Positions 1 to 44,935 of a stretch of DNA of 44,935 nucleotides are shown here, piece after piece. Numbering within the stretch: position 1 is the first letter of the stretch; the number at the start of each line of letters is the position of its first letter. The translations under genes and the position numbers were made by a program. Source of the DNA: an uncultured Pelagibacteraceae bacterium (lineage in GTDB: Bacteria; Pseudomonadota; Alphaproteobacteria; Pelagibacterales; AG-422-B15); contig CABYDZ010000009.1 of assembly GCA_902517885.1 (NCBI GenBank), forward strand, positions 1 through 44,935, written 5' to 3'. A model generated the notes under the pieces. That model searched no databases. It saw only the letters and a program-made list of their open reading frames with translations, and was not told the origin of the DNA.

Positions 1-987
1 GTTACAATTGCAAGCTCTTTCGCTAGTGAAGTTAATCTATACACATCAAGGCATTATGACTCTGATGACGCACTATACGCAAAGTTTACTGACGCAACAG
101 GAATTAAAGTAAACGTTATTTCAGGTAAAGGTAAAGCTTTAATGGAAAGATTAGCATCTGAGGGGTCAAGTTCTCCAGCTGATATTTTTATTACAGTAGA
201 TGCTGGCAATCTATGGAAAGTTCAAAAAGATGGCATGTTTCAAAGTATTAACTCAAGTACAATAGACTATATCGTACCAAAGAATTTAAGAGGTCCAAAC
301 AATGAGTGGGTTGGAATAGCTAAGCGTTCTAGAGTTATGTATTACAATCCAGTAAATGTATCCTCCGAAGAAATGGAAGGACTTACTTATGAAGATTTAT
401 CTAATCCTAAATGGAAAGGAAGAATTGCAATCAGAAGTTCTGGAAATATGTATAATCAATCACTTGTTTCATCTTTAATTGCTAATAATGGCATCTTAGC
501 TACTGAATACTGGGCACGCCGTTTTGTTGGAAACTTTGCAAGAAAACCTGAAGGCAATGATAGAGCACAAATCATGGCTGTAGCTAACGGTGAAGCTGAT
601 ATTGCAATTGCTAATAGTTATTACATTGGTTTAATGCTCTCAGGCAAAAAAGGTGAAGAGCAACAAGCTGCAGCAAGAAAAGTTGAATTACATTTTCCTG
701 GTCAAGATGGCCGCGGAGCACACATTAATGTAAGTGGAGCTGGTCTTATGAAGAACGCTCCAAATGCTGATAATGCAGTAAAATTTATTGAGTTTCTTTT
801 AAGTGAAGAAGCTCAGAGTCACATTGTAAATAACACTTACGAATTTCCTATGCTAGAAGGTGTTGCTTCAAGTGACTTAATAGCTCAATTTGGCTCAAGT
901 TTTAAAGAAGACCAGACGTCAGTTGCAAGCTATGGCGAATTCAATCCAGATTCTGTTAAGTTGATGGATAGAGTTGGATGGCAATAA
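1..987 (+). CDS. fbpA: Ferric iron ABC transporter substrate-binding protein (5' truncated)
   Basis: Periplasmic Fe(III)-binding protein of the FutA/IdiA/FbpA family; it would deliver iron to the permease and ATPase encoded just downstream. The frame is open from base 1, so the true start lies outside the window; 328 codons are visible. The first residues (VTIASSFASEVNLYTSRHY) look like the end of a signal peptide followed by the family's first beta strand and RHYDSDDALY motif. Further family marks are SPADIFITVDAGNL near residue 60 and the paired tyrosines in IANSYYIGLM near residue 202, a region that supplies iron-ligand tyrosines in this family. An internal ATG at 142 is not the start, because the conserved N-terminus lies before it. 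Iron rather than another ligand is inferred from family. Confidence 0.9.
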   Translation, partial: VTIASSFASEVNLYTSRHYDSDDALYAKFTDATGIKVNVISGKGKALMERLASEGSSSPADIFITVDAGNLWKVQKDGMFQSINSSTIDYIVPKNLRGPNNEWVGIAKRSRVMYYNPVNVSSEEMEGLTYEDLSNPKWKGRIAIRSSGNMYNQSLVSSLIANNGILATEYWARRFVGNFARKPEGNDRAQIMAVANGEADIAIANSYYIGLMLSGKKGEEQQAAARKVELHFPGQDGRGAHINVSGAGLMKNAPNADNAVKFIEFLLSEEAQSHIVNNTYEFPMLEGVASSDLIAQFGSSFKEDQTSVASYGEFNPDSVKLMDRVGWQ

Positions 988-1003
988 TAATTGTCATCTA
1001 TTA

Positions 1004-1060
1004 AGAGGTAATTTGTTCACCGTCTCTTCTTCTCATTAGTATCAAGGGCAGATTACCTCT
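1004..1060 (+). promoter_or_regulatory. Inverted repeat between binding-protein and permease genes
   Basis: AGAGGTAAT at 1004-1012 is perfectly complementary to ATTACCTCT at 1052-1060, a 9-bp stem with a 39-nt loop. No T-run follows directly, so it is not a classic rho-independent terminator. Hairpins after binding-protein genes often protect that mRNA or reduce read-through to the permease. A direct 10-mer ATTAGTATCA also occurs at 1035-1044 and again at 1113-1122, just before the permease start; it could be a regulator site, but I cannot name the regulator. Confidence 0.4.
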
Positions 1061-1138
1061 ATTAATTAAAAATAACGTTGAAATATAAATACTGAAATAT
1101 ATATAGATGTTAATTAGTATCATTCTAAAATAGACCTC

Positions 1139-2752
1139 ATGAAACTTACTTTTTGGGAAATAACACCAATTACTCTATTTGTAATCTTTATCGCACCAGT
1201 TGCTTTGGTGCTCTATAGCTTAACAGGAGATTACTCTGATAATTGGACCCATCTGTATGAATTCGTTTTAACTGGATACATTATTAATACAGTATATTTG
1301 GTAACAGGTGTTTCAATTTTAGTATCTATTATTGGTGTAGGTACTGCATGGTTAATCACAAATTATAATTTTTCTGGAAAAAATATTTTTGAATGGGCTC
1401 TTATATTACCGCTTGCCGTTCCACCTTATATTCTTGCTTATACATTTACAGGTTTATTCGATACTTTTGGAACAGCAAATAATCTGATACGTGATGTATT
1501 TGATTTAGGACGTGAATTTACTTTTTTTCCAAAGGTTAGAAATGTACCGGGTGCGATTATTGTATTTTCATTCACCTTATACCCTTATGTTTATTTAGTA
1601 AGTAGAATGGCTTTTATTAATCAATCAAGAACGATGCTCGAGGCGGGACGTACCCTTGGATTAAATAAATTTGAGACTTTCTATAAGCTTGGAGTCCCAA
1701 TGATAAGGCCGGCAATAATTGGTGGCTTAATGCTTGTTATAATGGAAACAATTTCTGACTTTGGAGCTGTAGATCATTTTGCGATATCGACCTTTACTAC
1801 GGGAATATTTCGAACTTGGTATGGAATGTATGATATTGAAACTGCAAAGCAACTAGCATCATTACTTTTAATATTTGCGGTCACGTTAATCTTAATTGAA
1901 AGATATTCTAGAAGAAATGCTAGCTATTCAAATGCAATGTCTTTATATAAACCACTTTTCCTTACAAAACTAAAAGGGATCCCCAATACTCTAGCTTTCT
2001 TAATTTGCTTTACTCCAATTTTTATAGGCTTCTTACTTCCTGTAATGGAACTTTTATATTGGGCTCTAAACTATAAGTTAGATTTCTTTAATGAAAAATT
2101 TATTACAACTGCTTGGAATACTTTTTACCTTGCTTTAATAGCTGCTTTTTTATGTTCTATACTTGCAGTGATCATTAATTTTTCCATTAGATACAAAAGT
2201 AACAATTACTTAAAAGTAATGAGTTCTTTTCTGACTGTTGGATATGCAGTTCCTGGTCTAATCCTAGCCATAGGCGTAATGCAAATGTTAACTTATTTTG
2301 ATCAAAGTTTTATATCAGAGTTTTCTAATTTTATTTTAACTGGAAGTGTAATGGGCTTGGTATTAGCTTACGTAATTAAATCTTATGCACTATCAAGCTC
2401 AACAATCGAGGCAGGATATCAAAGAATTAACTCACGAGTAGATGATGTAGCTCGAACTTTAAAGACATCAGGATGGGCCTTGTTGGCCCAAGTGCATCTT
2501 CCTCTACTTAAGACTAGTTTTTTAACAAGTATGCTTTTAGTTGTTTCAGAAGTTATTAAAGAGCTCCCAGCAACATTAATTTTAAGACCTTTTAATTTTG
2601 ATACTCTTGCAGTTTATACCTACATCTATGCTGCAGAAGAGAGAATGTATGATGCTGCAGCTCCTTCAATAGCAATAGTTATGGTGGGTTTGATACCTAT
2701 TATTATATTGACTAGAATGATCAGAACATCTAGACCGGCTAGTAGGGATTAA
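1139..2752 (+). CDS. fbpB: Ferric iron ABC transporter, fused two-domain permease
   Basis: Inner-membrane permease of the iron importer, 537 residues, with two BPD-type transmembrane halves in one chain as usual for FbpB. Each half ends in an EAA-type cytoplasmic loop that couples to the ATPase: around residues 167-190 (MLEAGRTLGLNKFETF) and around 430-455 (RVDDVARTLKTSGW). Hydrophobic segments fill the rest, about a dozen helices. The stop codon TAA abuts the ATG of the ATPase gene, so the two are translationally linked. The 151-bp gap from the binding-protein gene holds an inverted repeat that may lower permease expression relative to it. Confidence 0.9.
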   Translation: MKLTFWEITPITLFVIFIAPVALVLYSLTGDYSDNWTHLYEFVLTGYIINTVYLVTGVSILVSIIGVGTAWLITNYNFSGKNIFEWALILPLAVPPYILAYTFTGLFDTFGTANNLIRDVFDLGREFTFFPKVRNVPGAIIVFSFTLYPYVYLVSRMAFINQSRTMLEAGRTLGLNKFETFYKLGVPMIRPAIIGGLMLVIMETISDFGAVDHFAISTFTTGIFRTWYGMYDIETAKQLASLLLIFAVTLILIERYSRRNASYSNAMSLYKPLFLTKLKGIPNTLAFLICFTPIFIGFLLPVMELLYWALNYKLDFFNEKFITTAWNTFYLALIAAFLCSILAVIINFSIRYKSNNYLKVMSSFLTVGYAVPGLILAIGVMQMLTYFDQSFISEFSNFILTGSVMGLVLAYVIKSYALSSSTIEAGYQRINSRVDDVARTLKTSGWALLAQVHLPLLKTSFLTSMLLVVSEVIKELPATLILRPFNFDTLAVYTYIYAAEERMYDAAAPSIAIVMVGLIPIIILTRMIRTSRPASRD

Positions 2753-3478
2753 ATGACAGCATTAGAAATTAAAGATTTAAACCACTATTACGTCAAAGGA
2801 AAGAATGTCCTTAATGACGTAAACTTAGAGCTTGAAGAGGGAGAGATATTGTCAATTCTTGGTCCCTCTGGCTGCGGCAAAACTACATTATTGAGAATAA
2901 TTGCTGGCTTGGAGAAAGAAACTGGTGGCAGTATTCTCATGAAAGATCAAATTATTTCAGACCATTTTCATACTGTTTTGACTGAAAATAGAGATGTTGG
3001 ATTGGTTGTTCAGGAAAGAGCTTTATTTCCTCATTTGACAATAATAAATAATGTAATGTTCGGAGTAAGCGGCAGTAAAACTGAAAGACATTCCACCGCC
3101 ATGAGACTTCTTAAGCTATTTAGAGTTGACCGATATGCTTATAATTATCCAAACGAAATCTCCAGTGGTGAGCAGCAGCGAGTTGCTATTGCAAGAGCAA
3201 TGGCACCAAATCCAAAGATACTTTTGATGGATGAGCCATTTGGAACTTTAGACCAATCACTTACAAATCAGCTGCGCGTTGAAACAAGAAAAATTTTAAA
3301 AGATAATAATATAACGGCAATTATCGTCTCACATGACTTTGATGATGCGCTGTCGATGTCGGATAAAGTGATTGTTATTGAAGATGGAACAGTTATACAA
3401 AGTGGCTCAGCAAAAGATATTACTCATATATCTAGAGAAAAATCAGTAGAATTCAGTAGTATTAAAGCAAATACTTAA
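2753..3478 (+). CDS. fbpC: Ferric iron ABC transporter ATPase, short form
   Basis: ATPase subunit that powers the iron importer. Walker A GPSGCGKTT is at residues 37-45, Q-loop Gln87, signature SSGEQQ near 137-142 (a variant of LSGGQ), Walker B ILLMDE at 156-161 and switch His194. At 241 residues it is about 100 shorter than typical FbpC/PotA-type ATPases and lacks the C-terminal TOBE/regulatory domain, so it is a bare nucleotide-binding domain. It starts directly on the permease stop. The iron assignment rests on the two preceding genes; taken alone it would only be an ABC ATPase. Confidence 0.87.
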   Translation: MTALEIKDLNHYYVKGKNVLNDVNLELEEGEILSILGPSGCGKTTLLRIIAGLEKETGGSILMKDQIISDHFHTVLTENRDVGLVVQERALFPHLTIINNVMFGVSGSKTERHSTAMRLLKLFRVDRYAYNYPNEISSGEQQRVAIARAMAPNPKILLMDEPFGTLDQSLTNQLRVETRKILKDNNITAIIVSHDFDDALSMSDKVIVIEDGTVIQSGSAKDITHISREKSVEFSSIKANT

Positions 3479-3507
3479 TTATATTCTTTAAATATAAGTT
3501 TTTTATA

Positions 3508-3543
3508 TATAATAAACTTATAAGTTAATATTTTTAAAGAGGA
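3508..3543 (+). promoter_or_regulatory. Putative promoter, palindrome and RBS of the tat operon
   Basis: TATAAT at 3508-3513 is a good -10 match, but I see no convincing -35. It is followed at once by the perfect palindrome AACTTATAAGTT (3515-3526), placed where an operator would overlap the transcription start. A purine-rich AAAGAGG before the tatA ATG (3548) serves as RBS. The 69-bp gap has no clear terminator for the iron operon. Confidence 0.4.
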
Positions 3544-3547
3544 CCGA

Positions 3548-3733
3548 ATGGGAATTAGTTTTTGGCAAATTTTAATTGTTGTTGCACTTCTAGTAATACT
3601 TTTTGGACGTGGCAAAATTTCTGAGCTTATGGGAGATGTTGCTAAAGGAGTAAAGAGTTTTAAAAAGGGCATCAATGATGACGATGAGCAAAAATCAATC
3701 AATAAATCAGAAGACAGCTCTACTAAAGAGTAG
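3548..3733 (+). CDS. tatA: Sec-independent protein translocase TatA
   Basis: TatA forms the pore of the twin-arginine translocase, which exports folded proteins. The 61-residue protein has the expected build: short periplasmic N-terminus (MGISFWQ), one transmembrane helix (about 7-20), the FGRGKISEL hinge motif and amphipathic helix (about 20-42, with the family's KGVKSFKKG), then a charged, disordered tail. Length is at the short end for the family. It is the first gene of tatA-tatB-tatC with an RBS a few bases upstream. TatA and TatB are told apart by residues after the helix and by gene order. Confidence 0.92.
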
Positions 3734-3751
3734 AAGCAATAGTATTATCTG

Positions 3752-4048
3752 ATGTTACCTGGAATTGGTGGAGTAGAGTATCTTGTCATTGCAGCATTAA
3801 TTATAATTTTTGTTGGCCCTAAAGATCTGCCAGCTGTGCTCAGGGGTCTTGGAAAATGGTGGGGCAAGATTAGGAATTTTTCAAGAGAGTTTAAATCAAG
3901 CATTAATCAAATTGCTGCCGAGACTGGGGTAGATGATATTAAATCATCTGTTGAAAATGCAAGTCCTAAAAATTTTACTGACGACATGCGTGATTCAATT
4001 AACGAGACCATCATGAAGTCAGAAGATAAAAAGAGTGAAGATGAGTGA
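3752..4048 (+). CDS. tatB: Sec-independent protein translocase TatB
   Basis: TatB works with TatC as receptor for twin-arginine signal peptides. It is 98 residues: one N-terminal transmembrane helix (about 8-22) with a TatB-typical FVGPKDLPAVLRGLGKW motif, a long amphipathic helix including FSREFKSSINQ, and an acidic, low-complexity tail. The FVGP sequence instead of TatA's FGRGK, and the position between tatA and tatC, identify it. Its end overlaps the tatC start by 8 nt, which suggests coupled translation. Confidence 0.92.
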   Translation: MLPGIGGVEYLVIAALIIIFVGPKDLPAVLRGLGKWWGKIRNFSREFKSSINQIAAETGVDDIKSSVENASPKNFTDDMRDSINETIMKSEDKKSEDE

Positions 4049-4814
4049 TCAGAAAGAAACACTCAATGATAGTAAACAGCCTTTAATTCAGCATTTAATT
4101 GAACTAAGAAGTCGTTTAATCAAATCTATCATTTTAATTTCAATATTGTTTGTGATTGCATACATATATGCAGATTCCATATACAATTTTTTAGTCCAGC
4201 CTTATGCAGATGCTGTTGCAGGGGAAGCTGGAAGAAGACTTATTTTTACAGCACTACATGAAACATTTTTTACATATTTAAAGGTCGCTTTATTTGCATC
4301 ATTATTTGTTGCACTGCCCTTTATACTTATTCAAATATGGATATTTGTAGCGCCAGGATTGTACAAAAACGAAAAAACAGTTGTTATTCCTTATTTAGCA
4401 GCTACACCAATTCTATTTATATTAGGGGCTTCTCTGGTGTATTTCTTTATAATGCCGCTTGCAATAAAGTTTTTTTTATCATTTGAGTCAATTGGAGGAC
4501 AAGGAACTTTACCAATACAACTAGAAGCCAAAGTAAATGAATATCTGAGTTTAATTATGAGACTAATTTTTGCTTTCGGCTTAAGTTTTCAATTACCTGT
4601 ATTGCTTACATTATTAGCAAGAGTTGGGTTTGTAAGCTCTGCAGGACTGAGAAAAAATAGAAAATACGTAATCGTTGGTGTTTTTGCTGTTGCAGCAATA
4701 CTTACGCCTCCTGATCCCATATCGCAAATAGGCCTTGGTGTTCCCATATTAATATTGTATGAAATTTCAATATATGCAGTACGATTTATAGAGCGAAAAA
4801 GAGAGAATAAATAA
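4041..4814 (+). CDS. tatC: Sec-independent protein translocase TatC
   Basis: Multispanning core of the Tat receptor complex. From ATG 4041 the protein has 257 residues and six predicted membrane helices. The N-terminal HLIELRSRLIKS (around residue 18) is the TatC signature, FALHETFFTYLKVALF-type text before the second helix carries the conserved Glu, and AAILTPPDPISQ near the end matches the family's C-terminal loop. An in-frame GTG two codons earlier (4035) is possible, but ATG is preferred; it lies inside the tatB stop region with a purine-rich stretch just upstream. Confidence 0.93.
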   Translation: MSDQKETLNDSKQPLIQHLIELRSRLIKSIILISILFVIAYIYADSIYNFLVQPYADAVAGEAGRRLIFTALHETFFTYLKVALFASLFVALPFILIQIWIFVAPGLYKNEKTVVIPYLAATPILFILGASLVYFFIMPLAIKFFLSFESIGGQGTLPIQLEAKVNEYLSLIMRLIFAFGLSFQLPVLLTLLARVGFVSSAGLRKNRKYVIVGVFAVAAILTPPDPISQIGLGVPILILYEISIYAVRFIERKRENK

Positions 4815-4823
4815 TTTTATAAG

Positions 4824-6092
4824 ATGTTAGATATTAAGAAGATTAGAGAAAATGGAAAACAGCTTGATGAGGCCTTAGCAAGCAGAAAGCACGAGGCATC
4901 ATCTTCTTTAATTATAGATCTTGATAGAAAAAATCGAGACTTAATAGGTGAATTACAAGGACTTCAAGAGGAAAGAAATTCTAAATCTAAATTAATTGGA
5001 GAGCATGCTTCTAACGGCAAAAAAAATGAAGCTGAATTGCTTAAAAATGAAGTTAGTTCAATAAAAGACAAAATGCAGGAACTTGAAAACAATCAACGCA
5101 TCGCAAAAGAAGAGTTAAATTCATTACTTGAGTCACTGCCAAACATACCAGATGACTCAGTTCCAATTGGAGATGAAAGCGTCAACAAAGAAATTAAGGT
5201 TGAAGGCAAAAAGAGAGAATTTTCATTTACTCCAAAAGAACATTTTGATTTAGGTGAAGATCTCGGCAAAATGAGTTTTGATCAAGCGGCAAAAATATCT
5301 GGTGCACGTTTTGTGATCCAAAAAGGTGAATTAGCAAGACTTGAAAGAGCCATAGCTAATTTTATGCTAGATCTGCATACAAATGAATTTGGGTATGAAG
5401 AAACTAATGTTCCTATACTTGTAAGAGATCAAGCTGCATTTGGTACAGGGCAATTGCCAAAATTCAAGGATGATTTATTCAAAACGACAGATGATTACTG
5501 GCTTATACCAACAGCTGAAGTTCCTTTAACAAATATGACAAGAGAGAGTGTAGTGGATGCAGTTGAACTTCCCAGACGATACGTTTCTCATACGCCTTGT
5601 TTCAGATCTGAAGCAGGTGCCGCTGGAAAAGATACTCGAGGAATTATGCGTCAACATCAGTTTTACAAAGTTGAATTGGTAAGCTTAACGTCTGAAGAAA
5701 ATTCAGATGATGAGCATGAAAGAATGCTTAGTTGTGCTGAAGAAGTGTTAAAAAGACTAGGTTTGCACTATCGAGTTGTAATTTTATCCACTCAAGATAT
5801 GGGTTTTTCAGCTCAGAAAACATACGATATTGAAGTATGGCTTCCAGGACAAAATGCATATAGAGAAATTTCAAGCTGCTCTAATTGTGGCGACTTTCAA
5901 GCGAGAAGAATGAATTCGAGATACAAAGAAAATGATACAATTAAATATCTGCACACGCTTAATGGGTCAGGACTAGCAGTAGGGAGAACTTTAATTGCGA
6001 TTATGGAAAATTATCAAAACGAAGATGGATCTATTGATATTCCAGAAGCATTAATTCCTTACATGAGTGGAATAACAAAAATTTCAAACTAA
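4824..6092 (+). CDS. serS: Seryl-tRNA synthetase
   Basis: Class II aminoacyl-tRNA synthetase that charges tRNA-Ser in the cytoplasm. The 422 residues are normal for the family. Residues 1-110 form the two-helix coiled-coil arm that grips the long variable arm of tRNA-Ser. The catalytic domain follows: TAEVPLTN for serine binding, motif 2 ([15 protein letters not shown]), and motif 3 ([16 protein letters not shown]) near the C-terminus. It follows tatC after 9 bp, probably in one operon; tatC-serS-surE order is common in Alphaproteobacteria. Confidence 0.97.
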
Positions 6093-6102
6093 ATATATTT
6101 AT

Positions 6103-6927
6103 ATGCCTTCAGTAAAACTTGAAAATGCAAGAATACTTATAACCAATGATGACGGCTATTCTGCAGATGGCATCAAAATATTAACTGATATTGCAAAAGA
6201 GTTTTCAGATGATGTATGGGTTGTTGCTCCTGAAAATGAAAAGAGCGGCGCATCTCACGCTCTATCGTTTCAAAACGCATTAAATTTAAAAAAGCAAGCC
6301 GAAAAGCTTTATTCTATAGATGGCACCCCTAGCGATTGTATAGCTATTGGCATCAGCCATGTTCTAAAAGACAAGAGGCCAGATCTAATTCTTTCAGGCA
6401 TTAATAGCGGATGCAACGTCGGAGAAGATGTAACTTATTCTGGAACTATTGCCGCGGCAATGGAGGGTTTAATAAGAAGGATACCATCAATTGCTATTAG
6501 TCAAAATTATGAAGCTGGTAAGAAAAATGTAATCTCATGGGACTCATCAAAACATTTTTTGAATGGTATACTTACCGATATAACCAATGTCGGATGGGAC
6601 AGTAATGTATTCATGAACATCAACTTTCCTTATTGCCAATCTGATAAAGTAAAAAGTATACAAATTACAACACAGGGCAATAGAGATACAGATGATCTCA
6701 TTATAAATGAGGTTGAAAATAATTTGTTTAGATTTGGACTTAGAAGAAGGCTTGAAGAAAATGCTAAATTAACGCTTCCACCTCTGAATATGGCGGTCGA
6801 CGGGTTTATGTCTGATGTAGAAGCAATTGCTAATCAGCATATTTCAATTACCCCGCTTCATTTAGATCTGACCCATCAGGGTAGTCTAAATCACTTAAAA
6901 ACATCAATTAAGTCAGATATTAACTAA
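6103..6927 (+). CDS. surE: 5'/3'-nucleotidase SurE
   Basis: Metal-dependent nucleoside monophosphatase linked to stationary-phase survival. The metal-binding motif ITNDDGYSADG sits near residues 13-23, and the second active-site segment SGINSGCNVGEDVTYSGT near residues 99-116. The 274 residues are slightly longer than E. coli SurE (about 253). It starts 10 bp after serS with no obvious Shine-Dalgarno sequence. A protein-L-isoaspartate methyltransferase gene (pcm), the frequent neighbour of surE, is not present; yajC follows directly. Confidence 0.94.
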   Translation: MPSVKLENARILITNDDGYSADGIKILTDIAKEFSDDVWVVAPENEKSGASHALSFQNALNLKKQAEKLYSIDGTPSDCIAIGISHVLKDKRPDLILSGINSGCNVGEDVTYSGTIAAAMEGLIRRIPSIAISQNYEAGKKNVISWDSSKHFLNGILTDITNVGWDSNVFMNINFPYCQSDKVKSIQITTQGNRDTDDLIINEVENNLFRFGLRRRLEENAKLTLPPLNMAVDGFMSDVEAIANQHISITPLHLDLTHQGSLNHLKTSIKSDIN

Positions 6928-6991
6928 TTATTTAGTTCAAATATATATGCTAAGTATGTATATTGCCGTAACTATTTAAAGGAGATTCATA

Positions 6992-7270
6992 ATGGAACAG
7001 ATGCTAGTTCAATTAATGCCGCTATTCTTAATTTTTGCGATCTTTTATTTCCTATTGATTAGACCGCAGCAAAGAAGGGCCAAGGAACATAAGGAGATGG
7101 TAGCGGGCGTGCAGAGAGGCGACAAGATTGTAAGTTCCGGTGGAATAAGAGGTAAAGTTGTCAAGGTAGTCGGTGATTTTGATGTTGAGGTTGAGATATC
7201 TCAGGGAGTTAACGTTACTTTAGTTAAATCAACAATTGCTGAAGTAGTCAAAGAGAGTGCCTCAAAATAA
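6992..7270 (+). CDS. yajC: Preprotein translocase accessory subunit YajC
   Basis: Small membrane subunit of the SecDF-YajC complex that assists SecYEG export. 92 residues with one N-terminal transmembrane helix (about 8-24), the FLLIRPQQRRAKEHKEM motif characteristic of YajC, and a C-terminal beta-rich domain (GDKIVSSGGIRGKVV). A strong RBS, AAAGGAG, lies about 10 nt before the ATG, better than those of neighbouring genes, so transcription or translation may restart here after the 64-bp gap from surE. secD follows after 7 bp. Confidence 0.95.
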   Translation: MEQMLVQLMPLFLIFAIFYFLLIRPQQRRAKEHKEMVAGVQRGDKIVSSGGIRGKVVKVVGDFDVEVEISQGVNVTLVKSTIAEVVKESASK

Positions 7271-7277
7271 ATAATTA

Positions 7278-8888
7278 ATGATTTATTTTTCAAATATTAA
7301 GATTTCATCAATCTTATTAGTCATCTTTATAGCCTTGATGTTTGCTATTCCTAATTTTTTTAGCAAAGATCAATTAAATAGCTTCCCAAATTTTATTCCT
7401 AAGCAACAGGTTAATCTTGGATTAGATTTACAAGGTGGGTCGCATTTATTATTAGAAGTTGATACAGTTGAGATTATAAAAGAAAGACTAGAAAATCTAA
7501 ACTCTGATGTAAGAAGAGTACTTAAGAAAAATAATATTCAATATAGCAATTTTAAGAATACTGATGACAACTTAAAATTTGTTGTTGAAGAGTTTCCCAC
7601 TGAAATCCAAAAAGAAATTTCAGAATTATCCATAAGTAATTCTCAAAATATATTACAAATGGGAGATCAAACTAACTTAGTAATATCAAGAGAAGAAAAC
7701 GAAGTTTCTATTTCCTTTACTGATGAATTTGTAAAATTAGCTGTATCTAATGCTGTTACACAATCTCTAGAAATTGTACGCAGAAGAATAGATGAACTTG
7801 GAACTAGAGAGCCATCTATTCAAAGGCAAGGATCTTCGCGAATTATTATTCAATTGCCAGGCATTGATGACCCTGATCGTATCAAAGCTTTATTAGGTCA
7901 AACAGCTAAGCTTACTTTTCAACTTGTAGATACTTCTACTAGTTACGACCCATTAAATCCAAAGAAAGCTCCAGTAGGATCTGAAATCTTGCCATCAGAT
8001 GCAGACGATAGTTTTAAGTATATTGTAAAAAAAAGAGTGATGGTTGGAGGAGAAAACTTGGTTGACGCTCAACCTGGGTTCGATCCACAAACAAATGAAC
8101 CAATCGTTTCATTTCGCTTTGACAGACTTGGAGCTAGCAAATTTGGACGCGTTACTCAGCAAAATGTCGGCAAGCCCTTTGCAATAATTTTAGATGATAC
8201 TGTCATAAGCGCTCCCGTTATAAGAGAAGCAATTTTAGGTGGATCAGGGCAAATTTCAGGAGGGTTTGATTCAGACGAGGCAAATGACTTAGCTATACTG
8301 CTTAGAGCAGGAGCACTGCCAGCGCCATTAATTATTTTAGAGGAACGATCAGTAGGACCAGACCTTGGAGCAGACTCAATAGAGGCAGGTCAGTATGCAG
8401 CTATAATAGGTTTTGTAGCAGTCATTTTATTCATGATGTTTGTTTATAGATACTTTGGTTTCTTAGCTGATATAGCCTTGATCATAAACTTATTTATGGT
8501 GCTCGGTATACTTTCATTATTTCAAGCAACTTTAACTTTACCTGGTATTGCTGGCATTATTTTAACGATAGGCATGGCGGTTGATGCTAACGTGTTGATC
8601 TTTGAGCGTGTTAAAGAAGAGATTAGAAGCGGGTCTAAAATGATCAATGCTGTTGAAAATGGATACAAAAGAGCGCTTTCAACCATACTTGATGCAAATA
8701 TTACAACTTTAATCGCAGCTGTAATACTGTTCTTCATGGCATCAGGGCCAGTAAGAGGCTTTTCAATTACATTGGCTATAGGAATTTTCACTTCAGTATT
8801 TACAGCCTTTACTTTTACGAGGTTATTGATCTCAATTTATGCAAAACGTCTTAAGCCTTCACTAGTCGGGATGAAAATAAATGATTGA
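7278..8888 (+). CDS. secD: Protein translocase subunit SecD
   Basis: RND-family membrane protein that, with SecF, uses the proton gradient to complete preprotein export. 536 residues, shorter than the 615 of E. coli but usual for Alphaproteobacteria. An N-terminal helix is followed by the family motif LGLDLQGGSHLLLE (about 47-60), the periplasmic P1 domain, and, after residue about 365, five to six C-terminal membrane helices with GMAVDANVLIFERVKEE, which holds the conserved TM4 Asp. It overlaps secF by 8 nt. Confidence 0.96.
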   Translation: MIYFSNIKISSILLVIFIALMFAIPNFFSKDQLNSFPNFIPKQQVNLGLDLQGGSHLLLEVDTVEIIKERLENLNSDVRRVLKKNNIQYSNFKNTDDNLKFVVEEFPTEIQKEISELSISNSQNILQMGDQTNLVISREENEVSISFTDEFVKLAVSNAVTQSLEIVRRRIDELGTREPSIQRQGSSRIIIQLPGIDDPDRIKALLGQTAKLTFQLVDTSTSYDPLNPKKAPVGSEILPSDADDSFKYIVKKRVMVGGENLVDAQPGFDPQTNEPIVSFRFDRLGASKFGRVTQQNVGKPFAIILDDTVISAPVIREAILGGSGQISGGFDSDEANDLAILLRAGALPAPLIILEERSVGPDLGADSIEAGQYAAIIGFVAVILFMMFVYRYFGFLADIALIINLFMVLGILSLFQATLTLPGIAGIILTIGMAVDANVLIFERVKEEIRSGSKMINAVENGYKRALSTILDANITTLIAAVILFFMASGPVRGFSITLAIGIFTSVFTAFTFTRLLISIYAKRLKPSLVGMKIND

Positions 8889-9807
8889 TATAGCAAATAC
8901 AAAAATAGATTTCTTAAAATCAAGAATAATCACGTTTATATTTTCATCTATATTAGTAGTTTTATCCTTTGGAGCTTTTTTTGTAAGTGGGTTAAACTTT
9001 GGCATTGATTTTAAAGGTGGAACATTAATTGAAATTGAAACTGAGAATGAAATAGAAATTGCAGGACTAAGAGATAATCTTAATTCTCTAAGTTTAGGGG
9101 ATGTTCAAGTTCAGGAATTTGGATCAAAAAATAATTTGTTAATCAGAGTTGAACAACAATCAGGCGGTGACCAAATTCAACAAAATGTTGTCGAGATTGT
9201 AAAGACTAGTCTAAATTCATACCTTTCATCTGAAGTTAATTTCAGAAGAACAGAGGTAGTTGGTCCAAAAGTTAGTGGTGAATTGATACAATCTGGCGCT
9301 ATAGCAATATTGGCTGCAGTATTTGCAATGCTAATTTATATTTGGTTTAGATTTGAGTGGCAATTTTCTCTTGGAGCTGTTGTTGCTTTAATTCACGATG
9401 TAATTTTAACCATAGGCGTATTCAGTATCACTCAGTTAGAATTCAATCTTCCAATCATCGCAGCAATTCTTACAATAGTTGGTTACTCAATGAATGATAC
9501 CGTAGTTGTTTATGATAGAGTCAGAGAAAACTTGCGTAAGCACAGATCTAAAAATATTATAGATCTACTAAATCTATCTATTAATGAGACATTATCGCGT
9601 ACAATTGTAACATCGGTGACAACATTACTTGCCTTATTATCATTATTTATTTTTGGCGGTGAAGTGATCAAAGGATTTACCTTTGCAATGATATGGGGCG
9701 TAGTGGTTGGAACGTATTCATCAATTTTCGTAGCTGCGCCACTTTTAAACTATTTAGATGTTAAGAGAGAATGGAATACAACTTCCGCAGTTGATTCAAC
9801 TCGTTAG
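8881..9807 (+). CDS. secF: Protein translocase subunit SecF
   Basis: Partner of SecD. 308 residues with an N-terminal helix, the FGIDFKGGTLIEIE motif (about 40-53) and six predicted membrane helices. GYSMNDTVVVYDRVRENLRKH near residue 200 is the SecF signature containing the conserved Asp. The start overlaps the end of secD, implying coupled translation. It ends 2 bp before the stop of the convergent minus-strand gene, with no terminator hairpin visible between them. Confidence 0.96.
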   Translation: MIDIANTKIDFLKSRIITFIFSSILVVLSFGAFFVSGLNFGIDFKGGTLIEIETENEIEIAGLRDNLNSLSLGDVQVQEFGSKNNLLIRVEQQSGGDQIQQNVVEIVKTSLNSYLSSEVNFRRTEVVGPKVSGELIQSGAIAILAAVFAMLIYIWFRFEWQFSLGAVVALIHDVILTIGVFSITQLEFNLPIIAAILTIVGYSMNDTVVVYDRVRENLRKHRSKNIIDLLNLSINETLSRTIVTSVTTLLALLSLFIFGGEVIKGFTFAMIWGVVVGTYSSIFVAAPLLNYLDVKREWNTTSAVDSTR

Positions 9808-9809
9808 AT

Positions 9810-10421
9810 TTAATATAAATTTTGAGCTGCAACCATCGATAACAGCATAGGAATTGATAACAATGTATTTGTTCTTGAGAATAGCATTGCAGTTCTAGCT
9901 GATTTTGCTTTTGTATCGGCATCAACTTCTACAATACCAAGCGCTTTTTTTTGATTAGGCCAGATGACCATCCAAACATTGTACGCCATAATTATTGCAA
10001 GCCACATGCCTATGCCGATTGTAAGTTGCTTACCGTCAAATCCATATGCCAAGGTGAATGTAAGTGCGTTAATAGATCCCTCATGACCATAATATAATCC
10101 AAGAGTTGTTAATCCTGTGATGAGAGTTGCCATGGCCGCCCATCTGAACCAAAACAAGGCCGCAGGAGCTATAACTTTTCCAATAGCAGGCTTTTGTTCG
10201 TCAGGAATATTCGGCATGTTTGGAATTTGAACAAAATTAAAATAGTAAAGCAAGCCAATCCACATAACTCCAGAGATAACATGAAGAAATCTAGATAAAG
10301 AAGCCCAATAGAGCTGATCAAATCCACCATAATGGCCAGTAATCATGATTAATAAGGCTACTGCAAGCAGTGAACCTGTAAGTATTGTCTTTGGAAGTGA
10401 TTGTAATATCGAAGCCATCAT
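9810..10421 (-). CDS. PuuD-like (urate hydroxylase N-terminal domain) membrane protein
   Basis: 203-residue integral membrane protein with about five hydrophobic helices. It resembles the membrane part of PuuD-type urate hydroxylases (Urate_ox_N family): RFLHVISGVMWIGLLYYFNF (about 43-62), then a soluble loop rich in Pro, then APAALFWFRWAAM. Histidines in or near helices (His30, His47) could bind haem, by inference. Full-length PuuD continues into a C-terminal cytochrome c domain, but no CxxCH motif is present here. The substrate is therefore unknown and urate activity should not be assumed. No other purine catabolism gene is in the window. Confidence 0.6.
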   Translation of the reverse strand: MMASILQSLPKTILTGSLLAVALLIMITGHYGGFDQLYWASLSRFLHVISGVMWIGLLYYFNFVQIPNMPNIPDEQKPAIGKVIAPAALFWFRWAAMATLITGLTTLGLYYGHEGSINALTFTLAYGFDGKQLTIGIGMWLAIIMAYNVWMVIWPNQKKALGIVEVDADTKAKSARTAMLFSRTNTLLSIPMLLSMVAAQNLY

Positions 10422-10460
10422 ATGATATTTAACACGAATTTTATCACAGGCAAATATATT

Positions 10461-13298
10461 TTATCTCAGAATTTGTTTTAAGTACTGGCCTGTATAACTT
10501 TTCTTTATTTTTGCTATCATTTCTGGTGATCCAGATCCTACAATTTCACCTCCACCATCACCACCCTCAGGGCCTAAATCGATGATCCAATCAGCCGTTT
10601 TAATCACATCTAAGTTGTGTTCAATTACGACTACCGTATTTCCTTGCTCTACTAATATTTGCAATACTTCCAAAAGTTTTTTGATATCATGAACGTGTAG
10701 ACCAGTAGTGGGTTCATCTAATACATATAAAGTTTTACCTGTGGCTCTTTTTGAAAGTTCTTTTGATAATTTGATTCTTTGAGCCTCACCTCCTGATAGA
10801 GTAGTTGCTTGTTGGCCAATTTTAATATAACCAAGACCCACATTCTGAAGCGTGATTAATTTATTTTTTATCATTGGTATTGCGTCAAAGAACTTACAGC
10901 CTTCATCTACTGTCATGCTTAAAATATCAGCTATGCTTTTATCTTTGTATTTTATTTCTAGGGTTTCTCGATTGTATCTCTTGCCTTCACATTCATCACA
11001 GGTGACATATACATCAGGAAGGAAATGCATTTCAATTTTGATAACGCCATCTCCCTCGCACGCTTCACAGCGCCCACCTTTTACATTGAAAGAAAATCGA
11101 CCAGGTTTGTAACCTCTTGCCTTAGACTCGGGCAATCCTGTGAACCAATCTCTAATGAATGTAAAAGCGCCGGTATAAGTAGCCGGGTTAGATCTTGGTG
11201 TTCTTCCAATAGGTGATTGGTCAATGTCTATTACTTTATCTAATTCGCTAAGGCCTTTTATTTCTTTATGCTTAGCAACAGTGTGCCGTGATCCATTCAG
11301 ACTCTGAGCAATTGATTTATACAATGTATTTATTGTAAGAGTTGATTTTCCACTTCCCGATACTCCAGTAATACATGTGAGCGTACCAAGAGGTATTTCA
11401 CAGCTTACATTTTTTAGATTGTTCCCACTTGCATCCACGATTTGTATATATTTTTCTTCCAGAGCAGTTCTACGTTTCTTTGGTATTTCAATTTTAAGTT
11501 TTCCTGATAGATACTGACCGGTGATACTATTTTTATTTTTCTTGATTTGTTTTACATCACCTTCAGCTACAACTTTTCCTCCATTTACTCCAGCTGCTGG
11601 ACCAAGGTCAACAATATGATCAGCCGTTGTGATTGCCTCTTCGTCGTGCTCTACAACAATTACCGTATTTCCAAGATCTCGAAGTCTTTTAAGAGTTTTG
11701 ATTAATCTTTCATTGTCTCTCTGGTGAAGTCCAATAGAGGGCTCGTCTAATACATACAGCACGCCGGTTAATCCAGACCCTATTTGAGAAGCCAGTCTAA
11801 TTCTTTGTGACTCCCCACCTGACAAGCTCCCAGATCCACGTGAAAGAGTTAAGTATTCAAGGCCAACATTATTTAAGAATAATATTCTTTCATTCAATTC
11901 TTTTAGTATTCGGTAGGCTATTTCCTTTTCTTTTTTTGTTAGTTTTTTCTCAAGCTTTCCAAACCACAAGAGCAATTCCTTTATTGATTTATCACAGACT
12001 TCGCCAATATGAAGTTTATCAATTTTTACAGCAAGAGCTTCTTCTTTTAATCTAAATCCTGAACAAGGTTCACATTTCACTTCGCCCTGATACCTTTCAA
12101 TTCTCCCTCGCATCCAATCACTTTCAGTTTCAAGAAACCTTCTTTCAAGATTATTTATGACACCCTCAAAAGATCTCTCGTATTCATATCCATCGTCATA
12201 AGTAAACTTAAGTTCTGTATCACCTGATCCGTAGAGAACAATATTTTGAATTTTTTTACCAAGATTTTTCCATGGCGTATTAAGTGAGAATTTGTATTTT
12301 CTAGATACAGTTTCAAGAATATTTCGAAAATAACCATATTTTGAAACTGGCCAGGGAGCTAAAGCGTCCTCATTGATTGATAAGTTTTTATTGGGGACAA
12401 CAAGATTTGGATCGATTGAAAGATCTGTTCCAATTCCATCGCATTCAGCACAAGCACCAAAGGGATTATTAAATGAAAAAAGTCTTGGCTCAATTTCATC
12501 TATAGTGAAACCTGAAACAGGGCATGCAAATTTTGATGAGAAAAGATCCTGGTTAGGTTTCTCAGATTTTTCGTTAACGTCCTCAATAATAACCAGTCCA
12601 TCAGATAGATTTAAAGCAGTCTCAACACTATCCGCCAACCTGTTTCCAATGTCATCGCTTAGAACAATTCTATCTACAACAACTTCAATATTATGTTTCT
12701 TTTTTTTGTCGAGGTTTGGAAGCGAGTCAAACTCATATATTTCTCCATCTATTTTAACTCTTTGAAATCCTTTTTTTTGCAGTTCTTGCAATTCTTTACG
12801 ATATTCACCTTTTCTACCTCTAATAATTGGTGATAAAATTAAAAATCTTGAACCAATTTTTCTATTATTAATTTGATCTACAATTTGAGTAACGGTTTGA
12901 CTTTTAATTGGAAGTCCGGTTGCAGGTGAATAGGGCACTCCAATACGTGCAAATAATAATCTTAGGTAATCATAAACCTCTGTAACAGTTCCCACTGTTG
13001 ATCTCGGATTTTTAGAAGTTGTTTTTTGCTCAATTGAAATGGCAGGACTCAGTCCTTCAATCAAATCAACATTAGGCTTTTGCATCATTTGAAGGAATTG
13101 TCTTGCATAAGCTGAGAGACTTTCGACGTATCTGCGTTGACCTTCGGCATAAATCGTATCGAATGCTAACGATGATTTACCTGAACCAGAAAGACCTGTG
13201 ATAATAGTAAGTTTTTCTCTAGGTATTTTTACGTTAATATTTTTGAGATTGTGCTCTCTTGCTCCCTGAACTGAAATATTTTTGTTCATATTCTTCAA
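10461..13298 (-). CDS. uvrA: Excinuclease ABC subunit A
   Basis: DNA-damage sensor of nucleotide excision repair, 945 residues with two ABC ATPase modules. The first Walker A is GLSGSGKSS (about 34-42), the second GVSGSGKST (about 641-649), each with an LSGGE signature ([20 protein letters not shown]). The second zinc module (CEACEGDG ... CDECEGK) is complete. The first reads CPVSGF ... CAECDG, so one of the four cysteines seen in E. coli is Ser, a variant I associate with Alphaproteobacteria. ATG at 13298 is used; a second Met three codons on is also possible. It is divergent from ssb, a common arrangement. Confidence 0.97.
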
Positions 13299-13398
13299 TT
13301 AATCCTAATGGTCACTATTTAAAGATATCCTGTGAATAAAGTTATAGAATAGCCTTTTTTTATATACACTTACTTATTAACTAGTTAAATTAGTTTTT

Positions 13399-13857
13399 AT
13401 GGCTTCCAGTCTCAACAAAGTAATGCTTATTGGTAACATAGGAGCAGATCCTGTAATCAGGCAAACACAGGATGGAAAAAGATTGGCGCAATTAAGTCTA
13501 GCTACGTCAGAGTCTTGGAAAGACAAGTCAACTGGTGAGAAAAAAGAAAAAACTAGCTGGCATAGAATAGTTATATTTAACGATGGTTTAGCAGGCGTTG
13601 TTGAGAGTTATGTTAAGAAAGGCTCAAAGCTGTATATAGAGGGACAATTACAGACTAGAAAATTCACAGATCAAAATGGTAATGAAAAATACACGACAGA
13701 AGTAATCTTGGGTAACTATAATGGTACATTAACCATGCTAGATTCTCGTGGCTCAGGAAGTTCTGAATCAATTTCTGATATGTCTTCCGACATGAATCAA
13801 GAGGCTATGGATTCATCCCCAGCAGACATTGATATCGACGATGAGATCCCTTTTTAA
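13399..13857 (+). CDS. ssb: Single-stranded DNA-binding protein
   Basis: Coats single-stranded DNA in replication, repair and recombination. 152 residues: N-terminal OB fold (about 1-110; LNKVMLIGNIGADPVIR and WHRIVIF are family marks), a flexible linker rich in Ser/Met/Asp, and the acidic tip ending DDEIPF, which binds partner proteins. It lies between uvrA (divergent, 100 bp gap, shared promoter region) and gyrA, a conserved alphaproteobacterial order. Confidence 0.96.
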   Translation: MASSLNKVMLIGNIGADPVIRQTQDGKRLAQLSLATSESWKDKSTGEKKEKTSWHRIVIFNDGLAGVVESYVKKGSKLYIEGQLQTRKFTDQNGNEKYTTEVILGNYNGTLTMLDSRGSGSSESISDMSSDMNQEAMDSSPADIDIDDEIPF

Positions 13858-13891
13858 GAAGAATTTTTAATTCGAAAAACATACTTTTTTC

Positions 13892-13900
13892 TGCTATAAT
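13892..13900 (+). promoter_or_regulatory. Putative extended -10 promoter of gyrA
   Basis: TGCTATAAT (13892-13900) is an extended -10 element with a perfect TATAAT. No good -35 is seen, which fits an extended -10 promoter. It would start transcription near 13907 and give a leader of about 70 nt containing a short hairpin CCTAG-TTTT-CTAGG before the gyrA start. Prediction from consensus only. Confidence 0.45.
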
Positions 13901-13978
13901 TTCATATATTTTTATAACAATTTAATGGCTATTTTTCCTAGTTTTCTAGGGAATATATCCTTCCTATAGGTTTTAAAT

Positions 13979-16684
13979 TTGAGTGATTCTAAAGATCAAA
14001 ATGAAGATCTGAAAACGCCTAAAGAGCAATCAATTATACCCATACTAATTGATACAGAAATGCAGAATTCATATTTGGATTATGCAATGAGTGTGATTGT
14101 CAGCAGGGCATTACCTGATGTTAGAGATGGACTAAAGCCTGTTCATCGCAGAATATTATATGCCATGCATGAGTCAGGCTATGAATGGAATAAGCAACAC
14201 AGGAAAAGTGCAAGAGTAGTAGGAGATGTAATCGGCAAATATCATCCTCATGGAGATCAGGCAGTCTACGATGCACTTGTAAGACTAGCTCAGGATTTTT
14301 CTATGAGCGCTACACTTATTGATGGTCAGGGCAACTTTGGCTCAATGGATGGAGATAAAGCAGCTGCAATGCGTTACACAGAAGTGCGCATGGCAAAGAT
14401 CTCAAGTTTTCTTTTAGAAGACATTGAAAAAAACACAGTAGAGTTCAGGCCTAATTATGATGAGACAGAGAGTGAGCCAACAGTTCTACCTGCAAAGTAT
14501 CCGAATTTATTGGTAAATGGAGCTGGGGGTATAGCTGTAGGCATGGCTACAAATATCCTACCTCATAATTTAGGAGAGGTTGTTGACGCATGTAAGGCAT
14601 TTTTAGAAGACGATCAAATTTCCTTTGAAAAAATAAATCAAATCATTAAGGGACCAGATTTTCCAACTGGTGGAACGATAATAGGAACCAGTGGTATTAA
14701 AGCTTCTCAATCTACAGGAAGGGGTTCCATCGTAGTTCAAGCCAAGTCGATGATTGAAGAGTTTAAAAATGACCGTGAAGCTATTATTTTCACTGAAATT
14801 CCTTATCAAGTTAACAAATCAGTCTTATTAGAAAAAATAGCTGAATTAGTACGAGATAAAAAAATAGAAGGTATTAGTGATTTGAGAGATGAGTCAGATC
14901 GCCAAGGTGTCCGAGTTGTTGTTGAGTTAAAAAAAGGCGTCATCGCTCAGGTTATACTTAATAAACTTTATAAGTTTACTTCATTGCAGAGTTCTTACGG
15001 AGTTAATTCTTTAGCCTTAACAAACGGAAAGCCAAAACTGATGAACATAAAAGAGTTCATTCATCATTTTGTACACTTTAGGAAAGAGATTATTTCAAAT
15101 AGGACAAGATATGATTTATCTAAAGCAAGAGACCGCGCTCACACTTTAATCGGGCTTGCAATAGCAGTAGCAAATGTTGACAGCATAATAGACATTATAA
15201 AATCCTCAAAAGATCCAAATGAAGCTAAGACATCTTTACTGAAAACTAAATGGAAGACAAAAGATATAATCGATCTACTCAAAATTGTAGATGACCCTAG
15301 ACAGGTGAAAAATGATAAAGAAGTTTATCTCACAGAGGAGCAAGCTAAAGCAATCTTAGAATTAAGACTTCAACGCCTTACGGCACTAGGAAAAGATGAG
15401 ATAAAAGTTGAATTATCAGAATTATCAAAAAAAATTGGATATTTCTTGTCAGTGCTCAAAGATAACAGCGTATTGAAAAAGGTAATTAATGACGAATTAG
15501 ATTCAATCAAAGAACAGTTTGATGTTCCACGTCGTACAGAAATAAAAGAAGGCGAAGCATCCGAACTCGATCAAGAAGATTTAGTGCAACGAAGTGATAT
15601 GGTTGTAAGTGTGACTAATTCTGGCTACATAAAAAGAGTCCCATTAAATATGTACAGAGCCCAGAAAAGAGGCGGTAAGGGTAGAGCTGGCATGAAGACA
15701 AATGACGAAGACTTTGTGACTCAAGTTTTTACAGCAAGCACTCATGACAATATGCTCTTTTTTACTTCTAGTGGAATAGCATTCAAGCTCAAAACTTGGA
15801 AAATACCGGAATCTTCTCCTCAAGCAAAAGGTAAAGCAATTGTAAATCTATTGAACCTTAAAGAAAAAGATAGGCTTTCAAGTATCCTGGTCTTACCAGA
15901 AATGAAAATGGACAAAGAAAGTGATTTTCTAGTCTTCGCTACAGCAGACGGCAGTATTAGAAAAAACAGTCTAGAAGATTTTAAACGCATACAAGCAAAT
16001 GGTAAAATTGCGATGAAGCTTGCTGGCGACAATAGTATAGTTGGAGTAAAACTATGTACCAATGATGATGATATACTTCTTACAACAAAATTTGGAAAAT
16101 GCATTAGGACACCTGTTACAAAACTTAGAACTACAAAAAGCAGGACGTCAACGGGTGTAAGGGGGATTAAGTTAGTCAAGGGAGATGAAATTATTTCTAT
16201 TTCAGTCATCTCGCACACAGATACTACTTCAGGTGAGTCAAAAGCTTTTTTGAAAATGCGTTCTAAAGAAAAAGATAATGATGATCATATCGATAGTGAT
16301 GACAGTGAGAGCGATGTTTCTGAAGCGGAAGTAAAGTTGAGCAATGAACGTTACGATGAAATGAAGGCTAAAGAACAGTTTATTTTAACGCTCACAGAAA
16401 ACGGTTTTGGAAAACGCTCTTCTTCATATCAATTCAGAATATCAAACAGGGGCGGATCAGGTATTATGTGTATCGCTACATCTGATAGAAATGGAAATGT
16501 CCTAGCATCGTTCCCTGTCAACGATGACGATGACATAATGCTAATTACTAAATCTGGACAAGTTATTCGCTGTCCTGTTAAGGACGTTAGGGTAGCAGGA
16601 AGAAATACGCAGGGCGTTAGTATATTTAAAACTAATGATAATGAAAAAGTTGTTTCAGCATCAAGAGTTGAGATAGATAACTAA
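13979..16684 (+). CDS. gyrA: DNA gyrase subunit A
   Basis: Cuts and rejoins DNA in gyrase to introduce negative supercoils. 901 residues. Catalytic tyrosine is Tyr133 in AAMRYTEVRM. The quinolone region reads HPHGDQAVYDA: Gln94 sits where E. coli has Ser83, and Asp98 matches Asp87. The GyrA box for DNA wrapping is QKRGGKGRAG near residue 561, so this is GyrA and not ParC. An acidic insert (about 762-785, rich in Asp/Ser/Glu) interrupts the C-terminal beta-pinwheel. The start is TTG at 13979: no in-frame ATG lies before conserved sequence, and a weak TATAGG precedes it. Confidence 0.95.
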   Translation: MSDSKDQNEDLKTPKEQSIIPILIDTEMQNSYLDYAMSVIVSRALPDVRDGLKPVHRRILYAMHESGYEWNKQHRKSARVVGDVIGKYHPHGDQAVYDALVRLAQDFSMSATLIDGQGNFGSMDGDKAAAMRYTEVRMAKISSFLLEDIEKNTVEFRPNYDETESEPTVLPAKYPNLLVNGAGGIAVGMATNILPHNLGEVVDACKAFLEDDQISFEKINQIIKGPDFPTGGTIIGTSGIKASQSTGRGSIVVQAKSMIEEFKNDREAIIFTEIPYQVNKSVLLEKIAELVRDKKIEGISDLRDESDRQGVRVVVELKKGVIAQVILNKLYKFTSLQSSYGVNSLALTNGKPKLMNIKEFIHHFVHFRKEIISNRTRYDLSKARDRAHTLIGLAIAVANVDSIIDIIKSSKDPNEAKTSLLKTKWKTKDIIDLLKIVDDPRQVKNDKEVYLTEEQAKAILELRLQRLTALGKDEIKVELSELSKKIGYFLSVLKDNSVLKKVINDELDSIKEQFDVPRRTEIKEGEASELDQEDLVQRSDMVVSVTNSGYIKRVPLNMYRAQKRGGKGRAGMKTNDEDFVTQVFTASTHDNMLFFTSSGIAFKLKTWKIPESSPQAKGKAIVNLLNLKEKDRLSSILVLPEMKMDKESDFLVFATADGSIRKNSLEDFKRIQANGKIAMKLAGDNSIVGVKLCTNDDDILLTTKFGKCIRTPVTKLRTTKSRTSTGVRGIKLVKGDEIISISVISHTDTTSGESKAFLKMRSKEKDNDDHIDSDDSESDVSEAEVKLSNERYDEMKAKEQFILTLTENGFGKRSSSYQFRISNRGGSGIMCIATSDRNGNVLASFPVNDDDDIMLITKSGQVIRCPVKDVRVAGRNTQGVSIFKTNDNEKVVSASRVEIDN

Positions 16685-16727
16685 TAAATTACTAGAGCTA
16701 AAATAATATTCGATATATAGTCCAGTC

Positions 16728-17207
16728 ATGAACAGAACCGGCATATACCCTGGAAGTTTTGACCCTATTCACAAGGGACATATAGATATCATTAATAGAG
16801 CCACAAAACTCGTGGATAAGCTTTATATTGCAGTTGCGGATAGCCCGCATAAAAAACCTTTATTCAATTTAGACGAAAGAAAAGAAATGATTGATGAGGA
16901 ATTTTCGAGCAATAGTATTATTGAAGTTATTGCATTTGATAATCTTTTGATTGATCTTGCTAATTCATTAAATGCTGAAATTCTTATTAGAGGTTTAAGA
17001 GTAGTTTCAGATTTCGAATATGAATTTCAAATGTTAGGCATGAATAGACAACTTGACTCAAAGATTGAAACAGTTTTTTTAATGGCTGATGCACAGCGAC
17101 AATCCATTTCGTCAAACTTTGTAAAAGAAATTGCGCGCTTAGGTGGAGATATTAGCAATTTTACTAATAAGTTTGTAGAGAACAAACTTAAAGATAAATA
17201 TAAGTAA
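16728..17207 (+). CDS. coaD: Phosphopantetheine adenylyltransferase
   Basis: Penultimate step of coenzyme A synthesis: joins ATP and 4'-phosphopantetheine to give dephospho-CoA. 159 residues, normal for the family. Nucleotidyltransferase motif GSFDPIHKGH is at residues 9-18 (HxGH = 15-18); RGLRVVSDFEYEFQM (about 88-102) and the C-terminal ISSNFVKEIA motif (variant of ISSTxVRE) complete the active site. It follows gyrA by 43 bp and is 2 bp ahead of the cyclophilin gene. Confidence 0.96.
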   Translation: MNRTGIYPGSFDPIHKGHIDIINRATKLVDKLYIAVADSPHKKPLFNLDERKEMIDEEFSSNSIIEVIAFDNLLIDLANSLNAEILIRGLRVVSDFEYEFQMLGMNRQLDSKIETVFLMADAQRQSISSNFVKEIARLGGDISNFTNKFVENKLKDKYK

Positions 17208-17209
17208 GA

Positions 17210-17761
17210 ATGAATTTTATAAAGATTATTTTTTCTTTATTTTTTTTAATAACAGCAGTTAATGCAGAAGGAGAATACATGTTTAAAGATCCTGAAAATA
17301 CTATTCAGATTGAACTAACAAGCGGAAACGTAATAATAGAGTTAATGCCAGACATTGCACCCAACCATTCAACAAGGATTAAAGAACTTGCAAGAGAAGG
17401 TTTTTATGATGGAGTTCCCTTTCATAGGGTAATTGAAGGTTTTATGGCACAAACAGGTGATGGAGAAAATAGAAATGGAACAGGCGGTTCCGATAAACCT
17501 GATTTAAAAAATGAATTTAGCAATACTTCTCATTTAAGAGGTACTGTTTCAATGGCAAGAACTGCTGATCCAGACTCTGCTAACAGCCAATTTTTCATTT
17601 GCTTTGATGCGGCTCCTCACTTAGACGGACAATACACTGTATTCGGACAAGTAATTGAAGGAATGGAGTTTGTTGATGGCTTGAAAAGAGGTGCGCCTGG
17701 ATCTGGGACCGTAGATGATCCTGATGAAATGGTTTCAGTAAAGGTTCTTGCCGATCTTTAA
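17210..17761 (+). CDS. Exported cyclophilin-type peptidyl-prolyl isomerase
   Basis: Speeds cis-trans isomerisation at proline bonds. 183 residues. A hydrophobic N-terminus (about 1-19, cleavage after NAE or VNA) predicts export to the periplasm. The cyclophilin domain carries FHRVI, FMAQTGD, the GTVSMART segment and NSQFFICF, that is, the catalytic Arg and substrate-pocket residues. The loop after the domain is short, as in bacterial PpiA/PpiB. It lies between coaD and queA with gaps of 2 and 3 bp, a conserved alphaproteobacterial cluster. PpiA (periplasmic) or PpiB cannot be decided from sequence alone. Confidence 0.92.
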   Translation: MNFIKIIFSLFFLITAVNAEGEYMFKDPENTIQIELTSGNVIIELMPDIAPNHSTRIKELAREGFYDGVPFHRVIEGFMAQTGDGENRNGTGGSDKPDLKNEFSNTSHLRGTVSMARTADPDSANSQFFICFDAAPHLDGQYTVFGQVIEGMEFVDGLKRGAPGSGTVDDPDEMVSVKVLADL

Positions 17762-17764
17762 GCA

Positions 17765-19886
<2,122 letters not shown>

Positions 19887-19887
19887 G

Positions 19888-20679
19888 TTATTTACCTTTG
19901 AATTTTGCTTTCTGTTTTTGGATGAATGACATTACACCGATTTTGCTATCCTCAGTTTTTCCAGCAATAGTTTGTGCTTTGCTTTCAGCTGAAATCTGCT
20001 CTTCAAATGTATTTGCAAAGCTATCCCAATACAGTTGTTTCATTAATCCCAGTGCGACTGTAGGTCCTTCCGCAAGATTAGTTGCAGCATCCATTACGGT
20101 CGACATCAGCTTATCGTCTTCAACAACATGATTTATTAGCCCCCAATCAAGTGCTTTATCAGCCGCAACCTTCTCACCAATTAATGAAAATTCTAATGCA
20201 CGTGCCATCCCAATTTTTCTTGGTATTACAAAAGTAGAGCTGGCATCTGCTACTAGGCCAATAAACTTAAATGCTTGATAAAAATAAGAGGATTTTGCAG
20301 CATAAACTATGTCTCCAAAAATACCAAGTGAGCATCCTGCGCCTGCAGCTACTCCATTAACAGCGGTTATGAGGGGTATTTTTAAATTTTTTAAATCAAC
20401 TAAAAAAGGATGATAATGTTCTTCTAATGCTTTTCCTGGATCGATGTCTTCAAAGCTGGACTTTCCAGCTCCCTCAATTAGATTTGCCCCTGCGCAAAAA
20501 CCCCTTCCAGCACCAGTTATAACTAAACATCGAGCTTTTATTTCACCATTATTAATTAAAATTATATTTTTATGTAATTCCGATATCATGTCTAAAGACA
20601 AAGCATTAAGTCTGTCAGGATCATTGAGGGTTAATAATGCAACATTATCAATAATTTCGGTTTTTACTATATCGCTCAT
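19888..20679 (-). CDS. Enoyl-CoA hydratase/isomerase family protein
   Basis: Crotonase-fold enzyme acting on a CoA thioester, 263 residues. Oxyanion-hole segments are FCAGANLIE (about 60-68) and NGVAAGAGCSLG (about 109-120). At the usual second acid position the sequence is GLVADASSTF, with one Asp as in PaaG-like isomerases rather than the two glutamates of true hydratases, so isomerase activity is at least as likely as hydratase. It is convergent with tgt (1 bp between stops) and divergent from an aldehyde dehydrogenase gene. The substrate cannot be read from sequence. Confidence 0.8.
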   Translation of the reverse strand: MSDIVKTEIIDNVALLTLNDPDRLNALSLDMISELHKNIILINNGEIKARCLVITGAGRGFCAGANLIEGAGKSSFEDIDPGKALEEHYHPFLVDLKNLKIPLITAVNGVAAGAGCSLGIFGDIVYAAKSSYFYQAFKFIGLVADASSTFVIPRKIGMARALEFSLIGEKVAADKALDWGLINHVVEDDKLMSTVMDAATNLAEGPTVALGLMKQLYWDSFANTFEEQISAESKAQTIAGKTEDSKIGVMSFIQKQKAKFKGK

Positions 20680-20706
20680 TATTTATTAATATACTATTAA
20701 CCATCA

Positions 20707-20729
20707 AACAAAAAAGTATATTTTTTGTT
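20707..20729. promoter_or_regulatory. Inverted repeat in the shared divergent promoter region
   Basis: AACAAAAAA (20707-20715) and TTTTTTGTT (20721-20729) form perfect 9-bp arms around GTATA, centred in the 86-bp gap between the divergent enoyl-CoA hydratase family and aldehyde dehydrogenase genes. It could be an operator or a terminator-like stem read in either direction. The AT-only character lowers its significance. Confidence 0.3.
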
Positions 20730-20765
20730 ATTTTAAAGTAGAAAAATTTAAGTTAGATTATTTTT

Positions 20766-22223
20766 ATGGGATTAGGGAATATTTCAATTACAGGCAATTA
20801 TCCAGAAGTTAGTAAAGGTACTATGCTTTCAAAACTCAATATATTGAAAGAACCATTCTTGGAGAACTTCAACCCTAATATTAATGATCGAATAGATCGA
20901 ATTAAACGAATACAGAAATTAGTTGAAGAAAATATAGATGCTTTTCATAAATCATTAAGAGAAGATTTTGGATCTCGCCATGAACAATTAAGTTTAATGG
21001 CAGACACAATGCCAGTTATTAATAATGCGAAACATGCTTTAAAAAATATTAAGAAATGGGTAAAGCAAGATAATAGAAAGCCAAATTTTCCTTTAGGATT
21101 ATTAGGATCAAAAGCCTATGTTCAATTTCAACCATACGGAGTTGTAGGCATTATTTCGCCATGGAATTTTCCACTTACATTAAGTATTGCTCCGCTTATT
21201 GAAATATTTGCAGCTGGTAATAATGCGATGATTAAGTTATCAGAATTTGTTCCTGCCACTTCAGAACTTACTGAGAAATTAATTAACAAATATTTTACTG
21301 AAAAAGAAGTGGTGATCATCAATGGTGGTCCTCAGACATCTCAGTCATTTGCTGGCTTGCCATTTGACCACCTTCTTTTTACAGGCTCGACAAATGTTGC
21401 AAAAAAAGTGGCTTCAGAAGCTGCATCAAATTTGGTTCCGATGACTTTAGAATTGGGAGGCAAGTCTCCAGCTATTGTTAGTTCAAATGCAAAAATGAAA
21501 AAAAGCGTTGATAAGATTATGATGGGTAAGCTTCTCAATGCTGGTCAAATATGCGTTTCACCTGATTACGTATTTGTTCAAGAGGATCAAACTGAAGAAT
21601 TTGTTCAACACGCAAAGGATCACGTTGCTGAAAACTACCCAACAATAAAAAATAATCCTGACTATACATCCATAATTCATTTAAATCATTTTGAAAGGCT
21701 GAATGAATTAGTTCAGGATGCCAAATCAAAAGGAGCTACCGTTATTGAAATTAATCCAGCTCAAGAGGATTTTTCTCAACAAGAGCATCACAAGATTGTT
21801 CCTACATTAATTCTAAATCCAACTGATGACATGAAAGTAATGAAGGAAGAAATATTTGGCCCTTTGATGCCTGTTAAAACTTATAAAGATTTTAACGAAA
21901 CTGTTAACTTCATTAACAAAAACCCAAAGGCATTGGCTCTTTATTATTTTGGTGATGACAAAACAGAAATGAACAATGTTTTAGATAACACTTCCTCAGG
22001 CCAGGCAGTCATGAATGATGTTTTATTTCAATTCTCTATGCACGACTTGCCATTTGGAGGAGTTGGACCAAGTGGAATGGGAGCGTACCATGGGTATGAC
22101 GGCTTCAAAAACTTTAGTCATAAAAGGTCTGTTTTAAAGGGGCAGAATATTTTAGATGCTGGAAAAATGATTACTGCGCCATTTACAGAGTCTACCGAAA
22201 AGAATATTAAAAGATTAACTTAA
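20766..22223 (+). CDS. NAD(P)-dependent aldehyde dehydrogenase, coniferyl-aldehyde-dehydrogenase-like
   Basis: Oxidises an aldehyde to the acid. 485 residues. Active-site features: SPWNFPLTL with Asn134, glycine motif TGSTNVAKK (206-214), general base Glu229 in TLELGGKSP, and nucleophile Cys263 in NAGQICVSP. Overall sequence resembles the ALDH3/coniferyl aldehyde dehydrogenase group, with a C-terminal MHDLPFGGVGPSGMGAYHG. The first 18 residues before Met20 look non-conserved, so a later start is possible. The stop shares the tetranucleotide TTAA with the convergent parE stop. The natural aldehyde is unknown. Confidence 0.87.
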   Translation: MGLGNISITGNYPEVSKGTMLSKLNILKEPFLENFNPNINDRIDRIKRIQKLVEENIDAFHKSLREDFGSRHEQLSLMADTMPVINNAKHALKNIKKWVKQDNRKPNFPLGLLGSKAYVQFQPYGVVGIISPWNFPLTLSIAPLIEIFAAGNNAMIKLSEFVPATSELTEKLINKYFTEKEVVIINGGPQTSQSFAGLPFDHLLFTGSTNVAKKVASEAASNLVPMTLELGGKSPAIVSSNAKMKKSVDKIMMGKLLNAGQICVSPDYVFVQEDQTEEFVQHAKDHVAENYPTIKNNPDYTSIIHLNHFERLNELVQDAKSKGATVIEINPAQEDFSQQEHHKIVPTLILNPTDDMKVMKEEIFGPLMPVKTYKDFNETVNFINKNPKALALYYFGDDKTEMNNVLDNTSSGQAVMNDVLFQFSMHDLPFGGVGPSGMGAYHGYDGFKNFSHKRSVLKGQNILDAGKMITAPFTESTEKNIKRLT

Positions 22224-24217
22224 AGTATATTTTCTGCTGAAATCTTTTTAGAATTTTCTACAATGAATTTAAATCTTAACTCAGGTTTTTTGCCCATTAA
22301 AGCGTCCACTGATTTATGAGTTTTTTTCTTATCTTTTGTCGCAATCTGTACTTTTAACAATGTTCTATTTTCTTGAGACATGGTTGTTTCTTTCAATTGA
22401 GCAGGCATCATTTCGCCAAGACCTTTAAATCTATTAATATTAACTTCACTATTTTTAAATTCTTTTTTAATAATTTCATCTTTATGCTTATCATTTACAG
22501 CATATAAAATTTTTGATCCCTTAGTAATCCTATATAGGGGAGGCACTGATAAATATAAGTGTCCTTCATCAATAAGTTTTGGGAATTCCTTGTAAAAAAA
22601 TGCCATTAGCAATGTTGATATATGGGCTCCGTCAACATCGGCATCTGTCATTATAATTATTTTTTCATACCTGATATCTTTTGAATTAAATTTTTCACCT
22701 CTCTTGCAACCGATGGCTTGAACTAAATCAATAATTTCCTGATTAGCATTAATTTTTTCTCTTCCTGCACTTATTACATTTAATATTTTTCCTCTCAGCG
22801 GTAAAATCGCTTGAGTTTTACGATCTCTTGCTTGCTTTGCGGAACCTCCAGCTGAATCTCCTTCTACTAAAAATATTTCTGTACCGTTATTTCCATCTAT
22901 TGAACAATCGGCTAGCTTCCCTGGCAATGTTGTTTTTTTTCTTTTTATATTTTTATCAATTATTTGATTTGATCTGTTTTGAAGTCGTAATTGAGATCTG
23001 TTGAATGCATAAAGAAATAATTCTTCAGCTGATTTTGTTTTTGAAGTAAGCCATTGTTCAAATAATATTTTAATTTTGCTCTCTATCTTTCTTCCTGGTT
23101 CAATACTGGAAAGTTTTTCCTTAGTCTGTCCTTGAAACTCTGGGTTTTCAAGAAATACAGATAGAATAGAAGCTGAAGATCCAAATAGGTCTTCCTGATT
23201 TATTTGAGATGATTTTTTTTCGTATTTTAATTTTGAAAATTCTTTAAAGGCTTTAAATATACCTGTTTTGAATCCACTTTCATGCGTTCCTCCCATAGGT
23301 GTTTTTATTGTATTGCAATATGATTCATTTATTGGTTCCATGGCATCAAACCAATTGACAATTCCTTCTATCTTTCCGTCTTCGTCACTAATTTTTGTAT
23401 TAAAATAAAAGGGATCTTCAAATATTGGATCTTGCGGTGAACACAAGCTATGAAGATAATCCTTGATCCCATCAGAATAATGCAGTTTATCCTTAAGGGG
23501 CACATTCTTTTTTGAGACAGATTTATCACAAGACCAATGAATCTCAACATCGGGTATCAAATAAGCTTTTGCTTTGGCCATATTGTAAATAATCGATGCA
23601 TCGAAATAGGCCTCATCACCAAAGATTTCGGTATCTGGTGAAAAAACTATTCTTGTACCTTTTTTCAATGAGCCTCTTGAGGAAGATTTTAATTTTGTTT
23701 TAGGATTACCTTGTTGGTAAACTTGTGAGAAATATTTTTTATCTCTCGCAATTTCAAGAGTTAACTTTTTCGAAAGAGCATTAACTACTGAAATACCAAC
23801 GCCATGTAACCCTCCTGATGTTTTATAGCTGTTGTTAGAAAATTTTCCTCCTGAATGAAGTGTAGTCATAATGACTTCGGCGGCAGGTATTTTGAATTTA
23901 GGATGCTTGTCAACTGGAATACCCCTTCCATTATCAGATATTTCAATAGTTGAGTTATTTTTTAGGTTTATTTCTACTTTGTTAGCATGACCAGCTACTA
24001 CCTCATCCATTGAATTATCAAGAACCTCGCTTACTAGGTGATGCATTGCTAAAATGTCAGTACCGCCAATATACATGCCCGGTCTTTTTCTAACTGGCTC
24101 TAACCCCTCAAGGACCTCAATATCCTTTGCTGTATAACTTTTAGTTGATTTGCTAACTATTTTATTTTTTAGCTTGTCTTTTTTGGGTAACTTTTTCTTG
24201 ATATTTTTTTTAATCAT
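22220..24217 (-). CDS. parE: DNA topoisomerase IV subunit B
   Basis: ATPase subunit that drives decatenation of sister chromosomes with ParC. 665 residues. The GHKL ATPase domain shows EVLDNSMDEV, DNGRGIPVD and GGLHGVGISVVNAL; the TOPRIM domain shows the EGDSAGGSAKQARDR motif and the metal site in DADVDGAHI. Length and the C-terminal SVPPLYRITKG...RFKGLGEMMPAQL order fit ParE better than GyrB, which is usually about 800 residues. A Lys-rich N-terminal extension of about 25 residues precedes the conserved YTAKDIEVLEGLEPVRKRPGM-type start region. ParC is not in the window. Confidence 0.9.
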   Translation of the reverse strand: MIKKNIKKKLPKKDKLKNKIVSKSTKSYTAKDIEVLEGLEPVRKRPGMYIGGTDILAMHHLVSEVLDNSMDEVVAGHANKVEINLKNNSTIEISDNGRGIPVDKHPKFKIPAAEVIMTTLHSGGKFSNNSYKTSGGLHGVGISVVNALSKKLTLEIARDKKYFSQVYQQGNPKTKLKSSSRGSLKKGTRIVFSPDTEIFGDEAYFDASIIYNMAKAKAYLIPDVEIHWSCDKSVSKKNVPLKDKLHYSDGIKDYLHSLCSPQDPIFEDPFYFNTKISDEDGKIEGIVNWFDAMEPINESYCNTIKTPMGGTHESGFKTGIFKAFKEFSKLKYEKKSSQINQEDLFGSSASILSVFLENPEFQGQTKEKLSSIEPGRKIESKIKILFEQWLTSKTKSAEELFLYAFNRSQLRLQNRSNQIIDKNIKRKKTTLPGKLADCSIDGNNGTEIFLVEGDSAGGSAKQARDRKTQAILPLRGKILNVISAGREKINANQEIIDLVQAIGCKRGEKFNSKDIRYEKIIIMTDADVDGAHISTLLMAFFYKEFPKLIDEGHLYLSVPPLYRITKGSKILYAVNDKHKDEIIKKEFKNSEVNINRFKGLGEMMPAQLKETTMSQENRTLLKVQIATKDKKKTHKSVDALMGKKPELRFKFIVENSKKISAENIL

Positions 24218-24298
24218 GAACAGCTCTATTATTATAAGATTCTTTACATTGTGTAATATTTTATTAGTCTAACGATATGAAATTATTAGAGTTTTACT

Positions 24299-25936
24299 AT
24301 GCCTGTCATTGAATCAAAAATCATGATCAATTCAAAATCGTTTAAGAAGAACCAGCAGGATCATGCAAAATTAATAGATGAAGTCAGAGCTCTGGAGAAA
24401 AAAATTGCCGATAACTCAGCCAGATCAAAAGATAAGTTTGAAAAAAGAGGCCAACTATTGCCTCGAGATAGACTTAAAAAACTACTTGATCCTGGAAGCT
24501 TTTGGCTTCCGCTGTCAACTTTAGCCGGGTACAAGATTGGTGATGATGACGGAGAAAAGAGCATTGGTTGGGGCAATGGTATTGGAGGTATAGGCTATGT
24601 ATCAGGAGTAAGATGCATGATTGGTGTATCAGATGCAGGTATCAAAGGTGGAAGCAGTTCAGCTATGGGCGTTGAAAAAGGACTAAGAGGCGCACAGATG
24701 ATTTTTGAAAACAAATTGCCTTTTATACAATTAATTGAAAGCGCAGGTGCCAATTTGCTCCGACAAACAGATATGTTTATTAAAGGTGGAAGAAGTTTTG
24801 CAAATTTAGCAAAAATGTCTGCCATGGGAATCCCAACAATAGGTGTAGTGCACGGTTCATCGACTGCCGGCGGAGCATATCAAACGGGTTTATCTGATTA
24901 CATAATAGTAGTTAAAGAAAGATCTAAGATATTTCTGGCAGGGCCACCTCTTCTTAGAGCTTCGCTGGGCGAAATAGCAACTGATGAAGAAATTGGGGGA
25001 GCAGACTTACATTATGCAGTATCTGGCCTTGCAGAATACATGGCTAAAGATGATGCTCACGCAATTGAGATTGCTCGTGACGTTATGAAAAATATTGGAT
25101 GGGATAATGATTTTGAAACTACGCAAAAGAATGATTACAAGGAACCAATTTACTCACCTGATGAACTAACAGGTGTGGTTCCAGTTGACTACAAGGCTCC
25201 TTATGACTGCCGAGAAGTAATAGCAAGAATTACTGATGGATCTGAATTTTTAGAGTTTAAAGAAGGTTGGGGCAAAACTTTGATTACGGGACATGCTAGC
25301 ATTCAAGGGTACAAAGTCGGTATTCTAGCAAATAACGGTCCTATATTTTCTGAAAGTGCAAACAAGGCGACACAGTTCATTCAGATTTGCTCCCAGTCAA
25401 ATACCCCACTTATTTTTTTACAAAATATCACTGGTTTTATGGTTGGGACAAAAGAAGAAGCAAAAGGAATGATCAGACATGGATCAAAAATGATACAGGC
25501 AGTTACAAACTGTACGGTTCCAAAGATAACCTTAAGAATAGGCGCATCTTTTGGTGCAGGTGAATATGGAATGGCTGGAAGATCTTATGACCCAAGATTC
25601 TTATTTTCATGGCCAAATGCAAAGATGAGTGTAATGGGTGGTGAGCAAGCCGCAAGAACTATGGCTCAGGTAGCCATGGAGGGAGCTGAAAAAAAAGGAA
25701 TGGACCCTAAAAAAATATATGGAGAAAATCTTGAGATGTTAGAAGGCATGAAGAAAAAGATAATTGACCAATACCGTGAAGAGGGCGAGGCCATTTTTTG
25801 CTCTGCTAGACTATGGGATGATGGAATAATTGACCCAAGAGATACAAGAAAAATATTAGGTGAATGTTTAAATATCATTAGTGATGGAGATAAAAGAGAA
25901 TTAAAGCCAAATACATTTGGCGTCGCGAGAATGTAA
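24299..25936 (+). CDS. Acyl-CoA carboxylase, carboxyltransferase (beta) subunit, MCC/GCC type
   Basis: Transfers CO2 from biotin to an acyl-CoA. 545 residues, with both carboxyltransferase halves. First half: GSSTAGGAYQTGLSDY, the acyl-CoA oxyanion region. Second half: GFMVGTKEEAKG and GASFGAGEYGMAGRSYDPRF, then WPNAKMSVMGGEQAA, which match the methylcrotonyl-CoA and geranyl-CoA carboxylase group rather than propionyl-CoA carboxylase. The biotin-carrying alpha subunit is not nearby and must be encoded elsewhere. The convergent neighbour is an acyl-CoA dehydrogenase, which suggests a branched-chain or isoprenoid acyl pathway; leucine versus terpenoid substrate is undecided. Confidence 0.85.
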   Translation: MPVIESKIMINSKSFKKNQQDHAKLIDEVRALEKKIADNSARSKDKFEKRGQLLPRDRLKKLLDPGSFWLPLSTLAGYKIGDDDGEKSIGWGNGIGGIGYVSGVRCMIGVSDAGIKGGSSSAMGVEKGLRGAQMIFENKLPFIQLIESAGANLLRQTDMFIKGGRSFANLAKMSAMGIPTIGVVHGSSTAGGAYQTGLSDYIIVVKERSKIFLAGPPLLRASLGEIATDEEIGGADLHYAVSGLAEYMAKDDAHAIEIARDVMKNIGWDNDFETTQKNDYKEPIYSPDELTGVVPVDYKAPYDCREVIARITDGSEFLEFKEGWGKTLITGHASIQGYKVGILANNGPIFSESANKATQFIQICSQSNTPLIFLQNITGFMVGTKEEAKGMIRHGSKMIQAVTNCTVPKITLRIGASFGAGEYGMAGRSYDPRFLFSWPNAKMSVMGGEQAARTMAQVAMEGAEKKGMDPKKIYGENLEMLEGMKKKIIDQYREEGEAIFCSARLWDDGIIDPRDTRKILGECLNIISDGDKRELKPNTFGVARM

Positions 25937-27112
25937 TTAGTTTTTTCCCGGCAATATATCTAGATACTTTGAAATAATTCCAAGCATAACTTCATCGGAA
26001 CCGCCACCGATTGATCCAAGACGTCCATCCCTGTAAGCGCGAGAGATAGGAGTTTCATCCATAAAACCCATTCCACCCCAATACTGAAGACATTCGTCAT
26101 TTACTTTTCGTGCAAGTCTGGTTGATTTTAATTTTGACATAGAAGCAAGTTTTGTGCAATCTCCTCCGTTGACATGAATATCAATGCCTTTCCAGGTTAA
26201 TGCCTTGAGAGCTTCAACCTCTGTCATGAGTTCAGCTAATTTAAAATGAACAACCTGGTTATCGAGGATTGGTTTACCAAATGTTTTTCTTTGTCTTGTG
26301 TAATCAATTGTTTGATTAATAGCTAGTTCACATGACGTATAGTTTGCTATAGCGGCGTATAATCTTTCTTCTTGAAATTGCATCATTTGATATACAAAGC
26401 CTTTTCCTTCTTCTCCCACTAAATAGCTTTGAGGGACCCTAACATCCTCAAAAAATATTTCCGCTGTATCAGAGGAATGCATTCCCATTTTTTTTAATTT
26501 TCTATTTATAGTTACTCCTTTGGCACGTTTCCCATTTTCTTTAAGAGGTACACATATTAGAGATTTATTTAAGTGTTTATTTTTTGCAACATTATCAGTA
26601 TTCGCGAGCATGCACATCCAGTCAGCTTGCGTGCCACTTGTTATCCACATTTTTGATCCATTGATAACATAGTCATCACCATCTTTTACAGCATGCGTTT
26701 TGATTGCGGCAACATCTGAACCTGCACTGGGCTCAGAAACGCCGAGGCAAGATACAAAGTCGCCAGAAATCGATGGCTTTAGAAACTGTTCACAAACTTC
26801 CTCGCTGCCAAATCTTGCAAGAGCTGGTGTTGACATATCAGTTTGCACACCGATTGCCATTGGTACTCCGCCGCATTTAATGTGAGCCATGGCTTCATTT
26901 AAAACAGCGCCGTATGAATAATCTAAGCCAGCACCCCCGTATTTTTCAGGTTTTGTAACCCCTAGGAAACCTTGGTCACCAAGTTTTTTGAAAAGATCAT
27001 GTGCAGGGAATATTTCATTTTCTTCCCATTCATCTACATGTGGATTTATTTCTTCTTCAACAAATCTAAGGGCTGATCTTTTTAATTCCTCGTGTTCTGT
27101 AGTTAATTCCAT
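25937..27112 (-). CDS. Acyl-CoA dehydrogenase, isovaleryl/citronellyl-CoA-like
   Basis: FAD enzyme that introduces an alpha-beta double bond in an acyl-CoA. 391 residues. FAD and substrate segments: GVSEPSAGSDVA (124-135), NGSKMWITSGTQADW (151-165), and the C-terminal RDGRLGSIGGGSDEVM. The usual C-terminal catalytic Glu (YEG) is replaced by Gly, while a Glu is present at 249 in FQEERLYAA, the position used by isovaleryl-CoA dehydrogenase. That favours a beta-branched substrate. Stops of this gene and the convergent carboxylase abut (TAA/TTA). Step order with the carboxylase would fit leucine or acyclic terpene breakdown. Confidence 0.87.
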   Translation of the reverse strand: MELTTEHEELKRSALRFVEEEINPHVDEWEENEIFPAHDLFKKLGDQGFLGVTKPEKYGGAGLDYSYGAVLNEAMAHIKCGGVPMAIGVQTDMSTPALARFGSEEVCEQFLKPSISGDFVSCLGVSEPSAGSDVAAIKTHAVKDGDDYVINGSKMWITSGTQADWMCMLANTDNVAKNKHLNKSLICVPLKENGKRAKGVTINRKLKKMGMHSSDTAEIFFEDVRVPQSYLVGEEGKGFVYQMMQFQEERLYAAIANYTSCELAINQTIDYTRQRKTFGKPILDNQVVHFKLAELMTEVEALKALTWKGIDIHVNGGDCTKLASMSKLKSTRLARKVNDECLQYWGGMGFMDETPISRAYRDGRLGSIGGGSDEVMLGIISKYLDILPGKN

Positions 27113-27179
27113 TTTTTAATTCCTTTAAGTAACTTTAAATTAACGTTATTTAAGAAAATTTCAATAATTACGTAAATAA

Positions 27180-28589
27180 TCAAACGCTGAAATAGTTTTT
27201 AAATTCAATTGGGTGAGGGGAATGCTCTAGGTCGTACACTTCTTTCATTTTTAGTTCAATATACCCATCAATTTGATCGTTTGTGAATACGCCGCCTTCA
27301 GTTAAAAAATCCCTATCTCCGTCAACAGAATCTAGAGCTTCTCTCAAAGATCCACATACAGTTGGTAATTTTTTTACTTCAGCATCCGAAAGCTCATAGA
27401 GATCTTCATCTGCTGCTTTTCCTGGATCAATTTTATTTTTTATACCATCCATTCCAGCCATCAGCATTGCAGAAAAAGCTAAGTAAGGATTTGCTGAAGG
27501 ATCAGGAAATCTTACTTCTACTCTTTTACCTTTAGGGCTATCAGATACGGGTATTCTGCATGACGCAGACCTGTTTCTCGCTGAGTAAACTAATATTACT
27601 GGGGCTTCAAAGCCAGGTATTAATCTTTTGTAACTATTTGTACTTGCGTTTGTAAATGCGTTAAGGGCCTTGCCATGTTTTATTATTCCGCCAATATAGT
27701 TTAAAGCCATATCTGAAAGTCCTGCATATTTATCTCCCGCAAATAAGGGCTCTCCATTTTTCCAAATTGATTGATGCGTATGCATGCCTGTACCGTTATC
27801 GCCTTTAACAGGCTTAGGCATAAATGTTGCAGTTTTCCCAAAAGCGTTTGCTACCATGTGAACTCCGTACTTATAAAGTTGCATTGCATCACCTTGTTTG
27901 AGCAAGGTATCAAATAGAAGACCTAATTCATGTTGACTTGGAGCAACCTCGTGGTGATGTTTTTCCATTTTTAATCCTAAGTTTTTTAACTCTTCAAGAA
28001 ATTCTGTTCTTAGATCTTGAGCGCTATCAACAGGAGGTACTGGAAAGTAGCCACCCTTTATACCTGGCCTATGAGCTAAATTGCCACTTTCATAATTTTT
28101 TCCTGAGTTATAAGGTCCTTCAGTGCTATCAATTTCAAACATTGATTTATTCATATCAACTTGAAATTTAACATCATCAAATACAAAAAATTCTGCCTCT
28201 GGTCCAATATAAACAGTATCGCCAACACCACTGGTTTTAACAAATTCTTCTGCTTTTCTTGCAGTGCTTCTTGGGTCTCTTTCGTAGGACTCTTTAGTTA
28301 TTGCATCAAGAATATCACAGAACACCATCATTGTTGGTTGAGCTGTAAACGGGTCCATCACTGTAGTTGATAAGTCGGGCCTAAGCACCATGTCCGACTC
28401 ATTGATGGTCTTCCAACCAGCTATTGAAGATCCGTCAAAAAAAACACCTTCGTTCAGTAAGCTTTCATCTACTACTGAACAATCCATCGTCAAGTGTTGA
28501 AGCTTGCCCCTAGGGTCTGTAAATCTTAAGTCTAAATACTTAACACCATTGTCTCTAATTTTTTTTAATACGTCGTTTACCGTCGTCAT
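27180..28589 (-). CDS. glnA: Glutamine synthetase type I
   Basis: Makes glutamine from glutamate, ammonia and ATP; dodecameric bacterial GSI. 469 residues, exact family length. Motifs: FFDGSSIAGW (about 49-58), the metal/glutamate site EAEFFVFDD, KPVKGDNGTGMHTHQS for ATP and Pi, and NRSASCRIP. Tyr398 in DEDLYELSD is the adenylylation site, so control by GlnE is likely. It is the last gene of glnB-glnII-glnA on the minus strand, with RBS AGGGGAA and a strong hairpin upstream. Confidence 0.97.
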   Translation of the reverse strand: MTTVNDVLKKIRDNGVKYLDLRFTDPRGKLQHLTMDCSVVDESLLNEGVFFDGSSIAGWKTINESDMVLRPDLSTTVMDPFTAQPTMMVFCDILDAITKESYERDPRSTARKAEEFVKTSGVGDTVYIGPEAEFFVFDDVKFQVDMNKSMFEIDSTEGPYNSGKNYESGNLAHRPGIKGGYFPVPPVDSAQDLRTEFLEELKNLGLKMEKHHHEVAPSQHELGLLFDTLLKQGDAMQLYKYGVHMVANAFGKTATFMPKPVKGDNGTGMHTHQSIWKNGEPLFAGDKYAGLSDMALNYIGGIIKHGKALNAFTNASTNSYKRLIPGFEAPVILVYSARNRSASCRIPVSDSPKGKRVEVRFPDPSANPYLAFSAMLMAGMDGIKNKIDPGKAADEDLYELSDAEVKKLPTVCGSLREALDSVDGDRDFLTEGGVFTNDQIDGYIELKMKEVYDLEHSPHPIEFKNYFSV

Positions 28590-28612
28590 TAAAGTATTCC
28601 CCTATACATTTA

Positions 28613-28642
28613 CTCAGTAAATGAATTAACACATTTACTGAG
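28613..28642 (-). promoter_or_regulatory. 11-bp hairpin between glnII and glnA
   Basis: CTCAGTAAATG (28613-28623) is fully complementary to CATTTACTGAG (28632-28642), with an 8-nt loop. An alternative stem, CATTTACT-C-AGTAAATG (28607-28623), overlaps it, so two exclusive structures are possible. It lies in the 75-nt gap between glnII and glnA, 23 nt before the glnA start. No T-run follows on the coding strand, so mRNA processing or attenuation is more likely than simple termination. Confidence 0.5.
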
Positions 28643-28664
28643 CTAATGTCTAGTTAGTTAATGA

Positions 28665-29645
28665 CTACTTGGTTAATGTTCCAACAATATGAGCAAGTAT
28701 TTTGTATGGATCTGCATTAGAAGCCGGTCTTCTATCTTCTAAATACCCATTCCAATTATGCTCAACGGTATAAACAGGAATTCTTATACTTGCGCCCCTG
28801 TCACTAACGCCATATGAGAATTGGTCAATGCTCTGCGTTTCATGGAGACCAGTAAGCCTCATGTCATTGTCTGATCCGTAGGCTGCAATCCCTTCTTGAT
28901 GAACCTTGCCTAATTTATCACACATAGAGGAAAATAGTTCTTCTGAACCGCCAGTACGCATTTGCTCATTTGAGAAATTGGTATGCATTCCTGAGCCATT
29001 CCAGTCACCAGTTTTTGGTTTGGGATGAATATTGACTCCCACACCGTGTTCTTCAGCAATTTTAAATAATAGGTAACGACTTATCCATAAATCATCTGCA
29101 GCTTTAATACCTTTACCAAAACATTGGTATTCCCATTGTCCAAGAGCAACTTCAGCATTTGTTCCAGTCAAAGTAATGCCAAGGTCTATGCACGCTTTTA
29201 AGTGCGCATCAGATATTTTTCTTCCAACAACATTACCTGCACCAACGCCACAATAGTACTCCCCTTGTTCTCTTGGAGTCCCATCTTCCCATCCAAGTGG
29301 CTCGCCAGTTTTAGGGTCAGTGAAAAAAAATTCTTGTTCAAAACCAAACCACCATTCATCAGTTACCACCTCAGCAGCAGCAGCTCTGAAGTTTGAAGGG
29401 TGAGTTGTATGATCCGCTGCTTGAACTTGCGTCATGACCAAATCATGGCCATTAGGATTTGTATAAGTTTGAACAGGAAGCAAAAGACAATCTGAACTTC
29501 CACCCTCAGCTTGTTGCGTTGACGAGCCATCAAATGACCAATCGGGCGCAGTCGTTTCACTAGTTGCTTTTACTTTACTCCTCATAAATGGTTCAGGCTT
29601 ATAACCATCTAACCATATGTATTCGTACGTTTTAATATCTGACAT
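28665..29645 (-). CDS. glnII: Glutamine synthetase type II (eukaryotic-type)
   Basis: Second glutamine synthetase of the octamer/decamer class known from eukaryotes and rhizobia. 326 residues, against about 470 for GSI. Family marks: YIWLDGY and DWSFDGSST at the start, QAADHTTHPSNFR, FGFEQEFFFTDP with metal-binding glutamates, NAEVALGQWEYQ, HPKPKTGDWNGSGMHTNFS, and DRGASIRIP. It has no adenylylation tyrosine region, so it would escape GlnE control. It lies between glnB and glnA and is presumably cotranscribed. An RBS (AAAGGGAAA) precedes the ATG. Confidence 0.95.
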   Translation of the reverse strand: MSDIKTYEYIWLDGYKPEPFMRSKVKATSETTAPDWSFDGSSTQQAEGGSSDCLLLPVQTYTNPNGHDLVMTQVQAADHTTHPSNFRAAAAEVVTDEWWFGFEQEFFFTDPKTGEPLGWEDGTPREQGEYYCGVGAGNVVGRKISDAHLKACIDLGITLTGTNAEVALGQWEYQCFGKGIKAADDLWISRYLLFKIAEEHGVGVNIHPKPKTGDWNGSGMHTNFSNEQMRTGGSEELFSSMCDKLGKVHQEGIAAYGSDNDMRLTGLHETQSIDQFSYGVSDRGASIRIPVYTVEHNWNGYLEDRRPASNADPYKILAHIVGTLTK

Positions 29646-29670
29646 TTAAATTTCCCTTTCTTAACAAATT

Positions 29671-30006
29671 TTACAATGCATCAGAACCAGTCTCTCCAGT
29701 TCTTATTCTTAAGACTGTATCTATTGTTGATACAAAGATTTTACCATCACCAATTCTATTGGTGTTAGCTGAAGCCCTTATTGCCTCAACAGCTGTATCA
29801 ACTAAGTCATCTTGTAAAATTATTTCTAATTTTATTTTTGGAAGGAAATCTCCATATTCAACACCAGTATTGACCTCAGTAAACCCTCGCTGCCTACCTA
29901 ATCCCTTTGCTTCAGTCATAGTAATCCCTCTTACGCCAACTTTCTCAAGGGCTTCCTTTACCTCATCAATTTTAAAAGGTTTTATTACAGCTTCTATTTT
30001 CTTCAT
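29671..30006 (-). CDS. glnB: Nitrogen regulatory protein PII with short T-loop
   Basis: Trimeric sensor of 2-oxoglutarate and ATP/ADP that controls nitrogen assimilation. 111 residues, one fewer than E. coli GlnB. N-terminal [16 protein letters not shown], the B-loop RIGDGKIFV and C-loop RIRTGETG are all present. Tyr51, the uridylylation site, is conserved (GVEY), but the rest of the T-loop differs: Tyr46 is Asn, Arg47 is Thr, and one residue is missing after Tyr51 (GDFLP where E. coli has MVDFLP). Partner contacts may differ. First gene of the glnB-glnII-glnA operon. Confidence 0.95.
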
Positions 30007-30181
30007 TAAGTTAACTTTAGTTAGTGTTTTTATTTGTTTAATTTCCTGAAGGAAACTAAAATTAATGCTAGATTATATACATAATGATCATATGCCAAAA
30101 TGACAATGATCGATAAATGTAATTAAAAAATATTATAAAAATATTCATGCAATTCATAAGTTTATATAAATATCTTAAAGT
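30007..30181. promoter_or_regulatory. Divergent control region of glnB and nnrDE
   Basis: 175-bp AT-rich gap upstream of both glnB (minus) and nnrDE (plus). It contains the palindrome TTTCCT-GA-AGGAAA at 30042-30055, 36 bp before the glnB start, and palindromic pieces around ATGATCAT and ATCGAT near 30085-30115. Placement suggests operators and promoters for the nitrogen operon. I see no clear sigma-54 element (GG-N10-GC) or known riboswitch. Confidence 0.35.
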
Positions 30182-31669
30182 ATGACGGAATATATTCTTA
30201 CTAGCAAAGAAATGTCAATTGCAGATGAACTAACAATAAAGAGTGGAATTGGTAGTAAGGAACTAATGTTACAAGCTGGTACAAGTGTTTTAAAAAATCT
30301 ACCAACTAATGGGAATGCAAAAGCTCTTGTTGTTTGTGGTCCAGGAAATAACGGGGGCGATGGATATGTAATTGCTAAGCTTTTAAATAATGCAGGCAAA
30401 AAGGTAGATGTTTTATCATTTGATGATGGTAAAAAATTATCCAATGATAATCAGTTTTATAAAGACAAGTTGGACGATAATTTATTCATTCAGCATCCAG
30501 CTGACCTCTCTCAGTATGATTATGTTGTTGACGGAATTTTTGGTACTGGATTATCAAGAAAACTTCCAGAAAATATAATTGATTTCATAAATAAGATTAA
30601 CATGTCAAAGTTAGATGTTTATGCAATTGATGTGCCTACAGGGATAAATAGTGATACTTCTGAAATTTATGGAGAATGTTTTAAATGCAAAAAAACTATT
30701 ACATTTTTTAATAAGAAAATATGTCACTTTTTGCATCCCGGTAAAGAATATTGTGGGAGTGTAGTAGTTGAAGATATTGGAATAAAAGAAAATGTATTAA
30801 AAAAAATTATGCCTAAAATAAAAAAAAATGAACCGTCACTGTGGATTGATCAATTTCCCTTTCCCATATCAAGTGACCATAAGTATTCAAGAGGAATGCT
30901 GGTTATTAATACTGGTCTAAAATATCAAACTGGAGCAGCTCGATTAGCTGGTCGGTCCGCTTTGAGAGTCGGTGCAGGAGCAGTAACTATGGTCTGTGAT
31001 GAGGAAACGGCAGAAATATTAGAACCGCAAATCTCAGTAGAATTATTATCAGTAATAAAAGAAAAAAATGATTTTCAAAAACTCTTGAAAGACAAAAGAG
31101 TCTCAAGCGTACTCATAGGACCTGGAAATGGTGTGAATGACGAAACAAAAGCTAGAACTTTAATGGCATTAGCTTTTGTAGATCATTGTGTGATAGATGC
31201 AGATGCAATTACGTGCTTTGAAAATAATCCAACCGAGCTGTTTATTGATACTTATCCACATACAATACTAACTCCTCATGAGGGAGAATTTAAAAGACTA
31301 TTCGGTGAAGATATTGCATCAATGAACGATAAAGTTCTTAGATGCATTGAAGCAGCAAAGTTAGCTGGAAGTATAGTTTTACTAAAAGGTGCGGATACAG
31401 TTATAGCTAGTCCTAACGGTAATGTTGTAATAAATTCTAGCGAAGCTCCTTATTTAGCAACAGCAGGATCAGGCGATGTTCTTGCCGGAATCATTGCCTC
31501 TCTCGTTGGAGAAAATAAAATGAAGGCCTTTGATGCAGCTTGTGCCGGTGCATATATTCATTCAAAACTTGGGGAAATGCTAGGTCCAGGACTAATTGCT
31601 GAGGATCTTATTGACAACATTCCCTTGATGATTAAAAAGCTCCAATCGTATGCCAAAGACAAAAAATAA
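30182..31669 (+). CDS. nnrDE: Bifunctional NAD(P)HX epimerase / ADP-dependent dehydratase
   Basis: Repairs hydrated NADH and NADPH. 495 residues in two domains. The N-terminal YjeF_N epimerase (about 1-210) shows CGPGNNGGDGYVIAKLL (about 50-66), DGIFGTGLSR and AIDVPTGINSDT. The C-terminal ribokinase-like dehydratase (about 225-490) shows GPGNGVNDETK, HTILTPHEGEFKRLF, and GSGDVLAGIIASL with the catalytic Asp. This fusion is the common bacterial form, and linkage to glnB/glnA is typical in Alphaproteobacteria. The last 20 nt overlap the start of a secreted esterase gene. Confidence 0.94.
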   Translation: MTEYILTSKEMSIADELTIKSGIGSKELMLQAGTSVLKNLPTNGNAKALVVCGPGNNGGDGYVIAKLLNNAGKKVDVLSFDDGKKLSNDNQFYKDKLDDNLFIQHPADLSQYDYVVDGIFGTGLSRKLPENIIDFINKINMSKLDVYAIDVPTGINSDTSEIYGECFKCKKTITFFNKKICHFLHPGKEYCGSVVVEDIGIKENVLKKIMPKIKKNEPSLWIDQFPFPISSDHKYSRGMLVINTGLKYQTGAARLAGRSALRVGAGAVTMVCDEETAEILEPQISVELLSVIKEKNDFQKLLKDKRVSSVLIGPGNGVNDETKARTLMALAFVDHCVIDADAITCFENNPTELFIDTYPHTILTPHEGEFKRLFGEDIASMNDKVLRCIEAAKLAGSIVLLKGADTVIASPNGNVVINSSEAPYLATAGSGDVLAGIIASLVGENKMKAFDAACAGAYIHSKLGEMLGPGLIAEDLIDNIPLMIKKLQSYAKDKK

Positions 31670-33536
31670 AATAATTATAGCCCTGGTCTCTTTTATATTT
31701 CTGCAAGTTGGTTCACTGTATGCGGAAGTTTCTTATACCTTTAAAGTTAAAAATACAGAATTTATTGGTTCAGTTGAAAAAGAAAAAGATGGTAAAAAGA
31801 CAATCTCGTTTGTAGGGATCCCTTTTGCAAAGCCTCCAGTAGGCGATTTAAGATGGAAGGCCCCAAGGGAACTTGATATATATCCTGACACGTTTGAAGC
31901 AACCACCTTACCAAACAGATGCATGCAAGTAAGTAATTTTTACGATGAGATGGATGGTATTGAAGGAGGGTCGATTATAGGTTCAGAAGATTGTCTGTAT
32001 TTAAATATTTACCTTTCTGAAAAAGCTTATAACAGCAAAGAAAAACTCCCAGTTGTTTTTTGGATACATGGTGGAGGCAATACATGGGGATATTCAGCCT
32101 CAAATATATTCACATCGGGTGATTTTATTTTAGAACACGATGTAATATTGGTTACTACAAACTATAGATTAGGACCCTTTGGATGGTTTGCCTATAGTGG
32201 ACTAAATCAAGACTCAGATAACTCATTAGACAAAACAGCTAATTTTGGGACACTAGATATTATAAAGTCTCTTGACTGGGTTAATGAGCATATTTCACAT
32301 TTTAATGGAGACCCTGATAACATAACTATTTTTGGTGAGTCAGCTGGGGCTCGAAATGTTATTTCACTTATGTCTTCGCCTTTAAGTAAGGACTTGTTTC
32401 AAAGAGGTATTTCACAGAGCGGCTACTTAGGGTCAGACTCGCTAGAATATTCTGAAAATAACGACAGAGCAGGCTCTTTGAGTTTGTTAAAGCATCTTAT
32501 TAAATCAAAAAATCCAAATATTTTAGATGAAGAACTATCTAATTTTATGAGTAATAAGATGTTGTCTACTGAATTTTTAAGATCAGCAAGTGCAAAAGAT
32601 GTTATTTCTTATTATCGCGTGAGAAACGATAGTGGAGGATTGATAGATGTTCCAAATGTTATTCCAGATGGAGTCGTTATTCCAATGAAAGGCATATACG
32701 GAGTATACCGTGACGGTGAAATGCACGATAAGCCAATGATATTTGGATCCACAAGGGATGAGGATAAACTTTTTATGTTTGCAAATGATGAATTTGTAGA
32801 TAGACCTCTTGCATTTCTTAGACCTGTCTCAGAATATTTTAATTTATATGTTAAGCCCAAAGATCCGAAATTTTACGATGTATATGCAAGGTACATGGCT
32901 GAATCATGGAAATATGGAGCCGTTGACTTACCTTCAGACTTTACGTCTCTTAACAAAGAGTCGAATGTATATGCATATAGATTTGATTGGGATGAGCAAA
33001 ATAGTGATTTAGGACTTGATCAAATACTTGGCTTTAATATTCCCGGTGTAAATATAAATCTTAATCTCCCAAAATTATTGGGTGCTGGGCATGCGATGGA
33101 ATTGGCTTTTGTATTTAAATCTGGCGGTTTATTAGGTGAGAGTTTTGATGCAATTAATGATGTTATGTATGACGAAAATAATAAAGATACAGATTTAGAT
33201 CTGGCAACAAAAATGGGCAAGTACTGGGTAAATTTTGCATACGATGGGAATCCAAACTCCTTACCTTATGACGTAGACACAGAATGGAAGCCCTGGGACA
33301 AAAAAAATCAGGATGAAAGATTCATAGTTTTTGACACAGTAAATGACAAAGGGATTACTATGTTTAACAGTACTTTATCTGCAGATTCTATACTACAAGG
33401 AATATCAAGCGAGAATATAACTGTTAATCAGAAATGCTATATTATTGATAGAATGTTCAATAGAACAACTCTTACAAATGAAGAAGTTGATGAAATTTAC
33501 AGAACATTTATGAGTGGTAAATGTGCTAGAGCTTAA
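31650..33536 (+). CDS. Secreted type-B carboxylesterase
   Basis: Alpha/beta-hydrolase of the carboxylesterase/cholinesterase family, 628 residues. Residues 1-25 are a signal peptide (charged start, hydrophobic core, cleavage near SLYA), so it acts in the periplasm or outside. FVGIPFAKPPVGDLRW (54-69) and SEDCLYLNIY are family marks. The oxyanion hole is HGGGN at 140-144. The catalytic triad is Ser231 in FGESAGA, Glu371 in GSTRDED and His481 in GAGHAMEL. Its start lies inside nnrDE, so it is translationally coupled to an unrelated cytoplasmic enzyme. The ester substrate is unknown. Confidence 0.9.
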   Translation: MPKTKNKIIIALVSFIFLQVGSLYAEVSYTFKVKNTEFIGSVEKEKDGKKTISFVGIPFAKPPVGDLRWKAPRELDIYPDTFEATTLPNRCMQVSNFYDEMDGIEGGSIIGSEDCLYLNIYLSEKAYNSKEKLPVVFWIHGGGNTWGYSASNIFTSGDFILEHDVILVTTNYRLGPFGWFAYSGLNQDSDNSLDKTANFGTLDIIKSLDWVNEHISHFNGDPDNITIFGESAGARNVISLMSSPLSKDLFQRGISQSGYLGSDSLEYSENNDRAGSLSLLKHLIKSKNPNILDEELSNFMSNKMLSTEFLRSASAKDVISYYRVRNDSGGLIDVPNVIPDGVVIPMKGIYGVYRDGEMHDKPMIFGSTRDEDKLFMFANDEFVDRPLAFLRPVSEYFNLYVKPKDPKFYDVYARYMAESWKYGAVDLPSDFTSLNKESNVYAYRFDWDEQNSDLGLDQILGFNIPGVNINLNLPKLLGAGHAMELAFVFKSGGLLGESFDAINDVMYDENNKDTDLDLATKMGKYWVNFAYDGNPNSLPYDVDTEWKPWDKKNQDERFIVFDTVNDKGITMFNSTLSADSILQGISSENITVNQKCYIIDRMFNRTTLTNEEVDEIYRTFMSGKCARA

Positions 33537-33751
33537 GCTTTAGTTAGCTTTATTTTATAGTTGTCTACAGTAGTTATCTCTTGAATGCCATCAATGTGCA
33601 TTTTGAAATTTTTATATTCTTTTTTTTCTTTCACTTTTTTTCGAGCATCTTTTTCATCTTTTGCACAAACAAAAATATTGGTATGACCCTCGTAAAAGCC
33701 GTCTGAAATATTAGGATCATAGAAACCTGTATGGACTTGAAATAATTTCAT
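33533..33751 (-). CDS. Small protein, DUF1543-like
   Basis: 72 residues, no signal peptide or membrane helix. The segment HIDGIQEITTVDNYKIKL near the end and the FYEGHTNIFVCAKDEKDA middle resemble DUF1543 proteins, whose typical end is HIDxxxEIxxVDGYxIxL. Function unknown. The gene shares its TTAA stop tetranucleotide with the convergent esterase gene and starts only 19 bp from a divergent DUF2256 gene. The family call is from memory of the motif and is moderate. Confidence 0.6.
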   Translation of the reverse strand: MKLFQVHTGFYDPNISDGFYEGHTNIFVCAKDEKDARKKVKEKKEYKNFKMHIDGIQEITTVDNYKIKLTKA

Positions 33752-33770
33752 ACTATTTAATAATTAGATC

Positions 33771-33905
33771 ATGAAAAAAGAAAACTTACCATCTAAAATA
33801 TGTCCCGTATGCAATAGACCTTTCAACTGGAGAAAAAAATGGAGATTGAACTGGGGTCGTGTTGTTTACTGCTCAAAAAAATGTGCAGGAATTAAAAAAA
33901 ATTAA
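33771..33905 (+). CDS. DUF2256 family small zinc-ribbon-like protein
   Basis: 44-residue protein starting ATG 33771 and stopping TAA 33903-33905. The sequence KICPVCNRPFNWRKKW (residues 9-24) followed by VVYCSKKCAG (31-40) matches the DUF2256 pattern: CPxCxRPFxWRKKW, then YCSxxC. Four cysteines (11, 14, 34, 38) could bind one zinc. Function of the family is unknown. The gene is easy to miss because of its size. It ends sharing TTAA with the convergent dehydrogenase gene and is divergent, by 19 bp, from the DUF1543-like gene. Confidence 0.85.
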   Translation: MKKENLPSKICPVCNRPFNWRKKWRLNWGRVVYCSKKCAGIKKN

Positions 33906-34861
33906 ACAATGTTTCTTTTTTTACCTTTATAAAAGGAATTTATATTTTCTATTAATTGATTAATTGCTTTTTGAAGTGTTTCTCGTGATGCCCACGCAGT
34001 ATGAGGTGTCCAAATAAAATTAGATTTATTTAAAATGCTATAATAAGCGTGAGATGAATGAGGTGGCTCCTTAGATGTTACATCTATTCCTGCCCCCGCA
34101 ATAATCTTGCGTTTCAATGCTTTTGTTAAATCAATTTCATTAACAATACCACCTCTAGCAGTATTTATTAGAATTAAGTTTTTCTTCATAATTCTTAATT
34201 CTTTCATTGTAATGAGGTCTTGCGTGCTACTATTTAGCGGACAATGTATAGAAAGGTAGTCAAGTGATGAAATGAATTTTTTAAAATCATTCTTTTTATA
34301 ATTTCTAACTGAAAAAAATTTAGTATTCATTCCAAATGCTTTTGTTAATCGTCCAACTTTTAAACCGATAGAACCTTTGCCGATAATCCCCATTGTCTTG
34401 CCGTACAAGTCATTAATTTCTCTACTTAGTAATGCAAATACTTTTCTTTTTTGCCAAAGCTTATTGTTAATATCATTTTCAAGGCCTTTAATATTTTTGG
34501 ACAGTGTCAGCATGAGTGTTAATACGTGCTCAGAAACAGAAATAGAGGCATAATCTATAAGATTACAAACTGAAATATTATTTTTCTTGCAATAATCTAA
34601 GTCAATTATATTTGTACCTGTCGCTGTTATAGCAATGAGTTCTAATTTTTTTGCATGAACTAAATTAGATTTATTCAGTTCTATTTTGTTTGTAATAATT
34701 ATATTTGCATTTCTAATTCTTTTGCTGACATCTGAGTTTTTCGTAAAATTATATGTTTTCCATGAATGATTGAATTCAATCTTGGGTAACAAACAGTTTT
34801 TTGGAAATGTTGATCTATCAAGAAATACTATTTTTTTTTTCATATTTAATTTTAATAACAT
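33902..34861 (-). CDS. D-2-hydroxyacid dehydrogenase, glycerate dehydrogenase-like
   Basis: NAD(P)-dependent oxidoreductase interconverting 2-keto and D-2-hydroxy acids. 319 residues. Dinucleotide motif GKGSIG is at 161-166. Catalytic residues are Arg236 (NTARGG), Glu265 (SKEPP) and His287 in TPHTAWAS; this HxAWAS ending is typical of hydroxypyruvate/glycerate dehydrogenases. The first six residues before Met7 may be dispensable. It is the last conserved metabolic gene before the accessory region. The exact acid (glycerate, glyoxylate or other) is not certain. Confidence 0.87.
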   Translation of the reverse strand: MLLKLNMKKKIVFLDRSTFPKNCLLPKIEFNHSWKTYNFTKNSDVSKRIRNANIIITNKIELNKSNLVHAKKLELIAITATGTNIIDLDYCKKNNISVCNLIDYASISVSEHVLTLMLTLSKNIKGLENDINNKLWQKRKVFALLSREINDLYGKTMGIIGKGSIGLKVGRLTKAFGMNTKFFSVRNYKKNDFKKFISSLDYLSIHCPLNSSTQDLITMKELRIMKKNLILINTARGGIVNEIDLTKALKRKIIAGAGIDVTSKEPPHSSHAYYSILNKSNFIWTPHTAWASRETLQKAINQLIENINSFYKGKKRNIV

Positions 34862-34958
34862 TTAATTGAAAGCTACATATATTGCCGATTTTTTTATGAT
34901 ATTCATATATATATAAAAAATAAACTGACATTTTATAAAATTTCTCTAATCTTTTCTT

Positions 34959-35735
34959 ATGTATAAATTAATAGCATCATTATCCCTATTGATATTTATT
35001 TCTTCAAACGCTCATGCTGGTAAGTTAGAGAAAGGAGAAGTCTATTCAGGGGAAATAAAAAAAGTTGAGCATTATTTATATAATCTCAACTTACCAAAAG
35101 GTGATTGGGAAGTATTTGGAATAGATAGAATTTTATCACACAATAATGAGTCATATATTATATTAGGGCAAATCATTGAAAATGAGTTGTCAGCAATAAT
35201 TTGGTTGGATTTCATTACAGATCCGAGTGAATACGGGTGGTATACTCCCGATAGTTCAGTCTGCAATGATTGGGAAGACCAGAATTCAAATTATCATAAA
35301 TCAACCTACAAAAGAAAGCTTGCTAACGCAGTTAGTAAAGGCTCCTGCATCTCTGTATGGGTTGATAATGATATCTATGAGGGCTCTTATGACTGGGCTG
35401 ATGAATTTGAGCAAGCTAAGAATAAATTAAGAAGTAGAAATATTGAATTACCAAGTGCAATACTTTGGATCGATCAACTCTTAATTACTAAAGAGGCTTA
35501 TGCAGGTATCTTCATTGGAATAAATCCAAAACATAATGCCGACATTTATACAAGAAGTAGAATTGGATATACATACAGTGAATGGCACTCATATAATATT
35601 GATAGCTATGAAAGAAAAAAAAATTATATGGATAAAGCTATCAATGCATCTAAAGCCATGAACGAACAAAATTATAAAGCTCTAGAAAAAAGAAAAGTTA
35701 TGGATCTACGCTTCATCGATCGATTGTTGAAATAA
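34959..35735 (+). CDS. Secreted protein of unknown function (YSG-type family, member 1)
   Basis: I do not recognise a named family. 258 residues with a clear signal peptide (about 1-20, cleavage AHA/G). The mature start KLEKGEVYSGEIK, followed by LPKGDWEVFG (about 48-57), is shared with the next gene (KLEKNNTYSGTIK, LPPGEWLL), so they are paralogues. Rich in Trp and Tyr; two Cys near 97 and 124 could form a disulfide. The C-terminal RKVMDLRFIDRLLK is echoed in the frameshifted neighbour as LDLRFFDQV. First gene of the accessory segment, 97 bp from the divergent dehydrogenase gene. Confidence 0.7.
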   Translation: MYKLIASLSLLIFISSNAHAGKLEKGEVYSGEIKKVEHYLYNLNLPKGDWEVFGIDRILSHNNESYIILGQIIENELSAIIWLDFITDPSEYGWYTPDSSVCNDWEDQNSNYHKSTYKRKLANAVSKGSCISVWVDNDIYEGSYDWADEFEQAKNKLRSRNIELPSAILWIDQLLITKEAYAGIFIGINPKHNADIYTRSRIGYTYSEWHSYNIDSYERKKNYMDKAINASKAMNEQNYKALEKRKVMDLRFIDRLLK

Positions 35736-35759
35736 TATAAATTTTAAGTAAACTGAAGT

Positions 35760-36287
35760 ATGAAAAAATCTCTTACTAAGATACTTGTTTCAGTTGTCAT
35801 TTTATTTTCACTAACACTTTCTGCAAACGCATTAAAATTAGAGAAAAATAATACTTATTCGGGAACCATTAAGGATAGCAATAGAAATAATATTCCATTA
35901 CCTCCTGGAGAATGGTTACTAACAGAAAAAAATATTAATAAGCCTAAAGGAAGATCATTAGGAAGTTTCGTTGAGTATACCTTTTATAATTCTGATGTTG
36001 GGTATGTCTTTTATTATGGCCCTAAGGGAACTAAAGGTTCAGCAGATATGTGGGTTGGACGTAAAACCCCATCAGTGTGTGATGGAAGCCCCATAGCTGG
36101 CAAGACTAAAATAAGAGGAATAAATAATACTGAGTGGTGCGTTTTTGATGATGGCGAATACATAGAATTTAGAAATTATACAGCTCAAAATTTTAGTTCA
36201 TATTATCATGCATACTATATAGATAAGATACTCTTAAGAGATACATCAAAATCAACAATACAATCAATTGGATCTCAGATTTTTTGA
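35760..36287 (+). CDS. Secreted protein, N-terminal part of a frameshifted gene (member 2)
   Basis: 175 residues, unknown function. Signal peptide about 1-24 (cleavage ANA/L), then KLEKNNTYSGTIK and LPPGEWLL as in member 1. Two cysteines (about 102 and 121) again look like a disulfide pair. The frame closes at 36287 right after HAYYIDKILLRDTSKSTIQS, while the expected continuation, LDLRFFDQV, is in the +1 frame (next entry). Dropping one base within 36238-36287 would give a 307-residue protein ending in a SHOCT-like tail. Frameshift, pseudogene or sequence error cannot be told apart here. Confidence 0.6.
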   Translation: MKKSLTKILVSVVILFSLTLSANALKLEKNNTYSGTIKDSNRNNIPLPPGEWLLTEKNINKPKGRSLGSFVEYTFYNSDVGYVFYYGPKGTKGSADMWVGRKTPSVCDGSPIAGKTKIRGINNTEWCVFDDGEYIEFRNYTAQNFSSYYHAYYIDKILLRDTSKSTIQSIGSQIF

Positions 36288-36684
36288 TCAGGTAACGAAA
36301 AATAAAGCTGGTGATTTAAGTTTCTTATCAAATCGTATAGATCTTAATAAGTCTTCATCATTTACAAGCAATTATACAAGCGATTACTCTAGTCAAACTG
36401 AAAGTAAATATCAATCATTATCTAATAAAGAAATCTGTATAAAAGCTACTAAACTAGATGGCTCTGGATGGATGCCTTCGCATAGTAATGATCATGTAAA
36501 AGAAGCATGGTCAAGAGATTTAAATATAAATGAATGTCGTGTTTTGACAGGTAGAAAAATTGGAAAAAAGGATAATAGTAGCTTAAAAGATAAGCTTATC
36601 GAATTAAAGTCTCTATTAAATGAGGGATTAATTACACAGGATCAATTTGATAAAAAAAGTAACGAGATATTGGATTCATATTAG
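36268..36684 (+). CDS. C-terminal part of the frameshifted gene, with SHOCT-like tail
   Basis: 138 codons from a TTG; probably not an independent gene but the rest of the preceding one in the +1 frame. It begins LDLRFFDQVTKNK, matching the end of member 1 (MDLRFIDRLLK). A Ser-rich linker follows, then a region with two Cys, then about 30 residues LKDKLIELKSLLNEGLITQD...ILDSY, which fit the SHOCT pattern (short helical hairpin, GLIT-xxxF). SHOCT tails are thought to mediate oligomerisation. The stop TAG is part of the first TAGGACCA word next to the direct repeat. Confidence 0.5.
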   Translation: MDLRFFDQVTKNKAGDLSFLSNRIDLNKSSSFTSNYTSDYSSQTESKYQSLSNKEICIKATKLDGSGWMPSHSNDHVKEAWSRDLNINECRVLTGRKIGKKDNSSLKDKLIELKSLLNEGLITQDQFDKKSNEILDSY

Positions 36685-36700
36685 GACCATTATAGGACCA
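36682..36700 (+). repeat. Paired TAGGACCA words, 11-bp period
   Basis: TAGGACCA occurs at 36682-36689 and 36693-36700, separated by TTA, 8 bp before the left 138-bp repeat. The layout equals the TGGTGACA pair before the right repeat, but with another word. Helical-period pairs beside an attachment site resemble arm-type binding sites of tyrosine recombinases; this is inference. Confidence 0.5.
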
Positions 36701-36708
36701 CTCCTCAT

Positions 36709-36846
36709 CAAAAAACCCCTTAAACCAAAACCTTAGCTCCATAAAAAAATAGATGTAAACTGTTGAGAAATAGTCTATTTTGCATTTTCTATTAATCGCG
36801 GATATGGTGGAATTGGTAGACACGCTGGTTTTAGGTACCAGTGAGG
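36709..36846 (+). repeat. 138-bp direct repeat, left copy
   Basis: Identical base for base to 37924-38061, offset 1215. It begins CAAAAAACCCCTTAAACC and ends ACCAGTGAGG. Bases 36709-36797 correspond to DNA upstream of tRNA-Leu, presumably including its promoter, and 36798-36846 to the first 49 nt of the tRNA. Read as the left attachment-site copy (attL) of an inserted element. Confidence 0.92.
36798..36846 (+). pseudogene. tRNA-Leu(UAG) 5' fragment
   Basis: First 49 nt of the tRNA-Leu gene: acceptor strand GCGGATA, D arm, full anticodon stem-loop with TAG, and the first side of the variable arm. After 36846 the sequence leaves the tRNA (GTACATAACG) and no T arm or acceptor partner follows. 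Since the upstream DNA is also duplicated, the fragment could still be transcribed. Confidence 0.9.
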
Positions 36847-36913
36847 GTACATAACGTAAGTAAAGTCATTTCAATTACTTATAGTTAATATTTAATAACA
36901 TTATCTGCTATTT

Positions 36914-36930
36914 GTGACACCATGGTGACA
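36914..36930 (+). repeat. Paired GTGACA words, left end of element
   Basis: GTGACA at 36914-36919 and 36925-36930, 11-bp period, spanning GTGACACCATGGTGACA, preceded by ATTATCTG. The same arrangement (ATTATCTG followed by paired GTGACA) recurs at the right end, in the same orientation. Confidence 0.55.
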
Positions 36931-36972
36931 CTTCTTAATTAAAATAATAATAGTTATAGGGTATGATTACTC

Positions 36973-37407
36973 ATGAAAAAGATATTAATTATATCAATAT
37001 TTTTATTTACTTTCAGTGCAAACATAAATGCTAAAGAAATTTCATGTGATTTTCATTTTAAGGAAGTGCAGATTAAAATAGGTGGCTTAGATTTGCCGTA
37101 TACTTATGATGTGTATTCATTTTCGTTGCGTTTTAATAGCATGGAGCAAAAAATAAAAAACATAGTAGATATTTATTTCGAAAAGCCTGTCAATGACATT
37201 ATAGATGAATTCAATAATGTTCAAACAGAATTTGTACAAAATATATTCTATAATGATAATCTAAGTGAAAATGAGAAATCAACTCTTAAATTTTTTCATT
37301 ACTTAGGATCAGAACTATCAGGTGAACGTTATACAAGTCAAAATTTAAATTCATTCCATAAAGCGATTTTAAAAACGCCTGATGATGAAAAAAAAAGAGA
37401 TAATTAA
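36973..37407 (+). CDS. Secreted protein, N-terminal part of a frameshifted cargo gene
   Basis: 144 residues, family not recognised. Signal peptide about 1-20 (cleavage INA/K), then ISCDFHFKEVQIKIGGLDLP with one Cys, and a mostly acidic, Asn-rich remainder. The frame ends in TPDDEKKRDN because of an A9 run (37388-37396). Loss of one A (or gain of two) would fuse it to the next frame and give a 301-residue protein with a SHOCT-like tail. It does not share the KLEKxxxYSG motif of the genes left of the repeat. Only gene start carried by the putative element. Confidence 0.55.
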   Translation: MKKILIISIFLFTFSANINAKEISCDFHFKEVQIKIGGLDLPYTYDVYSFSLRFNSMEQKIKNIVDIYFEKPVNDIIDEFNNVQTEFVQNIFYNDNLSENEKSTLKFFHYLGSELSGERYTSQNLNSFHKAILKTPDDEKKRDN

Positions 37408-37879
37408 TGCTATTATGTCAATGAGTACGTTTAGTATGAGTAAAATGATTGAAGATACTTCTTATATATTCGAAGACATGAAAAGTCCAATGGAATTAGA
37501 TTTTATAAAAAGTATAAATAGAATAATGAATGATAATTTTGATCAAGAATTCCTAGATGGATCATTTAGTTCAAATGGAAGAAGGACTTTCGAAGGCATA
37601 ACAGATAACGGGGTTGCTATTAATTTTAAGATAAATGATAACGTATTGAATTCGGATAAAAAGTTCTATGATGCTGTGAAAATAAAAGTTTATGGTTTCG
37701 ATAATAAAGGCGAAGGTATTAGCATGTTAGTAAGCGGTGATTGTATTTTGGATGAATTTATTGAAGATAAAAGCGACTCTAAGAGCAGACTTATAGAGTT
37801 AAAATCGTTATTAGATGAGGGGTTAATATCACAAGATCAATACGACTTTAAAAGTTCTGAAATCTTAAATGACTTATAG
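37382..37879 (+). CDS. C-terminal part of cargo gene, with SHOCT-like tail
   Basis: 165 codons in the +1 frame relative to the preceding gene, overlapping it by 26 nt at an A9 run. No signal peptide and no clear RBS, so it is most likely the continuation of that gene. The middle (FSSNGRRTFEGITDNGVAI) is of unknown fold. The last 32 residues, SRLIELKSLLDEGLISQDQ...ILNDL, closely parallel the tail at 36580-36681 and fit SHOCT. The nucleotide sequences of the two tails differ a good deal, so they are not a recent copy of each other. Confidence 0.5.
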   Translation: MMKKKEIINAIMSMSTFSMSKMIEDTSYIFEDMKSPMELDFIKSINRIMNDNFDQEFLDGSFSSNGRRTFEGITDNGVAINFKINDNVLNSDKKFYDAVKIKVYGFDNKGEGISMLVSGDCILDEFIEDKSDSKSRLIELKSLLDEGLISQDQYDFKSSEILNDL

Positions 37880-37896
37880 GCATCTTACTAATTATC

Positions 37897-37915
37897 TGGT
37901 GACACTATGGTGACA
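37897..37915 (+). repeat. Paired TGGTGACA words, right end of element
   Basis: TGGTGACA at 37897-37904 and 37908-37915, separated by CTA, 11-bp period, 8 bp before the right 138-bp repeat. Spacing to the repeat equals that of the TAGGACCA pair at the left repeat; the word equals that at 36914-36930 in its GTGACA core. Confidence 0.55.
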
Positions 37916-37923
37916 AACCTCAA

Positions 37924-38061
37924 CAAAAAACCCCTTAAACCAAAACCTTAGCTCCATAAAAAAATAGATGTAAACTGTTGAGAAATAGTCTATTTTGCAT
38001 TTTCTATTAATCGCGGATATGGTGGAATTGGTAGACACGCTGGTTTTAGGTACCAGTGAGG
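37924..38061 (+). repeat. 138-bp direct repeat, right copy
   Basis: Perfect copy of 36709-36846. Here the tRNA part continues past 38061 into a complete tRNA-Leu. Identity stops in the variable-arm loop (GTGAGG, then CAACTC against GTACAT), so the exchange point lies at or before this base, possibly in the anticodon stem-loop, whose arms CTGGT/ACCAG are a natural dyad. Confidence 0.92.
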
Positions 38062-38097
38062 CAACTCATGGGGGTTCGAGTCCCTCTATCCGCACCA
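38013..38097 (+). tRNA. tRNA-Leu(UAG)
   Basis: 85 nt with encoded CCA. Acceptor GCGGATA pairs with TATCCGC; anticodon stem CTGGT/ACCAG encloses loop TTTAGGT, anticodon TAG (reads CUN Leu codons); long variable arm GTGAG-GCAA-CTCAT; T arm GGGGGTTCGAGTCCCTC. Its 5' 49 nt and 89 bp of upstream DNA are duplicated 1215 bp to the left. It lies 13 bp before tig. Confidence 0.97.
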
Positions 38098-38110
38098 TAA
38101 AAAGAAGTAT

Positions 38111-39523
38111 ATGAATTATAAAGAAACATTAAATAAAGGCCTAAAAAGAGGCTATGAATTTACAGTTGCAGCGGAAGTTTATAAGAAAAGTCTCGATGCA
38201 AAAATACAAGAAATAAAAAAAACTATAAAGGTTGATGGATTTAGACCTGGAAAAGTTCCAGATAATATTATCATGCAAAAGCATGGTGAAGCCATCAATG
38301 CAGAAGTGCTCAACGCCGTAATTAATGAAAATGTTTCAAAAATCATTCAAGAAAATAAACATAGACCCGTATCGCAACCAAAGGTGGATTTTAAAAATGA
38401 AAAAGACAATAAACCAAATGAAGATAAAGTTTTCAAAATAGAGTTTGAACTATTTCCTGAAATTGAAATTGCTAAATTTGATAAGATTGAAATTGAATCT
38501 ACCAGTGTAAAGCTTGATAAAAAAGAGATTGATAAGCGAATAGAAATGATCGCTAAATCTCAAAGAACTTACAAAGAAAAGCCTGATGATTATAAGTCAA
38601 AAAAAGATGACTCTATTCTACTTGATTACGAAGGCACAATTGATGGAAAAAATTTTGACGGTGGCAAGGCAGAAAACCAGACAATAGTATTGGGCTCAGG
38701 TAGGTACATTAAGGATCTTGAAGATGGTCTGGTTGGTTGTAAAAAAGGAGACAAGAAAAATGTCAAAGTTAAATTTCCCGCTGATTATAATGCAAAAGAA
38801 CTCCAGAATGCTGATGCAGTATTTCAGTGTGAAATTAAAAAAGTAAGTTCACCAGAAGAGTCTAAAGTTAACGATGAGTTGGCCAAATCAATGGGAGCTG
38901 AAAATTTACAGGATTTGAAATCCAAAGTGGAAACTCAGATGACAACTGAGTACAGCGACTTAACTAAAAATCTAGATAAGAAAAACTTATTTGAGAAACT
39001 TCAAAAAATTCACGATTTCGAATTGCCACAAGATCTAATAGACGCTGAATTTAATAATTTATCTGCCAATTACCTTCAGTCTCAAAACCCATCTTCAATT
39101 GACCATCAAAAGGAAATAAAAGACCATAAGCTCTCTACAGAAAATGAAAAAAAATTTAAGGAAGATGCAAAAAATAGGATTGAAATGGGGTTAATTTTGC
39201 AGGAAATAGGTAAGGTGAATAAAATATCCGTTACACCTGAAGAAATGAATAAAGCTTTATTTGAGTATGCGAGTAACTTTAAAGGACAAGAGCAAAAAGT
39301 TATTGATTATTACAGGAGCAATCAAGAAGCTTCAATGCAGCTACAGGCTCCATTATATGAGAACAAAATTGTAGACTTTATTTTATCTAAGGTTAAATTG
39401 AAAAAGAAAGAAGTTGACGTAGATTCGTTCATTAAGCTTTACAATAACGTTAATGAAGTAGTAAAACCAGCTACTAAAAAGAAGGCTGCTAAAAAGAAAA
39501 CAGTTAAGAAAAAATCAAAATAA
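38111..39523 (+). CDS. tig: Trigger factor
   Basis: Ribosome-bound chaperone with prolyl isomerase activity. 470 residues. The N-terminal domain contains the ribosome-binding signature near GFRPGKVP (about 41-48). The FKBP-type PPIase domain is about 160-245 ([26 protein letters not shown]). The C-terminal helical arms follow. The last 20 residues are a Lys/Ala-rich tail ([18 protein letters not shown]), probably disordered. It heads the tig-clpP-clpX-lon cluster, 4 bp before clpP. Confidence 0.95.
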
Positions 39524-39527
39524 TAAA

Positions 39528-40151
39528 ATGGATAGTAATAAAATATTTAATCAGCTTGTTCCTATGGTGGTAGAGCAAACCGGTCGAGGTGAAAGGGCTT
39601 TTGACATTTACTCTAGGCTTCTCAAAGAGAGAATTATTTTTTTAGTTGGTCCAGTAAATGATGGTATGGCATCATTAGTTTCTGCTCAGCTTTTATTTTT
39701 AGAGTCCGAAAACCCTGAAAAAGAAATATCGTTATACATAAATTCACCTGGTGGCGTCGTTAGCGATGGTTTAGCAATTTATGATACAATGCAATTTATT
39801 CAATCACCTGTTTCAACCCTATGTTTTGGACAAGCCGCATCCATGGGGTCGTTTTTACTCGCCGCCGGTGAAAAAGATAAAAGATTTGCACTTCCAAACA
39901 GCAGAATTATGGTACACCAGCCTTCTGCAGGTTTTCAGGGTCAGGCAACAGATATTGAAATACATGCAAAAGAAGTTTTGGCTCAAAAATCCAATCTTAA
40001 TAAAATTTACTCAAAGCATACAGGCCAACCCGTTGAAGCTATTGAAGAAGCACTTGAAAGAGATAACTTTATGTCGCCAACCGATGCTCAAAAATTTGGT
40101 ATAATTGATAGTATTCAAGAAAAACGAGTTGCCCCAAAAATTGAGAAATAG
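39528..40151 (+). CDS. clpP: ATP-dependent Clp protease proteolytic subunit
   Basis: Serine peptidase that forms the 14-mer chamber used by ClpX. 207 residues. Catalytic triad Ser105 (GQAASMG), His130 (IMVHQPS) and Asp179 (ERDNFMSP); the INSPGG loop at 71-76 forms the oxyanion region. Start residues [18 protein letters not shown] are typical. It follows tig by 4 bp and precedes clpX by 125 bp. Confidence 0.97.
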
Positions 40152-40175
40152 CCTCAAATAGAGCCCTTAATTAAC

Positions 40176-40195
40176 TGTTTATAAACAATTTTTTT
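40176..40195 (+). terminator. Weak terminator-like palindrome after clpP
   Basis: TGTTTATAAACA (40176-40187) is a perfect palindrome followed by a T-run (40189-40195). The stem is short and AT-rich, so termination would be partial at best. The remaining clpP-clpX gap is AT-rich with no clear promoter match. Confidence 0.3.
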
Positions 40196-40276
40196 ATTAG
40201 ATTTGCCAAATTTAATTGTTTTTTGAGTTTAATAATGGTTTCTTAGTGAAATATTGATTCGAAATTTTAAATAAAA

Positions 40277-41545
40277 ATGGTTGAAAACAGTAACGATAAT
40301 AAAAGTAAGAACACACTTTATTGCTCTTTTTGTGGCAAAAGTCAGCATGAGGTAAAAAAACTTATTGCAGGTCCAACTGTATTTATTTGTGATGAGTGTG
40401 TTGAACTTTGTAACGATATCATTCAGGAAGAAAATAAAGAGACAAAAGCAAAGTCTTCCAGTCGCATTCCTACTCCAAAAGAGATTTGTGAGACTCTTGA
40501 TGAATTTGTGATTGGACAGAAAGATGCCAAATATAATCTTTCAGTTGCCGTACACAATCATTATAAAAGAATTGAGCATTCAAGCTTTAAATCAGATGTA
40601 GAACTCTCTAAATCAAATATTTTATTAATTGGTCCAACAGGATGTGGAAAAACTCTGTTGGCTCAAACGCTGGCTAGAATATTAGATGTTCCTTTCACAA
40701 TGGCTGATGCTACTACTCTAACTGAAGCAGGTTATGTGGGTGAGGATGTAGAAAATATAATTTTAAAACTTCTTCAAGCTTCAGATTATAATGTTGAAAG
40801 AGCGCAAAGGGGCATCGTTTATATTGATGAGATCGATAAAGTCAGTCGAAAATCTGAAAACCCTTCAATAACAAGAGATGTATCAGGAGAAGGTGTTCAG
40901 CAAGCTCTCCTTAAAATAATGGAAGGCACTGTTGCAAGTGTCCCGCCACAAGGTGGAAGAAAGCATCCTCAACAAGAATTCCTGCAAGTTGATACAACAA
41001 ACATATTATTTATATGTGGGGGGGCATTCTCTGGTCTTGATAAGTTGATTAACAAAAGATCTAAAGGTACCGGTATTGGTTTCCAAGCAAACGTAAAAAA
41101 ATATGAAGAAAAGTCTGGAGGCAATAGTCTTATGGACTTAGAGCCAGAAGACTTATTAAATTATGGACTAATTCCAGAGTTTGTTGGAAGATTGCCAATC
41201 GTTACAACATTAACAGATCTTGATGAAGAATCTTTAATGAAAATTCTTCAAGAACCTAAAAATGCGCTAGTTAAGCAGTATCAAACATTATTTGGAATGG
41301 AAGATGTTAAGTTAATTTTATCCAAAGATGCTCTAAGCGTGATTGCAAATAAAGCAATTGCTAGAAAAACTGGAGCAAGGGGACTAAGATCAATTCTTGA
41401 AAATATTCTTTTGGACACAATGTTTGAACTTCCATCTCTCGAAGGGGTCGAGGAAGTTGTTATAAACGCGGAGGTCGCTGAAGGTAGAGCAAGGCCTTTA
41501 TATATTTATTCTGATACTAAAAAGTCTTCTGAAACAAGCGCTTAG
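40277..41545 (+). CDS. clpX: Clp protease ATP-binding subunit ClpX
   Basis: AAA+ unfoldase feeding ClpP. 422 residues. The N-terminal zinc finger has Cys16, Cys19, Cys38 and Cys41 (CSFCGK...CDEC). Walker A GPTGCGKT is at 119-126, Walker [10 protein letters not shown] near 190, and the pore loop GYVGEDV near 156. The ClpP-contacting IGF-type loop reads KGTGIGFQ. It lies between clpP and lon with separate gaps of 125 and 127 bp, so each may have its own promoter. Confidence 0.97.
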
Positions 41546-41672
41546 CTACCCAAAACACCTGCCTTCTTGAAAATCATTTTTTTATGCACATTTAATAAGT
41601 GGCTCCTTAATAATTAACTTTACTAAAGAGTGCTTTAAATTTCTTATTAATAATAACAAAAACGATTCATTT

Positions 41673-44081
41673 ATGAGTGAAAATAATATCCCAGTATTGC
41701 CCCTTAGAGATATAGTAGTGTTCCCACACATGGTAGTCCCTCTTTTTGTTGGTAGAGATAAATCCGTAAATGCACTTGAAAAGGTAATGGCTGGCGATAA
41801 GCGTATAATGTTAATTACACAAAAAAAAGCATCTGTAGATGATCCCAAAAAGGATGATTTATTTGATTTCGGAACTGTAGCGAATGTATTACAGTTATTG
41901 AAGCTTCCTGATGGTACAGTAAAGGTTTTAGTAGAGGGATTGCAACGTGCCTCAATTAACATGTTTTCTGATAAAGAAACTTATCTTGAATCAAATATCG
42001 ATTTAATTGAAGAAAATATAGATACGACAGATAAAAAAATCAGAGCGCAATCTAAATCAATTACTGAATCGTTTGATAAATATGTAAGCTTAAACAAAAA
42101 AATACCTCCAGAGGTAATAGGAACAATAAATGAGATAGATGACCTATCTAAGTTAAGCGATACAATTGCATCTCACTTGTCGATTAAGCTTTCTGATAAA
42201 CAAGAAATATTAGAAGCAATAGATCTATCAGATCGTTTTGATAAGATTATGAATTTTATTCAAGCAGAACTTGATGTAATGCAAGTTGAAAAGAAGATCA
42301 GAGGCAGAGTTAAGAACCAAATGGAGAAAACTCAACGAGAGTATTATTTAAATGAGCAAATGAAAGCGATCCAGAAAGAACTTGGTGAAGGTGAAGATGG
42401 TAAGGATGATGTACAAGAATATGAGGAAAAAATTGACACAACAAAATTGTCAAAAGAAGCTCGTGAGAAATGTTATGCTGAGATGAAAAAATTGAAGTCG
42501 ATGAGTCCGATGTCGGCTGAATCAAGCGTAATACGTAATTACCTTGATTGGATCTTATCTATACCTTGGAACAAAAAGACAAAAGTTAAAAAAGATATAA
42601 ATTTTGCAGAAAAAGTTCTAAATGAAGATCATTATGGCTTAGAAAAAGTAAAAGAGAGAATTCTTGAATATCTGGCGGTACAGCAAAGAATAAAAAAAAT
42701 GAAAGGCCCAATTCTTTGTTTAGTAGGCGCTCCAGGCGTTGGAAAAACATCATTAGGTAAATCTATTGCTCGCTCTACTGGAAGAAAGTTTGTTCGCATG
42801 TCACTTGGTGGTGTGCGTGATGAGGCAGAGATTAGAGGCCATAGAAGAACTTATATTGGTTCCTTACCTGGTAAAGTTTTGCAAATGATGAAAAAAGCTG
42901 GTTCATCTAACCCTTTATTCTTATTAGATGAGATCGATAAGCTCGGAGCTGACTATAGGGGAGATCCTTCTTCAGCTTTGCTTGAAGTTCTTGATCCAGA
43001 GCAAAATAACTCATTCAATGACCACTATCTTGAAGTTGATTATGACTTGTCTGATACCATGTTCATTACGACTGCGAATACATTAAGAATGCCGCCAGCA
43101 CTATTGGATAGAATGGAAATAATCAGAATAGCAGGTTACACTGAAGATGAAAAATTAGAGATAGTGAAGCAACACCTTGCGCCGCAGATGCTAGAAAAGC
43201 ATGGCCTAAAAAAAGATGAATTAATTTTAGATGATTCAGCAATTTTAGGTTTAATCAGATATTATACTCGTGAAGCTGGAGTAAGAAGCCTTGAGAGAGA
43301 GCTTTCAAATCTAGCACGTAAGACTGTAAAGAAAATAGTAGCTGGTGAAGTCTCATCAATTAAAATTGATGAAAATAATTTGAACGATTTTGCTGGAGTT
43401 AGAAAGTTCAAGTATGGTGAAATTGATAATGATGATCAAGTTGGAATCGTAACGGGACTCGCTTGGACTGAGGTAGGTGGAGATATATTGCCAATTGAGT
43501 CTGTTATTATGCCGGGTAAGGGTAGAATGACCATAACTGGAAAGCTAGGTGATGTAATGAAAGAGTCAATTCAGGCGGCTAAGTCTTATGTTCGCTCAAG
43601 ATGTATAGAATTTGGAATCAAGCCAACTATTTTTCCTCAAAGAGATATTCATATACACGTTCCAGAAGGAGCTATACCTAAAGATGGACCATCCGCAGGG
43701 CTGGGCATGGTGACTTCAATTGTTTCTGTTTTAACTGGTATCCCTGTTAGAAAAGATATTGCAATGACAGGTGAGGTAACCTTAAGAGGAAAGGCTCTTG
43801 GCATTGGAGGACTTAAAGAGAAATTACTGGCAGCACTAAGAGCTGGAACAAAAACAGTTATCATTCCTAAAGAAAATGAGAAGGATATGGCTGATATTCC
43901 GGATAATGTTAAAAGTGGTCTTGAATTGATCTTTGTTGATAATGTAGATGAGGTTTTAAAAATTGCCCTAACTAAGCCCCTGCTTCCAATTGAGTGGAAT
44001 GAGGATGAATCACCTAAATCTTCCAGTGAGATAAAGGATGAAGACGGTGAACAAGATGCGGACAATCCTATAACTCATTGA
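41673..44081 (+). CDS. lon: ATP-dependent protease Lon
   Basis: Single-chain AAA+ protease for misfolded and regulatory proteins. 802 residues, normal size. N-terminal LON domain starts VLPLRDIVVFPHMVVPLFVGR (20-residue core); Walker A GAPGVGKTS near 353-361; Walker B FLLDEIDK near 420. The catalytic dyad is Ser674 in KDGPSAGLGM and Lys717 in GGLKEKLLAA. The C-terminus is an acidic tail. Fixed alphaproteobacterial order clpX-lon-hup. Confidence 0.97.
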   Translation: MSENNIPVLPLRDIVVFPHMVVPLFVGRDKSVNALEKVMAGDKRIMLITQKKASVDDPKKDDLFDFGTVANVLQLLKLPDGTVKVLVEGLQRASINMFSDKETYLESNIDLIEENIDTTDKKIRAQSKSITESFDKYVSLNKKIPPEVIGTINEIDDLSKLSDTIASHLSIKLSDKQEILEAIDLSDRFDKIMNFIQAELDVMQVEKKIRGRVKNQMEKTQREYYLNEQMKAIQKELGEGEDGKDDVQEYEEKIDTTKLSKEAREKCYAEMKKLKSMSPMSAESSVIRNYLDWILSIPWNKKTKVKKDINFAEKVLNEDHYGLEKVKERILEYLAVQQRIKKMKGPILCLVGAPGVGKTSLGKSIARSTGRKFVRMSLGGVRDEAEIRGHRRTYIGSLPGKVLQMMKKAGSSNPLFLLDEIDKLGADYRGDPSSALLEVLDPEQNNSFNDHYLEVDYDLSDTMFITTANTLRMPPALLDRMEIIRIAGYTEDEKLEIVKQHLAPQMLEKHGLKKDELILDDSAILGLIRYYTREAGVRSLERELSNLARKTVKKIVAGEVSSIKIDENNLNDFAGVRKFKYGEIDNDDQVGIVTGLAWTEVGGDILPIESVIMPGKGRMTITGKLGDVMKESIQAAKSYVRSRCIEFGIKPTIFPQRDIHIHVPEGAIPKDGPSAGLGMVTSIVSVLTGIPVRKDIAMTGEVTLRGKALGIGGLKEKLLAALRAGTKTVIIPKENEKDMADIPDNVKSGLELIFVDNVDEVLKIALTKPLLPIEWNEDESPKSSSEIKDEDGEQDADNPITH

Positions 44082-44219
44082 TTACGCTTAGAATTCTAAT
44101 TTCTTAAACACGTATATTTGATTTTTACCTGTTTTTCTGGGCTTTATCTTGACTATATATAGTACTTCAGATCTCATAGTTATATTACGAATCAATAACT
44201 CCTAGAAAAGGTGGGGATT

Positions 44220-44510
44220 ATGAACAAACAAGACTTAATAGGAAAAGTAGCTGAAGTTACTGGTATGCAGAAATCAGATTCAGAAAAGGCAGTTAATGCC
44301 GTTTTTGACCAAATTACTGACGTTCTAAAAGCAAGAGGTGAAGTAAGATTGGTAGGCTTTGGTACATTCAAAACTTCTATCAGAAAGGCTTCTCAGGGGC
44401 GAAATCCACGTACCAATGAAGTCATTCAAATACCTCAATCAACCAGGCCTAAATTTACAGCAGGTAAAGGTTTGAAAGAGGCTGTTAATAACGCAGGCGG
44501 GGGAATGTAA
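44220..44510 (+). CDS. hupB: DNA-binding protein HU
   Basis: Nucleoid protein that bends DNA non-specifically. 96 residues from ATG 44220: MNKQDLIGKVAEVTG at the start, then VRLVGFGTFKTSIRKASQGRN-type beta arm containing GRNPRTNE and IQIPQSTRPKFTAGKGLKEAVN. An in-frame GTG at 44211 lies inside the Shine-Dalgarno region GGTGGGG, so ATG is preferred. A strong terminator follows. HU and IHF are similar; the arm sequence and the gene position after lon fit HU. Confidence 0.94.
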   Translation: MNKQDLIGKVAEVTGMQKSDSEKAVNAVFDQITDVLKARGEVRLVGFGTFKTSIRKASQGRNPRTNEVIQIPQSTRPKFTAGKGLKEAVNNAGGGM

Positions 44511-44536
44511 GTTCCACTTAACTGTGAAATTATTTT

Positions 44537-44579
44537 AAAATCCGATCGTACATTTTTTTGTATGGTCGGATTTTTTTTT
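44537..44579 (+). terminator. Rho-independent terminator after hupB
   Basis: AAATCCGATCGTACA and TGTATGGTCGGATTT form a stem of about 15 bp with two G-U pairs around a T7 loop, followed by a T9 run (44571-44579). It ends the hup transcript, 27 bp after its stop, and insulates the tRNA pair. Confidence 0.9.
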
Positions 44580-44628
44580 AATAAATTACATTTTACCTTC
44601 TATAAAATAGATATATAACAGTCTTTCC

Positions 44629-44704
44629 GGGCGATTAGCTCAGCTGGAAGAGCGTCACGTTTACACCGTGAATGTCGGCAGTTCGAACCTGTCATCGCCC
44701 ACCA
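44629..44704 (+). tRNA. tRNA-Val(UAC)
   Basis: 76 nt with CCA encoded. Acceptor GGGCGAT/ATCGCCC, anticodon stem TCACG/CGTGA with loop TTTACAC and anticodon TAC, T-loop GTTCGAAC. It is 8 bp before tRNA-Asp, so both are probably cut from one transcript. Confidence 0.97.
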
Positions 44705-44712
44705 CTTTTTGT

Positions 44713-44789
44713 GGGGGTGTAGCTCAGTTGGTTAGAGCGCCTGCCTGTCACGCAGGAGGTCGCGGGTTCGAGTCCCGTCACTCCCGCCA
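44713..44789 (+). tRNA. tRNA-Asp(GUC)
   Basis: 77 nt with CCA encoded. Acceptor GGGGGTG/CACTCCC (one G-U pair), anticodon stem CCTGC/GCAGG with loop CTGTCAC and anticodon GTC, discriminator G. A GUC anticodon is a substrate of the Tgt encoded at 18783-19886. Confidence 0.97.
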
Positions 44790-44840
44790 CATACAAATTG
44801 CATATTTGCTTTTATTTGCATCTAATATTATGCTTATGAA

Positions 44841-44935
44841 GTGATCGAAAACTTTAATAGTATTTACCTTCTTATTTTGCATTTATTGATGACAGCATTA
44901 TTTGGAGTTTTTTCTTTTAGAGCTCTTTTTGCACC
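44841..44935 (+). CDS. Start of a membrane protein, possibly NuoA (3' truncated)
   Basis: An open frame from GTG 44841 runs to the window edge (31 codons): VIENFNSIYLLILHLLMTALF and on to FSFRALFA, a hydrophobic N-terminus. In Alphaproteobacteria the genes after lon-hup-tRNAs are often the nuo operon, and NuoA begins with such a helix, but the sequence is too short and divergent to confirm. ATG 44889 is an alternative start in the same frame. Confidence 0.35.
   Translation, partial: MIENFNSIYLLILHLLMTALFGVFSFRALFA

Follow-up and report, generated by a model that had tools for sequence, protein, structure and literature searches.

A 1215-bp unit without a recombinase at a Pelagibacteraceae tRNA-Leu gene, and a family of related elements probably mobilised in trans

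The DNA analysed here (the window) is a 44,935-nt stretch from an uncultured Pelagibacteraceae bacterium of the order Pelagibacterales. A complete tRNA-Leu(UAG) gene in its right-hand part is preceded by a 1215-bp unit that is marked by two copies of a 138-bp repeat, and this is in turn preceded by a further block of cargo genes and a dehydrogenase gene on the opposite strand. The features of the region are as follows.

33902..34861, minus strand: D-2-hydroxyacid dehydrogenase gene, the conserved left flank, which adjoins the tRNA gene in empty sites.
34959..36684, plus strand: cargo of one or more older upstream elements; the last ORF ends in a SHOCT-like segment.
36682..36700, plus strand: repeat pair TAGGACCA-TTA-TAGGACCA at the right end of the older upstream element.
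36709..36846, plus strand: left 138-bp repeat (attL), comprising the older element's right end and tRNA-Leu nt 1-49, recognised by identity and by the right-end motif.
36719-36738: right-end motif of the older element, inside the left 138-bp repeat.
36798..36846, plus strand: displaced tRNA-Leu fragment, nt 1-49.
36810..36816, plus strand: presumed 7-bp overlap (tRNA nt 13-19) in attL, placed from the second-site junctions described below.
36869..36881, plus strand: IHF-like site TTTCAANNNNTTA in the conserved left-end segment, agreeing at 8/9 consensus positions.
36914..36931, plus strand: left direct-repeat pair with 11-bp spacing (GTGACAC-CATG-GTGACAC), putative integrase arm sites.
36973..37407, plus strand: first part of the cargo ORF, small and secreted-looking by eye, with no Pfam or PHROG match.
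37382..37879, plus strand: second part of the cargo ORF, in another frame than the first, with a C-terminal SHOCT-like segment (E 7e-4, below the curated cut-off).
37897..37915, plus strand: right direct-repeat pair with 11-bp spacing (TGGTGACA-CTA-TGGTGACA).
37924..38061, plus strand: right 138-bp repeat (attR), recognised by identity and comprising the element's right end, the element-borne upstream region and tRNA nt 1-49.
37934..37953, plus strand: conserved right-end motif CTTAAACCAAAACCTTAGCT.
38013..38097, plus strand: tRNA-Leu(UAG), rebuilt and complete.
38025..38031, plus strand: presumed 7-bp overlap (tRNA nt 13-19) in attR.

The sequences at 36709-36846 and 37924-38061 are identical over all 138 bp, the match ends abruptly on both sides, and the repeat-to-repeat spacing is 1215 bp. 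A complete tRNA-Leu(UAG) (anticodon TAG) is called solely at the right copy, at 38013-38097; in the left copy the tRNA sequence runs through nt 49 and then gives way to unrelated DNA. Exact identity and tRNA calling thus confirm the duplication, with its one complete tRNA on the right, that the original prediction had described. The G+C content of the 1077 bp between the repeats is 27%, compared with 34% for the window. A search for the repeat elsewhere, which had been proposed as a check, finds only these two full copies in the window's own genome (85% complete) and partial copies in other genomes. Ten of the partial copies, three of them from a single inverted contig of genome G038, end at the same base (query position 138, which is tRNA nt 49), and further ones end elsewhere, for example at 115 (twice), 100, 139 and 146. 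Since partial copies in other genomes end at an identical base, the repeat is neither a chance match nor the artefact of one assembly.

The identity takes in the 89 bp ahead of the left tRNA fragment as well, since the left copy doubles as the right end of an older element. Where a single tRNA fragment lies beside the native flank, as in G013, G010, G025 and G049, the DNA upstream of the fragment is native, and the stretch common to both copies measures 90-132 bp, at 86-94% identity. The length of 138 bp in the window therefore reflects the same element-borne upstream DNA in both copies, and the element adjoining the tRNA is the newest of the array.

The cargo of the unit consists of the ORFs 36973-37407 and 37382-37879, which overlap and are read in different frames. 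This layout is consistent with one split gene, as had been predicted together with a secreted product, the secreted look being a judgement by eye. The split lies at a run of A (37382-37407) and could represent a frameshift, a sequencing error or programmed slippage. Beyond the SHOCT-like tail, the split gene has no homologue in the loci that were fetched, and searches with PF00589 and Pfam find no recombinase within the unit, in keeping with the earlier claim. The older cargo at 34959-36684, for which no left tRNA fragment is recognisable, resembles at the DNA level the cargo at a second insertion site in other genomes (77% over 749 bp in G026 and 76% over 611 bp in G011), and some cargo families are thus common to both sites.

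The tRNA/tig junction was searched for in 43 genomes of the genus, of which 30 (window included) are readable upstream of tRNA-Leu, the 13 without a readable upstream region being dropped. A site was scored as empty where a match to the divergent D-2-hydroxyacid dehydrogenase starts 81-88 bp from the tRNA, and on this basis 17 of the 30 sites are empty and 13 contain inserts. The junction therefore exists both empty and with other contents, and is not the fixed arrangement that the original prediction had named as telling against it; the empty and differently filled sites also rule out an assembly artefact or a tandem duplication as the origin of the repeat. A second tRNA fragment is kept in eight of the 13 inserts (window, G043, G013, G038, G025, G010, G028 and G049). 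In G012 and G029 the insert shows the right-end motif and lacks a recognisable left fragment; G035, G048 and G050 show neither feature, and their inserts may be of another kind. Lengths of eight tRNA-Leu elements are 1187-3692 bp, with two restriction-type ones at about 9-10 kb. The closest relatives of the window on a tig tree, G017 and G019, are both empty, and the filled state requires seven changes on that tree, four of them forced by well-supported branches, with some clustering (23 of 500 shuffles are as low). The right-end motif, with <=3 mismatches, lies near tRNA-Leu in members of the family's three other genera (G007, G008, G051 and G052), and in G001 the motif precedes a further tRNA fragment. 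These comparisons show the 1215-bp unit to be one member of a family of elements.

We also note that right-end motifs with 2 mismatches are present upstream of tRNA-Pro and tRNA-Met, with other DNA in between (L046 on contig C37 of G043, and L077 on contig C7 of G044); these are possibly further target sites or remnants. Contig C12 of G038 (L050) bears the tRNA-Leu locus and its cassettes twice, in inverted arrangement, and is probably an amplification chimera; this genome was counted once.

The cargo varies from genome to genome. SHOCT-like tails are present in the window, G038, G035 and G011 (by Pfam, below the cut-off) and in G001 (by similarity), trypsin-like proteases in G028, G038 and G043, subtilases in G012 and G043, an SPFH protein in G013, and MORN repeats in G010 and G013. 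The cargo of G049 comprises a type I restriction system together with YgjP-like and PLD-like proteins, and has a relative in G028. These two restriction cargoes align in two long pieces at 90% and 96%, and the core genes at 93-95%; as the cargo is no more alike than the core genes, a recent transfer is not supported. No recombinase or transposase is found by Pfam among 41 cargo ORFs, several of which match nothing.

Some of the cargo is large and of surface type, including subtilases of 1094 and 1067 aa (the upstream unit of L044 in G043, and L049 in G012) and a 1972-aa autotransporter with Ig-like domains at the second site of G049 (L147). Between L056 (G028) and L057 (G049) the methylase and restriction subunits align at 90-96%, and the specificity subunit fails to align over most of its length, which looks as though it had been swapped.

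A second site, which is not a tRNA gene, is an 11-12-bp gap between genes that we take to encode quinone-oxidoreductase-like and pterin-dehydratase-like proteins. It was fetched from 36 of the 43 genomes and not from the other 7, and 3 of the 36 are without a readable flank. Among the 33 readable genomes, 22 are empty, 9 have an element-type left junction, which has diverged in two (G026 and G030), and 2 are otherwise filled. At the left junction the tRNA sequence is present from nt 20 onward (TAGACACGC...); both junctions are visible in G013 and G043, and at the right one the tRNA sequence reaches nt 12 (ATATGGTG in G013; changed in G043). The 7 bp between the tRNA parts match the empty second site in part only. 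Second-site inserts of G049, G048, G034 and G039 fit the same junction frame, and those of G026, G030 and G011 show no readable right junction.

Because tRNA sequence extends to nt 12 on one side of these junctions and starts from nt 20 on the other, strand exchange most likely occurs within tRNA nt 13-19, in the D arm. In the restriction elements that G028 and G049 carry at the tRNA gene, the tRNA fragment is kept only as far as nt 26. A crossover in the anticodon loop, implied by the original prediction, is rejected from the second-site junctions, which carry tRNA sequence only to about nt 12 on one side and only from nt 20 on the other; we see no way in which exchange in that loop would give such junctions. 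The prediction was right that the element brings along both an upstream region and the tRNA's 5' part, but its proposal that the anticodon arm comes with the element fails: given a crossover at nt 13-19, the working tRNA would keep the host's anticodon arm, and the element would contribute no more than the upstream region and some 12-19 nt at the 5' end.

The second site also bears on whether site-specific recombination is needed at all. Precise junctions recur there in different lineages, yet the empty site shares little sequence with the element, and this is hard to reconcile with spread by DNA uptake or transduction followed by homologous recombination between repeats or flanks, in which the site-specific look would be historical. 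Such a route would gain from flanks and repeats that are long enough for homologous exchange and from tandem arrays with shared ends, and we nonetheless find it scarcely credible as an account of these loci.

The ends of the elements are built to a common plan. Left ends have ~60 bp in common, containing an IHF-like site, and then a repeat pair ~65 bp past nt 49; at right ends the repeat pair lies ~115 bp before the tRNA and is followed by the motif CTTAAACCAAAACCTTAGCT. Scored against what we assumed to be the IHF consensus, the IHF-like site agrees at 8/9 positions in 10 of 11 left ends, a figure that is suggestive only, as the 11 ends are homologous and 8 is also reached in 12% of trials with a shuffled left end.

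Exact pairs at 11-bp spacing are present in 17 of 22 element-end windows, compared with 0-3 of 22 at the other spacings (6-10 and 12-21); these end windows were tested after the pairs had been spotted by eye, and they come from 11 elements that were chosen for a recognisable left tRNA fragment and are related, not independent. Two of the elements, G013sec1 and G013sec2, are tandem units of one array; the left window of G013sec2 contributes one of the 17 pairs, which is off-position and unlike the rest, and its right window is longer than the others, this right end having no motif. Five of the 22 windows have no exact pair, and the tRNA-Leu element of G013 lacks one at either end. In all six elements with exact pairs at both ends the left unit is the same as the right unit, and all six units are different, an end-matching expected by random pairing in 1 of 720 cases. 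When 13 whole inserts were scanned for pairs of >=7 bases containing all four letters, these were found only at end positions, with the exception of two in G049, one of which is just past the restriction genes; six inserts contain none. The sequence GTGACACNATGGTGAC is present in 1 of 53 genomes of the family, only here, and the pattern BTGACACTATRBTGACAC has 7 matches across the order (397 genomes), every one of them within these arrays.

Internal repeat pairs (TTGACACTATATTGACAC) at gene boundaries, with no tRNA fragment, are seen in L057 (G049), ~1.57 kb upstream of the tRNA, and at 12349-12366 of L048 (contig C4 of G013), suggesting fused cassettes whose inner att sites may have been lost.

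Matches to PF00589 are present in 41 of the 43 genus genomes, mostly as one or two proteins of 302-325 aa (two proteins in 30 genomes, one in 10, three in one and none in two), and no PF00589 match or remnant lies in the loci described here in any of the 43. The window's genome owes its extra PF00589 protein to a separate satellite (L109), and one of those in G038 lies in another region (L111). Movement of the cassettes by a host recombinase, XerC/XerD or another chromosomal enzyme, could draw on the ~302-325 aa proteins, which are the only tyrosine recombinases regularly present and which we call Xer from their number and size. A host enzyme would favour one fixed sequence, however, whereas the arm-like pairs differ between elements, and pairs of this type occur beside P4-type integrases, so that a host recombinase is a very improbable agent.

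The arm-binding domain of P4-type integrases, PF13356 (Arm-DNA-bind_3), is found in 5 of 397 genomes of the order. An 11-bp-spaced pair lies <=400 bp upstream of all five P4-type integrase genes, compared with 0-2 of 5 at other spacings, and in four of the five elements the far end, by eye, bears the element's own upstream unit; L185 has no matching far pair in the 19.9 kb fetched. The pairs of the cassettes are like those beside these integrases, and since the same type of pair accompanies five of five such genes, the pairs are most simply arm sites of P4-type integrases, and the cassettes would be substrates that lack an enzyme of their own. That a repeat pair at both ends may mark elements with P4-type integrases is our own observation and not a published rule. 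The window element has the 11-bp pair at both ends, as four of the five P4-type elements do by eye, and differs from them in having no integrase of its own.

No helper with matching repeats, and none specific for tRNA-Leu, was found in the host genomes or in six scans of viral contigs. The pattern BTGACACTATRBTGACAC has 15 matches in viral contigs, of which 3 are at integrase-like genes (L189, L190 and L202, the L190 gene matching PF00589 below the cut-off only), 8 are in one recurring sequence unrelated to integrases, and 4 have no integrase nearby. No helper emerges either when viral contigs are scanned for the right-end motif, for the junction of tRNA fragment and left end, for the upstream region or for relatives of the L109 integrase, and in phage records the relatives of the L109 integrase are only distant, at <60% identity. 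Candidates that were rejected include 10 viral contigs with tRNA 5' sequence, which hold complete phage tRNA genes; the L109 integrase of the window's own genome, which has other repeats (GGTGTAAA) and targets tRNA-Thr; and L111 of G038, where two integrase-like ORFs share a contig with tRNA-Gly and matching pairs of the 11-bp type are absent.

The L109 element (9050-18400, contig C1) is a ~9-kb satellite-like element that encodes a P4-type integrase and a primase-like protein and splits the host tRNA-Thr(GGT) in the anticodon loop. A pattern spanning the intact tRNA-Thr anticodon arm is matched in 10 of the 43 genus genomes, and the four matches tested are all tRNA-Thr(GGT) by ARAGORN. By eye, the element carries just before its integrase gene a tRNA-like replacement whose GGT loop is similar and whose T loop is odd; it is called by neither ARAGORN nor Rfam, and recalls what is reportedly termed 'tRNA-dependent lysogeny'.

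A likely scenario is that the 1215-bp unit is a cargo-only, site-specific integrative element that is recombined in trans by an arm-binding P4-type tyrosine integrase. The unit would span 36817 to 38031 if the overlap is assigned to the right side, and would circularise and integrate at the D arm of tRNA-Leu(UAG), using an att site whose 7-bp overlap is tRNA nt 13-19. Integration would rebuild the tRNA gene and supply it with a new upstream region and 5' part. The end repeat pairs would then be arm sites, bound most probably by the N-terminal domain of an integrase that a co-resident or infecting phage or satellite provides in trans, and the repeat sequence would decide which helper moves which cassette; cassettes of this kind would still be moving.

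An alternative is that the inserts are decayed remnants, CIMEs in the strict sense, which lost their integrase by deletion and are now immobile and shuffled by homologous recombination between repeats. Had the inserts decayed independently, some integrases should survive intact or half-broken, yet PF00589 finds no integrase or remnant in any insert of the genus loci; the uniform plan, in which cargo begins close behind the left repeat pair, and the matching of repeat units between the two ends of an element also tell against decay. The same reading has on its side that attL and attR without an integrase fit the CIME definition, that several ends are worn (the left fragment of G013, the missing left fragments of G012 and G029, and the right junctions of G026, G030 and G011, which are not readable), and that gene conversion could maintain the 138-bp identity of the window. 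We consider decay unlikely, and prefer mobilisation in trans, as the original prediction had suggested. More tentatively, and at somewhat less than even confidence, the integrase-free D-arm cassettes may form a separate class of mobile unit in which the end-matched repeat is an 'address' that picks a phage or satellite integrase; streamlined ocean bacteria would then keep open an integron-like locus without the cost of a recombinase.

Obvious mobile elements are scarce in marine bacteria with streamlined genomes, and in the present set only 5 of 397 genomes have a P4-type integrase. A cassette of one gene plus ~300 bp of end sequence, moved by a foreign integrase, would be a cheap route to gene gain, and the element-specific repeats predict which integrase acts on which cassette, which makes the question of the helper testable. 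Integron gene cassettes consist of one to few genes between recombination sites, form arrays at one locus and are moved by a recombinase encoded by another gene. The cassettes described here are like them in having few genes between sites, in forming arrays and in a recombinase located elsewhere, and differ in att sites that lie in a tRNA gene and in arm-like repeats.

CIMEs, in the part of the account available to us (PMC5704250), keep attL and attR, have neither integration nor transfer genes and accrete in tandem at one site. Flanks of attL and attR and tandem accretion are seen here too, and integration genes are absent by PF00589 and by Pfam on 41 cargo ORFs. A CIME also descends by deletion from an ICE or IME and is mobilised in cis once it has accreted with a functional element; no integrase-bearing sibling or integrase remnant of the cassettes was found with PF00589 in the 43 genus genomes, and no functional partner at the site. 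Compared with the CIMEs of that partial account (PMC5704250), the present elements form an entire family of minimal cassettes, the smallest holding about one gene, with a 5'/D-arm crossover and with pairs that are matched between the ends of an element and different between elements.

Islander genomic islands, as far as the available part of the source describes them (PMC4383910), have tDNA and a displaced tDNA fragment marking their ends and form tandem arrays, as here. They comprise 3760 islands with 3' fragments and 159 with 5' fragments, with crossovers in the anticodon loop, the T loop or the T/acceptor junction, and candidates without an integrase or <2 kb are rejected by design (PMC4383910); the window element, in contrast, is a 5', D-arm element of 1.2 kb without an integrase. 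Island finders that require an integrase, as in the Islander rule (integrase present, >=2 kb; PMC4383910), overlook such cassettes.

The pTN3-like archaeal elements, in the portion of PMC8371274 at hand, have attB in the 5' half of tRNA-Leu, and the rebuilt tRNA gets a new promoter, as appears to be the case here; unlike the cassettes, these elements are archaeal and have their own integrase. Such promoter replacement is described there as seldom met in bacteria (PMC8371274). The D loop has already been raised for this archaeal enzyme, as one possible cleavage place of the pTN3-like integrase (PMC8371274), and a crossover in the D arm would add a subsite to the bacterial anticodon, T-loop and 3'-end sites that the available parts of both sources list (PMC4383910, PMC8371274).

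Tycheposons, known to us second-hand from part of PMC10872708, are cargo-carrying, tRNA-bordered elements of streamlined aquatic bacteria, as are the elements here. They are given as 4-200 kb long and marked by a tyrosine recombinase (PMC10872708), whereas the cassettes are about 1-10 kb and no tyrosine recombinase was found in them; the 1215-bp unit falls outside that length range, and the two restriction-type elements (about 9-10 kb) fall within it. The Dehalococcoides ssrA islands, in the part of PMC3146451 available, include 15 without an integration module that lie in tandem at one RNA gene, which is similar to the arrangement here, and these 15 are discussed as possible cis-mobilizable elements. 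They differ from the cassettes in using a serine recombinase and the tmRNA 3' end, and in having 16 siblings with an integration module (PMC3146451). Among the literature matches listed, which lie largely outside the subscription literature, none describes the present elements. Our best reading is that the 5'/D-arm site and the end-matched repeats set these cassettes apart from the CIMEs and integron cassettes that they resemble.
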